In this document: positions 1-64,000 of the stretch, one piece after another
Numbering within the stretch: position 1 is the first letter of the stretch
Layout: each line of letters starts with the position of its first letter
From: Pseudacidovorax intermedius
Lineage (GTDB): Bacteria; Pseudomonadota; Gammaproteobacteria; Burkholderiales; Burkholderiaceae_C
Reading direction: 5' to 3'
NCBI RefSeq assembly: GCF_003350475.1
Contig: NZ_QQAV01000011.1
Location: forward strand, 1-64,000
DNA length: 64,000 bases
Made by a program: the position numbers and the translations under genes
The notes under the pieces: generated by a model
Told to the model about the DNA's origin: nothing
Seen by the model: the letters and a program-made list of their open reading frames with translations, nothing else
The model's database searches: none

Positions 1-351
1 GAGGACATGATTGCCGAGCACCGCAAGGAACTGGGCATCACGCCGCGCAAGATCAGCGACGAGGAGATCGTGCAGCGCCTGGTGTATTCGCTGGTGAACG
101 AGGGCGCGCACATCCTCGAAGACGGCATCGCCAGCAAGGCCAGCGACATCGACATGGTCTACATCACGGGCTATGGCTTCCCGATCTTCCGGGGCGGCCC
201 GATGCACTACGCCAGCCAGCAGGGTCTGTTCAACGTGGTGCAGGCGATGCAGCGCTTCGGGCGCAACCCGAACGACGATGCCAAGTTCTGGGAGCCGGCG
301 GGCCTGATCCGCAAGCTGGCAGCCGAAGGCAAGGGCTTCGACCAGGCCTGA
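1..351 (+). CDS. 3-hydroxyacyl-CoA dehydrogenase (FadJ/FadB type), C-terminal part
   Basis: The gene enters from the left edge, so only about the last 116 residues are seen. They match the C-terminal helical domain of the multifunctional enoyl-CoA hydratase/3-hydroxyacyl-CoA dehydrogenase family: the segments DEEIVQRLVYSLVNEGA and GYGFPIFRGGPMHYA are typical of the second 3HCDH C-terminal repeat. The family oxidises 3-hydroxyacyl-CoA to 3-ketoacyl-CoA with NAD+ in beta-oxidation. The catalytic hydratase and Rossmann domains lie outside the window. It heads a run of same-strand acyl-CoA genes, which supports the assignment. Confidence 0.88.
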   Translation, partial: EDMIAEHRKELGITPRKISDEEIVQRLVYSLVNEGAHILEDGIASKASDIDMVYITGYGFPIFRGGPMHYASQQGLFNVVQAMQRFGRNPNDDAKFWEPAGLIRKLAAEGKGFDQA

Positions 352-379
352 GGCCGCAACGCCGCTGAACCGACCGCCG

Positions 380-1882
380 ATGATCCGCCGCCTTCTGCTG
401 ATCGTTCTCGCCGCGCTGGTGCTTCTTGCCGCGGCGCTGGGCATCAACACCTGGCGCCAGGGCTCGCGGCAGATCGCCGTGGCGCCCGCGCCGAAGGCGG
501 ACGTCGACCTCGCTTCGGCGGCGCAGCGGCTGGCCGGCGCAGTCCGCTTTCGCACCATCTCGGCGATGGACGGCTCCGGCGAGTCCAGCGCCGAGTTCGA
601 CAAGTTCCAGGCCTACCTGGCCCAGCAGTTCCCGCGCGTGCACGGTGCGCTGCGCAAGGAGGTGGTGGGCCGGCATGCGCTGCTCTTCACCTGGGAAGGG
701 CGGGACCCCAAGGCCATGCCCGCGGCGCTGATGGCGCACCAGGATGTGGTGCCCATCGCGCCTGGCACCGAGCGGGCCTGGAGCGTGGACCCCTTCGCCG
801 GAGAGGTGAAGGACGGCTTCATCTGGGGTCGCGGCACCATGGACGACAAGGGCAACCTGCTCGCCCAGTTGGAGGCCGTCGAGTCGCTGCTTGCTGCCGG
901 CTTCCAGCCGCGCCAGACGATGTATTTCGTGATGGGCGACGACGAGGAAGTCAGCGGTCTGCGCGGCGCCAAGCCCATCGCCGAGCTGCTGCAGTCGCGC
1001 GGCGTCGAACTGGAGTGGGTGCTCGACGAGGGTCTGCTGGTGCTCGATGGCGTGCTGCCCGGCCTGTCGAAGCCTGCAGCGCTGGTGGGCCTGGCCGAGA
1101 AGGGCTATGGCACTTTCTTCCTCACGCTCGATACCTCGCCCGGCCACTCTTCCATGCCGCCCGCGCACAGTGCCATCGGCCGCATGAGCGCGGCGTTGGC
1201 CCGGCTCGAGGCCGCGCCAATGCCCGGCGGCATCCGCGGCGTGGCCGGCCAGATGTTCGGCACGCTGGCACCGGAGATGAGCCCGCTCAACCGCGTGATG
1301 CTCTCCAACCTGTGGCTGACCGAACCGCTGGTGCGTGGCCAGCTCGAAAAGAGCCCCAGCAGCAATGCCATGCTGCGCACCACCACGGCGCTCACCATCG
1401 TGCGCGCCGGCAACAAGGACAACGTCCTGCCCGGTCGCGCCGAGGCGGCCGTCAACTTCCGCGTGCTGCCCGGCGACACGCTGGACAGCGTGCAGGCCCA
1501 CCTCAAGAAGGCGCTGGCCGACGACGACATCCAGATCAAGGCCTATCCCGGCAACGCCGAGCCGTCACCGGTGTCGCCCACCGACAGCACGGGCTATGCG
1601 CTCATCGAGCGCAGCATCCGCGAACGCTTTCCCGATGCGGTGGTGGCCCCCGGCCTGATGACCGCCGCCACCGACTCGCGCCATTTCACGGGCATCTCGA
1701 AGGCGGTCTTCCGCTTCTCGCCCATCCGTGTGAACAACGAGGACCTGCCTCGCTTCCACGGCACCAACGAACGCCTGAGCATCGCCGCCTACGGCGACAT
1801 GATCGGCTTCTACCAGCAGCTGCTGCGCAACGCGTCGCAGCCCGCTTCCGTTTCCGCCTCCATTCAAAGGAAGACACCATGA
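380..1882 (+). CDS. M20 family peptidase, PM20D1/carboxypeptidase S-like
   Basis: Zinc-dependent amidohydrolase of 500 aa. A hydrophobic N-terminus (residues 4-22) suggests a membrane anchor or uncleaved signal. Visible M20 ligands and catalytic residues are HQD (H120, D122), TMDDKG (D155), the DDEE pair (E189/E190) and a late FHGTNE histidine. The PGHSSMPP motif and overall length resemble the PM20D1 subgroup, whose mammalian member makes and breaks N-fatty-acyl amino acids (known of the family, recalled from memory). Its TGA overlaps the thiolase ATG (ATGA), so it is probably translated with a beta-oxidation enzyme. I infer release of a fatty acid from an N-acyl amino acid; a dipeptidase role is the alternative. 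Confidence 0.85.
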
Positions 1883-3054
1883 CCCGCGCCGTGATCGTTT
1901 CCACCGCCCGTACGCCGCTCGCCAAGAGCTGGAAGGGTGCCTTCAACATGACCCACGGCGCCACGCTGGGCGGCCATGCCGTGCAGCATGCGGTGCAGCG
2001 CGCCGGCATCGACGGCGCCGAGGTCGACGACGTCATCATGGGCTGCGCCACGCCCGAAGGCGCCACCGGCAGCAACATCGCGCGCCAGATCGCGCTGCGC
2101 GCCGGCCTGCCCATCACCACCTCGGGCATGACCATCAACCGCTTCTGTTCCTCGGGCCTGCAGACCATCGCCACCGCCGCCCAGCGCATCATCGCGGGCG
2201 AAGGCGAGGTGTACGTGGCCGGCGGCGTCGAGAGCATCTCCTGCGTGCAGAACGAGGCCAACAAGCACATGCTGGCCGACCCGTGGCTGGTCAAGAACAA
2301 GCCCGAGATCTACTGGAACATGCTGCAGACCGCCGAGCAGGTGGCCAAGCGCTACAACATCGGTCGCGAGGCCATGGACGAGTACGGCGCCCGCAGCCAG
2401 CAACGCGCCACCGCCGCGCTGGAAGCCGGCAAGTTCAAGGACGAGATCGCCCCCATCACCGTACTGGCCGGCGTGGCCGACGGCCAGCTGGGTCTGATCA
2501 CCAAGGAAGTCACCGTCGAGAACGATGAAGGCATCCGCCCCGGCACCACCAAGGAAGGCATCAGCGGCATCCGCCCGGCCATTCCTGGCGGCCTGATCTC
2601 GGCCGGCAATGCCAGCCAGTTCTCCGATGGCGGCGGCGCCTGCGTGGTGGTGGACGAGGCCTATGCCGAGCGCAAGGGCCTCAAGCCCCTGGGCCGCTTC
2701 CTGGGCTTCTCGGTGGCCGGCTGCGAGCCCGACGAGATGGGCATCGGCCCCGTCTTCGCCATTCCCAAGGTGCTCAAGAAGCTGGGCCTGACCGTCGGCG
2801 ACATCGACCTGTGGGAACTGAACGAAGCCTTCGCCGTGCAGGTGCTGTACTGCCGTGACAAGCTGGGCCTGCCGGACGACCGCCTGAACGTCAACGGCGG
2901 CGCCATCGCGGTCGGCCACCCCTACGGCGTGAGCGGCCAGCGTCTCACCGGCCATGCGCTGATCGAAGGCAAGCGCCGCGGCGCCAAGAAGGTGGTGGTG
3001 ACCATGTGCATCGGCGGCGGCATGGGTGCCGCCGGCGTGTTCGAGGTTCTCTGA
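1879..3054 (+). CDS. acetyl-CoA C-acyltransferase (thiolase)
   Basis: Degradative-type thiolase of 391 aa that cleaves 3-ketoacyl-CoA with CoA, the last step of beta-oxidation. The nucleophilic cysteine is C90 in [10 protein letters not shown]. The C-terminal catalytic histidine lies in [14 protein letters not shown] and the second cysteine in [10 protein letters not shown]. The ATG at 1879 overlaps the stop of the M20 gene and follows an AAAGGAAG ribosome-binding site. A much longer in-frame reading upstream is an artefact of high G+C. Chain-length specificity cannot be read from the sequence. Confidence 0.95.
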
Positions 3055-3085
3055 TCCTCGGTTGACGCACACGCAAGGCACGGCG

Positions 3086-3511
3086 ATGAAGGTCGATCTG
3101 CCCACACTGCAGGGCTTCTTCGCCAGCGCCCCCTTCATGGCCGACCTGGGCGTGCAGGCCACGGGCGGCGAGGCCGGTCGGGTGCGCACGGCGCTCACGC
3201 TCGCGCCGCGCCACCTGCAGCACACGGGTGTAGTGCATGCGCGGGTGATGGCCGCCATCGCCGACCACACCATGGGCGCGGCCGCGCAGACGATGGCGCC
3301 CGAGGGCTTCTGGATCGTCACGGCCGAGTTCAAGACCACGCTGCTGCGCGGTGCCCGCGGCGTGCGCCTGGAGTGCGAGGCCTGGGTGCTGCGCGCGGGG
3401 CGTCAGCTGAGCTTTGCCGAGGCTGAGGTCTACGCGGTTGCGGCGGACGGGCAGCGCACACTGGCCGTCAAGGCGGCGGGCACCATGGCGCTGATTGCCG
3501 CGCAGGGCTGA
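3086..3511 (+). CDS. PaaI-family hotdog thioesterase
   Basis: Small hotdog-fold protein of 141 aa. The central segment ARVMAAIADHTMGAAAQT matches the PaaI/YigI pattern, in which the Asp on the hotdog helix is part of the active site. It probably hydrolyses acyl-CoA esters to recycle CoA or remove dead-end thioesters. I chose the ATG at 3086 because the upstream in-frame start would overlap the thiolase end. It sits 31 nt after the thiolase and before an acyl-CoA dehydrogenase; its substrate is unknown. Confidence 0.82.
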   Translation: MKVDLPTLQGFFASAPFMADLGVQATGGEAGRVRTALTLAPRHLQHTGVVHARVMAAIADHTMGAAAQTMAPEGFWIVTAEFKTTLLRGARGVRLECEAWVLRAGRQLSFAEAEVYAVAADGQRTLAVKAAGTMALIAAQG

Positions 3512-3589
3512 GCACACAAGGCCTCCGGGCCGCCGCTGCGCCAAACCCGCGCCCACCTCCGGCGCGGTCTTCTTCACGACGAGACAACC

Positions 3590-5422
3590 ATGAGCTACCG
3601 CGACACCCTCGACTTCCTTCTCTACGACTGGCTCCATGCCGAGCGCCTGAATGAGCGCCAGCGCTTTGCCGACCATTCGCGCGAGACCTTCGATGCCGTG
3701 CTGGACACCTGCGAGCGCATCGCCCGGGAGAAGTACGCGCCGGCCAATCGCACGGTGGATGTGGAGGAGCCGCATTTCGACGGCGAGAAGGTGATCCTGC
3801 CGCGTGCCACACACGAGGCCCACGCCGCCTTCGTGGAGAGCGGCATGATGGCCGCCGCGCAGGACTACGACATCGGCGGCATGCAGCTGCCCTACACGGT
3901 GCAGGCGGCGGCCAACTCCTTCTTCGCCATGGCCTCGGTGAGCATCGGCTCCAACATGCTGACCAGCGGCAATGCCAACCTGCTGATGGTGCACGGCACC
4001 GAGATGCAGAAGCAGGTCTTCGCACTCAACGAGTTCTCGGGCCGCTGGGCCGGCACCATGTGCCTGTCTGAGCCACAGGCCGGTTCTTCGCTGTCGGATG
4101 TGGCGACGCGTGCGGTGCCGGACGGTGAAGATTTCGAGAACGACCCACTCGGCCCGCGCTACCGGCTCAAGGGCAACAAGATGTGGATCTCGGCCGGCGA
4201 CCATGAGCTGACCGAGAACATTGTCCACATCGTGCTCGCCAAGATTCCCGACGCCGAGGGCAAGCTGATCCCGGGCGTCAAGGGCATCTCGCTGTTCATC
4301 GTCCCCAAGAAGATGGTGGACACCGAAGGGAATCTGACCGGCGTGCGCAACGACGTGGCATTGGCCGGCCTCAACCACAAGCTGGGCTGGCGCGGCACCA
4401 CCAACACGCTGCTCAACTTCGGCGAGGGCAAGTACCCGGTCGACGGCAAGGCCGGCGCTGTGGGCTACCTGGTCGGCAAGCCGGGACAGGGCCTGGCCTG
4501 CATGTTCCACATGATGAACGAGGCCCGCATCGGCGTCGGCACCGCCGCCGTCATGCTGGGCATGGCGGGCTACCACGCCTCGCTGGACTATGCGAAGAAC
4601 CGGCCGCAGGGCCGGCCCGTCGGCCCCGCCGGCAAGGACGCCACCCGCCCGCAGGTGCGCATCATCGAGCACGCCGACGTGCGTCGCATGCTGCTGGCGC
4701 AGAAGGCGTACTGCGAAGGGGCGCTGGCGCTGCAGCTGTACTGCGCCCGCCTGGTCGACGAGCAGAAGACCGGCACGCCCGAGGCCGCGGACGATGCGCG
4801 TCTGCTGCTGGAGGTGCTGACGCCCATCGCCAAGAGCTGGCCCAGCGAATGGTGCCTGGAGGCCAATTCGCTGGCCATCCAGATCCACGGCGGCTACGGC
4901 TACACGCGCGACTTCCCGGTGGAGCAGTATTGGCGCGACAACCGCCTGAACATGATCCACGAGGGCACGCACGGCATCCAGGCCGCCGACCTGCTGGGTC
5001 GCAAGGTGCTGATGGAAGGCGGCAAGGGCCTGCAACTGCTGGGCGCCCGCGTGCAGGAGACCATCGGCCGCGCCGCCGCACGGCCCGAGCTCGCCGGCTT
5101 TGCCGACGCACTGGGCCGGGCCTTCGGCCGTGTCACGTCGGCCATCCAGGCGGCATGGTCCACCGGCAACCCGGCCGAGGCGCTGGTCAATGCGGTGCCC
5201 TACATGCAGGCCTTCGGCCACATGGTCCTGGCGTGGATGTGGCTGGATGTCGCCGACAAGGCCATCGAGAAGGACAATGGCGCGACCTCGGTGTCGACCA
5301 CCGGCCGCCTCGGCGCCGCCACCTATTTCTATCGCTACGAACTGCCCAAGATCGGCGCCTGGCTCAATGTGGTCGAGAGCCGCGAGCCGGTCTGCGCAGA
5401 CCTTCCCGAAGACGCCTTCTGA
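3590..5422 (+). CDS. acyl-CoA dehydrogenase, long form with C-terminal domain
   Basis: FAD enzyme of 610 aa that introduces the alpha-beta double bond in acyl-CoA. Seen here are the FAD-contact loop MCLSEPQAGSSLSDV (about 158-172), the substrate region, the FAD-binding LAIQIHGGYGYTRDFPVEQYWRD segment (shown only in part: HGGYGYTRD), and the catalytic glutamate E458 in MIHEGTHGIQ, the MCAD-like position. About 130 residues after it form the acyl-CoA dehydrogenase C-terminal domain found in 580-620 aa members. The stop overlaps the start of the next small gene (TGATG). Confidence 0.94.
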   Translation: MSYRDTLDFLLYDWLHAERLNERQRFADHSRETFDAVLDTCERIAREKYAPANRTVDVEEPHFDGEKVILPRATHEAHAAFVESGMMAAAQDYDIGGMQLPYTVQAAANSFFAMASVSIGSNMLTSGNANLLMVHGTEMQKQVFALNEFSGRWAGTMCLSEPQAGSSLSDVATRAVPDGEDFENDPLGPRYRLKGNKMWISAGDHELTENIVHIVLAKIPDAEGKLIPGVKGISLFIVPKKMVDTEGNLTGVRNDVALAGLNHKLGWRGTTNTLLNFGEGKYPVDGKAGAVGYLVGKPGQGLACMFHMMNEARIGVGTAAVMLGMAGYHASLDYAKNRPQGRPVGPAGKDATRPQVRIIEHADVRRMLLAQKAYCEGALALQLYCARLVDEQKTGTPEAADDARLLLEVLTPIAKSWPSEWCLEANSLAIQIHGGYGYTRDFPVEQYWRDNRLNMIHEGTHGIQAADLLGRKVLMEGGKGLQLLGARVQETIGRAAARPELAGFADALGRAFGRVTSAIQAAWSTGNPAEALVNAVPYMQAFGHMVLAWMWLDVADKAIEKDNGATSVSTTGRLGAATYFYRYELPKIGAWLNVVESREPVCADLPEDAF

Positions 5423-5637
5423 TGACCTCCCAAGCACCCGTCCGCCCGCCCAAGCAACGCCACTGGACCGAGAAGCTGAGCTGGATCCTGATCTATGCCG
5501 GCCTGTTCACCGTGGTGCTGGGCATCGCCACCGCGCGCCAGGACGAGCCGCTCGGCTGGTCCATCGGCGCGCCGGGTGGCGTAGCCGTGCTGGCCGGCGT
5601 GGTGCTGATCTACATCCGTTCCCGCATCAAACCCTGA
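5422..5637 (+). CDS. small two-helix membrane protein
   Basis: A 71-aa protein whose ATG shares the A of the preceding acyl-CoA dehydrogenase stop (TGATG), so translation is probably coupled. A basic, proline-rich N-terminus (PPKQRHW) is followed by two hydrophobic stretches, about residues 19-37 and 48-66, separated by a short polar loop with RQDEPLGW; it ends in RSRIKP. I do not recognise a family. Position suggests a membrane partner of the beta-oxidation enzymes, but this is only context. Confidence 0.7.
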   Translation: MTSQAPVRPPKQRHWTEKLSWILIYAGLFTVVLGIATARQDEPLGWSIGAPGGVAVLAGVVLIYIRSRIKP

Positions 5638-5674
5638 AGGCCTTCATGGCCCCACATCTGGAGACCTTTCACCC

Positions 5675-6472
5675 ATGAGCGCACGCACCGTCCAGCAACT
5701 GTTCGACCTGAAGGGCAAGGTCGCCCTGATCACCGGCGGCTCCCGCGGCCTGGGGCTGCAGATGGCCCATGCCCTGGGCGAAGCGGGCGCCAGGGTCATG
5801 CTCAGCTCGCGCAAGGCCGACGATCTGGAGCAGGCCGCGGCCGAGCTGCAGGCCGCGGGCATCGATGCGCGCTGGATCGCTGCCGACTGCAGCAAGGAAG
5901 AGGACACCCGCCGCCTGGCCGACGAGACGCTGGAGCGCATGGGCGCCGTGGACATCCTGGTCAACAACGCGGGCGCCAGCTGGGGCGCGGCGGCCGAGGA
6001 GCATCCGGTCTCGGCCTGGGACAAGGTGATGAACCTCAACGTGCGGGGCTACTTCATCCTGAGCCAGCAGATCGCCAACGGCTACATGATCCCCAAGAAG
6101 AGCGGGCGCATCATCAACATCGCCTCCATCGCCGGCCTCAACGGCAACCCGATCGGCATGAAGACACTGGCCTACAACACCTCCAAGACGGCGGTGATCG
6201 GCTTCACCCGCACGCTGGCCGCCGAATGGGGCCGCCATGGCATCACCGTCAACGCCATCTGCCCGGGCTTCTTCCGCACCAAGATGGCCTCGGGCCTCAT
6301 CGACCAACTGGGCGAGGACAACATGAAGGCCGCCGCGCCGCTCAACCGCCTGGGCGATGATGAAGACCTCAAGGGCATCACGCTGCTGTACGCCAGCGAC
6401 GCAGGCAAGCACATCACCGGCCAGTGGATGGCGGTGGATGGTGGCACCAGCGTCGTGCTGGGCGCGGCCTGA
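5675..6472 (+). CDS. SDR family oxidoreductase
   Basis: Classical short-chain dehydrogenase/reductase of 265 aa. The dinucleotide motif is GGSRGLG (21-27), followed by NNAG (97-100) and the catalytic S151, Y167 and K171 in a YNTSK motif. After the Rossmann motif, R at SSRK suggests NADP(H) preference, which is inference. It probably acts on a hydroxyacyl- or ketoacyl-thioester given its neighbours. It lies 37 nt after the small membrane protein and 51 nt before a thioesterase. Confidence 0.92.
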   Translation: MSARTVQQLFDLKGKVALITGGSRGLGLQMAHALGEAGARVMLSSRKADDLEQAAAELQAAGIDARWIAADCSKEEDTRRLADETLERMGAVDILVNNAGASWGAAAEEHPVSAWDKVMNLNVRGYFILSQQIANGYMIPKKSGRIINIASIAGLNGNPIGMKTLAYNTSKTAVIGFTRTLAAEWGRHGITVNAICPGFFRTKMASGLIDQLGEDNMKAAAPLNRLGDDEDLKGITLLYASDAGKHITGQWMAVDGGTSVVLGAA

Positions 6473-6523
6473 GTCCGCCCTTTCGTCGAACCTGTGCCGC
6501 CTCGCGCGGCTGCCTTCCAGACC

Positions 6524-6958
6524 ATGAACATTTCCTTCGGCGTCGACATTCCCTTTGTCCACCACCTGGGCTTCACGATGCACCGCTTCGAGGGCGGCGA
6601 GTCGGAGCTGCACTACACGCCGGCCGATGAGCACCTCAACAGCTTCCAGGTGGCCCATGGCGGCGCCTGCATGACGCTGCTGGACGTGACCATGGCCACT
6701 GCTGCACGCAGCGTGCAGCCGGAGATCGGCGTGGTCACCATCGAGATGAAGACCAGCTTCATGCAGCCTGCCCGCGGCCCGCTGGTGGCCTATGGCCGCC
6801 TGATGCATCGCACGGCCACGATGGCCTTCACCGAGGCGCGCATCGTCGATGCGGCGGGCCGGTTGTGCACGCACGCCACCGGCACTTTCAAGTACGTCAA
6901 GCGCCTGCCGGTCGATGGCCGGGGCGTCCATGACCTCAAACCCCTTTCCACCGACTGA
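6524..6958 (+). CDS. PaaI-family hotdog thioesterase (second copy)
   Basis: A 144-aa hotdog protein with the conserved segment FQVAHGGACMTLLDVTMATAA (given here in part: HGGACMTLLDV) and a central VVTIEMKTSFMQPARG strand pair typical of PaaI-type acyl-CoA thioesterases. An in-frame ATG 30 nt upstream (6494) is possible, but MNISFGVDIPF aligns better with family starts. It lies between an SDR and a CurA-type reductase on the same strand. It is clearly different in sequence from the thioesterase at 3.1 kb, so the cluster carries two distinct CoA-releasing enzymes. Confidence 0.85.
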   Translation: MNISFGVDIPFVHHLGFTMHRFEGGESELHYTPADEHLNSFQVAHGGACMTLLDVTMATAARSVQPEIGVVTIEMKTSFMQPARGPLVAYGRLMHRTATMAFTEARIVDAAGRLCTHATGTFKYVKRLPVDGRGVHDLKPLSTD

Positions 6959-6973
6959 CACAAAGAGCCAACC

Positions 6974-7990
6974 ATGCCGCAGAACAAGCAGATCCATCTG
7001 GACAACCGCCCGACCGGCGAGGCCGAGCTGTCGAATTTCAAGCTCGTCGTGGGCGAGACGCCGGCCCTGGCCGACGACCAGGTGCTGGTGCGCCACCACT
7101 ACCTCAGCCTGGACCCGTACATGCGCGGCCGCATGAACGACTCCAAGAGCTATGCCGCCTCGCAGCCTCTGGGCCAGACCTTCCAGGGCGGCACGGTGGG
7201 CGAGGTGGTCGAGAGCCGCCATCCCAAATTCGCCGTCGGCGACAAGGTGGTCGGCTTCGGCGGCTGGCAGGAATACGGCGTGGTCGACGCCAACCAGCCC
7301 GGCGTGCTGCGCAAGGTCGACACCACGCATGTGCCGCTGTCGCACTACCTGGGCGCGGTGGGCATGCCCGGTGTGACGGCCTGGTACGGCCTGGTCAAGA
7401 TCATCGCGCCCAAGGCGGGCGAGACGCTGGTCGTCACGGCAGCGAGCGGCGCCGTCGGCAGCGCCTTCGGCGCGCTGGCCAAGGCCCGCGGCTGCCGCGT
7501 GGTCGGCATCGCTGGCGGTCCGGACAAGTGCAAGTACGTGACGGACGAGCTGGGCTTCGACGCCTGCATCGACTACCGCCAGCACCCCGACGTCAAGAGC
7601 ATGAGCGCCGCGCTCAAGGAAGCCTGCCCCGACGGCATTGATGGCTATTTCGAGAACGTGGGCGGCTACATCCTCGACGCGGTGCTGCTGCGCCTGAACG
7701 CCTTCGCCCGCATCGCCCTGTGCGGCATGATCGCCGGCTACGACGGCCAGCCGCTGCCCATCCAGAACCCCACGCTGCTGTTGATCAACCGCGTGAAGCT
7801 CGAAGGCTTCATCGTCAGTGAGCACATGGAGGTCTGGCCCGAGGCGCTCAAGGAGCTGGGCACGCTGGTCGCCACCGGAAAGCTGCGCCCGCGCGAGTCC
7901 ATCGCCGAAGGCATCGAAAAGGCCCCGGAGGCCTTCCTGGGCCTGCTCAAGGGCAAGAACTTCGGCAAGCAGCTGGTCAAGCTGGTCTGA
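6974..7990 (+). CDS. NADP-dependent oxidoreductase, CurA/leukotriene-dehydrogenase-like MDR
   Basis: A 338-aa medium-chain dehydrogenase/reductase without structural zinc. The N-terminal SLDPYMRGRM segment and the nucleotide-binding VTAASGAVGSAFGALAKARG motif, followed by GIAGGPDKCKY, are characteristic of the CurA/PTGR group. These enzymes reduce the double bond of alpha,beta-unsaturated ketones or aldehydes with NADPH. It starts 15 nt after the second thioesterase, so it is part of the acyl-CoA cluster and may reduce enoyl intermediates. The exact substrate is not visible. Confidence 0.9.
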   Translation: MPQNKQIHLDNRPTGEAELSNFKLVVGETPALADDQVLVRHHYLSLDPYMRGRMNDSKSYAASQPLGQTFQGGTVGEVVESRHPKFAVGDKVVGFGGWQEYGVVDANQPGVLRKVDTTHVPLSHYLGAVGMPGVTAWYGLVKIIAPKAGETLVVTAASGAVGSAFGALAKARGCRVVGIAGGPDKCKYVTDELGFDACIDYRQHPDVKSMSAALKEACPDGIDGYFENVGGYILDAVLLRLNAFARIALCGMIAGYDGQPLPIQNPTLLLINRVKLEGFIVSEHMEVWPEALKELGTLVATGKLRPRESIAEGIEKAPEAFLGLLKGKNFGKQLVKLV

Positions 7991-8055
7991 TGCACTGATC
8001 CCGACCCGGCCGGAGCGCCGGGCCCCGCAACCGGCACCGAGGCCAGGAGGCAGGC

Positions 8056-9726
8056 ATGAACCCCTTTGTCACGCACGAAGTCTTCAACCAGCCCGAGCCG
8101 CTGGTCGACTACGACCTGTTCGCCACGAATCGCGCGCTGCAGGACGCCCTGCGCTTCAACGCGCCTGGGCTGGAGCTCGCGCCACTGCAGGCGCTGGGCC
8201 GCGAAGTGGGCACGGCGGCGATGCAGCGGCATGCGCGCCTGGCCAATGTGCACACGCCGGTGCTGCACACGCACGACCGCTTCGGGCGGCGCATCGACGA
8301 GGTGGAGTTCCATCCCAGCTACCACGCGCTGATGACGGCCGCCGTGGGCGCAGGCCTGCACGGCACGCCGTGGGCCGAGGCCGGCGATCCGGTTGCAGCC
8401 GGAGCGGGCCGCTCCCCGCATGTTCAGCGGGCCGCGGGCTTCATGCTCTTCACCGAGCTGGAGCCCTCGATGCTGTGCCCCATCTCCATGACCTACGCGG
8501 CCACACCCGGCCTGCGCGGCAACGCGGCCATCTACGCCGACTGGGCGGCCAAGCTTCAGAGCCGCTGGTACGACCCGCAGCTGGCCGTCTGGCGCGACAA
8601 GCCGGGCGTGACCATGGGCATGGGCATGACCGAGAAGCAGGGCGGCTCGGACGTGCGGGCCAACACCACGCAGGCGGTGCGCGACGGCGCCGATGCCTGG
8701 GGCGAGCGCTATGTGCTGACCGGCCACAAGTGGTTCTTCTCGGCGCCCATGTGCGATGCCTTCCTGGTGCTGGCGCAGGCGCCGGCCGGGCTGACCTGCT
8801 TCTTCCTGCCGCGGGTGCTGCCGGATGGCACGCGCAACGCACTGCGCATCCAGCGCCTGAAGGACAAGCTGGGCAACAAGGCCAATGCCAGTTCCGAGGT
8901 CGAGTTCCACGGCGCCACGGCCTGGCTGGTGGGCGAGGAGGGCCGCGGCGTGCCGCAGATCCTCGAGATGGGCACCATGACCCGGCTCGACTGCTCGCTG
9001 GGCACCAGTGGTCTGATGCGCCAGGCACTGGCCCAGGCCCTCAATCACACGGCGCAGCGCAGCGCCTTCGGCAAGCCGCTGATCGAGCAGCCGCTGATGA
9101 AGAACGTGCTGGCCGACATGGCGCTCGAAAGCGAGGCAGCGGTGGCCCTGTCGATCCGCCTCGCGCGCGCCTTCGACCGTGCGCAGGACCCGCGCGAGCG
9201 CCTGCTGGCCCGCGTGCTCACGCCCATCGCCAAGTTCTGGATCTGCAAGCGCGGCGCCGCGCTGGCGCAGGAGGCCATGGAATGCCTGGGCGGCAATGGC
9301 TATGTGGAGGAGGGCGGCGAGGGCGTACTGGCCCGCATCTACCGCGAGATGCCGGTCAACTCCATCTGGGAGGGCGCCAGCAACATCATGGCCATCGACC
9401 TGCTGCGCGCCTTGCGCAAGGGCGACATCGCCGCCGCGCTGGCCGAAGAGTTGAAGCCGGCCCGCGGCGCGCATCCCGCGCTCGACCGACTGATGGACGC
9501 CCTGCCCACGCGCGTGGAAGCCATGGCCACCGAGACGCAGGCCCGTCGCCTGGCGCAGGACGTGGCGCTGGCCGTGCAGGCGGCCTTGCTGGTGCAGACG
9601 GCGCCGGCGGCGGTGCACGAGGCCTTCTGCGCCTCTCGTATCGGTGGCGACTGGGGCCAGACTTTCGGCACACTGGGCGAAGGCGCCGATTTCGACGCCA
9701 TCCTGGCCCGGGCCATGCCGCGCTGA
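8056..9726 (+). CDS. acyl-CoA dehydrogenase, AidB-like
   Basis: A 556-aa acyl-CoA dehydrogenase of the AidB subgroup: long N-terminal region, GMGMTEKQGGSDVRANTT flavin-contact loop, LGGNGYVEEG and YREMPVNSIWEGASNIM near the C-terminus. E. coli AidB (about 541 aa) belongs to the adaptive response to alkylation and also has weak isovaleryl-CoA dehydrogenase activity (family knowledge). No ada or alkA is adjacent; the context is beta-oxidation, so a metabolic role is likelier. A GGAGGCAGGC stretch precedes the ATG. It may act on branched-chain acyl-CoA. Confidence 0.9.
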   Translation: MNPFVTHEVFNQPEPLVDYDLFATNRALQDALRFNAPGLELAPLQALGREVGTAAMQRHARLANVHTPVLHTHDRFGRRIDEVEFHPSYHALMTAAVGAGLHGTPWAEAGDPVAAGAGRSPHVQRAAGFMLFTELEPSMLCPISMTYAATPGLRGNAAIYADWAAKLQSRWYDPQLAVWRDKPGVTMGMGMTEKQGGSDVRANTTQAVRDGADAWGERYVLTGHKWFFSAPMCDAFLVLAQAPAGLTCFFLPRVLPDGTRNALRIQRLKDKLGNKANASSEVEFHGATAWLVGEEGRGVPQILEMGTMTRLDCSLGTSGLMRQALAQALNHTAQRSAFGKPLIEQPLMKNVLADMALESEAAVALSIRLARAFDRAQDPRERLLARVLTPIAKFWICKRGAALAQEAMECLGGNGYVEEGGEGVLARIYREMPVNSIWEGASNIMAIDLLRALRKGDIAAALAEELKPARGAHPALDRLMDALPTRVEAMATETQARRLAQDVALAVQAALLVQTAPAAVHEAFCASRIGGDWGQTFGTLGEGADFDAILARAMPR

Positions 9727-9787
9727 GCGGACCCTTTGCCGGGCCGCATCGTCGGTCCGGCGCACCGTTCTTCGCATCCGACCCACG

Positions 9788-9822
9788 CAGCGGCCTGCGC
9801 CGCTGAATCCGGCGTCACGCCG
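9788..9822 (+). terminator. double hairpin between acyl-CoA dehydrogenase and GST genes
   Basis: Two perfect hairpins lie back to back: CAGCGGC / GCCGCTG (9788-9805, 4-nt loop) and CGGCG / CGCCG (9810-9822, 3-nt loop), followed by CCGTCCTTTTCC. This may be a terminator or attenuator that lowers expression of the following GST. The tail is not a clean T-run, so confidence is limited. Confidence 0.35.
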
Positions 9823-9843
9823 CCGTCCTTTTCCGGAGTCCCC

Positions 9844-10785
9844 ATGGCAGACATCATCCTGCACCACTACGCCGCCTCGCCCTTCTCGGAGAAGGTGCGC
9901 CTGCTGCTCGGCCACAAGAAGCTGGCCTGGAAGTCGGTCATCATTCCCTCGGTCATGCCAAAGCCCGACCTGGTGGCGCTGACCGGTGGCTACCGCCGCA
10001 CGCCGGTGCTGCAGGTGGGGGCCGACGTGTATTGCGACACGGCGCTGATCGCCGATGTGCTGGAGCACCTGCAGCCCGAGCCTACGCTCTACCCGGAGCC
10101 CGAGAAGGGCCTGGCCCGCATCGTGGCCCAGTGGGCCGACAGCACGCTGTTCTGGGCCGCCATGGCCTGGAACCTGCAGCCCAAAGGCGCGGCCGAACTC
10201 TTCGCCAGCCTGCCGGCCGAGGCGGCCAAGGCCTTCGGGGAAGACCGTGGCAAGATGACCGCCGGCAACATGGCGCGCATCAAGCCGGCCGATGCCGCTG
10301 CGGCGTACAAGAACTACCTGCGGCGCCTGTCCGACATGCTGGACGACCGCAGCCACCTGCTCGGCGAGGTGCCCTGCATCGCCGACTTCGCGGCTTACCA
10401 CCCGCTCTGGTACACCAGCCGCGTCAATGCCGTGAAGTCCATCCTGCAGCTCACGCCGGCCGTGGTCGACTGGATGGACCGCATCAAGGCCATCGGCCAT
10501 GGCAGCTTCGAGAAGATCGCCTCGGCCGATGCGCTGGCGATCGCCAAGGCCGCCGCACCCAAGACCCTGCTGACCGACAGCACCTTCCAGGACGACCACG
10601 GCATCCCGCTGGGCAGCGCGGTGACCATCCGTGCCGAAAGCTTCGGCCTCGAAGAGACCGCCGGCACGCTGGTGGCCGCCACGCGTACGCACTTCACGCT
10701 GGCCCGCGAGGATGAGCGCGCGGGTTCGCTGCACGTGCACTTTCCGCGCACCGGCTACGTGCTGAAGGCGGCGGACGCGGGCTGA
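9844..10785 (+). CDS. glutathione S-transferase-like protein with C-terminal extension
   Basis: The N-terminus (about 1-80) is a GST thioredoxin fold: HHYAASPFSEKVRLLLGHK and RRTPVLQVGADVYCDTALI. A helical GST C-domain follows to about residue 225. The protein is 313 aa, roughly 90 longer than usual GSTs. The extra tail (about 235-313) looks beta-rich, with alternating hydrophobic residues (SAVTIRAESFG, GTLVAATRTHFTL, SLHVHFPRTGYVL). ATG 9844 follows a CGGAG site. Function is unknown; possibly detoxification of a reactive acyl or enone intermediate of the cluster. Confidence 0.85.
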   Translation: MADIILHHYAASPFSEKVRLLLGHKKLAWKSVIIPSVMPKPDLVALTGGYRRTPVLQVGADVYCDTALIADVLEHLQPEPTLYPEPEKGLARIVAQWADSTLFWAAMAWNLQPKGAAELFASLPAEAAKAFGEDRGKMTAGNMARIKPADAAAAYKNYLRRLSDMLDDRSHLLGEVPCIADFAAYHPLWYTSRVNAVKSILQLTPAVVDWMDRIKAIGHGSFEKIASADALAIAKAAAPKTLLTDSTFQDDHGIPLGSAVTIRAESFGLEETAGTLVAATRTHFTLAREDERAGSLHVHFPRTGYVLKAADAG

Positions 10786-10920
10786 CCGCAACCAGGGCGG
10801 TTGGCGGCCAGTCCGTCAACGTCGCCTGCAGGACAGCCATGGAGCACCGCGGGCGCTCCAATCGCTCGCACAGCGGCTTTCATCCGCATTCCAGAGACAA
10901 CGGCAAAAGGACCGACTTCC

Positions 10921-11835
10921 ATGATTCAGGACTTCCACGGCAAGACCGCGGTGCTGACCGGCGCCGCATCCGGCTTCGGCCTCGAGTGCGCGCGCATCGG
11001 CGCGGCGCGCGGCATGAACCTCGTGCTGGTCGACGTGCAGCAGGATGCGCTCGACAAGGCCGAGGCCGAGATGAAGGCCGCCGGCGTGCAGGTGATGGCG
11101 CGCAAGGTGGATGTCTCCAGCGCCGCCGAAATGGAGGCGCTGGCCGCCGCAGTGAAGGAGCGCTTCGGCGCGCCGCATTTCGTCTTCAACAACGCGGGCG
11201 TGGGCGCCGGCGGCCTGGTGTGGGAGAACACCGTGGCCGACTGGGAATGGGTGCTGGGCGTGGACCTGTGGGGCGTGGTGCACGGCGTGCGCCTGTTCGT
11301 GCCCATGATGCTGGAGGCCGCCGAGAAGGATCCGGCCTACCGCGGCCACATCACCAACACGGCCAGCATGGCCGGGCTGCTGACGCCGCCCAACATGGGC
11401 ATCTACAACGCCGCCAAGGCCGCGGTGGTGAGCCTGACCGAGACCATGTACCAGGACCTGCGCCTGGTGACCGACCAGGTGGGCGCCAGCCTGCTGTGCC
11501 CCTACTTTGTGCCCACCGGCATCACCCACAGCGAGCGCAACCGTCCCGGTGGTTCGCTCGCGCAGGGCCAGCTGACCAAGAGCCAGCTCATCGGCCAGGC
11601 CATGACCGAGAAGGCCGTCACCAGCGGCAAGGTCACGGCGGCCGAGGTGGCACACAAGGTCTTCCAGGCCATCAGCGACAACCAGTTCTACGTCTTCAGC
11701 CACACGGGCGCCAAGGCCCTGGGCAACGTGAAGAGCCGCATGGAGAACATCGTGGCCATCCAGAACCCGGCCGATCCCTTCCTGGAGCGGCCGGAGGTGG
11801 GGGCGCAGTTGAAAGCGCAACTGCGCGGGGGGTGA
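10921..11835 (+). CDS. SDR family oxidoreductase
   Basis: Classical SDR of 304 aa: TGAASGFG (13-20) nucleotide motif, D38 in LVLVDVQQ suggesting NAD(H), NNAGVG (90-95), and catalytic S149, Y162, K166 (YNAAK). The C-terminus is about 45 residues longer than the minimal SDR, as in members acting on larger substrates. It is the last gene of the plus-strand acyl-CoA cluster, 135 nt after the GST-like gene, and faces the convergent aldo/keto reductase. A 3-hydroxyacyl or alcohol substrate is likely but unproven. Confidence 0.9.
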   Translation: MIQDFHGKTAVLTGAASGFGLECARIGAARGMNLVLVDVQQDALDKAEAEMKAAGVQVMARKVDVSSAAEMEALAAAVKERFGAPHFVFNNAGVGAGGLVWENTVADWEWVLGVDLWGVVHGVRLFVPMMLEAAEKDPAYRGHITNTASMAGLLTPPNMGIYNAAKAAVVSLTETMYQDLRLVTDQVGASLLCPYFVPTGITHSERNRPGGSLAQGQLTKSQLIGQAMTEKAVTSGKVTAAEVAHKVFQAISDNQFYVFSHTGAKALGNVKSRMENIVAIQNPADPFLERPEVGAQLKAQLRGG

Positions 11836-11904
11836 GCGGGACAGCCTTCGGAGGAGGGCACGCTTGCAGGCGAGAAAGGCCGAGGTCGCCGCGCGCGCCT
11901 GGCC

Positions 11905-12945
11905 TCAACCCAGCGGCACGGCCGGCGGCGCCAGCTCGGTGAACTGGCCGTTCCAGTACGGGTAGTAGGGATAGGGCGGCGTCACCGCGCTGGCCGCGTC
12001 CAGGCGGGCCATCTGCGCGGCGCTCAGCTGCCAGCCGATGGCGCCGAGGTTCTGGCGCAGTTGCGTCGCGTCGCGCGCGCCGATGAGCACGCTGCTTACC
12101 GTGGGCCGCTGCAGCAGCCAGTTGATGGCGATCTGGGGCAGGTTGCGACCCGTTTCCTGCGCCACGGTGTCCATGGCCTCGACGACGCGGAACAGGCGCT
12201 CGTCCTCCACCGGCGGTGCGAAGCCGGCCGTCTGGTGAAGGCGGCTGCCTTCGGGCAGCGGCTGGCCGCGACGGATGCGGCCCGTCAGCCGGCCCCAGCC
12301 CAGCGGGCTCCAGACGATGGCGCCGAGGCCCTGGTCGATGCCCAGTGGCATCAGCTCCCATTCGTAGTCGCGGCCCACGAGCGAGTAGTAGGTCTGGTTG
12401 GCGACGAAGCGCTCCGTGCCGAGCCGATCGGCCGCGGCCAGTGCCTTCATCAGCTGCCAGCCCGCGAAGTTGGAGGCGCCGATGCTGCGCACCTTGCCGC
12501 TGCGCACCAGGTCGTCCAGCGTGCGCAGCATCAGCTCCACCGGCGTGGCGGCGTCGAAGGCATGCAGTTGCAGCAGGTCGATGTGCTCGGTGCGCAGCCG
12601 GCGCAGCGCGGCCTCCACGCCGCCGATCAGGTGGTGGCGCGACCAGCCGCGGTCGTTGGGCGCGGGCCCGGCGGGCAGCGTGAGCTTGGTCGACAGAATG
12701 GCCTCGTGCCGCCGGCCTTGCAGCGCCTCGCCCAGCACGCGTTCGGAGGCCCCGTCGGAGTAGACGTCGGCCGTGTCGAAGAGCGAGACGCCGGCCTCCA
12801 GGCAGATGGCGATCATTTCGCGAGCCTCGTCCACGTCGGTGCGGCCCCAGGCGCTGAAGAGCGGCCCTTGCCCGCCGAAGGTGCCGGCGCCAAAGCCAAG
12901 CACGGGGACGCGGAAGCCGGAGCGGCCAAGCAGTCGGTGTTCCAT
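11905..12945 (-). CDS. aldo/keto reductase
   Basis: A 346-aa TIM-barrel NADPH-dependent aldo/keto reductase. The catalytic tetrad is recognisable: Asp in SLFDTADVYSDGASE, Tyr in the same segment, Lys in ILSTKLTL, and His in DLLQLHAFDAATP. YSLVGRDYEWEL and GASNFAGWQL are family signatures. It lies 25 nt downstream of the MFS exporter gene on the same strand, so both are likely cotranscribed and controlled by the divergent LysR gene. The substrate is unknown. Confidence 0.92.
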   Translation of the reverse strand: MEHRLLGRSGFRVPVLGFGAGTFGGQGPLFSAWGRTDVDEAREMIAICLEAGVSLFDTADVYSDGASERVLGEALQGRRHEAILSTKLTLPAGPAPNDRGWSRHHLIGGVEAALRRLRTEHIDLLQLHAFDAATPVELMLRTLDDLVRSGKVRSIGASNFAGWQLMKALAAADRLGTERFVANQTYYSLVGRDYEWELMPLGIDQGLGAIVWSPLGWGRLTGRIRRGQPLPEGSRLHQTAGFAPPVEDERLFRVVEAMDTVAQETGRNLPQIAINWLLQRPTVSSVLIGARDATQLRQNLGAIGWQLSAAQMARLDAASAVTPPYPYYPYWNGQFTELAPPAVPLG

Positions 12946-12970
12946 GGTTGTTTCTCCTGGGGTGTGAAGG

Positions 12971-14164
12971 TCAGGCGTTGCAGCGGCGCGGCGCGGAAGG
13001 CGTGTCGGCGGACAGGCGACGACGCTGCATCGCCCGGCTGACCAGCGCCAGCGCCAGCCCGGCCAGCGTGAGCCCGGCGGCTGCGGGACCGAGGCCCTGC
13101 AGCCCGGGCCCGTGGTCGATGACTGCGCCGCCCACCCACGCGCCCAGGGCGTTGCCCAGATTGAAGGCGGCGATGTTCAGGCTGGACGCGAGGTTCTGAC
13201 CCGCGCCGGCCGCCTGCTCCAGCATGCGGGCCTGCAGCGGCGCGGCGGTGGCGAAGGCAGCCACGCCGAGGGCGGCCAGGAAGACCGCCGCCGTCACCCG
13301 ATGCGGCATGGTGAGCGGGGCCAGCGCCAGCACCACGGCCAGCGCGAGCAGGGTGCCGATCACGGCCGGCATCGGCGCCCGGTCGGCCAGCCGGCCGCCC
13401 AGGATGTTGCCCACCGCCAGCCCACCGCCGAAGACCAGCAACAGCGGCGACACGGCCGCGACGGACAGGCCGGTCACCTGCGTCAGCACCGGCTGCACGT
13501 AGGTGTAGAAGGCGAACACGCCGCCGAAGCCCAGGATGGTGATGGCCAGGCTCAGCCACACCTGCGGCCGGGCCAGCACCGACAGTTCCTCGGCCAGCGT
13601 GGCGGGCACCTCGGCCTGCACCTGCCGCGGCACGAAGCGCATCAGCACCGCGAGCGCGACCACGCCGACCACGGTCACGGCCCAGAAGGCGGCGCGCCAG
13701 CCCCATTGCAGCCCGATCCAGGCGCCGGCCGGCACGCCCAGCAGCGTGGCGGCCGTGAGGCCGGTGAACATCAGCGCGATGGCCGAGGCCCGGCGCTCGG
13801 GCGGGACCAGGCCGGCGGCCACCACGGCGCCGACGCCGAAGAAGGTGCCGTGCGCCAGCGAGGTCAGCACCCGGGCGGCCATCAGCGTGGCGTAGTCGGG
13901 CGCCAGGGCGCAGGCGATGTTGCCGGCGGTGAACACGCCCATCAGCGCGATCAGCACCGTGCGCCGCGGCAGGCGCCGCGTGGCCAGCGTGAGCACCGGC
14001 GCGCCGACGGCGACGCCCAGCGCATAGCCGGAAATGAGCAGGCCGGCCGCCGTGATGGACACGCGCAGGTCGGCCGCGACCTGCTGCAGCAGGCCCATGA
14101 TGACGAATTCGGTGGTGCCGATGCCAAAGGCGCCGGCGGTGAGGGCAAGAAGTGCGAGAGGCAT
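12971..14164 (-). CDS. MFS transporter, DHA1 family (AraJ-like)
   Basis: A 397-aa membrane protein with about 12 hydrophobic segments. It opens with LALTAGAFGIGTTEFVIMGLL, typical of the arabinose-efflux-like DHA1 group (GTTEFVIMGLL shown). The loop 2-3 motif A is degenerate (TRRLPRRTVL). It is probably a proton-driven exporter of a small hydrophobic or sugar-like molecule. It is divergent from the LysR gene with only 32 nt between the annotated starts and is followed by the aldo/keto reductase. Confidence 0.9.
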   Translation of the reverse strand: MPLALLALTAGAFGIGTTEFVIMGLLQQVAADLRVSITAAGLLISGYALGVAVGAPVLTLATRRLPRRTVLIALMGVFTAGNIACALAPDYATLMAARVLTSLAHGTFFGVGAVVAAGLVPPERRASAIALMFTGLTAATLLGVPAGAWIGLQWGWRAAFWAVTVVGVVALAVLMRFVPRQVQAEVPATLAEELSVLARPQVWLSLAITILGFGGVFAFYTYVQPVLTQVTGLSVAAVSPLLLVFGGGLAVGNILGGRLADRAPMPAVIGTLLALAVVLALAPLTMPHRVTAAVFLAALGVAAFATAAPLQARMLEQAAGAGQNLASSLNIAAFNLGNALGAWVGGAVIDHGPGLQGLGPAAAGLTLAGLALALVSRAMQRRRLSADTPSAPRRCNA

Positions 14165-14196
14165 GATGGCCGAGACTGTGATCTGATCGCGCCACG

Positions 14197-15186
14197 ATGA
14201 CTAGGACGCTCTCTGGACAAGCAGCTGTGAAGCCAATTCACAAATCGGCCCCCGCGCGGGTCGAGGTCAACCGCGCTGGCGAACTGGAGGCCTTTGTGCA
14301 GGTGGTGGACCGGGGCGGCTTCTCGGCCGCAGCCCGGCACCTGGGCCTGACGCCCTCGGCCATCAGCAAGCTGGTGGCGCGGCTGGAAGCGCGCCTCTCG
14401 GTGCAACTGGTGCACCGCTCCACCCGCAAGCTGCAGCTCACGGCCGAAGGGCAGCTCTTCTACGAGCGCGGCCTGCGTGTGCTGGCCGACCTGGACGAGG
14501 CCGAACGCTGCGTCGGGGCCGGCTCTGCACCGCGCGGACGGGTCAGCATCAACGCCAGCATTCCCTTCGGACATCGGCTGCTTCTGCCGCTGGTGCCGCG
14601 GCTCCTGGAGGCCTACCCGGAGCTGCAGGTGGACATGGTGCTGACCGACCGCGTGGTCGACCTGATGGAGGAGCGCTGCGACATCGCGATCCGCTGGGGC
14701 AAGCTGCCGCCTTCCGATCTGGTGGGCCGGCTGCTGGGCCACACGGCGCAGGCCATCGTCGGTTCACCCGACTACCTGGCGCGGCACGGAACGCCCACCA
14801 CGGTGGAGGCGCTCGCGCGCCACAACCGTCTGGGCTCGACCTATCGCCGCAACGTGCCCGACTGGCCTCTGGTCGTCGATGGCCGTGCGGTCGCCATGCC
14901 GGTGGTGGGCAGCGCCCGCGCCAGCGATGGTGCGGCCCTTCGCCTGCTGGCGCTGGAAGGCGTGGGGCTGGCGCGCCTGTCCGTCTATCACGTGCTGCCC
15001 GACCTGCGCGCGGGGCGTCTGGTGCCGGTGATGGAGGCGTTCAATCCGCACGAGCTTGAGCCGCTGCATGCCGTCTATCTGGGGCGACCGGGGCGGCTGC
15101 CGGCGCGGGTGCGGGCGGTGCTGGACTTCCTGGCCGCGCATGCGGATTTCGAGGGTGCGGACCGGGTGCCGGTGGCTGCGGCCTGA
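14197..15186 (+). CDS. LysR family transcriptional regulator
   Basis: A 329-aa LysR-type activator/repressor. The winged HTH is at about 30-90 (FVQVVDRGGFSAAARHLGLTPS, partly given: GGFSAAARHLGLTPS), followed by the substrate-binding domain. The start is uncertain: ATG 14197 and GTG 14227 are in frame, and no start codon lies between there and the HTH. The N-terminus is about 30 residues longer than usual and its DNA contains a perfect inverted repeat (14226-14242) that looks like a LysR operator. It probably controls the divergent MFS/aldo-keto reductase pair and itself. Confidence 0.9.
   Translation: MTRTLSGQAAVKPIHKSAPARVEVNRAGELEAFVQVVDRGGFSAAARHLGLTPSAISKLVARLEARLSVQLVHRSTRKLQLTAEGQLFYERGLRVLADLDEAERCVGAGSAPRGRVSINASIPFGHRLLLPLVPRLLEAYPELQVDMVLTDRVVDLMEERCDIAIRWGKLPPSDLVGRLLGHTAQAIVGSPDYLARHGTPTTVEALARHNRLGSTYRRNVPDWPLVVDGRAVAMPVVGSARASDGAALRLLALEGVGLARLSVYHVLPDLRAGRLVPVMEAFNPHELEPLHAVYLGRPGRLPARVRAVLDFLAAHADFEGADRVPVAAA
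14226..14242. promoter_or_regulatory. candidate LysR operator TGTGAA-N5-TTCACA
   Basis: Perfect 6-bp inverted repeat with a 5-bp spacer, 62 bp upstream of the MFS start codon and inside the first codons annotated for the LysR gene. Its symmetry and divergent-gene position fit a LysR-type regulatory site; binding is inferred. Confidence 0.5.
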
Positions 15187-15228
15187 ACACTGTCTTCGCG
15201 CGCGATCCCGGTCACTCGACGCTGTCGC

Positions 15229-15274
15229 GCTGAGCGGGTCGAAGGGCTTGTGCCCCGGCTTCGAGAGGCTCAGC
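15229..15274. repeat. REP-like inverted repeat / possible bidirectional terminator
   Basis: Imperfect inverted repeat: arm 15229-15244 and arm 15259-15274 match at 13 of 16 positions (GCTGAGC...TCGAAG type) around a 14-nt loop. It lies between the convergent LysR and histidine-kinase genes. The GGCTTCGAGAGGCTCAGC flavour resembles short palindromic repeats scattered in beta-proteobacterial genomes (recalled, not searched). Confidence 0.5.
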
Positions 15275-15332
15275 CCGAACGGTTCTTGAATGATCGGCCG
15301 GCATCGGCCGCGGCGCGGCGCAGCACGGGGTT

Positions 15333-16940
15333 TCAGGTTGCCGGCGCGAGCGGCAGATGGATGCGGGCGCACAGCCCGCGCGGCTGGACCGGCGCCAGCG
15401 TCACGCGCCCGCCCTGGCGCTCCACGATCTCCTTCACGATCGGCAGGCCCAGGCCGCAGCCGTTGCCCTGGTCGGTGGCGCGCACGAAGCGCTCGAAGAC
15501 GCGGGACGAGTCTTCCGGCGCGATGCCGGGGCCATCGTCGGTGACGCTCAGCACCGCCTCGTCGCCATCGCGCTGAACATCCACCGTCACGACCGCGCCA
15601 CGGCCGGCGTAGCGCAGGGCGTTGTCGATCAGGTTGCTGAGGGCCTCGCGCAGCAGCCAGGCGTGGCCGATGACGACGAGAGGTGACGCCGCGGCGGGCG
15701 CGGTGGTTGCGGCGGAGTCCATCGTTTCGTCGGCATTGGCATCGCCATCGCCATCGCCATCGCCATCGCCATCGCCATCGCCATCGCCGGCGGCGTTGGG
15801 AGCATCTGCCGCGATCTCGCCCACCGGGCTTCCTTCTTCCTCCACGGGCGCAAAGCCCAGGTCGATGCCCTCGCGCAGCGCCCGCGGCACCAGCGTGGCG
15901 GTGAGCTCCTGCGCCAGCGCCCGCAGGTCCACCGGCGAGCCCCGGGCCGCTGCAGTGTCGGGCTCGGCGCGCGCCAGGGTGAGCAGCTGGTTGACCAGGT
16001 GCGCGCTGCGATCAGCGCTCTCGTGCACGCGGCGCAGGCGCTCGCGCTGGGCCTCGTCGCCGGCCAGGGCCAGCGCCACTTCGGCCTGCGACTTGAGGCC
16101 CGCCAGCGGTGTGCGCATCTGGTGCGCCGCATCGCTGATGAAGCGCTTCTGCTGCGCCAGGTTGTGCTGCACGGCCGCCAGCAGGCCGTTCACGGCCATC
16201 ACCAGCGCGCGCACCTCGCCCGGGGCGGCGTCGAGGCGGATCGGTGTGAGGTCGGTGGGCGCGCGGCCTTCCACCTCGCGGCGCAGGCGCAGCAGCGGGG
16301 CCAGGCCGGCGCGGATGCCCAGCCAGATCACCGTGGTCATCAGCAGGATCAGGCCGGCCAGGGGCAGCAGCGTGTCCCACAGGATGCCGCGCGCCAGTTC
16401 CTCGCGGCTGGTACGGCTGCGCGCCACCTGCACCAGCAGCACGGCGTCGGGATCGTCGCGGCCACCCTGGCGCAGGAAGAGGGCGGCCACGCGCAGCGGC
16501 TGGCGGGCGCCGACCTCGTCGTTGGCGGGCGGCAGCAGCGCGTCGTAGAAGTAGGGCTGGCCGATGGGTGGCCTGGCCATGACGGCGGCCGGCGGCAGCG
16601 GCAGCTGGTGGTTGCCCAGGATGAAGGCGCCCGGCGGCGTGCTGACCATGTAGTGCAGACGGTCGTCGGGGTCGGCCTCCAGCACGTCTTGCGCGGCGCG
16701 CGGAAAGTCGATCAGCAGGCCGTTGTCCAGCGGGCGCAGCTGGCGGGCCAGGGCGCGCGAGGCCTGCAGCAGGCTCGCGTCCACAGCCGCATTGGTGTAG
16801 CGCTCGGCCAGCTGGTAGGCCGCGAGGCCGCCGGCCAGCCACAGCACGAGCTGCGGTAGCAGCAACCACAGCAGCAGCTGGCGGCGCAGGGTGGGCGCGA
16901 AGCGGCCGGGCGCGGGGGAGGGCGACTCAGCCACGCGCAC
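15333..16940 (-). CDS. sensor histidine kinase, TctE-like, with (Gly-Asp)8 insert
   Basis: A 535-aa kinase starting at GTG 16940, which overlaps the response regulator end by 14 nt. TM1 is about 23-45, a periplasmic sensor about 50-185, TM2 about 190-212. The phospho-acceptor is H273 in SDAAHQMRTPL; the N-box is around 436-441 (NLIDNALRYA), G1 is DDGPGI (468-473) and G2 is GNGCGLGLP. Between the first ATPase strand and the N-box lies a roughly 50-residue acidic, low-complexity insert including eight GD pairs (385-400). It probably phosphorylates the adjacent regulator in response to a sugar or carboxylate; GtrS-like function is inferred from the neighbouring gts genes. Confidence 0.92.
   Translation of the reverse strand: MRVAESPSPAPGRFAPTLRRQLLLWLLLPQLVLWLAGGLAAYQLAERYTNAAVDASLLQASRALARQLRPLDNGLLIDFPRAAQDVLEADPDDRLHYMVSTPPGAFILGNHQLPLPPAAVMARPPIGQPYFYDALLPPANDEVGARQPLRVAALFLRQGGRDDPDAVLLVQVARSRTSREELARGILWDTLLPLAGLILLMTTVIWLGIRAGLAPLLRLRREVEGRAPTDLTPIRLDAAPGEVRALVMAVNGLLAAVQHNLAQQKRFISDAAHQMRTPLAGLKSQAEVALALAGDEAQRERLRRVHESADRSAHLVNQLLTLARAEPDTAAARGSPVDLRALAQELTATLVPRALREGIDLGFAPVEEEGSPVGEIAADAPNAAGDGDGDGDGDGDGDGDANADETMDSAATTAPAAASPLVVIGHAWLLREALSNLIDNALRYAGRGAVVTVDVQRDGDEAVLSVTDDGPGIAPEDSSRVFERFVRATDQGNGCGLGLPIVKEIVERQGGRVTLAPVQPRGLCARIHLPLAPAT
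15741..15788. repeat. hexanucleotide microsatellite, eight copies of ATCGCC
   Basis: Eight perfect tandem copies of a 6-bp unit inside the histidine-kinase gene. On the coding strand each unit encodes Gly-Asp. Slippage would change length by two residues without frameshift, so the tract may be polymorphic among strains. Confidence 0.95.
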
Positions 16941-17625
16941 CCGCAGTCGGCCCCGGTGCCGGGCTTTCGAGCAGGTAGCCCAGCCCGCGCACCGTGCGGA
17001 TCACCAGGCCCGGCTTCTCCAGCTTGCGGCGCAGCTTGTGCACGTAGACCTCCACGGCATTGCCCACGGCGGTGCTGTCGCCCTCGTCGCCCATCCAGGC
17101 GCGCACGATCTCGTCCTTGGTCACGACTTCGCCGGCGCGCTCGGCCAGCAGTTCCAGCATGGCCCACTCGCGACCGCTCAGCTCGATGGCCTCGCCGCCC
17201 ACCGTGGCGCGGCGGTTGTCGCGGTCCAGCAGCATTCCGCCGACCTGCAGGCCGCTGCCGCGCGCGCGGGTGCGGCGCAGCAGGGCATGCAGCCGCGCCT
17301 CCAGCTCGGGAAAGTCGAAGGGCTTGGTCACGTAGTCGTCGGCGCCGGCCTGCAGGCCGCTCACGCGGTCCTCCAGGCTGTCGCGCGCGGTGAGCACGAC
17401 GATGGGCAGCAGGGGCTGCTCGGCGCGCACCTTTCGCAGCAGGCTCAGGCCGTCCAGCAACGGCAGGCCCAGGTCTAGGATGGCGAGATCGAAGGCATGG
17501 CGGCCCAGCAGGTACTCGGCCACGGCGCCATTGGGCGCGTGCTCCACCGCGAAGCCGGCGCCCTTCAGCTGGGCGGCCAGTCCGTCGGCCAGCAGGGCGT
17601 CGTCTTCGGCAAGCAGGATGTGCAT
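16927..17625 (-). CDS. OmpR-family response regulator, TctD/GltR-like
   Basis: A 232-aa two-domain regulator. The receiver domain carries the acidic pair E7/D8-D9, phospho-acceptor D51 (AILDLGLPLLDG) and the KPFDFPEL lysine. A winged-helix trans_reg_C domain covers about 125-220 (SGREWAMLELLAER, VYVHKLRRKLEKPG). It is first in the two-gene operon with the histidine kinase and divergent from the sugar ABC genes. The 145-bp gap between them is AT-rich with repeats, which are likely binding sites. Family members are the GltR/GtrS glucose-uptake regulators of Pseudomonas and the TctD tricarboxylate regulators. Confidence 0.93.
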   Translation of the reverse strand: MHILLAEDDALLADGLAAQLKGAGFAVEHAPNGAVAEYLLGRHAFDLAILDLGLPLLDGLSLLRKVRAEQPLLPIVVLTARDSLEDRVSGLQAGADDYVTKPFDFPELEARLHALLRRTRARGSGLQVGGMLLDRDNRRATVGGEAIELSGREWAMLELLAERAGEVVTKDEIVRAWMGDEGDSTAVGNAVEVYVHKLRRKLEKPGLVIRTVRGLGYLLESPAPGPTAGARG

Positions 17626-17631
17626 GGCGAC

Positions 17632-17701
17632 TAGATTAACGAAGCAGGGCCGCTTCGGCCTCGGGTTTAACCTTAGATTAATAAATTAAAGAGACTTTAA
17701 T
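17632..17701. promoter_or_regulatory. AT-rich divergent regulatory region with direct repeats and a palindrome
   Basis: TAGATTAA occurs at 17632-17639 and again at 17674-17681, 42 bp apart (about four helical turns). ATTAAAG-AGA-CTTTAAT at 17685-17701 is a perfect palindrome. The block stands out in G+C-rich DNA between the response regulator and gtsA and probably binds the OmpR-type regulator and RNA polymerase. Confidence 0.5.
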
Positions 17702-17769
17702 AATCCGGCCGCGGCGACGACGCCGACCACTCAACGGCCCCGCGGGGCGATTTCCAAGGAGACCTGGCC

Positions 17770-19032
17770 ATGCGCAACCTTCCGACTGCTTCCCTCACCC
17801 GCACCGCCATTGCGGCAGCATCGCTGGCCTTGGCGGGTTTGGCCCATGCCGGCGAGGTCGAGGTGCTGCACTACTGGACCAGCGGCGGCGAGGCCAAGGC
17901 CGCCGCCGCCCTGAAGGCCACGCTGCAGGCCAAGGGCGACACCTGGAAAGATTTCGCCGTCGCCGGCGGCGGTGGCGATTCGGCCATGACGGTGCTGAAG
18001 TCGCGCGTGGTATCGGGCAATGCGCCCTCGGCCGCGCAGATCAAGGGCCCGGCCATCCAGGAATGGGCGCGCGAGGGCGTGCTGACCAGCATCGACAGCG
18101 TGGCCAAGGCCAACAAGTGGGACGCCGCGCTGCCGCCCACCGTGGCCGCCATCATGAAATACAAGGGCAACTACGTCGCCGCGCCGGTCAACGTGCACCG
18201 CGTGAACTGGCTCTGGATCAACCCCGAGGCGCTCAAGAAGGCGAAGGCCAAGGCGCCCACCACCTGGGACGAGTTCTTCGCCACCGCCGACGCGCTGCAG
18301 AAGGCCGGTATCACGCCCGTGGCTCACGGCGGCCAGCCGTGGCAGGACTTCACCACCTTCGAGACGGTGGTGCTGGGCGTGGGCGGCGCCGACTTCTACC
18401 GCAAGGCCCTGGTGCAACTGGACCAGGAAGCCCTCAAGAGCCCGACCATGATCAAGGCCGCCGAAACCTTCAAGCGCATCAAGCCGTACACCGACAAGGC
18501 CGCCTCGGGCCGCGACTGGAACCTGGCCACCGCCATGGTCATCAAGGGCGAGGCTGGCATGCAGTTCATGGGCGACTGGGCCAAGGGCGAGTTCGTGGCC
18601 GCGGGCAAGAGGCCGGGCACCGACTTCCTGTGCATGGCCGCGCCGGGCACGGCGCAGGCCTTCACCTTCAACATCGATTCCTTCGCCATGTTCAAGGTCA
18701 AGGGCGACGACCGCATCAAGGCCCAGAACGACCTGGCCGAGGCCATCATGTCGCCGGCCTTCCAGGAGACCTTCAGCCTGGCCAAGGGCTCGATCCCGGT
18801 GCGGCTGGACGTGCCCATGGACAAGTTCGACGACTGCGCCAAGCTCTCGGCCAAGGACTTCGCGGCCACCGCCAAGTCGGGCGCCCTGGTGCCCAGCGCG
18901 GCCCACAGCATGGCCGTGCCCTCGGCCGTCGAAGGCGCGCTCAAGGACGCCGTGAGCCAGTACTGGAACAGCGACAAGATGAGCGCGCAGGACGCCGTCG
19001 CCAAGATCGCCGCCGCGGCCAAGGCGCGCTGA
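17770..19032 (+). CDS. gtsA: carbohydrate ABC transporter substrate-binding protein (GtsA-like)
   Basis: Periplasmic sugar-binding protein of 420 aa. A Sec signal peptide ends near AHA (residue 27). The early EVLHYWTSGGEAKA and KSRVVSGNAPSAAQIKGP segments are those of the glucose/mannose-binding GtsA group of Pseudomonas and relatives. It is the first gene of gtsA-gtsB-gtsC-ATPase and is divergent from a two-component pair as in Pseudomonas. A hairpin follows the gene (19065-19090), which may keep the binding protein in excess over the permeases. Glucose as substrate is inferred from family. Confidence 0.9.
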   Translation: MRNLPTASLTRTAIAAASLALAGLAHAGEVEVLHYWTSGGEAKAAAALKATLQAKGDTWKDFAVAGGGGDSAMTVLKSRVVSGNAPSAAQIKGPAIQEWAREGVLTSIDSVAKANKWDAALPPTVAAIMKYKGNYVAAPVNVHRVNWLWINPEALKKAKAKAPTTWDEFFATADALQKAGITPVAHGGQPWQDFTTFETVVLGVGGADFYRKALVQLDQEALKSPTMIKAAETFKRIKPYTDKAASGRDWNLATAMVIKGEAGMQFMGDWAKGEFVAAGKRPGTDFLCMAAPGTAQAFTFNIDSFAMFKVKGDDRIKAQNDLAEAIMSPAFQETFSLAKGSIPVRLDVPMDKFDDCAKLSAKDFAATAKSGALVPSAAHSMAVPSAVEGALKDAVSQYWNSDKMSAQDAVAKIAAAAKAR

Positions 19033-19064
19033 TCGGTACCACGCTGTCCACCTGAACGAGCACC

Positions 19065-19090
19065 GCCCCGGCCGCCACGCGCGCCGGGGC
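19065..19090 (+). terminator. hairpin between gtsA and gtsB
   Basis: Perfect 8-bp stem GCCCCGGC / GCCGGGGC with a 10-nt loop and no T-run, in the only sizeable gap of the operon. It is likely an mRNA-stabilising or partial-termination structure that raises binding-protein over permease expression, as known for malE-malF type junctions. Confidence 0.6.
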
Positions 19091-19121
19091 CCGACGCCGC
19101 ATCGCCCGACGAGGGAGCTCC

Positions 19122-20003
19122 ATGTCCGCGCCTTCCCGCCTGCCCACGCCCTGGCTGCCCAAGCTGGTCATCGCGCCCAGCTTCATCCTGGCCTTCCTGT
19201 TCATCTACGGGCTGATCGCCTGGAACGGCTACCTGTCGGTGTCGGAGTCGCGGCTGCTGCCCAACTACGACTTCGCCGGGCTCGACCACTACCTCACGCT
19301 GTGGGACAACGAACGCTTCCGCGTCGCGATGACGAACATGCTGATCTTCGGCGTGCTCTTCATCGGCGGCAGCACGCTGCTGGGCCTGTTGCTGGCCATC
19401 CTGCTCGACCAGAAGATCCGCGCCGAGGGCGTGCTGCGCACGGTGTATCTGTACCCCATGGCCATCTCGGCCATCGTCACCGGCACGGCCTGGAAGTGGA
19501 TGCTCAACCCCGGCATGGGGCTGGAGCACCTGATGCAGTCCTGGGGTTTCGCGGGCTTCAGCTTCGACTGGCTGGTGGACCCCGACCGCGCCATCTACTG
19601 CGTGGTGATCGCGGGCGTGTGGCAGAGCGCGGGCTTCGTCATGGCGCTGTTCCTGGCGGCGCTGCGCGGCATCGACGACGCCATCATCAAGGCCGCGCAG
19701 GTGGACGGCGCCAGCCTGCCGCGCATCTACTGGCGCATCATCATCCCCAGCCTGCGGCCGGTGTTCTTCAGCACCGTGCTGGTGGTGAGCCACCTGGCCA
19801 TCAAGAGCTTCGACCTGGTGATGGCGCTCACTGCGGGCGGTCCCGGCTTCGCCACCGACCTGCCGGCGACCTTCATGTACGCCATGGCCTTCACCCGGGG
19901 CCAGATCGGCCTGGGCGCGGCCAGCGCCACCGTCATGCTGGCCACCGTGGCGGCGGTGGTGGTGCCGTACCTCTACTCCGAACTGCGGACCAAGAAGGGC
20001 TGA
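19122..20003 (+). CDS. gtsB: sugar ABC transporter permease (MalF-like)
   Basis: A 293-aa inner-membrane permease with six predicted helices. The EAA loop that contacts the ATPase is AAQVDGASLPRIYWRIIIPSLRP (about 190-212; shorter form DGASLPRIYWRIIIP). A GAGGGAG ribosome site precedes ATG 19122. It forms a heterodimer with the next gene product to move a monosaccharide delivered by GtsA. Family: binding-protein-dependent transport, CUT1. Confidence 0.92.
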   Translation: MSAPSRLPTPWLPKLVIAPSFILAFLFIYGLIAWNGYLSVSESRLLPNYDFAGLDHYLTLWDNERFRVAMTNMLIFGVLFIGGSTLLGLLLAILLDQKIRAEGVLRTVYLYPMAISAIVTGTAWKWMLNPGMGLEHLMQSWGFAGFSFDWLVDPDRAIYCVVIAGVWQSAGFVMALFLAALRGIDDAIIKAAQVDGASLPRIYWRIIIPSLRPVFFSTVLVVSHLAIKSFDLVMALTAGGPGFATDLPATFMYAMAFTRGQIGLGAASATVMLATVAAVVVPYLYSELRTKKG

Positions 20004-20007
20004 CGCC

Positions 20008-20852
20008 ATGCGCATTGTTCACCGCACCATCCTCTGGGCGCTGCTGCTGCTCTTCGCGGCCTACTTCCTGGCGCCGCTGTACGTCATGCTGGTCACCTCC
20101 TTCAAGGACATGGACCAGGTGCGCGCCACCAGCATGGTGGCGCTGCCCACACAGCCCACCTTCGAGGCGTGGACCAAGGCCTGGAGCTCTGCCTGCACAG
20201 GCACCGACTGCCGCGGCCTGCAGCCCTTCTTCATGAATTCGGTGCTGATGGTGGTGCCGGCCGTGGCGCTCTCCACACTGCTGGGCGCGCTCAACGGCTA
20301 CGTGCTGGCGCAGTGGCGCTTCCGTGGCAGCGAGACGATGTTCGCGCTGATGCTCTTCGGCGTCTTCATGCCCATGCAGGTGGTGCTGTTGCCCATGAGC
20401 CAGGTGCTGGGCTGGCTGGGCATCGCCAGCTCCATCTGGGGCTTGATCCTCATGCACCTGCTGGCCGGGCTGCCGACCACCACGCTGTTCTTCCGCAACT
20501 ACTACGTGGGCCTGCCGCCGGAGCTGGTCAAGGCGGCCATGCTCGACGGCGCCAGCTTCTGGCAGATCTTCCGGCGCATCGTGCTGCCGCTGTCGGTGCC
20601 GATCCTGGTGGTGACGGTGATCTGGCAGTTCACCGCCATCTGGAACGACTTCCTCTACGGCGTGGTGTTCTCCGGCGCCGACAGCAAGCCCATCACGGTG
20701 GGTCTGAACAACCTGGCCAACACCACCAGCTCGGTCAAGGAATACAACGTGGACATGGCCGCGGCGCTGATCGCCGCGCTGCCGACCCTCTTCGTCTACG
20801 TGGTGGCGGGCAAGTACTTTGTGCGCGGGCTGACGGCCGGCGCGGTGAAGGG

Positions 20853-20856
<4 letters not shown>
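20008..20856 (+). CDS. gtsC: sugar ABC transporter permease (MalG-like)
   Basis: A 282-aa permease, partner of the upstream one and four nt behind it. The hydrophobic N-terminal helix is at about 8-30. The EAA motif AAMLDGASFWQIFRRIVLP lies around 180-198, with the MalG-type C-terminus (KYFVRGLTAGAVKG). The stop TGA overlaps the ATPase ATG (ATGA at 20853), showing tight coupling of the transporter subunits. Confidence 0.93.
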
Positions 20857-21932
<1,076 letters not shown>

Positions 21933-21970
21933 GGCGGCGGCTGCGGCGGGCAGGGAAGGGCGCCGCCGCC
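21933..21970 (+). terminator. hairpin after the sugar ABC operon
   Basis: A 9-bp perfect stem (GGCGGCGGC at 21933-21941, GCCGCCGCC at 21962-21970) starts right after the ATPase stop, with a 20-nt loop and no U-tail. It is a plausible 3' end structure. Confidence 0.4.
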
Positions 21971-22105
21971 AGCCGTGTCCGTCATCTGGCTGGACAGGCT
22001 TGCCGCTGGCGCCTGGCCCCGGTCTGGCCCAATGCCCGTGACAGCCCGGGGCCGCAGCCGGGTCGACCGGCAGCCTCCGGCCCAAGCCGGGAGAATGCGC
22101 CGCCT

Positions 22106-23314
22106 ATGTCCTCGTCTCCCCGGTTTCTCCGCATTGCCGTCGTTCTCGGCCTGCTCTCGGCCATCGGCCCCTTCGCCATCGACATGTACCTGCCGGCGTT
22201 ACCGGCCATCGGTCATCAGCTGGGCACCGATTTCGGCACCGCGCAGCTGAGCCTGACGGTGTTCTTCATCTCCATCGGCATCGGCCAGCTGCTCTACGGC
22301 CCGGTGTCGGACATGGTGGGTCGACGGCCGCCCATGTTCTTCGGCATGGCGCTGTTCGCGCTCGCCAGCGTGGGCTGCGCGCTGGCCACCGACATCCACA
22401 CGCTGATCGTGCTGCGTTTCGTGCAGGGCCTGGGCGCTGCGGCGGGCATGGCCATTCCGCGCGCCGTGGTGCGCGACCTGCACACCGGGCCCGATGCGGC
22501 GCGGCTGATGTCGCTGCTGATGCTGGTGTTCAGCGTCTCGCCCATCCTGGCGCCGCTGGCCGGCAGCGGCGTCATCGCCGCCGCGGGCTGGCGTGCCGTG
22601 TTCTGGGCCATCGCCGTGGCGGCGGTCGCCGGGCTGGCGCTGCTGGCCTTCAGCCTGGAAGAAACGCGGCCGCCCTCGGCCCGTGTGGAAAGCAGCCTGG
22701 GCAGCGCGCTGCGTGCCTACGGCCGGCTGCTGTTGGACGCGCACTTCCTCGGCCTGGTCTTCATCGGCGGCTTCGCGATGATGGGCTTCTTCATCTACCT
22801 GTCGACGTCCTCTTTCGTGATGATCGGCCACTATGGCCTCACGCCCACGCAGTACAGCATCGCCTTCGGCGTGAACGCGGCGGCCTTCTTCGGCGCGGCG
22901 CAGCTCAACGGCCGGCTCTCGGCCCGCTTCGGCCTGGTGCCCCTGGTGCGCGTGGGCGTGCTGGGCGCCAGCGTCGCCATCAGCCTCATGCTGGCGCACT
23001 ACCTGACGGGCGGCGATTCGCTGGCGGTGCTGATCGGCCTGTACTTCGTGGCCAGCGCCTTCATGGGCCTGGTGATCCCGACCACGGCGGTGCTGGCGCT
23101 GGAGAACCACGGCGCCATCGCCGGCACGGCGGCGGCCCTGATGGGCACCTTGCAGATGCTGGGCGGTGCGGTCGGCATGGCGGTGGTCAGCCTGTTCAAC
23201 GACGGCCGGCCGCTGCCCATGGTGCTGGGCATGGCGGCGGGGCTGTACCTGTCGCTGACGCTGACGTTGGTGACGCTGGGCGTGCGTGGCCGGCGGCTGC
23301 CGTCGCCGGCTTGA
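22106..23314 (+). CDS. Bcr/CflA family multidrug efflux MFS transporter
   Basis: A 402-aa, 12-helix exporter. The opening AIGPFAIDMYLPALPAI and the motif A loop YGPVSDMVGRRPPMFFG are diagnostic of the Bcr/CflA drug:proton antiporter group (bicyclomycin, sulfonamides, chloramphenicol in known members). ATG 22106 was chosen because the helix 1 signature starts within ten residues. It stands in a 174-nt gap after the sugar operon, so it probably has its own promoter, though none is obvious. It precedes an ogt gene by 21 nt, perhaps cotranscribed. Confidence 0.93.
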   Translation: MSSSPRFLRIAVVLGLLSAIGPFAIDMYLPALPAIGHQLGTDFGTAQLSLTVFFISIGIGQLLYGPVSDMVGRRPPMFFGMALFALASVGCALATDIHTLIVLRFVQGLGAAAGMAIPRAVVRDLHTGPDAARLMSLLMLVFSVSPILAPLAGSGVIAAAGWRAVFWAIAVAAVAGLALLAFSLEETRPPSARVESSLGSALRAYGRLLLDAHFLGLVFIGGFAMMGFFIYLSTSSFVMIGHYGLTPTQYSIAFGVNAAAFFGAAQLNGRLSARFGLVPLVRVGVLGASVAISLMLAHYLTGGDSLAVLIGLYFVASAFMGLVIPTTAVLALENHGAIAGTAAALMGTLQMLGGAVGMAVVSLFNDGRPLPMVLGMAAGLYLSLTLTLVTLGVRGRRLPSPA

Positions 23315-23335
23315 TCGCCTGATCCGGGCCCCGGC

Positions 23336-23887
23336 ATGACCGGCCTCATCGTCTTCGACACCGCCATCGGCCATTGCGGCCTGGCCTGGGGCGATGCCGG
23401 TCTGCGCAGCGTGCTGCTGCCCGAGGCCGACGGCAGCGCTTCCGGCCTGCGGGCCCATCTGCTTCGCCGCTGCCCGGACGCGTCCGACGCCCTGCCGCCG
23501 CCCGACTGGGTGGTACAGGCCGTGCAAGGCATCCGCGCCCTGCTGGCGGGAGAGTCGCGCGACCTGTGCGAGTTGCCGCTGGATGAGCGCGGCGTGCCGG
23601 ACTTCCATCGCCGGGTCTATGCGTTGGCCCGGCAGATCCCGCCCGGCCAGACCCGCACCTATGGCGAGCTGGCCGAGGCGCTGGGCGGCAAGGGCAGGGC
23701 GCGGGCGGTGGGCCAGGCCCTGGGCCACAACCCCTTCGCGCCGGTGGTGCCCTGCCATCGGGTGCTGGGCGCGGACGGCCGGCCGGGCGGCTTCTCGGCG
23801 CCGGGCGGGGCGCTGCTCAAGCTGCGCATGCTGGCCATCGAGGGCGCCCGGCCCTGGGGCAGCGAGCCGCTCTTCGACGAGCGCTGA
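23336..23887 (+). CDS. ogt: methylated-DNA--[protein]-cysteine S-methyltransferase
   Basis: A 183-aa suicide repair protein that transfers alkyl groups from O6-alkylguanine in DNA to its own cysteine. The active-site motif is VVPCHRVLG with GRARAVGQALGHNPFAP before it, and RQIPPGQTRTYGELAEALG supplies the helix-turn-helix. Only the Ogt-type core with its N-terminal domain is present; there is no Ada regulatory domain. It follows the Bcr exporter by 21 nt. Confidence 0.95.
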   Translation: MTGLIVFDTAIGHCGLAWGDAGLRSVLLPEADGSASGLRAHLLRRCPDASDALPPPDWVVQAVQGIRALLAGESRDLCELPLDERGVPDFHRRVYALARQIPPGQTRTYGELAEALGGKGRARAVGQALGHNPFAPVVPCHRVLGADGRPGGFSAPGGALLKLRMLAIEGARPWGSEPLFDER

Positions 23888-24056
23888 GGATCCTGCACGG
23901 CCAGGCGCGCACCACCCCGGCGCGCACTCGGCCATCGTCGCGCCTGCGCGCACCGGTGCGGCGCGCGGCGCAGAATCGCCGGATGCCGACGCCCTCCCTC
24001 TGCCCGCCGCCCGCCTTCGTTTTCACGCATCCCGATCTGGCGGCACGGAGCGCCGC

Positions 24057-25472
24057 ATGACCCCGGCCGCGACCGAGGGCCCGGCCTACGACGGCCTGCC
24101 GCAGCCGCAGCGCGGCCGCGCGATGGCCGTGATCATCGTGGCCATGATCGTGTCGGTGCTCGACGGCACCATCCTCAATCTGGCGCTGCCTGGCATCGCC
24201 CGGTCGCTCAACGCCAGCCCGGCCCATGCGGTGTGGGTGGTCAATGCCTACCAGATCGCCACGCTGGTGTTGCTGCTGCCGCTGGCGCGGCTGGGCGAGC
24301 AGATCGGCTTCCGTCGCGTCTACATGGCCGGCATGGCGCTGTTCACGGTGGCCTCGCTGGGCGCACTGATGTCCAGCAGCCTGGGCTGGCTGATCGCGGC
24401 GCGCGCCGTCCAGGGCGTAGGTGCGGCCGGGCTGATGAGCGTGAATGCGGCGCTGGTGCGCCTGACCTATCCGCGCAGCCAGCTCGGCAAGGGCATGGCG
24501 ATCAATTCGATGGTGGTGGCCGCCTCGTCAGTGGCCGGCCCGTCGGTGGCGGCCGCGGTGCTGGCGGTGGCCGACTGGCCCTGGCTCTTCGCCATCAACA
24601 TCCCGCTGGGCGTGGCGGTGCTGTGGCTGGGCTGGCGGGCGTTGCCGGCCAACGTCGGCCCGGCGCTGGGCGACCGCATGCGGGTGCTCGACGTGCTGCT
24701 CAACATCGGCATGTTCTCGCTCTTCTTCCTGGGTGTGGATCGCCTGGGCGTGCAGGACGGCCAGACGGGCGGGCGCCTCGACGGCTGGCTGTGGCTGGGT
24801 GGCGGCCTGCTGCTGGGCGCGGTCTACATCCGGCGCCAGTGGTCGATGCGGGTGCCGCTGTTCCCGGTGGACCTGCTGCGCATTCCGGTGTTCGCGCTTT
24901 CGATGGGCACCTCGGTCAGCGCCTTCGCGGCGCAGATGCTGGCCTACATCGCGCTGCCTTTCCTGCTGCTCGACGCCTTCGGCCGCACGCATGTGCAGGC
25001 CGGCCTGCTGCTGACGGCATGGCCCCTGGCCATCGTGGCCACCGCGCCCATCGCGGGCCGGCTGATCGGCCGCGTGCCGGACGGGCTGCTGGGTGGCATC
25101 GGCCTGGGCCTGTTGGCCGTCGGCCTGTCGCTGCTGGCCTTGCTGCCCGATGCGCCCACCAACGGTGACATCGCCTGGCGCATGGCCCTGTGCGGCGTGG
25201 GTTTCGGGCTGTTCCAGTCGCCCAACAACCACACCATCGTGACCGCGCCGCCGCCGCACCGCAGTGGTGCCGCCAGCGGCATGCTGGGCACGGCGCGTCT
25301 GACGGGGCAGACCGTGGGCGCGGTGGTGCTCGCCACCATCTTCAGCGTGTGGGACCCGCACCTGCGCACGGGTCCCGAGGTGGCGCTGGGCGTGGCGGCC
25401 GCCTTTGCGGCGGTGTCGGGCGTGTGCAGTTCGCTGCGGCTGAAGATGGCCAGCGGGCACGCCGCGGCCTGA
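24057..25472 (+). CDS. MFS transporter, DHA2 family (14-helix drug exporter)
   Basis: A 471-aa exporter. Helix 1 carries IVSVLDGTILNLALPGIA, the D-G-T-I-L/N-x-A-L-P signature of DHA2 proteins; RLGEQIGFRRVYMAG is motif A and AVQGVGAAGLMSVNAAL is motif C-like. About 14 hydrophobic segments are visible. The start ATG 24057 is followed by a roughly 20-residue polar N-terminus. It lies 169 nt downstream of ogt; the gap shows no clear structure. Substrate is unknown. Confidence 0.92.
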   Translation: MTPAATEGPAYDGLPQPQRGRAMAVIIVAMIVSVLDGTILNLALPGIARSLNASPAHAVWVVNAYQIATLVLLLPLARLGEQIGFRRVYMAGMALFTVASLGALMSSSLGWLIAARAVQGVGAAGLMSVNAALVRLTYPRSQLGKGMAINSMVVAASSVAGPSVAAAVLAVADWPWLFAINIPLGVAVLWLGWRALPANVGPALGDRMRVLDVLLNIGMFSLFFLGVDRLGVQDGQTGGRLDGWLWLGGGLLLGAVYIRRQWSMRVPLFPVDLLRIPVFALSMGTSVSAFAAQMLAYIALPFLLLDAFGRTHVQAGLLLTAWPLAIVATAPIAGRLIGRVPDGLLGGIGLGLLAVGLSLLALLPDAPTNGDIAWRMALCGVGFGLFQSPNNHTIVTAPPPHRSGAASGMLGTARLTGQTVGAVVLATIFSVWDPHLRTGPEVALGVAAAFAAVSGVCSSLRLKMASGHAAA

Positions 25473-25480
25473 CAAGGGAG

Positions 25481-25500
25481 CCGGCGTTCCGCTTCGCCGG
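25481..25500. terminator. small hairpin between convergent DHA2 and MATE genes
   Basis: CCGGCG / CGCCGG with an 8-nt loop in the 76-nt convergent gap. It may end both transcripts. No T-run is present. Confidence 0.35.
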
Positions 25501-25548
25501 GACACATGAGCGGGTGGCCGGAAGACCTGGCCATCCGCGACTGCGTTC

Positions 25549-26991
25549 TCAGACCATCCGCTGGATCTTCTTGTGCCGCCAGATGGCGCGGTAGTACGCC
25601 GTCTGCATCAGCAGCATGGCGCAGAAGCCCATCGGGTACGCCATCCAGATGCCCTTGAGACCGAAGCGGTGGCTCATCCACCAGGCGGCGGGCACCTCCA
25701 CCAGCAGCACGGCGCCGATGGTGATGGCGGTGGGCACCAGCACCGAGCCGCTGGCGCGCATCACGCCGGCCAGGGCCGAGCCCATGCCGAAGACCACCAG
25801 GCTCCACAGCATGATGTGCAGCAGCTGCTGCGCCACCTCGATCACCGCCGGGTCGGTGATGAACAGGCCCATCAAGGGCCGCGAGGCCAGGTAGGCCAGC
25901 AGCACCAGCCCGCCGGTCAGCGCCAGGTTCATGCCCAGCGCCGTGGCCGTGATGCGGCCCAACTGGTCGGCCTTGCCGGCGCCGATGGCCTGCGCCCCCA
26001 GCACCGAGGCCGTGATGGCGATGGAGATGGCCGGGAACTGCACATAGGCGATGACCTGATTGACCGCGCCATAGGCCGCCGTCGCCGCCGAGCCGAAGCC
26101 GTTGACCAGCGACAGCAGCACCACCGCCGCCAGCGAGACCACGATCATCTGCACGCCCGTGGGCACGCCCACCTTGAGCACCGCGCGCAGCAACTGCCAG
26201 TCGATGCGCAGGTGCCGCAGCAGGGCCCGGTTGGGCGCCAGCGGGCTGCCGCGCCGGCGCAGGTGCAGGCCCATCCACAGGCTGGCGAGCACGAAGCCCA
26301 CCACCGTGGCCCAGGCCGCGCTCGCCACGCCCAGCTGCGGCAGGCCCAGCCAGCCGCGGATCAGGGCGGGGGTGAGCAGCAGGCCGGTGGCGGTGGAAAT
26401 GGCCAGCGTGTAGAGCGGCGTCATGGTGTCGCCCACACCGCGCAGCATGGCCGTGGAGAGCAGGTAGACGAACAGCCCCGGCATCGCGATCAGGATGATG
26501 CGGGCATAGGCGGTGGCGTCGGGCAGGATGTCCGGCGGCGTGCCCAGCGCATGCAGCAGCGGCCGCGTGAACAGCCCGCCGAACACCGCCACCAGCAGGC
26601 CGAACACCAGCACCACCGACAGCGCCGTGCCCGCCACGGCACGCGCCCGCTCGGGCTCGGCGGCGCCCCAGGCCTGACCGATCAGCACCGAGGCGCCGGC
26701 CCCCAGGCCGATGGTGAAGGCGATGAAGAAGAACATCACCGGGAAGAAGCCCGAGACCGCGGCCAGCGCATGCACGCCCAGCATCTGCCCGAGGTAGATG
26801 TTGTTGACGGTGCCCGAGAGCGACTGCAGCACGTTGGACAGCAGCATGGGCAGCAGGAAGAAGAGGAAGGTCTTCCAGAGCGGACGGTTGGCTGGAGCGC
26901 CCTTCGGGGCGGCTGTGCGGGCGAGCACCTGACCACCTTCGGATTCGCCTGCGGTGGAAGCGCCCTTTGGAGCGGCCGGGCGGGCGCTCAT
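25549..26991 (-). CDS. MATE family efflux transporter
   Basis: A 480-aa, 12-helix antiporter. The core starts at about residue 36 (LWKTFLFFLLPMLLSNVLQS, given in part: FLLPMLLSNVLQS) and the halves repeat at about 245 (LKVGVPTGVQMI). Typical MATE features are the IGQAWGAAEPERAR loop and SALAGVMRASGS. The first 35 residues are an unusual extension made of two copies of an (S/L)AR(P/T)AAPKGA peptide encoded by a DNA repeat. The ATG overlaps the stop of the upstream DUF2239 gene (ATGA). It probably expels cationic drugs or metabolites. Confidence 0.93.
   Translation of the reverse strand: MSARPAAPKGASTAGESEGGQVLARTAAPKGAPANRPLWKTFLFFLLPMLLSNVLQSLSGTVNNIYLGQMLGVHALAAVSGFFPVMFFFIAFTIGLGAGASVLIGQAWGAAEPERARAVAGTALSVVLVFGLLVAVFGGLFTRPLLHALGTPPDILPDATAYARIILIAMPGLFVYLLSTAMLRGVGDTMTPLYTLAISTATGLLLTPALIRGWLGLPQLGVASAAWATVVGFVLASLWMGLHLRRRGSPLAPNRALLRHLRIDWQLLRAVLKVGVPTGVQMIVVSLAAVVLLSLVNGFGSAATAAYGAVNQVIAYVQFPAISIAITASVLGAQAIGAGKADQLGRITATALGMNLALTGGLVLLAYLASRPLMGLFITDPAVIEVAQQLLHIMLWSLVVFGMGSALAGVMRASGSVLVPTAITIGAVLLVEVPAAWWMSHRFGLKGIWMAYPMGFCAMLLMQTAYYRAIWRHKKIQRMV
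26896..26928 (-). repeat. second, internal copy of the start-codon repeat
   Basis: The 33 nt encoding residues 22-32 of the MATE protein repeat, imperfectly, the first 33 coding nt of the same gene 63 nt away. They encode VLARTAAPKGA. See the copies at 26959-26995 and 55456-55492. Confidence 0.75.
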
Positions 26992-26995
26992 GCCG
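26959..26995 (-). repeat. start-codon repeat at the DUF2239/MATE junction
   Basis: A 37-nt segment on the minus strand beginning CGGCATGAGCGCCCGC. It provides the TGA of the upstream gene and the ATG of the MATE gene, and encodes MSARPAAPKGA. It matches the segment at 55456-55492 at 34 of 37 positions. The origin is unknown; it could be a dispersed short repeat. Confidence 0.75.
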
Positions 26996-27578
26996 CCTGC
27001 TCCGGCGTGGTGGTGGCCCAGCTGTTCGCCGACAGGTGCCGGGCGTAGCGGGCCACGTCCTCCGGCCAGTCGCGGGTCTGCTCGGCGAAGCGCGCGGAGT
27101 CACCTGCGAAGAGGGCGCGCGCGGCTTCCTCGAAGCCGGGCAGGGCGCTCGCGACGGTGCTCAGGAAACGGTAGGTCGATTCGCGCGAGGCGCGCACCGC
27201 GTCGCGGTCCGCGTAGACGCGGCGGGCGTCGTCCACCAGGCGGCGCAGCGCCACCGAGGCGCCGCCCGGCTGGCGACTGAGCCATTCCCAGTGCCGCGGC
27301 AACAGCGTGACTTCGCGTGCCACCACGCCGAGCCGCGGCCGGCCGACGCCACGGGCGTGGCGGGTGCCGCCGGCGGTGTCGGCCTCCGCGGGGCAGGGCG
27401 TGCCGTAGCCGGGAGCCGCCTCCAACTCCACCCGCTCGCCGCTGTGGTCGTCGAACACGATGGCAGGCGGGTTGTCCTGCCGGCGGCGCAATTCGGCGAG
27501 CACCGATTCGCGCGGACCGTGGGCGATCTGCTGGTAGCCGAGAAAAGCCGTCAGCTGCGGCGCACTGGGAGCATCCAT
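26988..27578 (-). CDS. DUF2239 family protein
   Basis: A 196-aa protein recognised as DUF2239 by QLTAFLGYQQIAHGPRESVL (QLTAFLGYQQIA), the AIVFDDHSGERVELE segment, the GRPRLGVVAREVTLLPRHWEWL block (LGVVAREVTLLPRHWEWL) and YRFLSTVASALPGFEEA near the end. The biochemical role is unknown; the residues suggest a nucleic-acid- or ligand-binding soluble protein. I chose ATG 27578 because an upstream in-frame start at 27617 would run into the promoter region. Its stop overlaps the MATE ATG, so the two are coupled. Confidence 0.8.
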   Translation of the reverse strand: MDAPSAPQLTAFLGYQQIAHGPRESVLAELRRRQDNPPAIVFDDHSGERVELEAAPGYGTPCPAEADTAGGTRHARGVGRPRLGVVAREVTLLPRHWEWLSRQPGGASVALRRLVDDARRVYADRDAVRASRESTYRFLSTVASALPGFEEAARALFAGDSARFAEQTRDWPEDVARYARHLSANSWATTTPEQAA

Positions 27579-27591
27579 GATGCGCCGAATA

Positions 27592-27630
27592 TTACCCGGC
27601 TGAAATCGAGTCTGCAATACGCCCGGGTAA
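27592..27630. promoter_or_regulatory. inverted repeat TTACCCGG-N23-CCGGGTAA in a divergent promoter region
   Basis: Perfect 8-bp arms (27592-27599 and 27623-27630) just upstream of the DUF2239 start and about 107 bp before pqiA. The AT-rich spacer and position suggest an operator shared by the divergent genes; the regulator is unknown. Confidence 0.4.
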
Positions 27631-27736
27631 AAATAAACCGGGAAACTGTCCTACAGCGGTAGTGGTCGGCGGATGCCGCGGGCTGGTGCGCCTGCCGCCC
27701 CGCTGACTTCACGGCGTGTTGGCAGAATGCCCGCCG

Positions 27737-28408
27737 ATGAATGTGGTGCCCGACGTGACGGTATGCGAAGGATGCGACGCGGTGTTCCGCGCGCCGCGGC
27801 TTCGTCCCCGGGAGATCGCGCACTGCCCCCGCTGCGGGACCGAGCTGGCGCGCCACCCTGGTCAGCAGCGCGAGCGCCTGCTGCCGCTGACGCTGGCCAG
27901 CCTGATCCTCTTTGCCATCGCCAATCTCTTTCCCATCGTCGAGATCGAACTCCAGGGCCGTACGAGCCAGACCACGCTGGCCGGTGCGGTGGTGGTGCTG
28001 GCCGGCGAAGGCATGTCGCCCGTCGCCTTGCTGGTGCTGGCGACGACGCTGATCTTTCCGCTGGCGCAGCTGTGCATCCTGTTCTATCTGCAGGTTGCGC
28101 CGCGGGTATGGAAGGCCGGGCAGGCCGATGGCGATGCGGCGGCTGGGCCGTCTCAGCGCCCCCCAGGCTTTGCCGTGCTGGTGAGGGCGCTGCAGTCGCT
28201 GCGGCCGTGGGGCATGGTCGAGGTCTTCCTGCTCGGCGTGCTGGTGGCTATCGTCAAGCTCTTCGGCATGGCGACGGTGGTGCTCGGTCCCGCGCTGTGG
28301 GCCTTCGTCGGCCTGACGGTGCTGCTGACCACGCTGCTGTCCTTCGATCCGCGCAGCTTCTGGGGCATGGCCTTCGAGCGCGAAGCCGCCGCCGGAGGCA
28401 CGCCTTGA
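27737..28408 (+). CDS. pqiA: paraquat-inducible protein A, N-terminal-half type
   Basis: A 223-aa inner-membrane protein carrying one PqiA domain: a zinc ribbon (CEGCDAVF near residue 10 and HCPRCGTEL near 33) and four hydrophobic segments. E. coli PqiA/LetA has two such domains in one chain of about 417 aa; here the halves are separate genes. PqiA/LetA proteins work with MCE proteins in lipid traffic between inner and outer membrane. ATG 27737 was preferred to an upstream GTG. The stop overlaps the TTG start of the next gene. Confidence 0.9.
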   Translation: MNVVPDVTVCEGCDAVFRAPRLRPREIAHCPRCGTELARHPGQQRERLLPLTLASLILFAIANLFPIVEIELQGRTSQTTLAGAVVVLAGEGMSPVALLVLATTLIFPLAQLCILFYLQVAPRVWKAGQADGDAAAGPSQRPPGFAVLVRALQSLRPWGMVEVFLLGVLVAIVKLFGMATVVLGPALWAFVGLTVLLTTLLSFDPRSFWGMAFEREAAAGGTP

Positions 28409-29154
28409 CGGGCCGCGCCCGCGCCACGCGCGAACGCCTCGCGCGGCTGGCGGGCCAGGCGACGCCGCACCTGCCGGTGGAAGAGGGCGGCGGTGCCATC
28501 GTCACCGCCCACGACGCCTGCCTGCTCGACTGCCACCGCTGCGGCACCGTGTGGGAAGGCGCCCAGCCCGGCGAGCACTGCGGCCGCTGCGGCACGCGCC
28601 TGCGCGCCCGCAAGCCGGACAGCCTGCGGCGCACCTGGGCCTACCTGCTCGCCGCCGTGGTGCTGTACCTGCCGGCCAATCTGCTGCCCGTGATGATCAC
28701 CAAGAGCCTGCTCGGCACGCAGCAGGACACCATCCTCAGCGGGATCATCTTCTTCTGGATCTCGGGCTCCTACGGGCTCGCGGCGCTGATCTTCACGGCG
28801 AGCTTCCTGGTGCCGCTGTTCAAGCTGGCGGCGCTGGCCGTGCTGGTGATCACCACGCAGCGCGGCAGCCGCTGGCGCCAGCGCGAGCGCGCGCGGCTCT
28901 ACCAGGTGCTGGAGTTCATCGGCCGCTGGTCGATGCTCGACGTGTTCGTGGTCTCGCTGCTGGCGGGGCTGGTGCGCATCCAGGGCTTTGCCGTGGTGCA
29001 GGCTGGCGTGGGGATTGCTGCCTTCGGCGCCGTGGTGGTCCTGACCATGCTCGCCTCGCTGAGCTTCGATCCACGCCTGATCTGGGACGCCGGCATGCCC
29101 GACGACGAAGAGGCCGCCGATCAGGTCGGCCGAAGTGCGCCCGCGAGGGCATAG
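28405..29154 (+). CDS. pqiA: paraquat-inducible protein A, C-terminal-half type
   Basis: A 249-aa second PqiA domain with its own zinc ribbon (CHRCGTVWEG and HCGRCGTRL) and transmembrane helices including TWAYLLAAVVLYLPANLLPV (LAAVVLYLPANLLPV). No ATG is available near the right point. I place the start at TTG 28405, which overlaps the preceding TGA (TTGA), so translation is likely by coupling. It ends 8 nt before pqiB. Together the two PqiA proteins correspond to one E. coli PqiA. Confidence 0.85.
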   Translation: MTGRARATRERLARLAGQATPHLPVEEGGGAIVTAHDACLLDCHRCGTVWEGAQPGEHCGRCGTRLRARKPDSLRRTWAYLLAAVVLYLPANLLPVMITKSLLGTQQDTILSGIIFFWISGSYGLAALIFTASFLVPLFKLAALAVLVITTQRGSRWRQRERARLYQVLEFIGRWSMLDVFVVSLLAGLVRIQGFAVVQAGVGIAAFGAVVVLTMLASLSFDPRLIWDAGMPDDEEAADQVGRSAPARA

Positions 29155-29162
29155 GAGAGTGA

Positions 29163-30851
29163 ATGAGTGAACCCGGGCCTCGCGAAGGCCAGACCCCCGC
29201 CGATGCCGGCGCGTCCGCCGCGCCGCCTGCGTTGGCGCGCCCCCGCGTGGTACGCCGCCGCGACTGGGTGCCCTCGCTGATCTGGCTGATCCCCGTCGTC
29301 GCGGCGATGGTGGGCATCACGCTGGTGGCCAAGGTGCTCTGGAACCGCGGGCCCGAGATCGTCCTCACCTTCAAGACCGCGGAGGGCCTGGAGGCCGGCA
29401 AGACGGCCGTGAAGTACAAGGACGTGCAGATCGGCACCGTGCACAACATCCGTCTGGCGCGCGACCGTTCGCATGTGCGCGTGACGGTCGAGCTGGACAA
29501 GAACGCCGCCGAGGGCTTCACCGCCAAGGACGCGCGCTACTGGGTGGTGCGGCCGCGCTTCGACACCTCGGGCGTCTCGGGCCTGAACACGCTGCTATCA
29601 GGGGCGTACATCGGCGCCGACGCAGGCGCCGAGGAAGAGACCGCCAGCGAGTTCGCCGGGCTGGAGGCGCCCCCCATCGTCACCCGCGACGCCAGCGGCC
29701 GGCAGTTCCAGCTGCATTCGCGGGATGCAGGCTCGCTGGACATCGGCTCGCCGGTGTATTTCCGCCGCGTGCGGGTGGGGCAGGTGGCCTCGGTCGAACT
29801 CGACGGCGACGGCCGCGGCGTGGCGCTGCGGGTGTTCATCGATTCGCCCTATGACCGCTTCATCGGCGCCAACACCCGCTTCTGGCATGCCAGCGGCCTG
29901 CAGGTTCAGGCGGGCGCCAGCGGATTCGAGGTGCGCACCCAGTCGCTGGCGTCCATCGTGCTGGGCGGTATCGCCTTCGCCGCGCCGGATGACGTGATGG
30001 GCCCGCCGGCCGACGAGAACTCCGTGTTCGCGCTGGCCGACGACGAGACCACGGCCATGAAGCCACCGGATGGGCCGCCGCAGACGCTGCTGATGTACTT
30101 CAACCAGTCGCTGCGCGGATTGGCGCCCGGCGCGCCGGTGGACTTCCGCGGCGTGATCATCGGGGAGGTGAAATCCATCGGCGTGCAGTTCGATCGCAAC
30201 GAGCGCGAGTTCCTGATGCCGGTGGTGGTCACGGTCTACCCCGACCGCCTGCGGCGCTCCGACACGCGCGACGGCAAGCAGGCGCCCTTGCCGGTGGAGC
30301 CCCGCTTCACGCAGCAGGAGCGCACGCGCTTCCTCATCGGCCGCGGCCTGCGTGCGCAGCTGCGTACCGGCAACCTGCTGACGGGCCAGCTCTATGTGGC
30401 GCTGGACTTCTTCCCCAAGGAGAAGCCGGTCAAGGTCGACACCAACCAGGACCCGATCCAGATCCCCACGGTGGCTGGCAGCTTCGACGAGCTGCAGGAG
30501 CAGCTGCAGGAGATCGCCACCAAGGTCAACAAGATCCCCTTCCAGGAGATCGCCGGCGACCTGCGCAAGACCCTGGCCACGCTCGACAAGACGCTGGGCA
30601 GCGCCGAGGCGACGGTCACGCGCATCAACAACGACGTGACGCCCGAGATCGCCGCCGCCGTCAAGGACGCGCGCAAGACCATCGACGCCGCGACCCGCAC
30701 GCTGTCGGAGGACGCGCCCGTGCAGCAGGACTTGCGCGCGACGCTGCAGGAGCTGACGCGCGCGGCCGGCTCGGTGCGCGTGCTGACGGACTACCTGGAG
30801 CGCCATCCCGAATCGCTGCTGCGCGGCAAACCCGAGGACAAGAAGCGATGA
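29163..30851 (+). CDS. pqiB: intermembrane transport protein PqiB (three MCE/MlaD domains)
   Basis: A 562-aa protein with an N-terminal membrane anchor (WVPSLIWLIPVVAAMVGIT) and three MCE domains, starting at about residues 55, 170 and 295 (for example EIVLTFKTAEGLEAGKTAVK, GSPVYFRRVRVGQVASVEL, GAPVDFRGVIIGEVKSIGV). A helical C-terminal region rich in leucine heptads (about 430-545) would form the needle that spans the periplasm. It overlaps pqiC by 4 nt (ATGA). Role: lipid passage across the periplasm. Confidence 0.95.
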   Translation: MSEPGPREGQTPADAGASAAPPALARPRVVRRRDWVPSLIWLIPVVAAMVGITLVAKVLWNRGPEIVLTFKTAEGLEAGKTAVKYKDVQIGTVHNIRLARDRSHVRVTVELDKNAAEGFTAKDARYWVVRPRFDTSGVSGLNTLLSGAYIGADAGAEEETASEFAGLEAPPIVTRDASGRQFQLHSRDAGSLDIGSPVYFRRVRVGQVASVELDGDGRGVALRVFIDSPYDRFIGANTRFWHASGLQVQAGASGFEVRTQSLASIVLGGIAFAAPDDVMGPPADENSVFALADDETTAMKPPDGPPQTLLMYFNQSLRGLAPGAPVDFRGVIIGEVKSIGVQFDRNEREFLMPVVVTVYPDRLRRSDTRDGKQAPLPVEPRFTQQERTRFLIGRGLRAQLRTGNLLTGQLYVALDFFPKEKPVKVDTNQDPIQIPTVAGSFDELQEQLQEIATKVNKIPFQEIAGDLRKTLATLDKTLGSAEATVTRINNDVTPEIAAAVKDARKTIDAATRTLSEDAPVQQDLRATLQELTRAAGSVRVLTDYLERHPESLLRGKPEDKKR

Positions 30852-31483
30852 GCCGCTTTGCATCACGACGCATCGGCGCGACCGCCGCCCTGGTCCTGGC
30901 ACTGGGCGCCCTGGCCGGCTGCGCTTCCGAGCCCGACCGCTACTACACGCTGGCAGAGCCGGCCACGCCGCAGCCGCTGGTGGCGCCACCGCCCGCCGGC
31001 CTGGCCATCGAGATGGCGCCGCTGGCCGTGCCGGAGCGGCTCGCGCGGCCGCAGATGGTGGTGCGCGGCCCGGCCGGTGCCGAGGTGCAGGTGCTGGAGC
31101 AGAGCCGCTGGGCGGCCTCCTTCGAGCAGGAGCTGCGCGACGCGCTCGCTGCCGGCGTGTCGGCGCGCCTCGGCGCCACCGATGCGACCCGTGGACCGGG
31201 CGTGGCCGGCGTCTTGCCCTGGCGGATCGCGGTGCAGGTCCAGCGCTTCGATGCCACGCAGGGCGGCCAGGTCGAGGCGGCCCTGGGCTGGACGGTACGC
31301 CGGGCCGACAGCAGCCAGCGCAGCACCTGCAGCTGGCGCGGCAGCGAAGCGGCGCCCGGCGGCATCGACGGCGTGGCGCAGGCGGGCCAACGGATCGTGT
31401 CGAAGGTGTCCGACGCCATCGCCCGGCACATCGCGGCGTTGCAGGCCGGCCAGCCGGCTGCGTGTCCGGCGGCGCCGGGCTGA
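30848..31483 (+). CDS. pqiC: PqiC-like outer-membrane lipoprotein (ABC-type transport auxiliary, DUF330)
   Basis: A 211-aa lipoprotein: basic start, hydrophobic helix and lipobox LAGC with the lipidated cysteine at residue 25. The mature part begins SEPDRYYTLAEP, the YYTL motif being typical of PqiC/YmbA. It probably anchors the PqiB needle at the outer membrane. Its ATG overlaps the pqiB stop, completing pqiA-pqiA-pqiB-pqiC. The next gene is convergent, 60 nt away, without a clear terminator hairpin. Confidence 0.92.
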   Translation: MSRFASRRIGATAALVLALGALAGCASEPDRYYTLAEPATPQPLVAPPPAGLAIEMAPLAVPERLARPQMVVRGPAGAEVQVLEQSRWAASFEQELRDALAAGVSARLGATDATRGPGVAGVLPWRIAVQVQRFDATQGGQVEAALGWTVRRADSSQRSTCSWRGSEAAPGGIDGVAQAGQRIVSKVSDAIARHIAALQAGQPAACPAAPG

Positions 31484-31543
31484 TCACCCGAACTCCCAGG
31501 CGGCCATGCGATCGGGCGGCCAGGGGGTGAGACCGTCAGATGG

Positions 31544-32641
31544 TCAGGCTGTCTCGCACAGCACGGCGTCCACCAGTGCCTGCACCGACAGCGGCGCGCT
31601 GCCCTCGGCCTTGTTGTTGATGGTCACGTAGGCTGCATGGCCTCCGCCCGTGGTGCCGGCGATGACGCGGGCCAGCAAGCCGCGGCTGTGCGGGTCGGGG
31701 TCGACCAGGCGGTTGAAGGGCTCGTACAGGCCCTTGGCCTCCTCGTAGCCGTAGGCGCCGTGCAGGCGGTTGAGGTTCCACCGACAGACGAGCGGGCCGG
31801 GCCAAAGGGCGCGCAGGAGCGGCAGCTGATCCTCGATGGTAGGCAGCTTTGGATGCAGGCCCAGGCAGTACGTCGCGCCGTGGGCCTTGAGGACGCGTGC
31901 GAACTCGGGCGTGAGGAATTCGGGGTTTCGCACTTCCACGGCCACCACGGCATCCGGCGCGGTGGGCCGAAGCGGGGGCAGTGCGGCCAGCATGGCATCG
32001 AGCCGTGCCAGCACCTCGGGCATGTGCGCCAGCATCGTGCCCGGCAGCGGGCTGAGCTGGAAGACCAGCGCGCCCAGCTTGGTCCCCAGGCCCTGCAGGG
32101 CCGGTTCCACGAAGTCCTGCACCGCCAACTGGGGGTTGAGGAAGGCCGGGTTGGGGCGCTGGCCGCGGCCGTCCTCGGCGCGCACCAGGGCATCGGCGAC
32201 GGTCGACGGCGCCTTGATCACGAAGCGGAAGTCCTCCGGCACTTGCGCCGCATAGGCGGCGAACTGCGAGGCGGTGAGCGCGCGGTAGAAGTTGCGATCC
32301 AGGCTCACGGTGCGCAGCAGCGGATGCTGCGCATAGGCCGCGAGGCCGTGGCGCGACAGGACCGAGCCTTCGTAGTCGCCGTTCCACACCAGGCCGGCCC
32401 AACCGGGGAAGTGCCAGGACGAACTGCCCAGGCGAAGCAAGGACGGCAGGCGCGCGGCCTTGTCGCGAAGGCCGTCATCGACTGCCGCGGCTTCCACCTT
32501 GGGCATGCTGGCCTTGGCACGGCGCCTGGTCGGTGCGGCATCGTCCGCCTCCGGCGGCGCGGCGGAGGGCTCCGCCCCGGCCGGTGCCGGGCGCGGCGTT
32601 GCGGGAAGCGGGAGGTCGTCGCCGAAAAGTGAGTCCTGCAT
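31544..32641 (-). CDS. DUF72 family protein (YecE-like)
   Basis: A 365-aa protein with a TIM-barrel-like DUF72 domain (about 75-355): GSSSWHFPGWAGLVWNG at the start, VSLDRNFYRALTASQFAAYA, FRFVIKAPSTVADA and YGYEEAKGLYEPFNRLVDPD. The first 70 residues are low-complexity and charged (ALA/PRO/ARG-rich). Function of the family is unknown. I use ATG 32641; an in-frame extension upstream overlaps the divergent gene. The next gene, paiB-like, starts 77 nt away in the opposite direction. Confidence 0.88.
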   Translation of the reverse strand: MQDSLFGDDLPLPATPRPAPAGAEPSAAPPEADDAAPTRRRAKASMPKVEAAAVDDGLRDKAARLPSLLRLGSSSWHFPGWAGLVWNGDYEGSVLSRHGLAAYAQHPLLRTVSLDRNFYRALTASQFAAYAAQVPEDFRFVIKAPSTVADALVRAEDGRGQRPNPAFLNPQLAVQDFVEPALQGLGTKLGALVFQLSPLPGTMLAHMPEVLARLDAMLAALPPLRPTAPDAVVAVEVRNPEFLTPEFARVLKAHGATYCLGLHPKLPTIEDQLPLLRALWPGPLVCRWNLNRLHGAYGYEEAKGLYEPFNRLVDPDPHSRGLLARVIAGTTGGGHAAYVTINNKAEGSAPLSVQALVDAVLCETA

Positions 32642-32717
32642 GCGAAGAGAGAGGGCGGGTGCGAGGCTCGGGCATGGCAGGCTGGACAATCGCCCGCTTC
32701 GCCTTTCGAGGTCCGCC

Positions 32718-33338
32718 ATGTACCTGCCCGCCCATTTTGACGCCGAGGATCCCGCGCTTGCCGAGCAGTTGATGCGCGAGCATCCCTTCGCCACCCTCGT
32801 GACCAACGATGACGAGGGCTTTCCCTTCGTCACCCACCTGCCGCTGGTGCTGACATCGAATGACACGGGCGAGTGGACGCTGCTGGGCCACGTGGCGCGC
32901 GCCAATCCGCAGTGGAAGCAACTGCAGGCGCGGCCTGAGGCGCTGGTCGTCTTCCTGGGACCGCATGGCTACGTCTCGCCCACGGTCTACCCGGACCGCC
33001 AGCGGGTGCCGACCTGGAACTACGTCGCCGTCCATTGCCGTGTGCGCGCCACCCTGCTGCCGGAGGCCGACACGAAGGACGCCCTGCTCAAGCAGCTCAT
33101 CGGCCAGCACGAGCCGCCCTATGCACAGCAGTGGCGCGATCTGGGCGAGGACTACCAGCGCCGCATGCTGGCCGGCATCGTCGCCTTCGAGCTGAAGGTC
33201 GTCGGCTGGCAATGCAAGCTCAAGCTCAACCAGCATCGGCCCGAAGCCCATGCAGCAATGCGGCGGCTGCATGCCGCGCAGGGCGGCGAGGCCGCGGGGC
33301 TGGAGGCCTGGATGGACCGGGCCGGCGTCGGACGCTGA
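32718..33338 (+). CDS. FMN-binding negative transcriptional regulator, PaiB-like
   Basis: A 206-aa split-barrel flavin-binding protein: MYLPAHFDAEDPALAEQLM at the start, FLGPHGYVSPTVYPDRQ and VPTWNYVAVHCR in the core, and the C-terminal KLKLNQHRPEAHAAM. These are the PaiB/YjjM-type signatures. Bacillus PaiB represses sporulation and protease genes; in Gram-negative bacteria the role is unknown and it may be an enzyme of flavin or haem chemistry. Its TGA shares a base with the TadA ATG (TGATG). Confidence 0.9.
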   Translation: MYLPAHFDAEDPALAEQLMREHPFATLVTNDDEGFPFVTHLPLVLTSNDTGEWTLLGHVARANPQWKQLQARPEALVVFLGPHGYVSPTVYPDRQRVPTWNYVAVHCRVRATLLPEADTKDALLKQLIGQHEPPYAQQWRDLGEDYQRRMLAGIVAFELKVVGWQCKLKLNQHRPEAHAAMRRLHAAQGGEAAGLEAWMDRAGVGR

Positions 33339-34525
33339 TGCCGATGGTCGAGCCGTTGTCCCAGACCTCCGGCGGGCTGTCCGCGGACGGTGCACCGCAG
33401 GATGAGGACGCCCGGTGGATGGTACTGGCGCTGGACGAGGCCCGTGCCGCCGCCGCCGCGGGCGAGGTGCCGGTGGGTGCCGTCCTGGTGCGCGACGGCC
33501 GCATGGTGGCCACCGGGCGCAATGCGCCGGTCGCCACCCACGACCCCAGCGCCCATGCCGAGATGGCGGCGTTGCGGGCGGGCGGGCAGGCGCTGGGCAA
33601 CTACCGGCTCGACGGCTGCACCCTCTACGTGACGCTGGAGCCCTGCGCCATGTGCGCCGGCGCCATGCTGCATGCGCGGCTGGACCGCGTGGTCTTCGGC
33701 GCCGCCGATGCGCGCACCGGCGCGGCGGGATCGGTGCTCGACCTCTTCGGCGTCGGCCAGCTCAACCACCACACCGCGGTGCAGGGCGGCGTGATGGGCG
33801 AGGAATGCGGGGCGCTGCTGCAGGACTTCTTCCGCGGGCGGCGTGCCCAGGCCCGGGCGCAGGCGCAGCCGGTGCGCGACGACGCGCTGCGCACCCCCGA
33901 GGCGCGCTTTGTCGGCTTCGACGGGCCGCATGCCTTCTTCAGCAAACCGCCGGCGCTGGGTGGCCTGCGGCTGGCCTATGCCGACCGGGGCGACGTTGCA
34001 GGCGATGGCAGGCAGGACCGGCGCCCCGTGGTGCTGTGCCTGCACGGCGCGGCCCAATGGGGGTACCTGTTCCGCCATCTGCCGGACCTGCTGCCGGGCC
34101 ATCGCCTGTTGGTCCCCGACCTGATCGGTTTCGGCCGCAGCGACAAGCCCAAGAAGGAGGCCCTGCACACGCGCGAATGGCATGCGGAAGTGCTGCGGCA
34201 GTGGCTGGCGGCGCTCGGCATCGGCGAGGTCGGACTGATCCTGCATCCCGACATGAGCGGGCTGGCCGACCTGCTGGCCGGGCAGGGCGTGATCGCTGGC
34301 CCGCGCCTCGTCATTCCGCCCGCGGCGCTGGTGGTGCGGGGTGCGGCCGCCGAGGATGCGGCGCGGGCCTGGGCGGCGCCTTTCCCCGACAAGGGCCACG
34401 AGGCCGCCCTGCGCGCGTGGTCCGCGCGCCGCCGCCCGGTGCAGGACCTGTCCGCCGACGCGGCCCGCGCGCTGGCCGCCCGGTGGCAGGCCCTCGAAGG
34501 GCCGATGGGATACTCCCGCGGGTGA
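33338..34525 (+). CDS. tadA: tRNA adenosine(34) deaminase TadA fused to a degenerate alpha/beta hydrolase
   Basis: A 395-aa fusion. Residues about 25-170 are TadA, which converts A34 of tRNA-Arg(ACG) to inosine: the HAE motif (73-75) with catalytic glutamate and zinc ligands C103/C106 in EPCAMC. From about 190 the chain resembles haloalkane-dehalogenase-type hydrolases (LHGAAQWGYLFRHLPDLLPG, LLVPDLIGFGRSDKPKKE). It stops inside the cap region (AAPFPDKGHEAALRAW), so the strand with the catalytic histidine is missing. A possible nucleophile Asp sits in HPDMSG. The hydrolase half is therefore probably inactive or structural. It is coupled to both neighbours by overlaps. Confidence 0.9.
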   Translation: MPMVEPLSQTSGGLSADGAPQDEDARWMVLALDEARAAAAAGEVPVGAVLVRDGRMVATGRNAPVATHDPSAHAEMAALRAGGQALGNYRLDGCTLYVTLEPCAMCAGAMLHARLDRVVFGAADARTGAAGSVLDLFGVGQLNHHTAVQGGVMGEECGALLQDFFRGRRAQARAQAQPVRDDALRTPEARFVGFDGPHAFFSKPPALGGLRLAYADRGDVAGDGRQDRRPVVLCLHGAAQWGYLFRHLPDLLPGHRLLVPDLIGFGRSDKPKKEALHTREWHAEVLRQWLAALGIGEVGLILHPDMSGLADLLAGQGVIAGPRLVIPPAALVVRGAAAEDAARAWAAPFPDKGHEAALRAWSARRRPVQDLSADAARALAARWQALEGPMGYSRG

Positions 34526-35490
34526 ACAAGAAGCACATCTACATCTACTCCCCCTCCAGCGCCGTGCGCGAGAAGCCGGCCTTCCGCCGCGGCGTGGCCT
34601 GGCTGCGGGCCCAGGGCCATGAGGTGGAGATCGACGAGGCCGCGCTGTCCGCGCACCAGCGATTCGCCGGCGACGACGCCACCCGCATCGCCGCCATCGC
34701 ACGGGCTGCAGCCAGCGGCGCGGACGTGGCATTGGCCTCGCGCGGCGGCTACGGCCTGACCCGGATCCTCGACGGCATTCCCTACAAGGCCGTGGCCAAG
34801 GCCATCGATCGCGGCACGGCCTTCGTCGGCATGAGCGACTTCACGGCCTTCCAGCTTGCCGTGCTGGCCCGTACGGGCGCCGCCACCTGGTCCGGCCCGA
34901 CCCTGTGCGGCGATTTCGGGGCGGAGGCGGGCATCGACGAGATCACCGCCGCCTGCTTCGACGACCTGGTCGAGGGCTACGGCGAGGGCACCGGCTGGCG
35001 CCTGCCGGCACGCGACGAGCTGCCGAGCTTCAAGCCCATCCGCGGCGCCACGCTGTGGGGCGGCAACCTGGCCGTCCTGTGCAGCCTGCTGGGCACGCCG
35101 TACTTTCCGCAGGTGGACAAGGGGGTGCTGTTCCTCGAGGACGTGGGCGAGCATCCCTACCGCATCGAGCGCATGCTGGAGCAACTGCGCCTAGCCGGCG
35201 TGCTGGCCCGGCAGAAGGCGGTCGTGCTGGGCCAGTTCACCGGCTATCGGGCCGCGCCGCACGACCGCGGCTTCAAGCTGCAGACGGTGGTGGAGCGGCT
35301 GCGCAGCCAGATCAAGGCGCCCGTGCTCACGGGCTTGCCCTTCGGGCATGTGCCGACCAAGGTGCTGCTGCCGGTGGGCGGCACCGTCGACCTGGCGGTG
35401 GAGGGCAAGGAAGCCTTTGTCGTCTGGGGTCACGATGTGGGTGGCAGCCGCCATGCCGCACCGCATGACCATCACGGCCACGCGCACTGA
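34522..35490 (+). CDS. ldcA: murein LD-carboxypeptidase (LdcA/MccF, peptidase S66)
   Basis: A 322-aa serine peptidase that trims the terminal D-Ala from tetrapeptides during murein recycling. Evidence: ASRGGYGLTRIL, the nucleophile elbow GMSDFTAFQLAV, the glutamate in FLEDVGEHPYRIERML, and the histidine in GLPFGHVPTKVLLPVG. The start is GTG 34522, overlapping the TadA stop (GTGA), and is followed by NKKHIYIYSPSSAV. It ends with a His-rich tail (HAAPHDHHGHAH), perhaps metal-binding. Confidence 0.9.
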   Translation: MNKKHIYIYSPSSAVREKPAFRRGVAWLRAQGHEVEIDEAALSAHQRFAGDDATRIAAIARAAASGADVALASRGGYGLTRILDGIPYKAVAKAIDRGTAFVGMSDFTAFQLAVLARTGAATWSGPTLCGDFGAEAGIDEITAACFDDLVEGYGEGTGWRLPARDELPSFKPIRGATLWGGNLAVLCSLLGTPYFPQVDKGVLFLEDVGEHPYRIERMLEQLRLAGVLARQKAVVLGQFTGYRAAPHDRGFKLQTVVERLRSQIKAPVLTGLPFGHVPTKVLLPVGGTVDLAVEGKEAFVVWGHDVGGSRHAAPHDHHGHAH

Positions 35491-35538
35491 AGAACCCCGT
35501 CGGCGCGCGACCGGCCGTCGATCTCCGGCCGAGGCCGC

Positions 35539-35874
35539 TCAGGGCATCCGCAGCCCGGCGCGCAAGCGGGGCCTGAAGGCCTCGGAGCGGCCGAAGAGGG
35601 CGTTGATCGGCTGCATCTCCTGCCGTGCGCGCACTTCGCCGCAGGCGGCCATCAGCGCCGCCAGGAGATCCTGCCGCAGATACCAGAGCGCTTCGAGCTC
35701 GCTCGCGTAGGTAACCCGGTCCGCCAGGCGGCGCCACTGCGCCAAAAGGCCATGCCGTTCGAGGGCGGCAAGCATGGCGGCACGCACCTGCTGGAGGGTG
35801 CGCTCGGTGCCTGTCTGCGTGGCCATCTGGGCCGGGGCCCGAAGCCAGCGGGAGATCGCGTTCAAGGACTTCAT
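35539..35874 (-). CDS. hypothetical protein, 111 aa
   Basis: A small, probably helical protein rich in Ala, Leu and Arg. It has amphipathic stretches (TERTLQQVRAAMLAALERHG and ALWYLRQDLLAALMAACGE) and a basic C-terminus (RPRLRAGLRMP). No signal peptide or membrane helix. I do not recognise a family. It is an isolated minus-strand gene between ldcA and the cyclase gene. The coding bias is normal for the window, which supports it being real, but confidence is moderate. Confidence 0.55.
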   Translation of the reverse strand: MKSLNAISRWLRAPAQMATQTGTERTLQQVRAAMLAALERHGLLAQWRRLADRVTYASELEALWYLRQDLLAALMAACGEVRARQEMQPINALFGRSEAFRPRLRAGLRMP

Positions 35875-36071
35875 GGAGTGATGCGAGGTCGCCTGACGAA
35901 CACCTTACGCAGCGGCGCAGTTCACTGCAATGTAGATAAAAGTTTCCACAAATTTGCCTTTCCATCTGGCTCTGGACAAGGCGCGGGCATTCCACGCGAA
36001 TCCAGGGGAAACTTCGCGCCGCCCAAGCGGGGATCAAGGTGTCATTGTGGACAAAGCAACATCCAAAGCAG

Positions 36072-36085
36072 TTGACTTAAGTCAA
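36072..36085. promoter_or_regulatory. perfect palindrome TTGACTTAAGTCAA upstream of the cyclase-FHA gene
   Basis: A 14-bp perfect palindrome 73 bp before the ATG at 36158, followed by a second inverted repeat AATTG-N7-CAATT at 36126-36142. The 284-bp gap from 35875 is less G+C-rich than its surroundings and has a GCAGT-TC-ACTGC repeat at 35917-35928. These are candidate operator sites; the regulator is unknown. Confidence 0.4.
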
Positions 36086-36157
36086 TCCCGGCCCCGCACT
36101 CGCGCGATTTCGTACGTCTGGAGATAATTGCTGGAAACAATTCGTTGAACTTTGACG

Positions 36158-37108
36158 ATGGCAACCACGGTCGTTTTCGCGGACCTGACCGGCAGCACGC
36201 GGGTTTTCGAGGCGATGGGCAACGCCCGGGCCACCGACACCGTCACCCGGCTGGTGCAGTGGGTGGGGGACGTGTGCGAAGCCCATGGCGGCCGGGTGAT
36301 CAAGAAGTTGGGCGACGGCATCTTCGCGCTCTTTCCGGCGGGCGCGCCGGCCATCGCCGCCATGCTCGAAGTGCAGCGCAGCCACCACAAGCGCCTGCTC
36401 AAATGGCCCGAGGCCTTGCGCATGGACCTGCAGATCGGTATCGCCAGCGGCGAGGTGGTCGAGGTCGATGGCGACTTCTATGGCGACGCGGTCAACGTGG
36501 CCTCGCGGCTGAGCGATCTGGCTGGTCCCGGCCAAATCTGGGCAACCGAATCGGTGGTGGACCAGCGCATCGGCCCCGAGGTGCGGCATCGCAGCCTGGG
36601 CCCGATCAGCATCCGCGGCCGGCAGGAGACGCCGACCGTCCACCGCATCGACTGGCAGGACGAGGTGGTGGACCTGCTCACGCTGCCGGCGGCGCTGTCG
36701 ACGCTGGCGCGCCCCGGCATCGACACGGCCTTCGGGCAGATCGAGCTGTCGTGGCTGGACGTGCATGCCGCCTTCGGCGCGCGCGACCTGCCCATCCACC
36801 TGGGCCGGGTGAACGAGGCCGATTTCGTGGTCAACGATCCGCGGGTCTCGCGCCTGCATGCGCGCATCGAGGCCCGCAACGGCAGCTGCATCCTGACCGA
36901 CGTGAGCAGCTACGGCACCTGGGTGCGCTTCCGCGATGCCGACGGCAGCAGCAGCGAGGTCGCGCTGCGCCGGGACGAGTGCATGCTGCATGGCAGCGGC
37001 GAGATCAGCCTGGGTGCGCCGCTGTCGGACTTCACCGCGCCGACCATCAGCTTTCACACGGCCGGCGGCCGGGTGCAGCTGGCGATGAAGGCAGAAGCCT
37101 CGCAGTGA
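36158..37108 (+). CDS. class III adenylate/guanylate cyclase with C-terminal FHA domain
   Basis: A 316-aa soluble protein. Residues about 5-165 are a class III nucleotide cyclase: first metal Asp in FADLTGSTRVFEAMG, second in KKLGDGIFALF, and the N/R pair in GDAVNVASRLSDLAGPG, so catalysis looks intact. Residues about 210-300 form an FHA phosphothreonine-binding domain: LGRVNEADFVVNDPRVSRLHARIE and SSYGTWVRF (SRLHAR and YGTW). Cyclase activity may thus be tied to a Ser/Thr kinase, none of which is in the window. The start ATG 36158 was preferred over a TTG six nt upstream. Confidence 0.9.
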   Translation: MATTVVFADLTGSTRVFEAMGNARATDTVTRLVQWVGDVCEAHGGRVIKKLGDGIFALFPAGAPAIAAMLEVQRSHHKRLLKWPEALRMDLQIGIASGEVVEVDGDFYGDAVNVASRLSDLAGPGQIWATESVVDQRIGPEVRHRSLGPISIRGRQETPTVHRIDWQDEVVDLLTLPAALSTLARPGIDTAFGQIELSWLDVHAAFGARDLPIHLGRVNEADFVVNDPRVSRLHARIEARNGSCILTDVSSYGTWVRFRDADGSSSEVALRRDECMLHGSGEISLGAPLSDFTAPTISFHTAGGRVQLAMKAEASQ

Positions 37109-37123
37109 GCCGCCGCGGGCGGC
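37109..37123. terminator. hairpin between convergent cyclase-FHA and Lrp-like genes
   Basis: GCCGCC-GCG-GGCGGC begins right after the cyclase stop codon in a 25-nt convergent gap. It could end one or both transcripts; no T-run. Confidence 0.4.
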
Positions 37124-37133
37124 GTTGCGGCGC

Positions 37134-37610
37134 TCAACGGTCCACCGGCAGGACCAGCGTCTCCTTGACCTCTTCCATTACCACGTAGCTGTGCGACTCG
37201 GCCGGCACGGGCAGCTTCTTGAGGATGTCGCCCAGCAGGTGCCGGTATTCGCCCATGCCGCGCAGCCGGGCCTTGACGAGGTAGTCGAAGCCGCCCGAGA
37301 CGAGGTGGCATTCCAGCACCTCGGGCATGTGCAGCAGCTCGTTGCGGACCTTGTCGAAGACATCGGCCGACTTGGACGAGAGCTTGATCTCCACGAACAC
37401 CAGCAGCATCTTGCCCAGCGCCTCGGGCGCCACACGGGCGTGGTAGCCGCTGATGACGCCCGTGCGCTCCAGCCGCTTGACCCGCTCCGAGCAGGGCGAG
37501 GTCGACAGGCCCACGCGCTGCGCGAGGTCGGTGATGGCGATGCGGCCCTCACGCTGGAGGATGTCCAGGATCTTGCGGTCGATGCGGTCCAGGGTGGCGA
37601 AGTCGGGCAT
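37134..37610 (-). CDS. Lrp/AsnC family transcriptional regulator
   Basis: A 158-aa regulator. The N-terminal HTH is at about 8-60 (LDRIDRKILDILQREGRI, LAQRVGLSTSPCSERVKRLE) and the RAM ligand-binding domain follows (LLVFVEIKLSSKS, VLECHLVSGGFDYLVKARL). The sequence is close to the true Lrp subgroup of Pseudomonas and Burkholderia. It is divergent from dadA, and DadR/Lrp-type regulators that sense alanine control dadA in gamma- and beta-proteobacteria (known), so it is probably the dadA regulator. Confidence 0.93.
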   Translation of the reverse strand: MPDFATLDRIDRKILDILQREGRIAITDLAQRVGLSTSPCSERVKRLERTGVISGYHARVAPEALGKMLLVFVEIKLSSKSADVFDKVRNELLHMPEVLECHLVSGGFDYLVKARLRGMGEYRHLLGDILKKLPVPAESHSYVVMEEVKETLVLPVDR

Positions 37611-37670
37611 GTCGTCGGGCCGGCGGGCCGATCCACAGGGTTGGTCAGCGGATTTTGCTGCAGATCACCA

Positions 37671-37689
37671 GAAGAACCATCAAATCTTC
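37671..37689. promoter_or_regulatory. candidate Lrp-type site GAAGA-N9-TCTTC upstream of dadA
   Basis: A 5-bp inverted repeat with a 9-bp spacer in the divergent gap between the Lrp-like gene and dadA, 65 bp before the dadA ATG. A further small hairpin GACTC-TTG-GAGTC lies at 37719-37731 in the probable dadA leader. Confidence 0.35.
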
Positions 37690-37753
37690 GGGCGCGGCCT
37701 GAATAAAGTCCTGCAATCGACTCTTGGAGTCTTCTTTCTCAGCGGGATTGGCC

Positions 37754-39055
37754 ATGAAAGTCATTGTTCTCGGCGGCGGTGTGATCGGCACGACCACGGC
37801 CTACTACCTGGCCCGTGCGGGCGCCCAGGTGACGGTGCTGGAGCGCCAGCCCGGCGCCGCACTGGAGACCAGCTTCGGCAATGCCGGTCAAGTGTCCCCG
37901 GGCTATTCCACGCCCTGGGCCGCGCCCGGCATTCCGTTCAAGGCGCTCAAGTGGATGTTCCAGAAGCATGCGCCGCTGGCCATCCGCGCCGACGGCAGCC
38001 TGTTTCAGCTGCGCTGGATGGCCCAGATGCTGCGCAACTGCTCGGCCGAGCGCTACGCCGTCAACAAGGAACGCATGATGCGCGTGGCCGAATACAGCCG
38101 CGACTGCCTGCGCAGCCTGCGTGCCGACACCGGCATCGACTACGAGCAGCGCACCGGCGGCACGCTGCAGCTCTTCCGCAAGCAGCAGCAGCTCGACGCC
38201 GTGCAGCGCGACATCGCCGTGCTGCAGGAATGCGGCGTTCCGTACGAACTGCTGGACCGCGAAGGCCTGGCCCGTGTGGAACCCGCACTGGCGCGCACCG
38301 GCGGCGGCCTGGTCGGCGGCCTGCGCCTGCCCAATGACGAGACCGGCGATTGCCATCTCTTCACCACCCGCCTGGCCGAACTGGCCAAGGGCCTGGGCGT
38401 GGAGTTCCGCTACGGCAGCAACGTGCAGGCGCTGGGCACCGACGGCGGCCGCATCAGCGGTGTGCAGGTCGACGGCCAATGGCTGGAAGCCGACCGCTAT
38501 GTGCTGGCCTTCGGCAGCTACTCCCGCGCGCTCATGGAGCCGCTCGGCCTGGACCTGCCGGTCTACCCGGTCAAGGGCTACTCGCTGACCGTGCCGCTGG
38601 TGGACGAATCGCTGGCACCCCAGTCCACCGTGCTGGACGAGACCTACAAGATCGCTGTGACCCGCTTCGCCGACCGCATCCGCGTCGGCGGCATGGCGGA
38701 GCTGTCGGGCTTCGACATGAGCCTGAAGCCGGCGCGCCGCGCCACCCTGGAGAAGGTGGTGGGCGAGCTCTTCCCGGGCGGCGACCTGCCGGCCGCGAGC
38801 TTCTGGACCGGTCTGCGCCCGATGACGCCGGACAGCACGCCCATCATTGGCGCCACGCGCTGGGGCAATCTGTTCCTCAACACCGGCCACGGCACGCTGG
38901 GCTGGACCATGGCCTGCGGTTCCGGCAAGCTCACCGCGGACTTGGTGACCGGCCAGCGGCCGGAGATCAGCACGGACGGCCTGGCGGTGGACCGTTATGC
39001 CGGCGGCCGTCAGGTGCTCCAACGGCCGCACTCGGCTGGGGTTCAGCCCGCCTGA
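37754..39055 (+). CDS. dadA: D-amino acid dehydrogenase small subunit (DadA)
   Basis: A 433-aa FAD-dependent oxidoreductase that deaminates D-amino acids, mainly D-alanine, to 2-oxo acids and feeds electrons to the respiratory chain. Seen: the FAD motif [19 protein letters not shown] at the very N-terminus, [22 protein letters not shown] ([17 protein letters not shown]), GDCHLFT and the C-terminal [17 protein letters not shown] 37754 starts the FAD motif; an upstream in-frame start would add ten residues. Divergent from an Lrp-like regulator. No alanine racemase (dadX) is next to it here. Confidence 0.95.
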
Positions 39056-39094
39056 GCGCAGCACGCATGAGCGGGGCCGCGCGAAGCCCCAGAT

Positions 39095-39126
39095 GCAGAA
39101 CGCCGGCCCCGGGGCCGGCGTTCTGC
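39095..39126. terminator. 32-bp perfect palindrome between convergent dadA and esterase genes
   Basis: The two 16-nt halves (39095-39110 and 39111-39126) are exact reverse complements with no loop; folded RNA would make a very stable GC-rich stem. It is located midway between two convergent genes, so probably a bidirectional terminator. Confidence 0.65.
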
Positions 39127-39175
39127 CGTCATGGCGGCGGGCGACGCGGCTGCTCGCGCTGCCTGCCGCGGACGA

Positions 39176-40702
39176 TCACTGCGGGCAGGGGGCGGCGCCT
39201 GCCAGCAGGGTCCGGATTCCGGCCACCTGCTGGCTGTCGTCCTGGCCGACGGCGTTGTTGGTGAAGGCACAGCCATAGCTGGTGTTGGCGACCGTGCCGG
39301 CCGTCAGCACGTCGTCGCCAGTGGGCTTCACGCCGTCGCGCTCCCACTTGATCATGGCGTCGAAGGCGGCGACCTGTTCCGCGACCGTGAAGTCGCAGTG
39401 CGTGATGCCGCGGATGGCCCGCTGCACCAGCCAGTTGCCATTGCCTTTGGCCACCACGCGCTGGCGGTAGATCTGCTCCATGCTGAAGGGCACGAACAGG
39501 TCGCCCAGCGTGTGCAGCGTCACCACCGGAATCTTGATGTCGCCGTTGTTGCGTGGGATCCAGCGCAGGCCGTCGCGGCGCAGGCGATTGGCGTCAGTGT
39601 CGGCCGTGAGCTTCTGCACCGATGCGTTCAGCGCGGCCGAGGCCGTCGTGTTGCCGTCGATGGTGTACGTGAAGCGGTTGGTGTCCGTCACGTTCTTGTT
39701 CAGGATGCCCGCGACCGTCCCGTCGCTGCCAAACAGGCCCAGAGGCGCCTGGAAGGAGCCGCCCTGGGTGAAACCGATGTCGAACAGTGGCCGCTGGCCG
39801 CCGGTCAGGTTCTTGATGACCGAGGCGTATTGCAGTCCCAGCGGTGAGGTGGGCGTGAGCGTGGTCGCCGTGACGCTGGAGAACAGCTGGCCGAGCACCA
39901 GGTTCTGGATGTCGCTCCAGTTGGTCAGCGGGTACTTGGGTACACCGGCCAGGGCCTGGGCCGTGAGTTGCGCCGCCGAGAAGTAGTCGAACAGCTCGGT
40001 GTCGCCCAGCACGCCGCACATGGGCACGGCGCCGGCGTAGCTCACCTTGTTGCGGGCCGTGGCCAGGGTCTCGGCCTCGATGGCCGACGCCGTGATGTGC
40101 CCACCCATCGAATGCCCGGTGATGTAGATGCGCGAGGGCGCCGCCAGCGTGCGACCACGGGCCTTGGCGATGTCGTTGAAGGCCAGCGCCAGTGCGTTGG
40201 TGTCTTCCACGCCGGCGCGCACGTCGTAGTAATTCTTGGTGTAGCTGGACGCGGCCCAGGCATAGCCGTTCTGGATCAGGTAGCGGCGGATCGACGGGTT
40301 GCTGACCGCCAGCGTGTTGCCCGTGCCGGCATAGCCGTGGGCATACATCACCAGCTTGCCGTTCCAGTTGGTCGGCACTTCGACGCGGTAGGCCGCGCCA
40401 CCCATCACCCCCGCCCAGCGGCTGGTGGTGGTGACGTCGACGGTGTCGCCCGGCGCGGCGGCCAGTGCGGTGAAGGTGGTCGCCGTGGGTTCGGCAGGGA
40501 CGAAGCTGTTGCGGCTGTCCTGAGGACGCGTCTCTTCGGGCACGGGCGCGGGGGCCGGCGTGGGCGCAGGGGCCGGTGCGGGGCTGGGCGCGGGAATGGG
40601 TGTGAAGGCGACGTTCGATCCGCCGCCACCGCCGCACGCGCTCAGGGCAAGGACGGCCGCGGCCGCGATCAGCCGCAGCGGCTGGCTCTGGAATGCATCC
40701 AT
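39176..40702 (-). CDS. alpha/beta hydrolase lipoprotein (esterase-like)
   Basis: A 508-aa exported lipoprotein. Lipobox LSAC places the lipidated cysteine at residue 23, followed by a glycine run and an Ala-Pro-rich linker (about 35-60) that would hold the enzyme off the membrane. The hydrolase domain has YITGHSMGGHITAS with the nucleophile serine, and late GITHCDF with a probable catalytic histidine; KLVMYAHGYAGTGNT is the oxyanion strand. The family is not certain: it resembles secreted esterases or polyhydroxyalkanoate-oligomer hydrolase-like proteins. A weak promoter lies upstream. Confidence 0.82.
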   Translation of the reverse strand: MDAFQSQPLRLIAAAAVLALSACGGGGGSNVAFTPIPAPSPAPAPAPTPAPAPVPEETRPQDSRNSFVPAEPTATTFTALAAAPGDTVDVTTTSRWAGVMGGAAYRVEVPTNWNGKLVMYAHGYAGTGNTLAVSNPSIRRYLIQNGYAWAASSYTKNYYDVRAGVEDTNALALAFNDIAKARGRTLAAPSRIYITGHSMGGHITASAIEAETLATARNKVSYAGAVPMCGVLGDTELFDYFSAAQLTAQALAGVPKYPLTNWSDIQNLVLGQLFSSVTATTLTPTSPLGLQYASVIKNLTGGQRPLFDIGFTQGGSFQAPLGLFGSDGTVAGILNKNVTDTNRFTYTIDGNTTASAALNASVQKLTADTDANRLRRDGLRWIPRNNGDIKIPVVTLHTLGDLFVPFSMEQIYRQRVVAKGNGNWLVQRAIRGITHCDFTVAEQVAAFDAMIKWERDGVKPTGDDVLTAGTVANTSYGCAFTNNAVGQDDSQQVAGIRTLLAGAAPCPQ

Positions 40703-40775
40703 GGGGTGTCTCCGTGTTGTCTTGACTGTGCCGCCCTCGAAGCGGCGCGCCAGCCTATCGCGGCGACTGAACGGG

Positions 40776-40805
40776 TTCCTAGGGATTTGCCCGCGCGCCT
40801 GTCAA
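40776..40805 (-). promoter_or_regulatory. possible sigma-70 promoter for the esterase gene
   Basis: On the minus strand TTGACA (40805-40800) is followed after 18 nt by TAGGAA (40781-40776), about 75 nt before the esterase ATG. The -35 is perfect and the -10 is poor. The rest of the 200-nt gap to the transglutaminase gene shows nothing else. Confidence 0.35.
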
Positions 40806-40884
40806 GTTGGGGACCGGTCCTACAGGCGCTGCCGTTCCGGAAAGATGGGCCTTGCCTCCGCCCGCCCGTGCGCGCTTTGTCGCC

Positions 40885-40898
40885 CGGCTCGGGAGCCG
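40885..40898 (-). terminator. short hairpin after the transglutaminase-like gene
   Basis: CGGCT-CGGG-AGCCG lies 4 nt beyond the stop codon (minus strand) and could mark the 3' end of the yggX-mnmC-transglutaminase transcript. The stem is only 5 bp. Confidence 0.3.
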
Positions 40899-40902
40899 CA
40901 CC

Positions 40903-41817
40903 TCAATCGCGGCGCTTGGTGACCTTCACGACGACCTCCATGCCGGCATAGGCCTCGGGTTCGCCGAACCAGCTGCCTGCGATGGGCGGTGCCTGGGCCG
41001 GGTCGCGTGCCACGCCCACGCGGATCAGTCGCCCGCTGCCCATGATGTTGTTGGTGGGGTCGAAGGCCACCCACCCGGCGCCGGGCAGGTAGGCCTGCAG
41101 CCAGGCATGCGTGCTGCCTGCCCCGACGATGCGCTCGGCGGGGCCGTCCTGGTCCTCCTGCGCGTCGCTGCCTCCGTCGAGCATCGGGTCGTAGAGGTAG
41201 CCCGAGACGAAGCGGGTCGCGATGCCGAGCCGCCGCGCGGCCTCCATCATGAGCAGGGCGTAGTCGCGGCAGCTGCCGCCGCCGATGGCCAGCGTCTCCA
41301 GCGGCGTCTGGGTGCCTTCCTCCTCGCGGGCCTGGTAGCTCAGGCTCTGGTTGATGTGGGCATTCATGCGTGTGAGCGTCTCGCGCGTGCTGTTGGGCGC
41401 ATCGGTGTGCAGGAACTGGTGCGCCCAGCGGATCAGCGTGCCGTCCGGGTCGTCGTGGTGCGGACGCAGGTAGTGCTCCAGGTCCAGCCGTTCCTGCAGC
41501 GAATAAGCGAAGGGCAGGAACTCCGCGCCAGGGTCCAGCTGCAGTTCGTCCTCCGGTGCCGGCACATGCTCGATGGTGAAGGCGCAGGCGATCGTCAGCT
41601 CGGCCGCCGGCTCCTTGGGCTGGACCAGCGCGACCGAGTTGGAGTGCGGGTCCTGGATCAGCCGCACATGCGCCTCGGGGCTGACCTGCAGGTCGGTGGC
41701 CAGCACGCGCAGGTCGTGGCTGTCGCGGGGGCGGAACATCACGCGGTGCAGGCCGAAGTTCACCGCCTCGTGGTAGCGATAGGTGGTGGTGTGCAGGATG
41801 TCGTAGCGGGTGGCCAT
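40903..41817 (-). CDS. transglutaminase-like cysteine protease family protein
   Basis: A 304-aa protein. It opens with the bacterial transglutaminase N-domain (RYDILHTTTYRYHEAVNFGLHR, given in part: HTTTYRYHEAV) and carries the catalytic triad: Cys in GGGSCRDYALLMMEAARRLG, His in GSTHAWLQAYLPGAGW, and Asp in VAFDPTNN. Such proteins are often found with circularly permuted ATP-grasp genes; none is adjacent here. Function is probably proteolytic or amide cleavage. The start MATRYDIL at 41817 fits the family better than an upstream ATG at 41880. Confidence 0.88.
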   Translation of the reverse strand: MATRYDILHTTTYRYHEAVNFGLHRVMFRPRDSHDLRVLATDLQVSPEAHVRLIQDPHSNSVALVQPKEPAAELTIACAFTIEHVPAPEDELQLDPGAEFLPFAYSLQERLDLEHYLRPHHDDPDGTLIRWAHQFLHTDAPNSTRETLTRMNAHINQSLSYQAREEEGTQTPLETLAIGGGSCRDYALLMMEAARRLGIATRFVSGYLYDPMLDGGSDAQEDQDGPAERIVGAGSTHAWLQAYLPGAGWVAFDPTNNIMGSGRLIRVGVARDPAQAPPIAGSWFGEPEAYAGMEVVVKVTKRRD

Positions 41818-41883
41818 GGGGCGATGGTAGGCAGGCGCGATGAAACCAGGGCGATGGGCAGGCCGACACAAGGGGCGCATCGG

Positions 41884-41903
41884 CTGGCGCCGTTCAGCGC
41901 CAG
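41884..41903 (-). terminator. hairpin spanning the mnmC stop codon
   Basis: CTGGCGC / GCGCCAG, 7 bp with a 6-nt loop containing the mnmC stop. It may attenuate or process the transcript before the transglutaminase gene, 76 nt further on. Confidence 0.35.
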
Positions 41904-43768
41904 AGACGACGTGTGTCGAGCGCGCGGGCCTGGGCCGACGGCACAGGCAGGGGCTCGCCGTGCCAGCGCGCAGCCAGAAGCTCGGCGCAGAGGGCGGCGA
42001 AGCTCAGCCCGCGCGAGCCCAGCGCCGTGCAGGCCCAGGGGCCGGACGGTGCGGCAGGGTCGATCGGACCGACCAGCGGCCGGCGGTCGGCAGAGGCGCA
42101 GCGCACGCCGGCCCAGTCGTGCAGGCCGGCCTGCGGCTCCTGGGCAAAAGCGGCCAGCGCCGGATGCAGCCGGGCCAGGCGCGCGAGGTTGTGCGCGCGG
42201 TCCGCCGGCCGGATGGCGGTGTCGGTGTCGCCCGGCTCGTAGGTGGAGCCGGTCATCCACTGCAGCGGGCGGGCAGCGTCCGCGGACGCGCTCACGCCGG
42301 CGATCAGGTGTCCATCCCCGTTGACCGGGATGCGACGGCCGACGGCGGCCATGGCCGGCGGCATCTCGCCCCAGACGATCTGGCCGCGCACAGGCTGCAG
42401 CGGCAGGGCCGGTGCCAACCGTCGTGTGGCCGGGCCGGCGGCGATGACCACGCGGTCCGCGTCTGCCAGCACTTTGCCGCCAGCATCCCGGAGTCGCCAG
42501 CCGCCGGCCGGCGCGGCTTCGATGTGTTCCACGGGCGCGCCAGCGCTGAACGCGATGGCGGGATGGTCCAGCCAGGCGGCCACGAGCCGGTGCGGCTTCA
42601 CCCAGCCGGCGCGTGCATGGAACAGTGCCGGCGTGCCGGGCGGTAGCCCGGCGGCGACGAGCGCAGCGGCGGTGACGGGGGTGGTCTCGTTCCAGCCGCC
42701 GGCCTCCGCCCATTCGGGCGGCAGACGCAGCGACGCGGCATCCCGCCGTTCGACCGCGCCGGTGGCGGCCCAGTCGACGCCCTCGACCAGGTCGAGCGCG
42801 CACAGCTGCGACCAGGTGGCGCGGATGCCGGCGCGGGTCAGGCGCGAGAGCAGCGCATCGTCCGGGGAGACATGCGGCGCCATCAGGCCGAAGGGCAGGG
42901 CCGACGCGCCTGCCGCAGGACGGTCCGCGGCATCGAGCACGGTCACCTGCCAGCCGCGCCGGGCCAGGGCATGGGCCACGGCCGCGCCAGCGAGGCCTGC
43001 GCCGATCACGGCGCATCGCCCGGGCGACGCCACCCGCTCGGCATCCTCGGCCTGCGGCCGACGCCGCACCGGCCATGCCGGGGCGTAGCGCCCGCGCAGG
43101 CAGTCGCGCTTGGGCGGCAGGCCTGGCGCCTTCTCCAGCACGAAACCGAGGGGGACCAGTGCATCGCGCACGGCGCGCGCCACGGTCCAGGTGGCCACGG
43201 CCGTGCCGGGCCGGCAGAAGCGGGCCAGGGTTTTGAACACCTCGGGCGACCACATCTCGGCATTCACGCTGGGACTGAAACCGTCGAGGAACAGGCTGTC
43301 CGCCTCGAAGGGCTGGTGCGCCCGCAGCATGGCTCGGGCGTCGCCGATGCACAGCGTCAGCAGCACGCGTCCACCTTCGAAGGCCAGGCGGTGGAAGCCT
43401 GGCAGCAGGCCATGCCACTGGTCGCCCAGCTGTTCGCCCAGCTCCTGCAGTTCCGGATAAAGAGCCGCGGCGCGGCGGATGTCTGCGGCCGAGACCGGAT
43501 AGGCCTCGACCGAGACGAAATGCAGGATCTGGGGTCGCTGCGGGTCCTGGCGCCACGCGAGCCAGGTCACCAGGAAGTTCAGGCCCAGGCCGAAGCCCGT
43601 CTCCAGCACGCGCCACTGCCTGGCCTGGGCCCAGGCGCCGGGCAGGCCACATCCGCCCAGAAACACATGCCGTGCCTGGGCCAATGCGCCGGTGATGGAG
43701 TGGTAGACGTCCTGGAAGCGGGGGCTGAAGGGCTGGCCTTCATCGTTCCAGGTGAGGATGTCGCTCAT
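41894..43768 (-). CDS. mnmC: bifunctional tRNA mnm5s2U biosynthesis protein MnmC
   Basis: A 624-aa two-domain enzyme. The N-terminal about 240 residues are the MnmD methyltransferase (FQDVYHSITGALAQARHVFLGG, ETGFGLGLNFLVTW, FLDGFSPSVNAEMWSPEVF). The C-terminal part is the FAD oxidoreductase that removes the carboxymethyl group (VIGAGLAGAAVAHALARRGW, SALPFGLMAPHVSPDD). Together they complete 5-methylaminomethyl-2-thiouridine at the wobble base of some tRNAs. ATG 43768 was chosen over 43789. It follows yggX by 60 nt on the same strand. Confidence 0.95.
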   Translation of the reverse strand: MSDILTWNDEGQPFSPRFQDVYHSITGALAQARHVFLGGCGLPGAWAQARQWRVLETGFGLGLNFLVTWLAWRQDPQRPQILHFVSVEAYPVSAADIRRAAALYPELQELGEQLGDQWHGLLPGFHRLAFEGGRVLLTLCIGDARAMLRAHQPFEADSLFLDGFSPSVNAEMWSPEVFKTLARFCRPGTAVATWTVARAVRDALVPLGFVLEKAPGLPPKRDCLRGRYAPAWPVRRRPQAEDAERVASPGRCAVIGAGLAGAAVAHALARRGWQVTVLDAADRPAAGASALPFGLMAPHVSPDDALLSRLTRAGIRATWSQLCALDLVEGVDWAATGAVERRDAASLRLPPEWAEAGGWNETTPVTAAALVAAGLPPGTPALFHARAGWVKPHRLVAAWLDHPAIAFSAGAPVEHIEAAPAGGWRLRDAGGKVLADADRVVIAAGPATRRLAPALPLQPVRGQIVWGEMPPAMAAVGRRIPVNGDGHLIAGVSASADAARPLQWMTGSTYEPGDTDTAIRPADRAHNLARLARLHPALAAFAQEPQAGLHDWAGVRCASADRRPLVGPIDPAAPSGPWACTALGSRGLSFAALCAELLAARWHGEPLPVPSAQARALDTRRLWR

Positions 43769-43828
43769 GTCGCGAGCCGCGCCGCGCATGAGGGCGCGGC
43801 CGGAACGGGGCGGGAAAGGACTACCGGC

Positions 43829-44104
43829 TCAGGCCGCCGGCGGCGGCACGTAGCCCTGGGCGGCGTCGGCGCCCTCGCCAAAGAAATGCTTTTCCATCTG
43901 CCGGGCCAGGTACTGGCGGGCGCGGGCATCGGCCAGGTTCAGGCGGTTCTCGTTGACCAGCATGGTCTGGTGCTTGAGCCAGGCGGCCCAGGCCTCCTTG
44001 CTGACGTTTTCCCAGATGCGCTTGCCGAGTTCGCCGGGATAGGGCGGGAAGTCGAGGCCCTCGGCTTCCTTGCCGAGCTTGATGCATTGAACCATGCGTG
44101 CCAT
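43829..44104 (-). CDS. yggX: Fe(2+)-trafficking / oxidative damage protection protein YggX
   Basis: A 91-aa protein that matches YggX throughout: [24 protein letters not shown] ([20 protein letters not shown]), the conserved early cysteine, [21 protein letters not shown] and [21 protein letters not shown]. YggX protects iron-sulfur proteins from superoxide and helps iron handling (family knowledge). It is divergent from the sulfate-binding protein gene and probably the first gene of a minus-strand unit with mnmC. Confidence 0.95.
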
Positions 44105-44123
44105 GGGGGGCTTTCTTGTGTAG

Positions 44124-44251
44124 AGAACTGAGGGAGGGGGGCGGTGCGAGGGACGACGACCGGCTTAGCTGATTTCGCTATTTAGAACTGAGAACTCCGT
44201 CGTTCCCCTTTCCTTATGCGGTATCCAGAATTCAATTCATCGACCTTATGC
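44124..44251. promoter_or_regulatory. divergent regulatory region yggX / sulfate-binding protein with direct repeats
   Basis: AGAACTGAG occurs at 44124-44132 and 44184-44192 (60 bp apart). CCTTATGC occurs at 44212-44219 and 44244-44251 (32 bp apart, three helical turns). The AT-rich block 44165-44255 is the likely promoter area; CysB control is expected for a sulfate-binding protein but not proven. Confidence 0.4.
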
Positions 44252-44261
44252 ACAACAAGGC

Positions 44262-45287
44262 ATGAACATGAATCTCCGCCGTGACTTTATCAAGCTTTCC
44301 CTGGTTGCCAGTGCTGCGGCGGCCTTGTCCCTGCCGGCCTGGGCACAGACCGTGACGCTGCTCAACGTCTCGTACGACCCCACGCGCGAGCTGTACGTGG
44401 ACTACAACAAGGCCTTCGCCAAGTACTGGAAGGGCAAGACCGGCCAGGATGTGGTGATCAAGCAGTCGCACGGGGGATCGGGCAAGCAGGCCCGCTCGAT
44501 CATCGACGGCATCGACGCCGACGTGGCCACGTTGGCCCTGGGCGGCGACATCGACGCGCTGGTCGAGCATGGCGGCCTGGTCAAGGCCGACTGGCAGAAG
44601 CGGCTGCCGCACAACTCGGCGCCCTACAACTCGACCATCGTCTTCCTGGTGAAGAAGGGCAACCCCAAGGGCCTCAAGGACTGGGACGACCTGGTCAAGC
44701 CCGGCGTGCAGGTGATCACGCCCAATCCCAAGACCTCGGGCGGCGCCCGCTGGAACTACCTCGCGGCCTGGGAGTACGCCAAGCGCAAGTACGGCAGCGA
44801 CGCCAAGGCGAAGGAATACATCGGCAATCTCTTCAAGAACGTGCCGGTGCTCGACACGGGCGCGCGCGGCGCCACGATCACCTTCGTGCAGCGCGGCGTG
44901 GGCGACGTGCTGCTGGCCTGGGAGAACGAGGCCTTCCTGGCCGTGAAGGAGTTCGGCCCGGACAAGTTCGACATCGTCGTGCCGTCCATCTCGATCCTGG
45001 CCGAGCCCTCGGTGGCCGTGGTCGACAAGGTGGTCGACAAGAAGGGCACCCGCGCGGTGGCCGAGGAATACCTCAAGTTCCTCTACTCGGACGAAGGCCA
45101 GGACATCGCGGGCCGCAACTACTACCGCCCCACGGGCGATAAGGCCAAGGCCAAGTACGCCGCGCAATTCCCCAAGCTGGCGCTGTTCACCATCGACGAG
45201 GCCTTCGGCGGCTGGGCCAAGGCGGACAAGGCGCACTTTGCCGACGGCGGCTCCTTCGACCAGATCTACACGAACAAGCAGAAGTGA
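44262..45287 (+). CDS. sbp: sulfate/thiosulfate ABC transporter substrate-binding protein with Tat-like signal
   Basis: A 341-aa periplasmic binding protein: [47 protein letters not shown] ([13 protein letters not shown]), [19 protein letters not shown] and [16 protein letters not shown] are sulfate-binding family signatures. The signal peptide carries RRDFIK at residues 6-11, a canonical twin-arginine motif, before the hydrophobic core and an AWA cleavage site near 28. It is stand-alone: no permease follows. A second, Sec-type paralogue precedes cysTWA at 53.6 kb. It may serve the same transporter with another ligand such as thiosulfate. Confidence 0.92.
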
Positions 45288-45297
45288 GGCGCCAAGG

Positions 45298-45322
45298 GGC
45301 AGGGCACGCCGCGCGCCCTGCC
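45298..45322 (+). terminator. hairpin after the stand-alone sulfate-binding protein gene
   Basis: GGCAGGGC / GCCCTGCC, an 8-bp perfect stem with a 9-nt loop, 10 nt beyond the stop. No T-run. Consistent with a monocistronic message. Confidence 0.5.
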
Positions 45323-45459
45323 ACGGACTGCGTCGCCGCGGTGCAGGGTGGGCGGATTCACCCACCGCGCGAGGGACAAGGCGGGCCCACGGCCAGTCGC
45401 GCAGAATAGGCGCCCCGCCTTTCCGGGCGGGGCCCTGTGTCACTGCCGCGCCCACGCCT

Positions 45460-46377
45460 ATGTCCGCCTTCCCCATCGATGAAATCGTCTCGTCCCTGCG
45501 CCAGGTGCGCAACGAATGGCGCAGCGCGCAGCAGCGCGTGGCCGGCGGCGAGCGGCAACTGCCCTCGCGTGCCGCCGTCGACGAGGTGGTCGAAAGCCTG
45601 ATCGGCGCGCTCTTTCCCATGCGGCTGGGGCCCGCCCACCTGCGGGAGGAGGGCGAAGACTTCTACGTCGCCCACACCATCGACCAGGCCCTGCGCCAGT
45701 TGCAGGAGCAGGCGGTGCAGGAACTGCGGCACGTGCGCCGTCTCGACGCCGTGACCCCGGCCGAGCTTCGGGCCGACGCCGAGCAGCGGATCCGCGAATT
45801 CGCCCTGCAGTTGCCCGCCATCCGTGCGTTGCTCGACACCGACGTCATGGCCGCCTACCAGGGCGACCCCGCGGCGCAGAGCGTGGACGAGGTGCTGCTG
45901 TGCTACCCGGGCGTGACGGCCATGATCCACCACCGCATCGCGCATCCGCTCTACCGGCTGGGGCTGTCGCTGCTGGCGCGCATGGTGGCCGAGCGCGCCC
46001 ATGCGCAGACGGGCATCGACATCCATCCGGGCGCGACCATCGGCGCCGGATTCTTCATGGACCACGGCACCGGCATCGTGATCGGCGAGACGGCGGTGAT
46101 CGGCCAGCATGTGCGCCTGTACCAGCAGGTCACGCTCGGCGCCAAGCGCTTTCCCATCGACGAGAACGGCCATCCGCAGAAGGGCCTGCCGCGCCACCCG
46201 GTGGTGGAGGACGACGTGGTGATCTACGCCGGGGCCACCATCCTGGGCCGCGTGACCATCGGCAAGGGCGCCACCATTGGCGGCAATGTATGGGTGACCG
46301 ACGACGTGCTGCCGGGCGCCTCGGTCACGCAGGCCAGCCTGCAGAAGAACCGCGGATCGCGCCCCGGCGATTGCTGA
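45460..46377 (+). CDS. cysE: serine O-acetyltransferase (EpsC/CysE type)
   Basis: A 305-aa enzyme that makes O-acetylserine from serine and acetyl-CoA, the precursor of cysteine. The C-terminal left-handed beta-helix shows hexapeptide repeats (IHPGATIGAGFFMDHGTG, VVIYAGATILGRVTIGKGA). Catalytic His and Asp are in HPGATIG and DHGTGIVIGETAVIG, and the long helical N-terminal domain (about 1-175) is typical of the EpsC branch. ATG 45460 is the only sensible start after the preceding hairpin. It lies between a sulfate-binding protein and an FMN reductase, in a sulfur-metabolism neighbourhood. Confidence 0.92.
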   Translation: MSAFPIDEIVSSLRQVRNEWRSAQQRVAGGERQLPSRAAVDEVVESLIGALFPMRLGPAHLREEGEDFYVAHTIDQALRQLQEQAVQELRHVRRLDAVTPAELRADAEQRIREFALQLPAIRALLDTDVMAAYQGDPAAQSVDEVLLCYPGVTAMIHHRIAHPLYRLGLSLLARMVAERAHAQTGIDIHPGATIGAGFFMDHGTGIVIGETAVIGQHVRLYQQVTLGAKRFPIDENGHPQKGLPRHPVVEDDVVIYAGATILGRVTIGKGATIGGNVWVTDDVLPGASVTQASLQKNRGSRPGDC

Positions 46378-46378
46378 A

Positions 46379-46401
46379 CGCCGGGCATCGCGGGCCCGGC
46401 G
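46379..46401 (+). terminator. hairpin after cysE
   Basis: CGCCGGGC / GCCCGGCG, 8-bp perfect stem and 7-nt loop directly after the cysE stop codon, without a T-run. Confidence 0.4.
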
Positions 46402-46504
46402 GGGTGTAACCGCCGGTGCGTGCGCCTGCGACTGACAGACGCGCGGACGAGGGGCCGCCAGCATCGAGGCTTTTCGCATCCACCCCGCAAGAGGAGCGTC
46501 TTCG

Positions 46505-47062
46505 ATGAGCCAATACCGCATCGCCGTCCTGGTCGGCAGCATTCGCCAGGATTCCCTCAACCGCAAGCTGGCCCTGGCGCTGGCCGCGCTGGCGCCGGAG
46601 GACTTCACCTTCGAGCACCTGCGCATCGACAACCTGCCGCTCTACAACCAGGACCTCGACGGCAAGCAGCCGGCCGAGGTGCAGCAGCTCAAGACCGAGA
46701 TTGCCCGCGCCCAGGGCCTGCTGATCGTCACGCCCGAGTACAACCGTTCGATTCCCGGCGTGCTGAAGAACGCGCTGGACCACGGCTCGCGGCCCTACGG
46801 CCAGAACGCCTGGGGCGGCAAGCCGGCGGGGGTTATCGGCATCTCGCCGGGCGCCATCGGCACCGCGCTGGCGCAACAGCACCTGCGCAACGTGCTGGCC
46901 TACCTCGACGTGCCCACGCTGGGCCAGCCCGAGGCCTTCATCCAGAACAAGGACGACCTGTTCGACGAGAAGGGCCACATCGGCATCGAGGCCACGCGCC
47001 AGTTCCTGCAGGGCTGGATGGACAAGTACGTCGCCTGGGTCAAGCGACACGCCAGCGTCTGA
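46505..47062 (+). CDS. NADPH-dependent FMN reductase (ChrR/YieF-like)
   Basis: A 185-aa flavodoxin-like reductase: VLVGSIRQDSLNRKLALAL (phosphate-binding loop), the TPEYNRSIPGVLKNALDHGSRP flavin-contact segment (TPEYNRSIPGVLKNALD) and GVIGISPGAIGTALAQQHLR. Members reduce quinones, chromate or free FMN. A GCAAGAGGAGCG stretch gives a ribosome site. In this neighbourhood a flavin supply for sulfur or redox enzymes is possible, but quinone reduction against oxidative stress is as likely. Confidence 0.9.
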   Translation: MSQYRIAVLVGSIRQDSLNRKLALALAALAPEDFTFEHLRIDNLPLYNQDLDGKQPAEVQQLKTEIARAQGLLIVTPEYNRSIPGVLKNALDHGSRPYGQNAWGGKPAGVIGISPGAIGTALAQQHLRNVLAYLDVPTLGQPEAFIQNKDDLFDEKGHIGIEATRQFLQGWMDKYVAWVKRHASV

Positions 47063-47076
47063 GGGTTCACACCTTG

Positions 47077-48003
47077 TCAGAGCAGCTCGATCCCCGGCAG
47101 CCGCTTGAAGCAGCTGTCGCGCGTGATCCGCACGAAGTCCGACAGCCAGGCCTGGGCCGATAGCCCTGGCCGGCAGGCCATGTGCAGCTCGCCGCGCAGG
47201 CTGGCGGGTCCGATGGGCCGGGCGCTCACATAGCCGCGTTGCAGGTAGCTCTGCACCGCCCACCACGGCAGCGCGGCAATGCCCCGGCCGCTGGCCACCA
47301 GCTGCAGCATGGCGACGGTCAACTCGGTCGTCCGACGCTGCCGGGGCTGCAGGCCGGCGGGCTGCATCACCTGGCGCAGAACATCCAGCATCTCGTCCGG
47401 CACCGGATAGGTGATCAGTGTCTGATCGGCGAAATCCTCGGCCGTGAGGTACGGCTTTTCGGCCAGCCCGTGCCCGTTGGCCATCAGCGCGACGATTTCG
47501 AAGCGGAACAGCGCGTGATGGTCGACCGGCTCCGTGGCGTCCTGTTCCGAGACGATGGCCACCTCGGCCTTGTCCTGCAGCAGCAATGCGACGGGGTCGG
47601 GATGAAAGCCGGACACGATGTCCAGCTCGATTTCCGGCCAGGCTTGGCGGAAGGTGTCCATGGCCGGCATCAGCCAGTCGAAGCAAGTGTGGCATTCGAC
47701 GACGATGCGCAACTGCCCGCCGCCACTGCTCACCAGACGTGCAACGTCCCGGTCGGCGGTTTCCATTTGCGGCAGCACGCTGTCGGCCAGTTGCAGAAGC
47801 CGCAGGCCGCTGGCAGTGAACTGAGGCGGCAGCGATTTGCGTTCGAAGAGCGCGCAGCCGTAGTGCGCCTCCAGCGCCTTGATCTGGTGAGACAGGGCGG
47901 ACTGTGTGAGGTTGAGCAGTTGCGCCGCCCGGACCAGGCTGCCTGTGTCGCGCAGGGCGGACAGGGTACGCAGGTGGCGGATTTCCAGGATCGGCTGGGT
48001 CAT
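47077..48003 (-). CDS. metR: LysR-type regulator of methionine synthesis (MetR)
   Basis: A 308-aa LysR regulator. The HTH is at about 10-65 (LRTLSALRDTGSLVRAAQLLNLTQS, given in part: TGSLVRAAQLLNLTQSALSHQ). A C-terminal co-inducer domain follows, expected to bind homocysteine. The identity as MetR rests on divergence from metE, on a perfect MetR consensus site overlapping its own start codon, and on the ILEIRHLRTLSAL start typical of this group. The FMN reductase is convergent 14 nt away. Confidence 0.92.
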   Translation of the reverse strand: MTQPILEIRHLRTLSALRDTGSLVRAAQLLNLTQSALSHQIKALEAHYGCALFERKSLPPQFTASGLRLLQLADSVLPQMETADRDVARLVSSGGGQLRIVVECHTCFDWLMPAMDTFRQAWPEIELDIVSGFHPDPVALLLQDKAEVAIVSEQDATEPVDHHALFRFEIVALMANGHGLAEKPYLTAEDFADQTLITYPVPDEMLDVLRQVMQPAGLQPRQRRTTELTVAMLQLVASGRGIAALPWWAVQSYLQRGYVSARPIGPASLRGELHMACRPGLSAQAWLSDFVRITRDSCFKRLPGIELL

Positions 48004-48015
48004 GAAATTTATTCA
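48003..48015. promoter_or_regulatory. MetR binding site TGAA-ATTTA-TTCA
   Basis: An exact fit to the E. coli MetR consensus TGAA-NNTNN-TTCA. It overlaps the first base of the metR start codon and lies 58 bp before the metE ATG, so it can serve both autorepression and activation of metE. MetR bound here would probably block metR transcription directly. Confidence 0.75.
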
Positions 48016-48073
48016 AGCAATACCGCAAAAAGTTTCGTTTGAATCATAGTTGGCGCGCCGGGATGATGCCGGC

Positions 48074-50416
48074 ATGACTCGCACACACATCCTGGGATTC
48101 CCGCGCATCGGCGCCCACAGAGAACTGAAGTTCGCCCTCGAGGCCCACTGGCGCGGTGAGATCGACGCCGACGCGCTGGAGGCCGTCGGCGCCGGACTGC
48201 GCGAACGCCACTGGGCCCTCCAGCGCCAGGCTGGCCTGGACTTCGTCACCGTCGGCGACTTCGCCTTCTACGATCAGGTGCTCAACCACATGCAGTTGCT
48301 CGGCTGCGAACCGCAGCGCTTCGGCCTGTCCGCCGACGAGCCGGAGCTGGTCCGGGCCTTCGCCATGGCGCGCGGCGTGGGCGCGGGCGAAGCGGCCGGC
48401 ATGCATGCGCTGGAGATGACCAAGTGGTTCGACACCAACTACCACTACCTCGTCCCCGAGTTCGGGCCGGCGACCGTGTTCGGCGGCATCGCCAGCGAGC
48501 GCTTGTTCGACGAGGTGGCCCAGGCGCAGGGGCTGGGCCATCCGGTCAAGGTGGTGCTGCTGGGGCCGCTGAGCTTCCTGTGGCTGGGCAAGGAGAAGGC
48601 CCCGGGCTTCGAGCGGCTGTCCCTGCTCGACGGGCTGCTGCCTGTCTACGAACAGGTGCTGGCGCGGCTGAAGGCGCAAGGTGTGGAGTGGGTGCAGATC
48701 GACGAGCCCATCCTGGGCCTGGACCTGCCCGAGCCGTGGCGCCAGAGCTTCGAGCGCAGCTACTGGCAGATGGCGCGCAACGCGCCGCGGCTGCTGCTGG
48801 CGACCTATTTCTCGCCGCTGCAGGAGAACCTGCGCCTGGCCTGCCAGCTGCCGGTGGCCGGGCTGCATGTGGACGCCGTGCGGGCGCCCGAGGAGCTCAC
48901 CGGCGTGGCCGACTGGCTGCCCGCGCACAAGGTGCTGTCGGTCGGCATCGTGGACGGCCGCAACATCTGGCGCACCGACCTGGACGCGGCGCTCGGCCGG
49001 CTGAAGCCCGTGGCCGCCAAGCACCGCGGCGAACTGTGGCTGGCGCCCTCGTGCTCGTTGCTGCATGTGCCCTTCGGGCTGCAGGCGGAGCAGGGGCTGG
49101 ATGCCGAACTGCGCAGCTGGCTGGCCTTCGCCTGCGAGAAGCTGGAAGAGCTGCAACTGCTGCGCCGGGCACTGGCCGGCGATGCGGACATCGAGCCCGC
49201 CCTGGCCGAAGCGCGTGCCGCCATCGCCAGCCGTCGCCACAGTCCGCGGGTCCGGCGGGCCGACGTCGCCCTGCGCCTCGCGCGCCGGGTGGACGGCGAC
49301 GACCGCCGCGCCTCGCCCTTCGCGCAGCGGCAGGCGACGCAGCGGCGTCGCTTTGCGCTGCCGCCACTGCCGACCACAACCATCGGCTCCTTTCCGCAGA
49401 CCGGTGCCATCCGGGCGCAGCGGGCGGCGCATCGGCGCGGCGCGCTGTCGGCCGAAGCCTATGCCCAGGCCATGCGCGATGAAATCGCCCGCGTGGTGAG
49501 GGCCCAGGAATCGTTGGACCTGGACGTGCTGGTGCACGGCGAGCCCGAGCGCAACGATATGGTCGAGTACTTCGGCGAACAGCTCGACGGCTATGCGTTC
49601 ACGGCCAACGGCTGGGTGCAGTCCTATGGCTCGCGCTGTGTCAAGCCGCCGCTCATCTATGGCGACGTGGCCCGGCCGGCAGCCATGACCGTCGAATGGA
49701 CCGCCCATGCCCAGAGCCTCACGCGGCGGCCGATGAAGGGCATGCTCACCGGGCCGGTCACGATGCTGCAGTGGGCCTTCGTGCGCGACGACCAGCCGCG
49801 CAGCCTCACCTGCGAGCAGATCGCCTGGGCACTGCGCGACGAGGTGTGCGACCTGGAGCGCGCCGGCATCGGGATGATCCAGATCGACGAGCCCGCCTTT
49901 CGCGAAGGCCTGCCCCTGCGGCGCGCCGGCTGGAAGGCCTATCTGGACTGGGCCGGCCGCGCTTTTCGCCTGTGCGCCTCGGGCGTGCGCGACGAGACGC
50001 AGATCCACACCCACATGTGCTACTCGGAGTTCAACGACATCCTGGCGGAGATTGCCGCACTGGACGCCGACGTCATCACCATCGAGACCAGCCGCTCCGA
50101 CATGGAACTGCTGCGCGGCTTCGGCGGGGAGGGGGCGATGCGTTATCCCAACGAGATCGGCCCGGGCGTGTACGACATCCACTCGCCGCGCGTGCCGCCG
50201 ATCGAGGAGATGCTGCGCCTGCTGCGCAAGGCCGCCGACGTGGTGCCGCCGGGCCATCTGTGGATCAACCCCGACTGCGGCCTCAAGACCCGGGGCTGGC
50301 CGGAGACCGAGGCCGCCCTGGCCAACATGGTCGCCGCAGCGAAGCGGATGCGCGCGGAGCTGGGTCTGTGTACGCAGGTCGCGGCACCCGGCGGCACTGA
50401 ACTGGCTGAAGCCTGA
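48074..50416 (+). CDS. metE: cobalamin-independent methionine synthase (MetE)
   Basis: A 780-aa enzyme that transfers a methyl group from 5-methyl-tetrahydropteroyl-tri-glutamate to homocysteine. It has both barrels: the N-terminal one starting [20 protein letters not shown], and the catalytic C-terminal one starting near [17 protein letters not shown]. Zinc ligands are visible as [10 protein letters not shown] and [11 protein letters not shown]. Length is as usual for MetE (about 750-780). ATG 48074 was chosen because the family begins with T-H-x-L-G-F-P-R. Divergent from metR and likely activated through the MetR box. Confidence 0.97.
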
Positions 50417-50444
50417 GGCGGGCTGGCGCTGTTCGCCCCATGAA

Positions 50445-50468
50445 AAGAGGGTCCCGCAGGACCCTCTT
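50445..50468. terminator. terminator between convergent metE and azoR
   Basis: Perfect 10-bp stem AAGAGGGTCC / GGACCCTCTT with the loop CGCA. The minus strand continues with TTTTC, a classical tail for azoR; the plus strand ends CTCTTGTTGC and can serve metE. Confidence 0.85.
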
Positions 50469-50507
50469 GTTGCTGGTTGGCGCCGCGCCATGCGCGCGGC
50501 GTCGGCC

Positions 50508-51131
50508 TCAGGCGGCGACCGCAGCCCCGGCCGCGACCGGGATCGAGGCGCGGGCGGCCTCCAGTGCTGCGGCGCGTGCCGCTTCGCCCATGGCCAGGCC
50601 TTCGGCGCGTACGAAGCGCACGTCGGTGATGCCGAAGAAGCCGAACACCACCTTCAGGTAGCTTTCCTGATGCTCGGCCGCCTGGCCGGCTTCGGAGGTG
50701 GAGTACTGGCCGCCGCGGGTGGAAACGACGATCGCCGTCTTGCCGGTGGCCAGGCCCTGCGGGCCCTTCTCGGTGTACTTGAAGGTGCGGCCGGGCTGGG
50801 CCAGACGGTCGATCCAGGCCTTGAGCTGGCTGGGAATCGAGAAGTTGTACAGCGGTGCGCCCACGACGATCACGTCGGCAGCCAGGAACTGGCTGACCAG
50901 CGCTTCGGAGACGGCGTTTTCCTGCTTCTGCGCCTCGGTGGTGGCCTCGGCGCCCACCTTCACGCCCAGGGCGTCGGCACCGAAGTGGGCCGGGGCGTTG
51001 GCCGCCAAGTCCAGATAGTCCACCTCGGTGCCGGGATGGGCGGCCACCCAGTCGCGGACCACTTCGGCCGTGAGCAGGCGGGAGACGGAATTGGCGCCGA
51101 GGACGCTGGAATCGATGTGCAGCAGTTTCAT
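50508..51131 (-). CDS. azoR: FMN-dependent NADH-azoreductase
   Basis: A 207-aa flavodoxin-fold enzyme: [20 protein letters not shown] phosphate loop, [20 protein letters not shown] ([18 protein letters not shown]) and [10 protein letters not shown]. AzoR enzymes reduce azo bonds and quinones by two electrons with NADH. ATG 51131 is preceded by an AGGAGTG ribosome site. Divergent from a LysR gene that probably controls it, as is common for azoR/ywqN-type genes. Confidence 0.95.
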
Positions 51132-51232
51132 GTTCTTCACTCCTGAGAGAGACGGGCCCGACGGATTCGAGCGATGGAAGAAGTCTAAAACTGGGACAAC
51201 AGGGCGATAAGCCGCCAAAATCGGGACCATTC

Positions 51233-51248
51233 GTTCTTTGGATGGAAC
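51233..51248. promoter_or_regulatory. inverted repeat GTTC-N8-GAAC at the LysR start
   Basis: Short inverted repeat immediately upstream of ATG 51250 in the 118-bp azoR/LysR divergent gap, in a less G+C-rich stretch (51185-51250). Likely operator or promoter element. Confidence 0.35.
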
Positions 51249-51249
51249 A

Positions 51250-52176
51250 ATGAGCCCAGTACAGGACCTCAACGACCTGGTTTTCTTTGCCGAAGTGGTG
51301 GAGCGCGGCGGCTTCAGCGCCGCCAGCCGTGCGCTGGACGTGCCCAAGTCACGCCTGTCGCGTCGCATTGCACAGTTGGAGGCCTCGCTGGGCGTCCAAC
51401 TGCTCCAGCGCAGCACGCGCCGGCTGTCGCTCACGCCCGCGGGCGAGGTCTATCTGCGCCACTGCGTCGCCGTGCGCGAGGCCGCCGAGGCGGGCGCTGC
51501 CGAAGTGGCGCAGGTGCGCAAGGAGCCGCGCGGCCTGGTGCGACTGAGCTGCCCGGTGACGCTGGCGCAGAGCAACGTGGGCCCCGCGCTGCCGGAATTC
51601 TTCAGTCGCCATCCCGGCGTGCAACTGGAGATGCGGGTGGTGAACCGGCCGGTGGACCCGGTGGAAGAGGGTGTGGACGTCGCGCTGCGCGTGCGCAACG
51701 AGGTCGAGAACAGCGCCACGCTCGCATCCCGTGTGTTCGGCCGCAGCCAGTTGCTCCTGGTCGGCACGCCAGCCTTGCTGGCGCGGCACGGGCCGCTGAC
51801 GCATCCCGAATCGCTGGAGCAGGTGGAATGCGTCGCGATGTCGGCCGCGGATGCCCGCGCCGGCACGCTGCTGCAGGGCCCGGGCGGCGCCACCCATCTG
51901 CTGATGCAGACGCCGCGCTACCTGGCGAACGACCTGCTGACGCTCAGCTTCGCGGTGGAGCAGGGCGTGGGCATCGGCTTCCTGCCCGACTACCTCTGCC
52001 GCGAGGCCCTGCAGGCGGGCCGGCTGCAGTCGGTGTTGCCCGACTGGCAGCCGCCACCCGGTCTCGTGCATGCCATGTTCACGCCGCGCCGCGCGCTGGT
52101 CCCCGCGGTCCGGGCGGTGCTGGACTTCCTTGGCGAGGTGCTGGCCGAGCCGCCCGAGCGCAGTCCGCTGGCATGA
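51250..52176 (+). CDS. LysR family transcriptional regulator of azoR
   Basis: A 308-aa LysR protein: HTH at about 5-65 ([21 protein letters not shown], given in part: [20 protein letters not shown]) and a substrate domain beyond about 90. It belongs to the group often divergent from quinone or azo reductases, where it senses reactive electrophiles (known). ATG 51250 was taken rather than TTG 51238. The inverted repeat GTTC-N8-GAAC at 51233-51248 directly before the start is a candidate autoregulatory site. Confidence 0.93.
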
Positions 52177-52245
52177 CGCCCGCTGCGCAGGGCCGGCCCG
52201 GATCTTCCAGCGCCGGAATGGTGCTTATGGTCGAGATCGCATAAC

Positions 52246-52267
52246 CAAACAAGGAGATATTCGTTTG
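52246..52267. promoter_or_regulatory. candidate sulfur-responsive site upstream of lsfA
   Basis: Inverted repeat CAAAC-N12-GTTTG in an AT-rich island (52241-52270) 64 bp before lsfA. It contains TTCGTTTG (52260-52267), which also occurs in the metE promoter (48034-48041). CysB-type control is inferred from LsfA biology and the sulfate genes downstream. Confidence 0.4.
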
Positions 52268-52330
52268 TGATCGAAGCGCTTGTCCTCAGAATCCAGACTC
52301 CCTTGCTTCCACCTGACAAAGGATCACGCC

Positions 52331-52972
52331 ATGGCCACGCTGCGACTCGGTGACACCGCCCCCGACTTCACCCAGGATTCCTCCGAGGGCGCGCTCCATT
52401 TCTACGACTGGGCGGGCGATTCGTGGGTGGTGCTGTTCTCGCACCCTGCCGACTTCACCCCGGTGTGCACCACCGAGCTGGGCAAGACCGCGGCGCTGGG
52501 CGGCGAATTCGCCAAGCGCGGCGTCAAGCCCATCGCGATCAGCGTCGATCCGGCCGACAAGCACAAGGAATGGATCGGCGACATCAACGAGACGCAGAAC
52601 ACCACCGTGAACTTCCCGATCCTGGCCGACGCCGATCGCAAGGTGGCCGAGCTGTACGACCTGATCCACCCGAACGCCTCGGCCACCGCCACGGTGCGCA
52701 GCGTGTTCATCATCGACCCCAAGAAGGTGGTGCGCGCCACCATCACCTACCCGGCGAGCACGGGTCGCAACTTCGACGAGATCCTGCGCGTGATCGATTC
52801 GCTGCAGCTCACCGACAGCCACAAGGTGGCGACGCCCGCCAACTGGAAGGACGGCGACGACGTGGTGATCGTGCCCAGCATCCAGGACCCGGAAGAGCTG
52901 AAGGCCCGCTTCCCCAAGGGCTGGAACGCGGTGCGGCCCTACCTGCGCGTGACGCCGCAGCCCAACAAGTGA
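52331..52972 (+). CDS. lsfA: 1-Cys peroxiredoxin, LsfA type (sulfate-starvation induced)
   Basis: A 213-aa Prx6-class peroxiredoxin. Peroxidatic cysteine C46 is in HPADFTPVCTTELGK and there is no resolving cysteine. The C-terminus (DGDDVVIVPSIQDPEE and PYLRVTPQPNK) is nearly that of Pseudomonas LsfA, induced when sulfate is limiting and needed against peroxides (family knowledge). It is first in a run that continues to the sulfate transporter. The hydrolase gene starts 13 nt later. Confidence 0.94.
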   Translation: MATLRLGDTAPDFTQDSSEGALHFYDWAGDSWVVLFSHPADFTPVCTTELGKTAALGGEFAKRGVKPIAISVDPADKHKEWIGDINETQNTTVNFPILADADRKVAELYDLIHPNASATATVRSVFIIDPKKVVRATITYPASTGRNFDEILRVIDSLQLTDSHKVATPANWKDGDDVVIVPSIQDPEELKARFPKGWNAVRPYLRVTPQPNK

Positions 52973-52985
52973 GCCGCCCGCGGCC

Positions 52986-53564
52986 ATGACGCAGCGCATC
53001 ATCATCGTGCCCGGCTGGCGCGACTCCGGTCCCGGCCACTGGCAGAGCCTGTGGGCCGAGCGCCTGCAGGACGCCGAGCGCGTGGTGCAGGACGACTGGG
53101 TCTCGCCCCGGCGCGAGGCCTGGGTCGGCACGCTGGAGCGGCTGATCCTGTCGCGGCCCGAGCCGGTGGTGATCGCGGCGCACAGCCTGGGCTGCATCGC
53201 GACCAGCCACCTGGGCGCCGAGGCCGCGGCCCGTGTCGAGGGCGCGCTGCTGGTGGCGCCGGCCGATCCGGAACGCCGCGCCGCGCTGGTCGACTTCGCC
53301 CCCGTTCCTTACGCGCCCCTGCCCTACCGCAGCATCGTCGTGGCCAGCACCACCGACCCCTTCTGCCCGGTGCGCCTGGCTGGCGCCTATGCCCGGGCCT
53401 GGGGCAGCGAATTCGTCCGCATCCAGAATGCGGGCCACATCAACGTGGATTCGGGCCATGGCGACTGGCCGCTCGGGCTGGCGCTGCTTGAATCCCTGAC
53501 CGATGCCCCCAGCCGTCTGACGGCCGGGGACCGGTCTTCCGTGCAACACTCCGCGACCTTATGA
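52986..53564 (+). CDS. alpha/beta hydrolase, RBBP9/YdeN family
   Basis: A 192-aa serine hydrolase. The start IIIVPGWRDSGPGHWQSLWAE is diagnostic of RBBP9/YdeN (VPGWRDSGPGHWQSLW). The nucleophile is in AAHSLGCIATSHL, Asp in ASTTDPFCPV and His in NAGHINVDSGHGDWP. The natural substrate is unknown. It is squeezed between lsfA (13 nt) and the sulfate-binding protein gene (ATGA overlap), so it is presumably expressed in sulfur starvation; an ester or amide of sulfur metabolism is a guess. Confidence 0.9.
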   Translation: MTQRIIIVPGWRDSGPGHWQSLWAERLQDAERVVQDDWVSPRREAWVGTLERLILSRPEPVVIAAHSLGCIATSHLGAEAAARVEGALLVAPADPERRAALVDFAPVPYAPLPYRSIVVASTTDPFCPVRLAGAYARAWGSEFVRIQNAGHINVDSGHGDWPLGLALLESLTDAPSRLTAGDRSSVQHSATL

Positions 53565-54571
53565 ATTCCAAGATCAAGACCTTCGCCGCGGCCCTGACGG
53601 TGGCCGCTTCGGCCTTCGCCGGCAATGCCTTCGCCCAGAACCAGCTGCTGAACGCGTCGTATGACGTGGCCCGCGAGTTCTACAAGGACTACAACGCCGC
53701 CTTCGTCGCCCATTACAAGAAGACCACCGGCAAGGACGTCAAGATCGACCAGTCGCACGGCGGCTCCAGCGCCCAGGCCCGCTCGGTGGCCGACGGCCTC
53801 GATGCGGACGTGGTGACGATGAACACCAGCACCGACATCGACTTCCTCGCCGACAAGGGGGTGGTGGCCAAGGACTGGACCAAGAAATTCCCCGACAACG
53901 CCTCGCCCACCACCTCGACCATGCTGTTCCTGGTGCGCAACGGCAACCCCAAGGGCATCAAGGATTGGGACGACCTGATCAAGCCCGGCGTGCAGGTCGT
54001 GGTCGTCAACCCCAAGACGGGCGGCAATGGCCGCTATGCCTATCTGGCCGCCTGGGGCTACGTGAAAAAGAAGGGCGGCACCGACGCCCAGGCCGCCGAA
54101 TTCGTCGGCAAGCTGTTCAAGAACGTGCCGGTGCTGGCCCGCGGCGGCCGCGATGCCACCACGGCCTTCCTGCAACGCAGCATCGGCGACGTGCTGATCA
54201 CCTTCGAGTCCGAGGTGGTCTCCATCGACCGCGACTTCGGCACCGGCAAGGTCGATGCCGTCTACCCGAGCATCAGCATCCTGGCCGAGAACCCGGTGGC
54301 GGTGGTCGAGCGCACGGTCGCCAAGAAGGGCACCGGCGAACTGGCCAAGGCCTACCTGAACTACCTGTACTCGGACGAGGCGCAGGAGATCGCCGCCAAG
54401 CATGCGCTGCGCCCGCGCTCGCCGGCCGTGCTGAAGAAGCATGCCGACACCTTCAAGCCGCTGCAGCTGTTCACGGTGCAGGAGCTCTTCGGCAGCCTGG
54501 GTGAAGCGCAGAAGGTGCACTTCAACGACGGTGGCCAGTTCGACAAGCTCTACACCCCCGGCGCGCGCTGA
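53561..54571 (+). CDS. sbp: sulfate ABC transporter substrate-binding protein (Sec-type signal)
   Basis: A 336-aa periplasmic sulfate-binding protein: [60 protein letters not shown] and [16 protein letters not shown]. The signal peptide lacks a twin arginine ([20 protein letters not shown]) and ends near AFA (residue 25), so Sec export. Its start overlaps the hydrolase stop. It delivers sulfate to CysTWA encoded next. It is roughly as long as, but clearly diverged from, the Tat-type paralogue at 44.3 kb. Confidence 0.95.
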
Positions 54572-54575
54572 CTCC

Positions 54576-55463
54576 ATGGCTGGTGTGACCTCACCGGCGC
54601 TGCCGACCCCGGCAGCGCCGGTTTCACGTTCAAGGGCCGGCGGTGCCAAGCGGGTGCTGCCGGGCTTTCACCTGACGCTCGGGTACACGATCTTCTATCT
54701 GTGCCTGATCGTGCTGATTCCGCTCAGCACGCTGGTCTTCAAGACCTTCACCATGAGCTGGGATCAGTTCTGGGTGGCCGTCACCGCACCGCGCGTGCTG
54801 GCTTCGTACCGGCTCACCTTCGGCGCCTCCTTCCTGGCCGCGCTGGTCAACCTGTTCGCCGGCCTGCTGGTGGCCTGGGTGCTGGTGCGCTACAAGTTCC
54901 CGGGCAAGAAGCTCGTCGACGCGCTGGTGGACCTGCCCTTTGCGCTGCCCACCGCCGTGGCCGGCATCTCGCTCACGGCGCTGCTGGCCGGCAACGGCTG
55001 GATCGGCCAGTACCTCGAGCCGCTGGGCATCAAGCTCGCGTTCACGCCGGCTGGCGTGGTGATTGCGCTGATCTTCATCGGGCTGCCTTTCGTGGTGCGC
55101 ACGGTGCAGCCGGTGCTGGAAGACACCGAGAAGGAGCTGGAGGAAGCCGCCACCTCGCTCGGCGCCACGCGCTGGCAGACCTTCCGCCTGGTGATCCTGC
55201 CCTCGATCACGCCAGCCCTGCTCACCGGCTTCGCCATGGCCTTCGCCCGCGCCATCGGCGAGTACGGCTCCGTCATCTTCATCGCCGGCAACATGCCCAT
55301 GATTTCCGAGATCACGCCGCTCATCATCATCGGCAAGCTCGAGCAGTACGACTACCAGGGCGCCACCGCCGTGGCGCTGGTCATGCTGGTCTTCTCCTTC
55401 CTGATGCTGCTGGTCATCAACGCGCTGCAGGCCTGGCAGCGCAAGCGGGGGGTGTCGGCATGA
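54576..55463 (+). CDS. cysT: sulfate ABC transporter permease CysT
   Basis: A 295-aa permease. Family homology begins at about residue 26 ([20 protein letters not shown]), matching the E. coli CysT start RRVLPGF. The EAA loop is [21 protein letters not shown]. The first 25 residues are Ala/Pro/Ser-rich and their DNA forms a strong hairpin (54593-54622), but no other in-frame ATG/GTG/TTG is nearer, so ATG 54576 stands. It has no good ribosome site and lies 4 nt from the sbp stop, so translation is likely by coupling. The stop overlaps a linker ORF. Confidence 0.93.
54593..54622 (+). terminator. 12-bp hairpin inside the first codons of cysT
   Basis: Perfect stem ACCGGCGCTGCC / GGCAGCGCCGGT with a 6-nt loop, followed by TTCA. 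It starts 22 nt after the sbp stop. It probably works as an attenuator or RNA-stability element that makes binding protein exceed permease, comparable to the gtsA-gtsB hairpin. Confidence 0.6.
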
Positions 55464-55492
55464 GCGCCCGCACGGCCGCTCCGAAGGCCGCT
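55456..55492 (+). repeat. start-codon repeat at the cysT/cysW junction
   Basis: A 37-nt segment beginning CGGCATGAGCGCCCGC. It supplies the cysT stop (TGA) and an overlapping ATG and matches the MATE junction segment 26959-26995 (minus strand) at 34 of 37 positions, encoding [11 protein letters not shown]. Confidence 0.75.
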
Positions 55493-55528
55493 CGCACCGC
55501 AGCGCGCAGCGCGGAGGTTTTTCAATGA
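55460..55528 (+). CDS. 22-codon linker ORF between cysT and cysW
   Basis: Starts at ATG 55460, overlapping the cysT TGA, and ends at TGA 55526-55528, overlapping the cysW ATG at 55525. Both junctions are ATGA. It encodes a basic, Ala-rich peptide ([11 protein letters not shown]...SAEVFQ) from the start-codon repeat. A strong GGAGG (55513-55517) for cysW lies inside it. It could pass ribosomes from cysT to cysW; whether the peptide itself matters is unknown. Confidence 0.5.
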
Positions 55529-56430
55529 GCGGTGCGACCGGAATGCGCGCCGGCAGGGGTCGGGTGCGCGCGGGCACTACCGAATCGCCCGCCGTGCGCT
55601 GGGCGCTGATCGGCTTGGCGCTGGTCTTCATGTTCTTCTTCCTGGTGCTGCCGCTGGCCGCCGTCGCCACCGAGGCGCTGCGCAAGGGCTGGGGCGCCTA
55701 TGTGGAGGCGCTGAAGGAGCCCGACGCCTGGTCCGCCATCGAGCTGACGCTGATCGTGGCGGCCATCTCGGTGCCGCTGAACCTGGTGTTCGGTGTGGCG
55801 GCGGCCTGGGCCATCGCCAAGTACGAGTTCAAGGGCAAGGCCTTCCTCACGACGCTGGTGGACCTGCCCTTTGCCGTCTCGCCCGTGGTGGCCGGCCTGA
55901 TCTACGTGCTGGTGTTCGGCGCCCAGGGCTGGCTGGGGCCGTGGCTGTCGGAGCACAACATCAAGATCATCTTTGCCGTGCCCGGCATCGTGCTGGCGAC
56001 CGTGTTCGTGACCTTCCCCTTCATCGCGCGGGAGCTGATCCCGCTGATGCAGGCCCAGGGCACCGAGGAGGAGCAGGCCGCCATCGTGCTCGGCGCGAGC
56101 GGCTGGCAGACCTTCTGGCACGTGACGCTGCCCAACATCAAGTGGGGCCTGCTGTACGGTGTGATCCTGTGCAATGCGCGGGCCATGGGCGAGTTCGGCG
56201 CGGTGTCGGTGGTCTCGGGCCACATCCGCGGCCAGACCAACACCATGCCGCTGCATGTGGAGGTGCTCTACAACGAGTACCAGTCCGTCGCCGCCTTCGC
56301 CGTGGCCTCGCTGCTGGCGGTGCTGGCCCTGGTCACGCTGGTGATCAAGACGGTGGCCGAGTGGCGCCACGAGCGGGAGATGAAGGCCCTGGCCGAACTG
56401 CCGCCTGAGCGGCCGGCGCCCACCGCCTGA
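55525..56430 (+). CDS. cysW: sulfate ABC transporter permease CysW
   Basis: A 301-aa inner-membrane permease with six helices. The N-terminal helix is about 27-49 ([20 protein letters not shown]), the EAA loop [21 protein letters not shown], and [17 protein letters not shown] is a CysW signature. Partner of CysT in the sulfate/thiosulfate importer. The first 25 residues are Gly/Arg-rich and variable. ATG 55525 has a good ribosome site (GGAGG, 7 nt before). Confidence 0.95.
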
Positions 56431-56499
56431 GTCCGCCTTCCAGAGTGGCCCCGCCGCCCGCGTGGCGGGCGCCCGAACAGAACAAGAGTTAGCCAAACC

Positions 56500-57606
56500 A
56501 TGAGCATCGAAATCCGCAACGTCAGCAAGCGCTTCGGCGACTTCCATGCGCTGCGCGACGTCAGCCTGAACATCGATTCGGGCGAGCTGTTCGCGCTGCT
56601 GGGCCCCTCGGGCTGCGGCAAGACCACGCTGCTGCGCATCATCGCGGGCCTGGAAACCGCCGACACCGGCAGCATCCTGTTCAGCGGCGAGGACACCACC
56701 GACGTGCACGTGCGCGAGCGGCAGGTGGGCTTCGTCTTCCAGCACTACGCGCTGTTCCGCCACATGACGGTGTTCGACAACGTCGCCTTCGGCCTGCGCA
56801 TCCGCCCCCGCCGGGATCGGCCCAGCGAGGCGCAGATCAAGGCCAAGGTGCTGGACCTGCTCAAGCTGGTCCAGCTGGACTGGCTGGCCGACCGCTACCC
56901 GGCCCAGCTGTCGGGCGGCCAGCGCCAGCGCATCGCCCTGGCGCGTGCGCTGGCGGTGGAGCCCAAGGTGCTGCTGCTGGACGAGCCCTTCGGCGCGCTG
57001 GATGCCAAGGTGCGCAAGGAACTTCGCCGCTGGCTGCGCCGGCTGCACGACGAGCTGCATGTCACCTCCATCTTCGTGACGCACGACCAGGAAGAGGCGC
57101 TGGAGGTGGCCGACCGCGTGGTGCTGATGAACAGCGGCCACATCGAGCAGGTCGGCTCGCCGCAGGAGGTCTGGGACCATCCGGCCAGCCCCTTCGTGTA
57201 CGGCTTCCTGGGCGACGTGAACCTGTTCCACGGCCGGGCCCACGAGGGCGAGGTCGAGCTGCAGCAGGGCATGCGCTTTGCTGCGACGGAGGCAGACCGT
57301 GTTCAGGACGCCAAGGCGCTGGCCTATGTGCGTCCGCACGACTTCGACATCGCGCCATATGCGGCCGGCCAGGCGCAGGCACACGGCATCGTCGCGCGCC
57401 TCACCCGTGCCATCGTGGTCGGTCCGATCGCGCGGATGGAACTCGAACCGGTGGAAACGAATCCGGATAATCCCGGAGGTGGAACCGTGATCGAGGTGCA
57501 GATTCCTGCCCAGCAGTTCCGCGAGTTGGGTCTGCGCGAGGGCGACACGGTGGTCGCGAGCCCGCGCCGGGCCCGCGTCTTCGTTGACCAAGGATCAGGG
57601 ATTTGA
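56500..57606 (+). CDS. cysA: sulfate ABC transporter ATP-binding protein CysA
   Basis: A 368-aa ATPase: Walker [10 protein letters not shown] (35-43), Q-loop [20 protein letters not shown] ([13 protein letters not shown]), signature [15 protein letters not shown], Walker [13 protein letters not shown] and H-loop [25 protein letters not shown] is diagnostic of CysA. The C-terminal regulatory domain (about 240-368) carries [12 protein letters not shown]. It energises CysT/CysW. The TGA overlaps the TTG start of dsbB. Confidence 0.96.
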
Positions 57607-58103
57607 ACCAACTCTTCGGCGCGCCCCGGCGCATTCACGGGCTCATCGCCGCGGCCTGCGTGGCCATGCTGGCATTTGGGATGTACCTGCAGCATGTGGT
57701 GGGGCTCGAGCCCTGTCCCATGTGCATTGTCCAGCGCTATGCGCTGATCCTGGTGGCGGTATTCAGTGCCTTGGCGGCCGCCACCGGCGGCAGCGGATTG
57801 CGCAAGTTCTGGGGCTTCGTCGCCCTGGTCTTCGCGGCGGGTGGCGCCTTCACTGCCGCGCGGCAGAGCTGGCTGCAATGGCATCCGCCGGAGTTCGCGA
57901 GCTGCGGTCGCGACATCTACGGAATGATCGAGACCTTCCCGCTGCAGCGCGTCGTGCCCATGATCTTCCGCGGCAGCGGCGACTGCTCGCAGATCGACTG
58001 GACCTTCCTGGGCCTGTCGATCGCCAACTGGTCCTTCCTGTGCTTCGTCGCCTTCGGGCTGGTGTTTCTGGCGTTGCTCTTCCAGCGTCAGCGCCGCCGC
58101 TGA
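57603..58103 (+). CDS. dsbB: disulfide bond formation protein DsbB
   Basis: A 166-aa inner-membrane protein that reoxidises DsbA and passes electrons to quinones. Four hydrophobic segments, the first periplasmic pair CPMC ([16 protein letters not shown]) and the second pair in [11 protein letters not shown] and [14 protein letters not shown] are all present. The start is TTG 57603, overlapping the cysA stop (TTGA); the next ATG would cut off helix 1. Location at the end of a sulfate-import operon links sulfur supply to thiol oxidation. A strong terminator follows. Confidence 0.93.
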
Positions 58104-58139
58104 CCGGCGCGCCCAGACATCGTCCTGTCTCTTCCCAAG

Positions 58140-58177
58140 GCCCCGCCGTGGTGCACGATGCGCCCGGCGGGGCTTTT
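58140..58177 (+). terminator. Rho-independent terminator after dsbB
   Basis: GCCCCGCCG (58140-58148) pairs with CGGCGGGGC (58165-58173), then TTTT. It ends the lsfA-to-dsbB unit, 36 nt after the dsbB stop. Confidence 0.85.
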
Positions 58178-58333
58178 GCATGCACGGACGGTGTGCACGC
58201 CGTTGCTTGCCTGGGTTTGACCTGCGGTTTGTCCTCATCTCTTTAGAGGGGCCATGCCACTGAAACCTCAAGAAATGTCGCTAAAGTGACCGAGCCGGCA
58301 AGGAAGCCGGATCAACCCAAGGAAAGCACAGGA

Positions 58334-59071
58334 ATGAGCAAGAAAGTCGCTTACGTCACCGGAGGCATGGGAGGCATCGGAACCGCAATCTGCCGCCGTC
58401 TGCATCAGGATGGATTCACGGTGATCGCCGGTTGCGGGCCGACCCGCGATTTCAGCAAGTGGCTTGCAGAGCAGAAGGAAGAAGGCTTCGAGTTCCACGC
58501 TTCCGTCGGCAACGTCGGCAACTGGGAGTCGACGGTGGAGGCCTTCTCCAAGGCCAAGGCCGAGCACGGCAGCATCGATGTGCTGGTCAACAACGCCGGC
58601 ATCACTCGCGACCGCATGTTCGTGAAGATGACGCCCGACGACTGGAACGCCGTCATCGAGACCAACCTCAACAGCATGTTCAACGTCACCAAGCAGGTGG
58701 TGGGCGACATGGTCGAAAAGGGCTGGGGCCGCATCATCAACATCAGCTCGGTCAACGGCGCCAAGGGCCAGGCTGGCCAGACCAACTACTCGGCCGCCAA
58801 GGCCGGCATGCACGGCTTCACCATGGCGCTGGCGCAGGAGTTGGCCACCAAGGGCGTGACGGTCAACACCGTGAGCCCGGGCTACATCGGCACCGACATG
58901 GTCAAGGCCATCCGCCAGGAAGTGCTGGACAAGATCGTCGGCACCATCCCCGTCAAGCGCCTGGGCGAGCCGAGCGAGATCGCCTCGATCATCTCCTGGC
59001 TGGCCTCCAGCGAAGGCGGCTATTCGACGGGCGCCGACTTCCCGGTCAACGGCGGCCTGCACATGCATTGA
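58334..59071 (+). CDS. phbB: acetoacetyl-CoA reductase (PhbB/PhaB)
   Basis: A 245-aa SDR that reduces acetoacetyl-CoA to (R)-3-hydroxybutyryl-CoA with NADPH for polyhydroxybutyrate. VTGGMGGIGTAICRRL, AGCGP and the C-terminal STGADFPVNGGLHMH are PhaB signatures; catalytic S139, Y152, K156 (NYSAAK). No phaC or phaA is nearby, so the other PHB genes are elsewhere. ATG 58334 was chosen since an upstream in-frame ATG gives a non-conserved extension. A TTGACC box at 58217-58222 may be its -35 element, but the -10 is unclear. Confidence 0.95.
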   Translation: MSKKVAYVTGGMGGIGTAICRRLHQDGFTVIAGCGPTRDFSKWLAEQKEEGFEFHASVGNVGNWESTVEAFSKAKAEHGSIDVLVNNAGITRDRMFVKMTPDDWNAVIETNLNSMFNVTKQVVGDMVEKGWGRIINISSVNGAKGQAGQTNYSAAKAGMHGFTMALAQELATKGVTVNTVSPGYIGTDMVKAIRQEVLDKIVGTIPVKRLGEPSEIASIISWLASSEGGYSTGADFPVNGGLHMH

Positions 59072-59073
59072 AC

Positions 59074-59109
59074 GGGGGCGCGTCCCCCTTCGCCCCGGCC
59101 TCGCCGGGG
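59074..59109 (+). terminator. two hairpins after phbB
   Basis: GGGGG-CGCGT-CCCCC (59074-59088) and CCCCGGC-CTC-GCCGGGG (59093-59109) follow the phbB stop closely. Strong GC stems with little T-tail; probable end of the phbB message. Confidence 0.6.
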
Positions 59110-59204
59110 GATCTCGGAGCCCGCCTTGCGCGGGCTTCGCGCTTCCGGGGCCAGGCAAACCCCGGCGTCGCGGTGCGCCCGGCGGCGTCCTGCAAAATGG
59201 GTCG

Positions 59205-60923
59205 ATGCACCATGGCGCCTCCCTCATCAGCACGATCGCCGCCGCCCTGGGGCTGGCACTCGCCCTCGGATTCATCGCCGCCCGTCTGAGGTTGCCGGCG
59301 CTGGTGGGCTACCTGCTCGCTGGCGTGATCATCGGCCCCTTCACCCCCGGCTTCGTGGCCGATGCCGACATCGCCTCGCAACTGGCCGAGATCGGCGTGA
59401 TGCTGCTGATGTTCGGGGTGGGCCTGCATTTCTCGTTGGACGACCTGCTGCAGGTGCGGCGCATCGCGCTGCCGGGTGCGCTGGTGCAGATCGTGGCCGC
59501 CACCTGCATGGGTGGGCTGCTGGCGCTGTGGTGGGGCTGGAGCCTCGGGGCGGCGCTGGTCTTCGGGCTGGCGCTGTCGGTGGCCAGCACGGTGGTGCTG
59601 CTGCGGGCGCTCGAGAGCCTGGGCATCCTGGACACCCACACCGGCCGCATCGCCGTCGGCTGGCTGGTGGTGGAGGACCTGGCGATGGTGCTGGTGCTGG
59701 TGTTGCTGCCACCGCTGGCGCAGGTGCTGGGTGGCCGCGCCGAGGAGGGCAGCGATGGCTCCATGGCGTCGCTGTCCCGCACGCTCGGCATCACGCTGCT
59801 GCAGGTCGGCGGCTTCGTCGCACTGATGCTGATCGTGGGGCGCCGTCTCTTCCCTTGGCTGCTGTGGCAGGTCACGCGCACCGGCTCGCGCGAGCTGTTC
59901 ACGTTGTGCGTGGTGGCGGCGGCGGTGAGCATCGCGTTTGCGTCGGCTTCATTGTTCGGCGTCTCCTTTGCGCTGGGCGCCTTCTTTGCCGGCATGGTGA
60001 TGCGCGAGTCCGAGTTCAGCCACCGGGCGGCGGAGGAGTCGCTGCCGCTGCGCGACGCCTTCGCCGTGCTGTTCTTCGTGTCGGTGGGCATGCTGTTCGA
60101 CCCCGGCGTCCTGCTCAGTCGGCCACTGCAGGTGCTGGCGGTCGTGCTGGTGATCGTGGTGGGCAAGTCGGTGGCGGCCTGCCTGCTGGTGCTCGCCTTC
60201 CGCTATCCGCTGGCGACCGCGCTGACGGTGAGTGCCAGCCTGGCGCAGATCGGTGAGTTCTCCTTCATCCTCCTGGCGCTGGGCTTGCGCATGGAACTGC
60301 TGCCGCCGGAGGCGCAGAGCCTGGTCCTGGCCGGGGCGCTGGTGTCCATCGCGACCAATCCGCTGTGGTTCAGCGCCATCCAGCCGATCCTGAACTGGTT
60401 GCGCCTGCATTCCTCGCTGGCCCGACGGCTGGAGGCGCGCGACGACCCGCTGGCGGAACTGCCTGCGACCACGGCTGCACGCTACCTGTCACGGCAGGTG
60501 GTGCTGGTGGGCTATGGCCGTGTCGGCCGGCGCATTGCGGCGCAGCTTCGCGCCCACGACATCCCCTTCGTGGTGGCGGACCAGAACCGCGAGCTGATCG
60601 AGCGGCTGCGCGAAGAAGGTGGTGCGGCGGTCTGGGGCGATGCGGCGGAGCCGTCCGTGCTCATCCAGGCCCACATCGCCCGGGCGCGCGTGTTGGTGGT
60701 GGCCATCGCCGATCCACTGAACGTGCGTCAGATGATCGACACGGCACGCGCGCTCAATCCCGAGGTGGAGGTCGTCCTGCGCAGCCACAACGAGGACGAG
60801 GCGCAACTGCTGCGGCAGGAACTCGCGGCGACGGTCTATCTGGGAGAGCACGAACTCGCCCAGGCCATGGCGGGCGATGTACTCCGCCGGGCGCTGCCAC
60901 CGGTGCCGGCGGCGGCGTCATAG
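59205..60923 (+). CDS. cation:proton antiporter with TrkA-N domain (YbaL/KefB-like)
   Basis: A 572-aa monovalent cation/H+ antiporter-2 protein. Residues about 5-390 hold 12 or so helices (LVGYLLAGVIIGPFTPGFV, AEIGVMLLMFGVGLHFSLDDL, GALVSIATNPLWF). Residues about 420-540 form a RCK/TrkA-N NAD-binding domain (VVLVGYGRVGRRIAAQL, VWGDAAEPSVLIQAHI). The YDD/HED-type gating loop is HNEDEAQLLRQEL. Length and order match YbaL rather than KefC. Role: K+/H+ balance; the regulator and gating ligand are unknown. Its end overlaps the next, convergent gene by 6 nt. Confidence 0.93.
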   Translation: MHHGASLISTIAAALGLALALGFIAARLRLPALVGYLLAGVIIGPFTPGFVADADIASQLAEIGVMLLMFGVGLHFSLDDLLQVRRIALPGALVQIVAATCMGGLLALWWGWSLGAALVFGLALSVASTVVLLRALESLGILDTHTGRIAVGWLVVEDLAMVLVLVLLPPLAQVLGGRAEEGSDGSMASLSRTLGITLLQVGGFVALMLIVGRRLFPWLLWQVTRTGSRELFTLCVVAAAVSIAFASASLFGVSFALGAFFAGMVMRESEFSHRAAEESLPLRDAFAVLFFVSVGMLFDPGVLLSRPLQVLAVVLVIVVGKSVAACLLVLAFRYPLATALTVSASLAQIGEFSFILLALGLRMELLPPEAQSLVLAGALVSIATNPLWFSAIQPILNWLRLHSSLARRLEARDDPLAELPATTAARYLSRQVVLVGYGRVGRRIAAQLRAHDIPFVVADQNRELIERLREEGGAAVWGDAAEPSVLIQAHIARARVLVVAIADPLNVRQMIDTARALNPEVEVVLRSHNEDEAQLLRQELAATVYLGEHELAQAMAGDVLRRALPPVPAAAS

Positions 60924-61322
60924 GTCCTCGATGACCAGCGCGCGGTAACGCTGTCCCATCACGAAGGGGTTCTCGCGCAGCAGGCTGCGGATCCGCTCGA
61001 CGTCCTCGTCGTCCTCGGTGCGCACCAGCAGGCCGGCATGGCCCTCGCGCGCCAAGCGCACGTAGGCGCGAACGGTGGCGCCTTCGGTGCCGGGGGAGGG
61101 CAGCGGATCGTCGGCTTCCGATGCCGTGGCGCCGATCGGGCCGGTGATGGCCTCGGCAGGAACGAAGGCGATGTCGTCGCTGGCCACGCCGCCCTGGGCG
61201 AGCGCTTCTGCCGCAGCCCGCGCCGCCTCGGCGTCCCGGAACATCAGGAGGGCGTGCCCGGTCGGATAGAAGGTCTTGCCGAGGGTCGACAGCATGTCCG
61301 GGGTCAGTGCGAAAGGCTTCAT
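60918..61322 (-). CDS. hypothetical protein, 134 aa
   Basis: A soluble, acidic protein. An N-terminal part MKPFALTPDMLSTLGKTFYPTGH (shortened: KPFALTPDMLSTLGKTFYP), then RDAEAARAAAEALAQGGVASDDIAFVPAE resembles an alpha/beta ferredoxin-like unit, and a second half ATVRAYVRLAREGHAGLLVRTEDDEDVERI repeats the pattern. I infer a two-lobe sensor-like fold but do not recognise a family. It ends on the antiporter gene by 6 nt. The start ATG 61322 is better placed than an ATG at 61403 in the divergent promoter area. Confidence 0.75.
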   Translation of the reverse strand: MKPFALTPDMLSTLGKTFYPTGHALLMFRDAEAARAAAEALAQGGVASDDIAFVPAEAITGPIGATASEADDPLPSPGTEGATVRAYVRLAREGHAGLLVRTEDDEDVERIRSLLRENPFVMGQRYRALVIEDL

Positions 61323-61453
61323 GGGGTCTCCAGAGGTCGTGTGCCGGCCCTGCACGTAAAGGTGCGGCAAGTCGGCTGGACTTGTGAACCTAGGGAGCCC
61401 CATCCCGTCGTCCTGTAGGAAGGGGCCCTTGCGGGACGCCCGGATTTGTTAAT

Positions 61454-61482
61454 AACTGCAGTTTGGTTGCGAAACGTGTTTC
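61454..61482. promoter_or_regulatory. palindromes in the divergent promoter region 61323-61537
   Basis: AACTGCAGTT (61454-61463) and GAAAC-GT-GTTTC (61471-61482) lie in an AT-rich block between two divergent unknown genes. Candidate operator sites; no clear sigma-70 boxes. Confidence 0.35.
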
Positions 61483-61537
61483 TAATTGTGAAGTTTTCGC
61501 TACCTTTGAAGTGACTTCGGCGCCTAGGATTGGCGGC

Positions 61538-62125
61538 ATGAAAAGCGGTGTAGCGTTTCGTTGGCTTCCTTGCGTCGGGATCGGCGGCCTTCTGGCCGGT
61601 GCGACGGCGGCGTTGTGGATCGCGCCGCCGCGAACCTCCGGCGAATGGGCGGCGTGGGTCCAGGCGGCGTCGGTACTGGTGGCGTTGTGTCTGGCGCTGC
61701 GCCTGCAGTATGTGGCGGGTCGGCAGGCCGCGCGCCAGGCGGAGCAGGTGGCGACGCTCTTTGCTGCCAACATGCACTGGGTGTTCCGTGAGCTCAGCGA
61801 CGCCTGCATCAAGCGCGCCTGGGCCGACTTTGCCGTGCATCGCCGTGTTCTGCAGGAGGTGCTGGCGCAGGGCCGCGAAGTGAGCCTGCAGCAGATCGAC
61901 GGCTCGGGTCTGGCCATGGTGACCAGCCTGCGGGCCATGGCGGTGGAAGGCCTGGAGATGGTGGCCAGCCACACCCCGCAGGGCGACTGGCACCAGTTGC
62001 ATCGCTACTTCGAGAAGCGCTTGCCCAGCATTGCCGGCTGGTTGGCGCTGTACGGCCATCCGCCGGAAAACAGCGGGCCGACCGACTACCAGGGGCTGCG
62101 CACCTCGTTCGGGCAGTTCGGCTGA
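61538..62125 (+). CDS. hypothetical membrane-anchored protein, 195 aa
   Basis: Two hydrophobic segments near the N-terminus (about 9-27, VGIGGLLAGATAALWIAP, and about 37-58, WVQAASVLVALCLALRLQY) form a hairpin; a charged helical cytoplasmic part follows with RQAARQAEQVATLFAANMHWV and a long amphipathic helix around KRAWADFAVHRRVLQEVLAQ. No catalytic motif is seen. I do not recognise a family. ATG 61538 is preferred because an upstream start at 61463 lies in the promoter region. It is convergent with the EmrB-type gene, 19 nt away. Confidence 0.75.
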   Translation: MKSGVAFRWLPCVGIGGLLAGATAALWIAPPRTSGEWAAWVQAASVLVALCLALRLQYVAGRQAARQAEQVATLFAANMHWVFRELSDACIKRAWADFAVHRRVLQEVLAQGREVSLQQIDGSGLAMVTSLRAMAVEGLEMVASHTPQGDWHQLHRYFEKRLPSIAGWLALYGHPPENSGPTDYQGLRTSFGQFG

Positions 62126-62136
62126 GCGCTGCGGTC

Positions 62137-62153
62137 CCGCACGGTCAGTGCGG
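62137..62153. terminator. hairpin at the convergent end of the EmrB-type gene
   Basis: CCGCAC-GGTCA-GTGCGG spans the stop codon of the minus-strand exporter gene and lies 11 nt past the stop of the plus-strand unknown gene. Weak terminator candidate. Confidence 0.3.
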
Positions 62154-63671
62154 AATCTCGGCCGGGCCGCCCGCGGCCTTGGGCGGCCTACGGATGAGCA
62201 GGAGCAGCGGGATGGTCACCGCGGTCAGCACCATCATGATCCAGAAGTCGTCGAGGTAGGCCACCATGGTCGCCTGGCGCGTGACCTCGGCGTTCAGGAC
62301 GGCGAGGCCGGTCTGGGTGCCCAGGTCCATGACCGGGGGCAGCGCCAGCAGCCCCTGGTTGCCCGGCGACACCAGCGCGGCCAGATTGGCATGCGCCCGG
62401 CCCGAGCCTTCTGTGAGCAGCGTCTGCACGACCGAGATGCCGACGCTGCTGCCGATGTTGCGCAGCAGGCTGAAGATCGGCGTGCCCTGGTTGCGCAGTT
62501 GCGCCGGCAGCGTGGCAAAGGTGGCGGTCGACAGCGGCACGAAGGTGAAGCCGATGCCCAGGCCCTGGATGAAGCCCGAGGTGACGATCAGCGTGCTGTC
62601 CATGTCCGGCGTGAAGCGCGTCATCTGCCACAGCGAGAAGGCCGTCAGGCCGAAGCCGGCCGCCATGATGGCGCGCACGTCGATCCGGTGGACCAGCCGC
62701 CCGACCACGATCATGGCGATCATCGTTCCCACCCCGCGGGGTGCGGTGACCGCGCCGGTATAGACGACCGGATAGCCCATCAGCCCCTGCAGGAAGTTCG
62801 GCAGCAGCGAGGTCGTCGCGAACAGGATGATGCCGACGACGAACGCGAAGAACTGGCCGGTGACGAAGTTGCGGTCCTTCAGCAGGTCGCGGTTGAGAAA
62901 GCTCACGCCCTGCACGGTCCAGGTGTGGACGGCGAAGAAGGCGAGGGCGACCACGGCGCCGACCGCCTCCAGACGGATCTCCCACGAGTCGAACCAGTCC
63001 AGCTGTTCGCCGCGGTCCAGGAAGAGCTGCAGCAGGCCGATGCCCAGGCTGAGCGTCGCGAAGCCGAACACGTCGAGCTTCTCGGCCTTCGGACGGCTCT
63101 CGGGCAGGTAGCGTGCGATGCCCCAGAAGGCCACGATGCCCACCGGCAGGTTGATGAAGAACACCCAGCGCCAGTCGAGCTGATCCGTCAGCCATCCGCC
63201 CAGCAGCGGACCCAGGATGGGGCCGATCATGATGCCCGCACCCCAGATGGCCATGGCCTGGCCCACCTTCTCGCGCGGGTTGATGTCGAGCAGCACGGCC
63301 TGCGACAGCGGCACCAGCGCCGCCCCGAAAACGCCCTGCAGCAGCCGAGCGCCGACGATCTCGACCAGCGAGCCCGCGATGCCGCACAGCGCCGACGCCA
63401 CCGTGAAGCCCACCACCGACACCAGGAAGACGCGCCGCCGGCCCCACCGGCCGCAGAACCAGCCGGTCAGGGGCAGGGTGATGGCCGCCGCCACGATGTA
63501 GGAGGTCAGCACCCAGGTGATCTGGTCCTGCGAGGCCTGCAGGCTGCCCTGCATGTGGGGCAGGGCGACGTTGGCGATGGTGGTGTCCAGCGCCTGCATG
63601 ATCGTCGCCAGCATGATCGAGACGGTGATCATGCCGCGGTGGGGCACGGGGTTCTGGGGGGTGGGGGTCAT
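62145..63671 (-). CDS. DHA2 family MFS exporter, EmrB-like
   Basis: A 508-aa, 14-helix exporter: MLATIMQALDTTIANVALPHMQGSL (shown in part: ALDTTIANVALPHMQG) is the EmrB helix 1 signature, followed by GWFCGRWGRRRVFLVSV (motif A) and ARLLQGVFGAALVPLSQAVLL (motif C). EmrB proteins pump hydrophobic drugs with an EmrA adaptor; no emrA is seen in the window. Its start overlaps the end of a MarR-type gene by 4 nt (ATGA), the usual marR-emrB arrangement. Confidence 0.95.
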   Translation of the reverse strand: MTPTPQNPVPHRGMITVSIMLATIMQALDTTIANVALPHMQGSLQASQDQITWVLTSYIVAAAITLPLTGWFCGRWGRRRVFLVSVVGFTVASALCGIAGSLVEIVGARLLQGVFGAALVPLSQAVLLDINPREKVGQAMAIWGAGIMIGPILGPLLGGWLTDQLDWRWVFFINLPVGIVAFWGIARYLPESRPKAEKLDVFGFATLSLGIGLLQLFLDRGEQLDWFDSWEIRLEAVGAVVALAFFAVHTWTVQGVSFLNRDLLKDRNFVTGQFFAFVVGIILFATTSLLPNFLQGLMGYPVVYTGAVTAPRGVGTMIAMIVVGRLVHRIDVRAIMAAGFGLTAFSLWQMTRFTPDMDSTLIVTSGFIQGLGIGFTFVPLSTATFATLPAQLRNQGTPIFSLLRNIGSSVGISVVQTLLTEGSGRAHANLAALVSPGNQGLLALPPVMDLGTQTGLAVLNAEVTRQATMVAYLDDFWIMMVLTAVTIPLLLLIRRPPKAAGGPAEIPH

Positions 63672-64000
63672 GGGGCGGTTTCCTCGGGGCCGCGGGTCGC
63701 GCCGCCGTCGTGCAGCGAAGCCGGCGCCGCCTCAGGTTGCCATGCGAGCAGGCCCTCGCGGGCTTTGGCCAGCAATGCCATGAGCTGGGCCTGCTCGTCG
63801 GCACTCAGGTTGACGAGGCCGTGGGCCAGCACCTCGTCGCTGAGGGCGAGAGCCTGGTCCATGGCATCGAGGGCGCGGGGCGTGGCGTGAATGAGCTTGA
63901 CGCGGCGGTCACTGGGCGAGGGCTCGCGCCGGATCCAGCCGCCAGCCTCCATCCGGTCGCAGAGCGTGGCGACGGCCATGGCGCTGATTTCCAGGCGTTG
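63668..64000 (-). CDS. MarR family transcriptional regulator (5' part beyond the window)
   Basis: The last 110 codons of a MarR protein on the minus strand; the N-terminus is cut by the window end. The winged-helix part is seen in ISAMAVATLCDRMEAGGWIRREPSPSDRRVKLIHAT (motif DRMEAGGWIRREPSPSDRR), where the SDRR wing is diagnostic. It ends with a helical dimerisation segment and a low-complexity tail. It probably represses the following EmrB-type exporter and releases it on binding a phenolic ligand. Confidence 0.9.
   Translation of the reverse strand, partial: QRLEISAMAVATLCDRMEAGGWIRREPSPSDRRVKLIHATPRALDAMDQALALSDEVLAHGLVNLSADEQAQLMALLAKAREGLLAWQPEAAPASLHDGGATRGPEETAP

Follow-up and report, generated by a model that had tools for sequence, protein, structure and literature searches.

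A dispersed hairpin repeat seated on ATGA overlaps lies between cysT and cysW and may keep neighboring genes coupled

In the stretch of DNA that we analyzed (64,000 nucleotides, hereafter the window), the sulfate transporter genes cysT and cysW are joined by a tiny open reading frame that overlaps both of them. From sequence comparisons, we think it probable that this linker is a copy of a mobile or recently mobile hairpin repeat, which seats itself on ATGA overlaps and keeps the gene before it coupled to the gene after it. The repeat is dispersed across genomes. It has filled and empty sites in close relatives, a recurrent junction geometry, a preferred frame phase, and two covarying hairpins.

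The cysT-linker-cysW junction

cysT lies at positions 54576..55463 of the window and cysW lies at 55525..56430, both on the + strand. Each encodes a sulfate ABC transporter permease (NCBIfam TIGR02139, 2.1e-126, and NCBIfam TIGR02140, 2.3e-127, respectively). Between them is a 65-nt unit of a dispersed repeat (55460..55524, +), which our covariance model of the repeat, R1, matches at 55460-55527 (81 bits, E = 1.5e-21). The stop codon of cysT (TGA, 55461-55463) is the first TGA of the repeat. The overlapping ATG (55460-55462) opens the repeat's mini-ORF of 22 codons (22 amino acids; 55460..55528, +), whose own stop (TGA, 55526-55528) overlaps the start codon of cysW (ATG, 55525-55527). cysT, the mini-ORF, and cysW are read in three different frames. 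(The frame of the linker is open far upstream through cysT, at 54701-55528, and the linker is a stand-alone ORF only if it is read from its ATG.)

A comparison of filled and empty junctions shows that the insert is bounded by a 7-nt direct repeat, ATGAGCG. The left copy is at 55460..55466 (+), and the right copy, which contains the start codon of cysW, is at 55525..55531 (+). The alignment and pair counts place two hairpins in the unit. The left arm of hairpin 1 (55462..55469, +) has one mismatch in the window copy, and its right arm is at 55486..55493 (+). The arms of hairpin 2 are at 55502..55505 (+) and 55509..55512 (+); its outer three pairs were counted, and a fourth is present in the window copy. 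Inside the linker, 7 nt upstream of the ATG of cysW, the sequence has GGAGG (55513..55517, +), which is the likely ribosome-binding site of cysW.

An earlier note on this DNA had described cysT, a tiny ORF, and cysW as doubly overlapping in three frames; had placed the ribosome site of cysW within the linker; and had traced the linker to a repeat that also opens a MATE gene. The coordinates (55456-55528) and the list of ORFs confirm the first point, the GGAGG motif agrees with the second, and matches to R1 at both sites bear out the third. The note had also proposed comparing the cysT-cysW gap in relatives. That comparison (see below) identifies a bare ATGA overlap as the commonest arrangement and the linker as an insertion.

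Filled and empty sites

In 80 named cysW loci, with starts assigned mechanically, the start of cysW most often overlaps the stop of cysT, as ATGA or GTGA (35 loci). The start lies two bases after the stop in 11 loci and directly after it in 5, and the remaining 29 have something else. R1 had no match at E ≤ 0.01 in the regions around these 80 genes. It gave six weak matches there (best E = 0.049), one of which (L028, E = 0.087) lies over the last bases of cysT.

Among 15 congeneric genomes, the cysT-cysW junction is filled in five (G000, G002, G005, G011, and G013) and is a bare ATGA in ten. In G009 and G001, CysW is 99% identical to that of the window, yet the site is empty, and comparing the window with either of them gives an exact insert of 65 nt with ATGAGCG at both ends. 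ATGAGCG also bounds the inserts of G002, G005, and G013, while G011 shares only ATGAG. The five inserts are 65, 65, 65, 62, and 62 nt long, and all of these lengths are 2 modulo 3. On the tree of cysT and cysW, the presence of the repeat changes at least four times, and the empty G001 groups with the filled G000 and G011. Because hairpin 2 is similar in all five inserts, a single old insertion that was then precisely lost several times is as good a fit as multiple insertions.

We also compared the junction between two branched-chain permease genes (each with Pfam BPD_transp_2), which was resolved in 13 of the 15 genomes (all but G003 and G004). At this junction, G005 is filled, six genomes have a bare ATGA (G000, G001, G006, G007, G009, and G011), and six other congeneric species have a different, longer insert.

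That longer insert (L347-L352) is itself dispersed and palindromic, of the CGCAGAGGACGC / CGCGAAGGGCGC kind. It is also found downstream of cysW in at least three loci (L158, L160, and L162). This second repeat occupies the same kind of place as the first.

A dispersed repeat family

A 221-nt query around the junction matches the host genome 12 times (E ≤ 0.001). Apart from the site itself and a match limited to the end of cysT, the remaining ten cover the linker, and they include two pairs of tandem neighbors. When we searched for a 38-nt core and allowed as many as 3 mismatches, the window had a single occurrence, the linker's own, and none of 100 shuffles had any. Given the ten matches that cover the linker and the absence of the core from the shuffles, we rejected a chance origin of the linker. 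A 69-nt consensus-like query gave 45 matches in the host genome at E ≤ 10 and 18 at E ≤ 0.01, and 12 of those 18 start at the ATG. Of 60 related genomes, 24 have a match (E ≤ 0.01), and every one of the 15 congeneric genomes is among these.

R1 was built from 76 aligned copies and has 27 matches in the host genome (E ≤ 0.01). Across the taxonomic family, 171 of 299 genomes and 94 of 141 genera have a match at E ≤ 0.001, although some of the 171 rest on a single weak match and the E-values of the model are rough. (The family-wide scan scored 17 candidates per genome, and copy numbers are lower bounds.) In an order-wide sample, 17 of 399 genomes have a match at E ≤ 1e-4, and 9 of the 17 are outside the family. 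Among named records, two plasmids of Variovorax and one of Diaphorobacter carry the repeat at E ≤ 0.001, which makes the family Comamonadaceae-like.

These three plasmid records are annotated, but the linkers are unannotated in all of them. From the ATG of the repeat to the start of the downstream CDS, the distances are 65, 62, and 65 nt, and in two of the records the upstream CDS ends on the TGA of the repeat. In the third, NZ_LR594669.1, a complete copy (L406) precedes an alpha/beta hydrolase gene and has no annotated co-directional CDS upstream; this copy is a possible case of the repeat acting as a leader and ribosome site only.

The repeat also forms tandem arrays, with units every 62 or 65 nt that make chains of overlapping mini-ORFs (for example in G138, G061, G296, and G328). 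A similar array is present in the host genome (C4:220456-220623). Other arrays are at or near contig ends (L259, L287, L291, and L294), which suggests that draft assemblies understate the length of arrays.

A diverged subfamily in G000 has a different hairpin and begins ATGAGCGCGCCGGGCCGCTCCCAAGCGCG (L245 and L246; C14:20840-20904 and C5:188152-188216). Its mini-ORF also terminates exactly on an overlapping GTGA, so there may be several related coupling repeats.

Searches of other collections gave nothing similar. The 69-nt query had no match in the phage records searched, and Rfam had no match at E ≤ 0.1 over six loci. Over the window junction, Rfam gave a single match (E = 0.59), far below the gathering score. 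In a literature search of open-licence PMC papers, we found no description of this repeat.

Reading frame across copies

We then compared how copies sit between their neighboring genes. The starting set had 210 rows: 101 from BLAST, 107 from the model, and 2 added cysT-cysW copies. We dropped 45 orthologues or duplicates (including tandem neighbors), 6 rows that lack the TGA, and 1 row from the end of a contig, which left 158 non-redundant loci. The BLAST set comprises hits beginning at base 1 or 2 of the query, and 5'-truncated copies were left out (for example, L089 4649, L224 1525, and L147 1561). The regions were fetched for better matches, not at random. Start calling prefers ATG; where TTG was taken as the start, units of 58-60 resulted in several rows.

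On the upstream side, the coding frame, as judged from third-position GC, ends on the TGA of the repeat at 143 of the 158 loci, and an upstream ORF of at least 80 codons ends there at 142. On the downstream side, the phase of the gene relative to the ATG of the repeat is clear at 140 loci (18 are unclear): 101 have the overlap phase, 31 are in frame, and 8 have the third phase. Four of those eight are visible tandem arrays (L089, L266, L331, and L340). With loci flagged as multi-copy removed, 115 are clear and 12 unclear, and the counts become 85 in the overlap phase, 27 in frame, and 3 in the third phase. (L317, which was removed as multi-copy, looks like a genuine third-phase unit of 64 nt, as does one of the two units in L193.) Under equally frequent phases, the nominal probability of 3 in 115 is about 2e-16; the copies are related and come from few lineages, so the frame counts are not independent and such p-values are nominal.

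The lengths of the units show the same preference. Among the 139 of 158 loci where length was measured, 65 nt is found 81 times, 62 nt 29 times, 63 nt 19 times, 60 nt 4 times, 66 nt 3 times, 64 nt twice, and 59 nt once; no unit has 61 nt. Hereafter, we refer to loci in the overlap phase as linker-state and to those in frame as fused. In 80 of the 85 linker-state single-copy loci, the first stop of the mini-ORF is the TGA that overlaps the next start.

The distance from the ATG to the ribosome site (the body) varies, and the spacer from that site to the start varies with it. The linker-state combinations of body and spacer are 53+12 (60 loci), 50+12 (15), 51+11 (5), 48+11 (1), and 53+9 (1), all of them 2 modulo 3; two rows depart from this phase (51+12). 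In the fused state, the combinations are 51+12 (11), 48+12 (3), and 53+10 (1), all 0 modulo 3, and one row departs from the phase (53+12). A caveat is that most linker-state loci have a single combination, so the argument from compensation rests on about 22 loci.

A motif resembling a ribosome site, together with a start, is present in 84 of 85 linker-state single-copy loci, versus 16 of 27 fused ones. GGAGG itself is present in 65 of 85 versus 6 of 27. It appears that the ribosome site decays once the repeat has become coding and that the phase is held until then. Retention of the phase suggests, as its simplest reading, that ribosomes translate the mini-ORF. (A Pfam check of ten of the gene pairs found several plausible operon partners, such as FdhE with SelA and MlaE with an ABC ATPase.)

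Two covarying hairpins

With both hairpins considered together, 93.2% of cells in the alignment are paired, versus 83.3% in shuffled alignments and at most 51.0% in slid controls, and there are 98 double-change cells versus 42.3 in shuffles; such cells are tallies of sequences rather than of events. Five pairs have changes on both sides, versus 3.6 in shuffles (31 of 500 shuffles reached the observed value), and further pair types number 15 versus 13.0 (reached by 30 of 500).

When we counted distinct arms, 178 of 208 positions in hairpin 1 were paired, versus a shuffled mean of 165.9, and 0 of 5000 shuffles reached this. For hairpin 2, it was 22 of 24 versus 15.6, reached by 13 of 5000. RNAalifold alone recovered hairpin 2 only; hairpin 1 was proposed by eye and counted afterwards. 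As a single sequence, the window copy shows no folding advantage over its shuffles (z = +1.65), and two other copies have z = -1.64 and -0.53. Judging from the aligned copies, both hairpins are kept, with covariation.

In-frame copies at gene starts

The second copy in the window (26926..26991, - strand; R1 69 bits, E = 4.6e-18) is an in-frame extension of the N-terminus of a MATE efflux gene. The gene is fused in frame to the repeat and spans 25549..26991 (-; TIGR00797, 1e-73). A partial tandem copy, which covers the region of hairpin 1, follows in frame within the gene (26898..26923, -; R1 21.1 bits, E = 0.00051).

Across the 15 congeneric genomes, R1 matches the start of the MATE gene in G000, G001, and G011 and not in the other 12. 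In G000 and G001, the N-terminus has one complete copy and one partial one, whereas in G011 it has a single shortened copy (window 26898-26991, L377, and L378). So, the number of in-frame repeats at this gene varies among close species. In-frame copies sit at the starts of genes.

Mechanism and alternative explanations

How might such a repeat work? We propose that a unit of about 62-65 nt takes its place on the ATGA stop/start overlap between two co-directional genes. The unit would consist of ATGA, a mini-ORF of about 20-22 codons that contains the two hairpins, GGAGG, and ATGA, so that insertion would turn gene A / ATGA / gene B into gene A / ATGA / mini-ORF / ATGA / gene B. A ribosome on gene A would terminate on the TGA of the repeat, with the stop of gene A kept. 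It would then reinitiate at the overlapping ATG, translate about 20 codons through the hairpins, terminate on the TGA that overlaps the ATG of gene B, and reinitiate there with the aid of the built-in GGAGG. Gene B would acquire a strong ribosome site from the repeat. Because the junction reproduces itself, insertion would be nearly neutral, repeatable in tandem, and reversible via the flanking direct repeat. Because termination and reinitiation form a chain, linkage would be kept and the next insertion would meet the same target. With one extra base in the spacer, the repeat would be fused in frame and supply gene B with its N-terminus; the MATE gene is an example. For the junction in the window, we infer translation of the mini-ORF and a transfer of ribosomes from it to cysW; a dedicated mechanism that moves the repeat and the neutrality of its insertion are inferred in the same way.

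We considered a REP-type transposase as the mover. Fourteen of the 15 congeneric genomes each have one match to the REP-type tyrosine transposase domain PF01797 (L391-L404), and one of these proteins scores as NF047646 (REP-associated tyrosine transposase; 1.1e-19), below the curated cut-off. However, over the 14 loci with 1.5 kb of flanking sequence, R1 found no convincing copy (one match of 9.5 bits, E = 0.94). Across the family, PF01797 is present in 221 of 299 genomes and the repeat in 171 of 299, and the repeat is present in 14 of the 20 listed genomes without PF01797 (58 further such genomes were not listed). With no convincing copy beside the transposase gene and with the repeat in genomes that lack the domain, this link is unsupported. 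In the two loci that we read (L391 and L401), the PF01797 gene comes after the same kind of gene.

The repeat might also be an ordinary REP-like structured intergenic element, whose hairpins are kept as RNA or as single-stranded DNA, with gene B starting independently from the GGAGG and the mini-ORF being incidental. Such an element would account for the covarying hairpins and the strong ribosome site, and most of the congeneric genomes (14/15) do have the transposase domain. But it does not predict that the third frame should be so scarce (3 of 115 clear single-copy loci, with two units of 64 nt and none of 61 nt among 139) or that spacers should compensate for the length of the body, and neither the lack of a convincing copy near transposase genes nor the presence of the repeat in genomes without PF01797 (14/20 listed) fits it. 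We consider this explanation unlikely. A related idea is that the frame phase reflects inherited length only: one unit of 62 or 65 nt was copied everywhere, and its reading was not selected. Units of 65 nt (81/139) and 62 nt (29/139) do predominate, 60 of 84 linker-state single-copy loci share one combination of body and spacer, and the copies are related. Yet units of 59, 62, and 65 nt differ in their internal lengths and have spacers that compensate, and the in-frame lengths of 60, 63, and 66 nt are common whereas 61 and 64 nt are nearly absent. These patterns make inherited length alone quite improbable.

At cysT-cysW in particular, the linker could be a gene of the cys operon that encodes a small functional peptide. 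It has an open frame with a start and a stop, and a comparison of G000 with G005 gives slightly higher similarity in the insert (93.8%) than in its flanks (90.7%). Between G000 and G011, in contrast, the insert is less alike than the flanks (86.2% versus 96.1%), the peptide follows the sequence of the repeat, and the insert is absent from 10 of 15 congeneric species; because of this absence, we reject the peptide gene as very unlikely. Nothing that we found favors chance or an assembly artefact: the same junction is filled in five separately assembled species and the family is present in annotated public records, so we give that explanation almost no weight.

Relation to known repeats

The principle of coupling has a mycobacterial precedent in the MIRUs (mycobacterial interspersed repetitive units), while the host, the covarying hairpins, and the frequent N-terminal conversion differ here. 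MIRUs also form tandem copies, as this repeat does. They reportedly have no dyad symmetry (Supply et al. are said to have described this in 1997), in contrast to the two covarying hairpins here.

In the passages of PMC12548453 that concern them, MIRUs appear to be mobile and to insert at start codons, with an internal ORF coupled to the gene at a spacing of -4 nt (NTGA). The same passages of that 2025 review consider that insertion probably has a minimal effect on the gene (PMC12548453). By description, we liken our repeat to the MIRUs. Both are short dispersed repeats at NTGA overlaps (here, with filled and empty sites at two loci and 143 of 158 upstream frames ending on the TGA). In both, an internal ORF overlaps both neighbors at -4 nt (here, in 80 of 85 linker-state loci and not in the 27 fused ones). 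And both have the orientation of the flanking genes (here, upstream at 143 of 158 loci and, as overlap or in frame, downstream at 132 of 140). Unlike the MIRUs, the repeat described here has a betaproteobacterial host and carries GGAGG, and 31 of its 140 clear loci are in-frame N-terminal extensions. The earlier note had argued that the linker would link cysT to cysW by translation, and this core idea is well supported, in that the overlap phase is kept across the family of copies. A CysT:CysW ratio fixed by the linker, which the note also predicted, and a dependence of CysW expression on it are conjectures. The note had further called a repeat that restores coupling an unusual evolutionary solution. 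Its unusualness is tempered by the MIRUs, which the relevant part of PMC12548453 describes as doing likewise.

The fused copies resemble the Rickettsia palindromic elements (RPEs), which, in the portion of PMC10969869 that treats them, are palindromic repeats that lie in frame within unrelated genes. But RPEs are about 150 bp long and lie inside ORFs, whereas our repeat is 59-66 nt long and lies at gene junctions or starts, which places it outside the RPEs.

REPs are usually extragenic. Like REPs and REPINs, the repeat is a dispersed palindromic hairpin repeat in genomes with a REP-type transposase domain; unlike them, it sits on a stop/start overlap, was not found beside the transposase gene, and is present in genomes without it.

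The Beta-proteobacterial repeat element (BRE) is, in the sections of PMC3110155 that describe it, 75-91 bp at full length in Bordetella, and 4 of its 13 tabulated loci lie between convergent genes. Our repeat shares with it a high GC content, the formation of tandem copies, dispersal, and overlapping host families (by the same sections of PMC3110155). It differs in length and context, and those sections mention neither a mini-ORF nor coupling (PMC3110155), so we set the two apart by description.

Implications

The frame bias alone argues that the linkers left unannotated in the three plasmid records are probably translated. More than 100 natural gene junctions have the repeat, some with insert-free sister species, which makes the effect of one coupled mini-ORF on the downstream gene measurable. 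The findings also extend the MIRU idea, described for mycobacteria in the sources at hand, to a large betaproteobacterial family, and they show a route from a repeat to N-terminal protein sequence. Since the repeat is widespread, has recently been gained or lost between close species, and is directly testable, it is of real interest.

More tentatively, although we find it plausible, the repeat could be a self-propagating coupling cassette, a selfish element that evolved outside mycobacteria and bears its own stop, mini-ORF, ribosome site, and start: one that invades operons at almost no cost, stacks in tandem, exits without a scar, and, when it slips by one base, gives unrelated proteins new N-termini. 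If so, the cassette would both retune operons and generate protein novelty throughout an entire family of bacteria.
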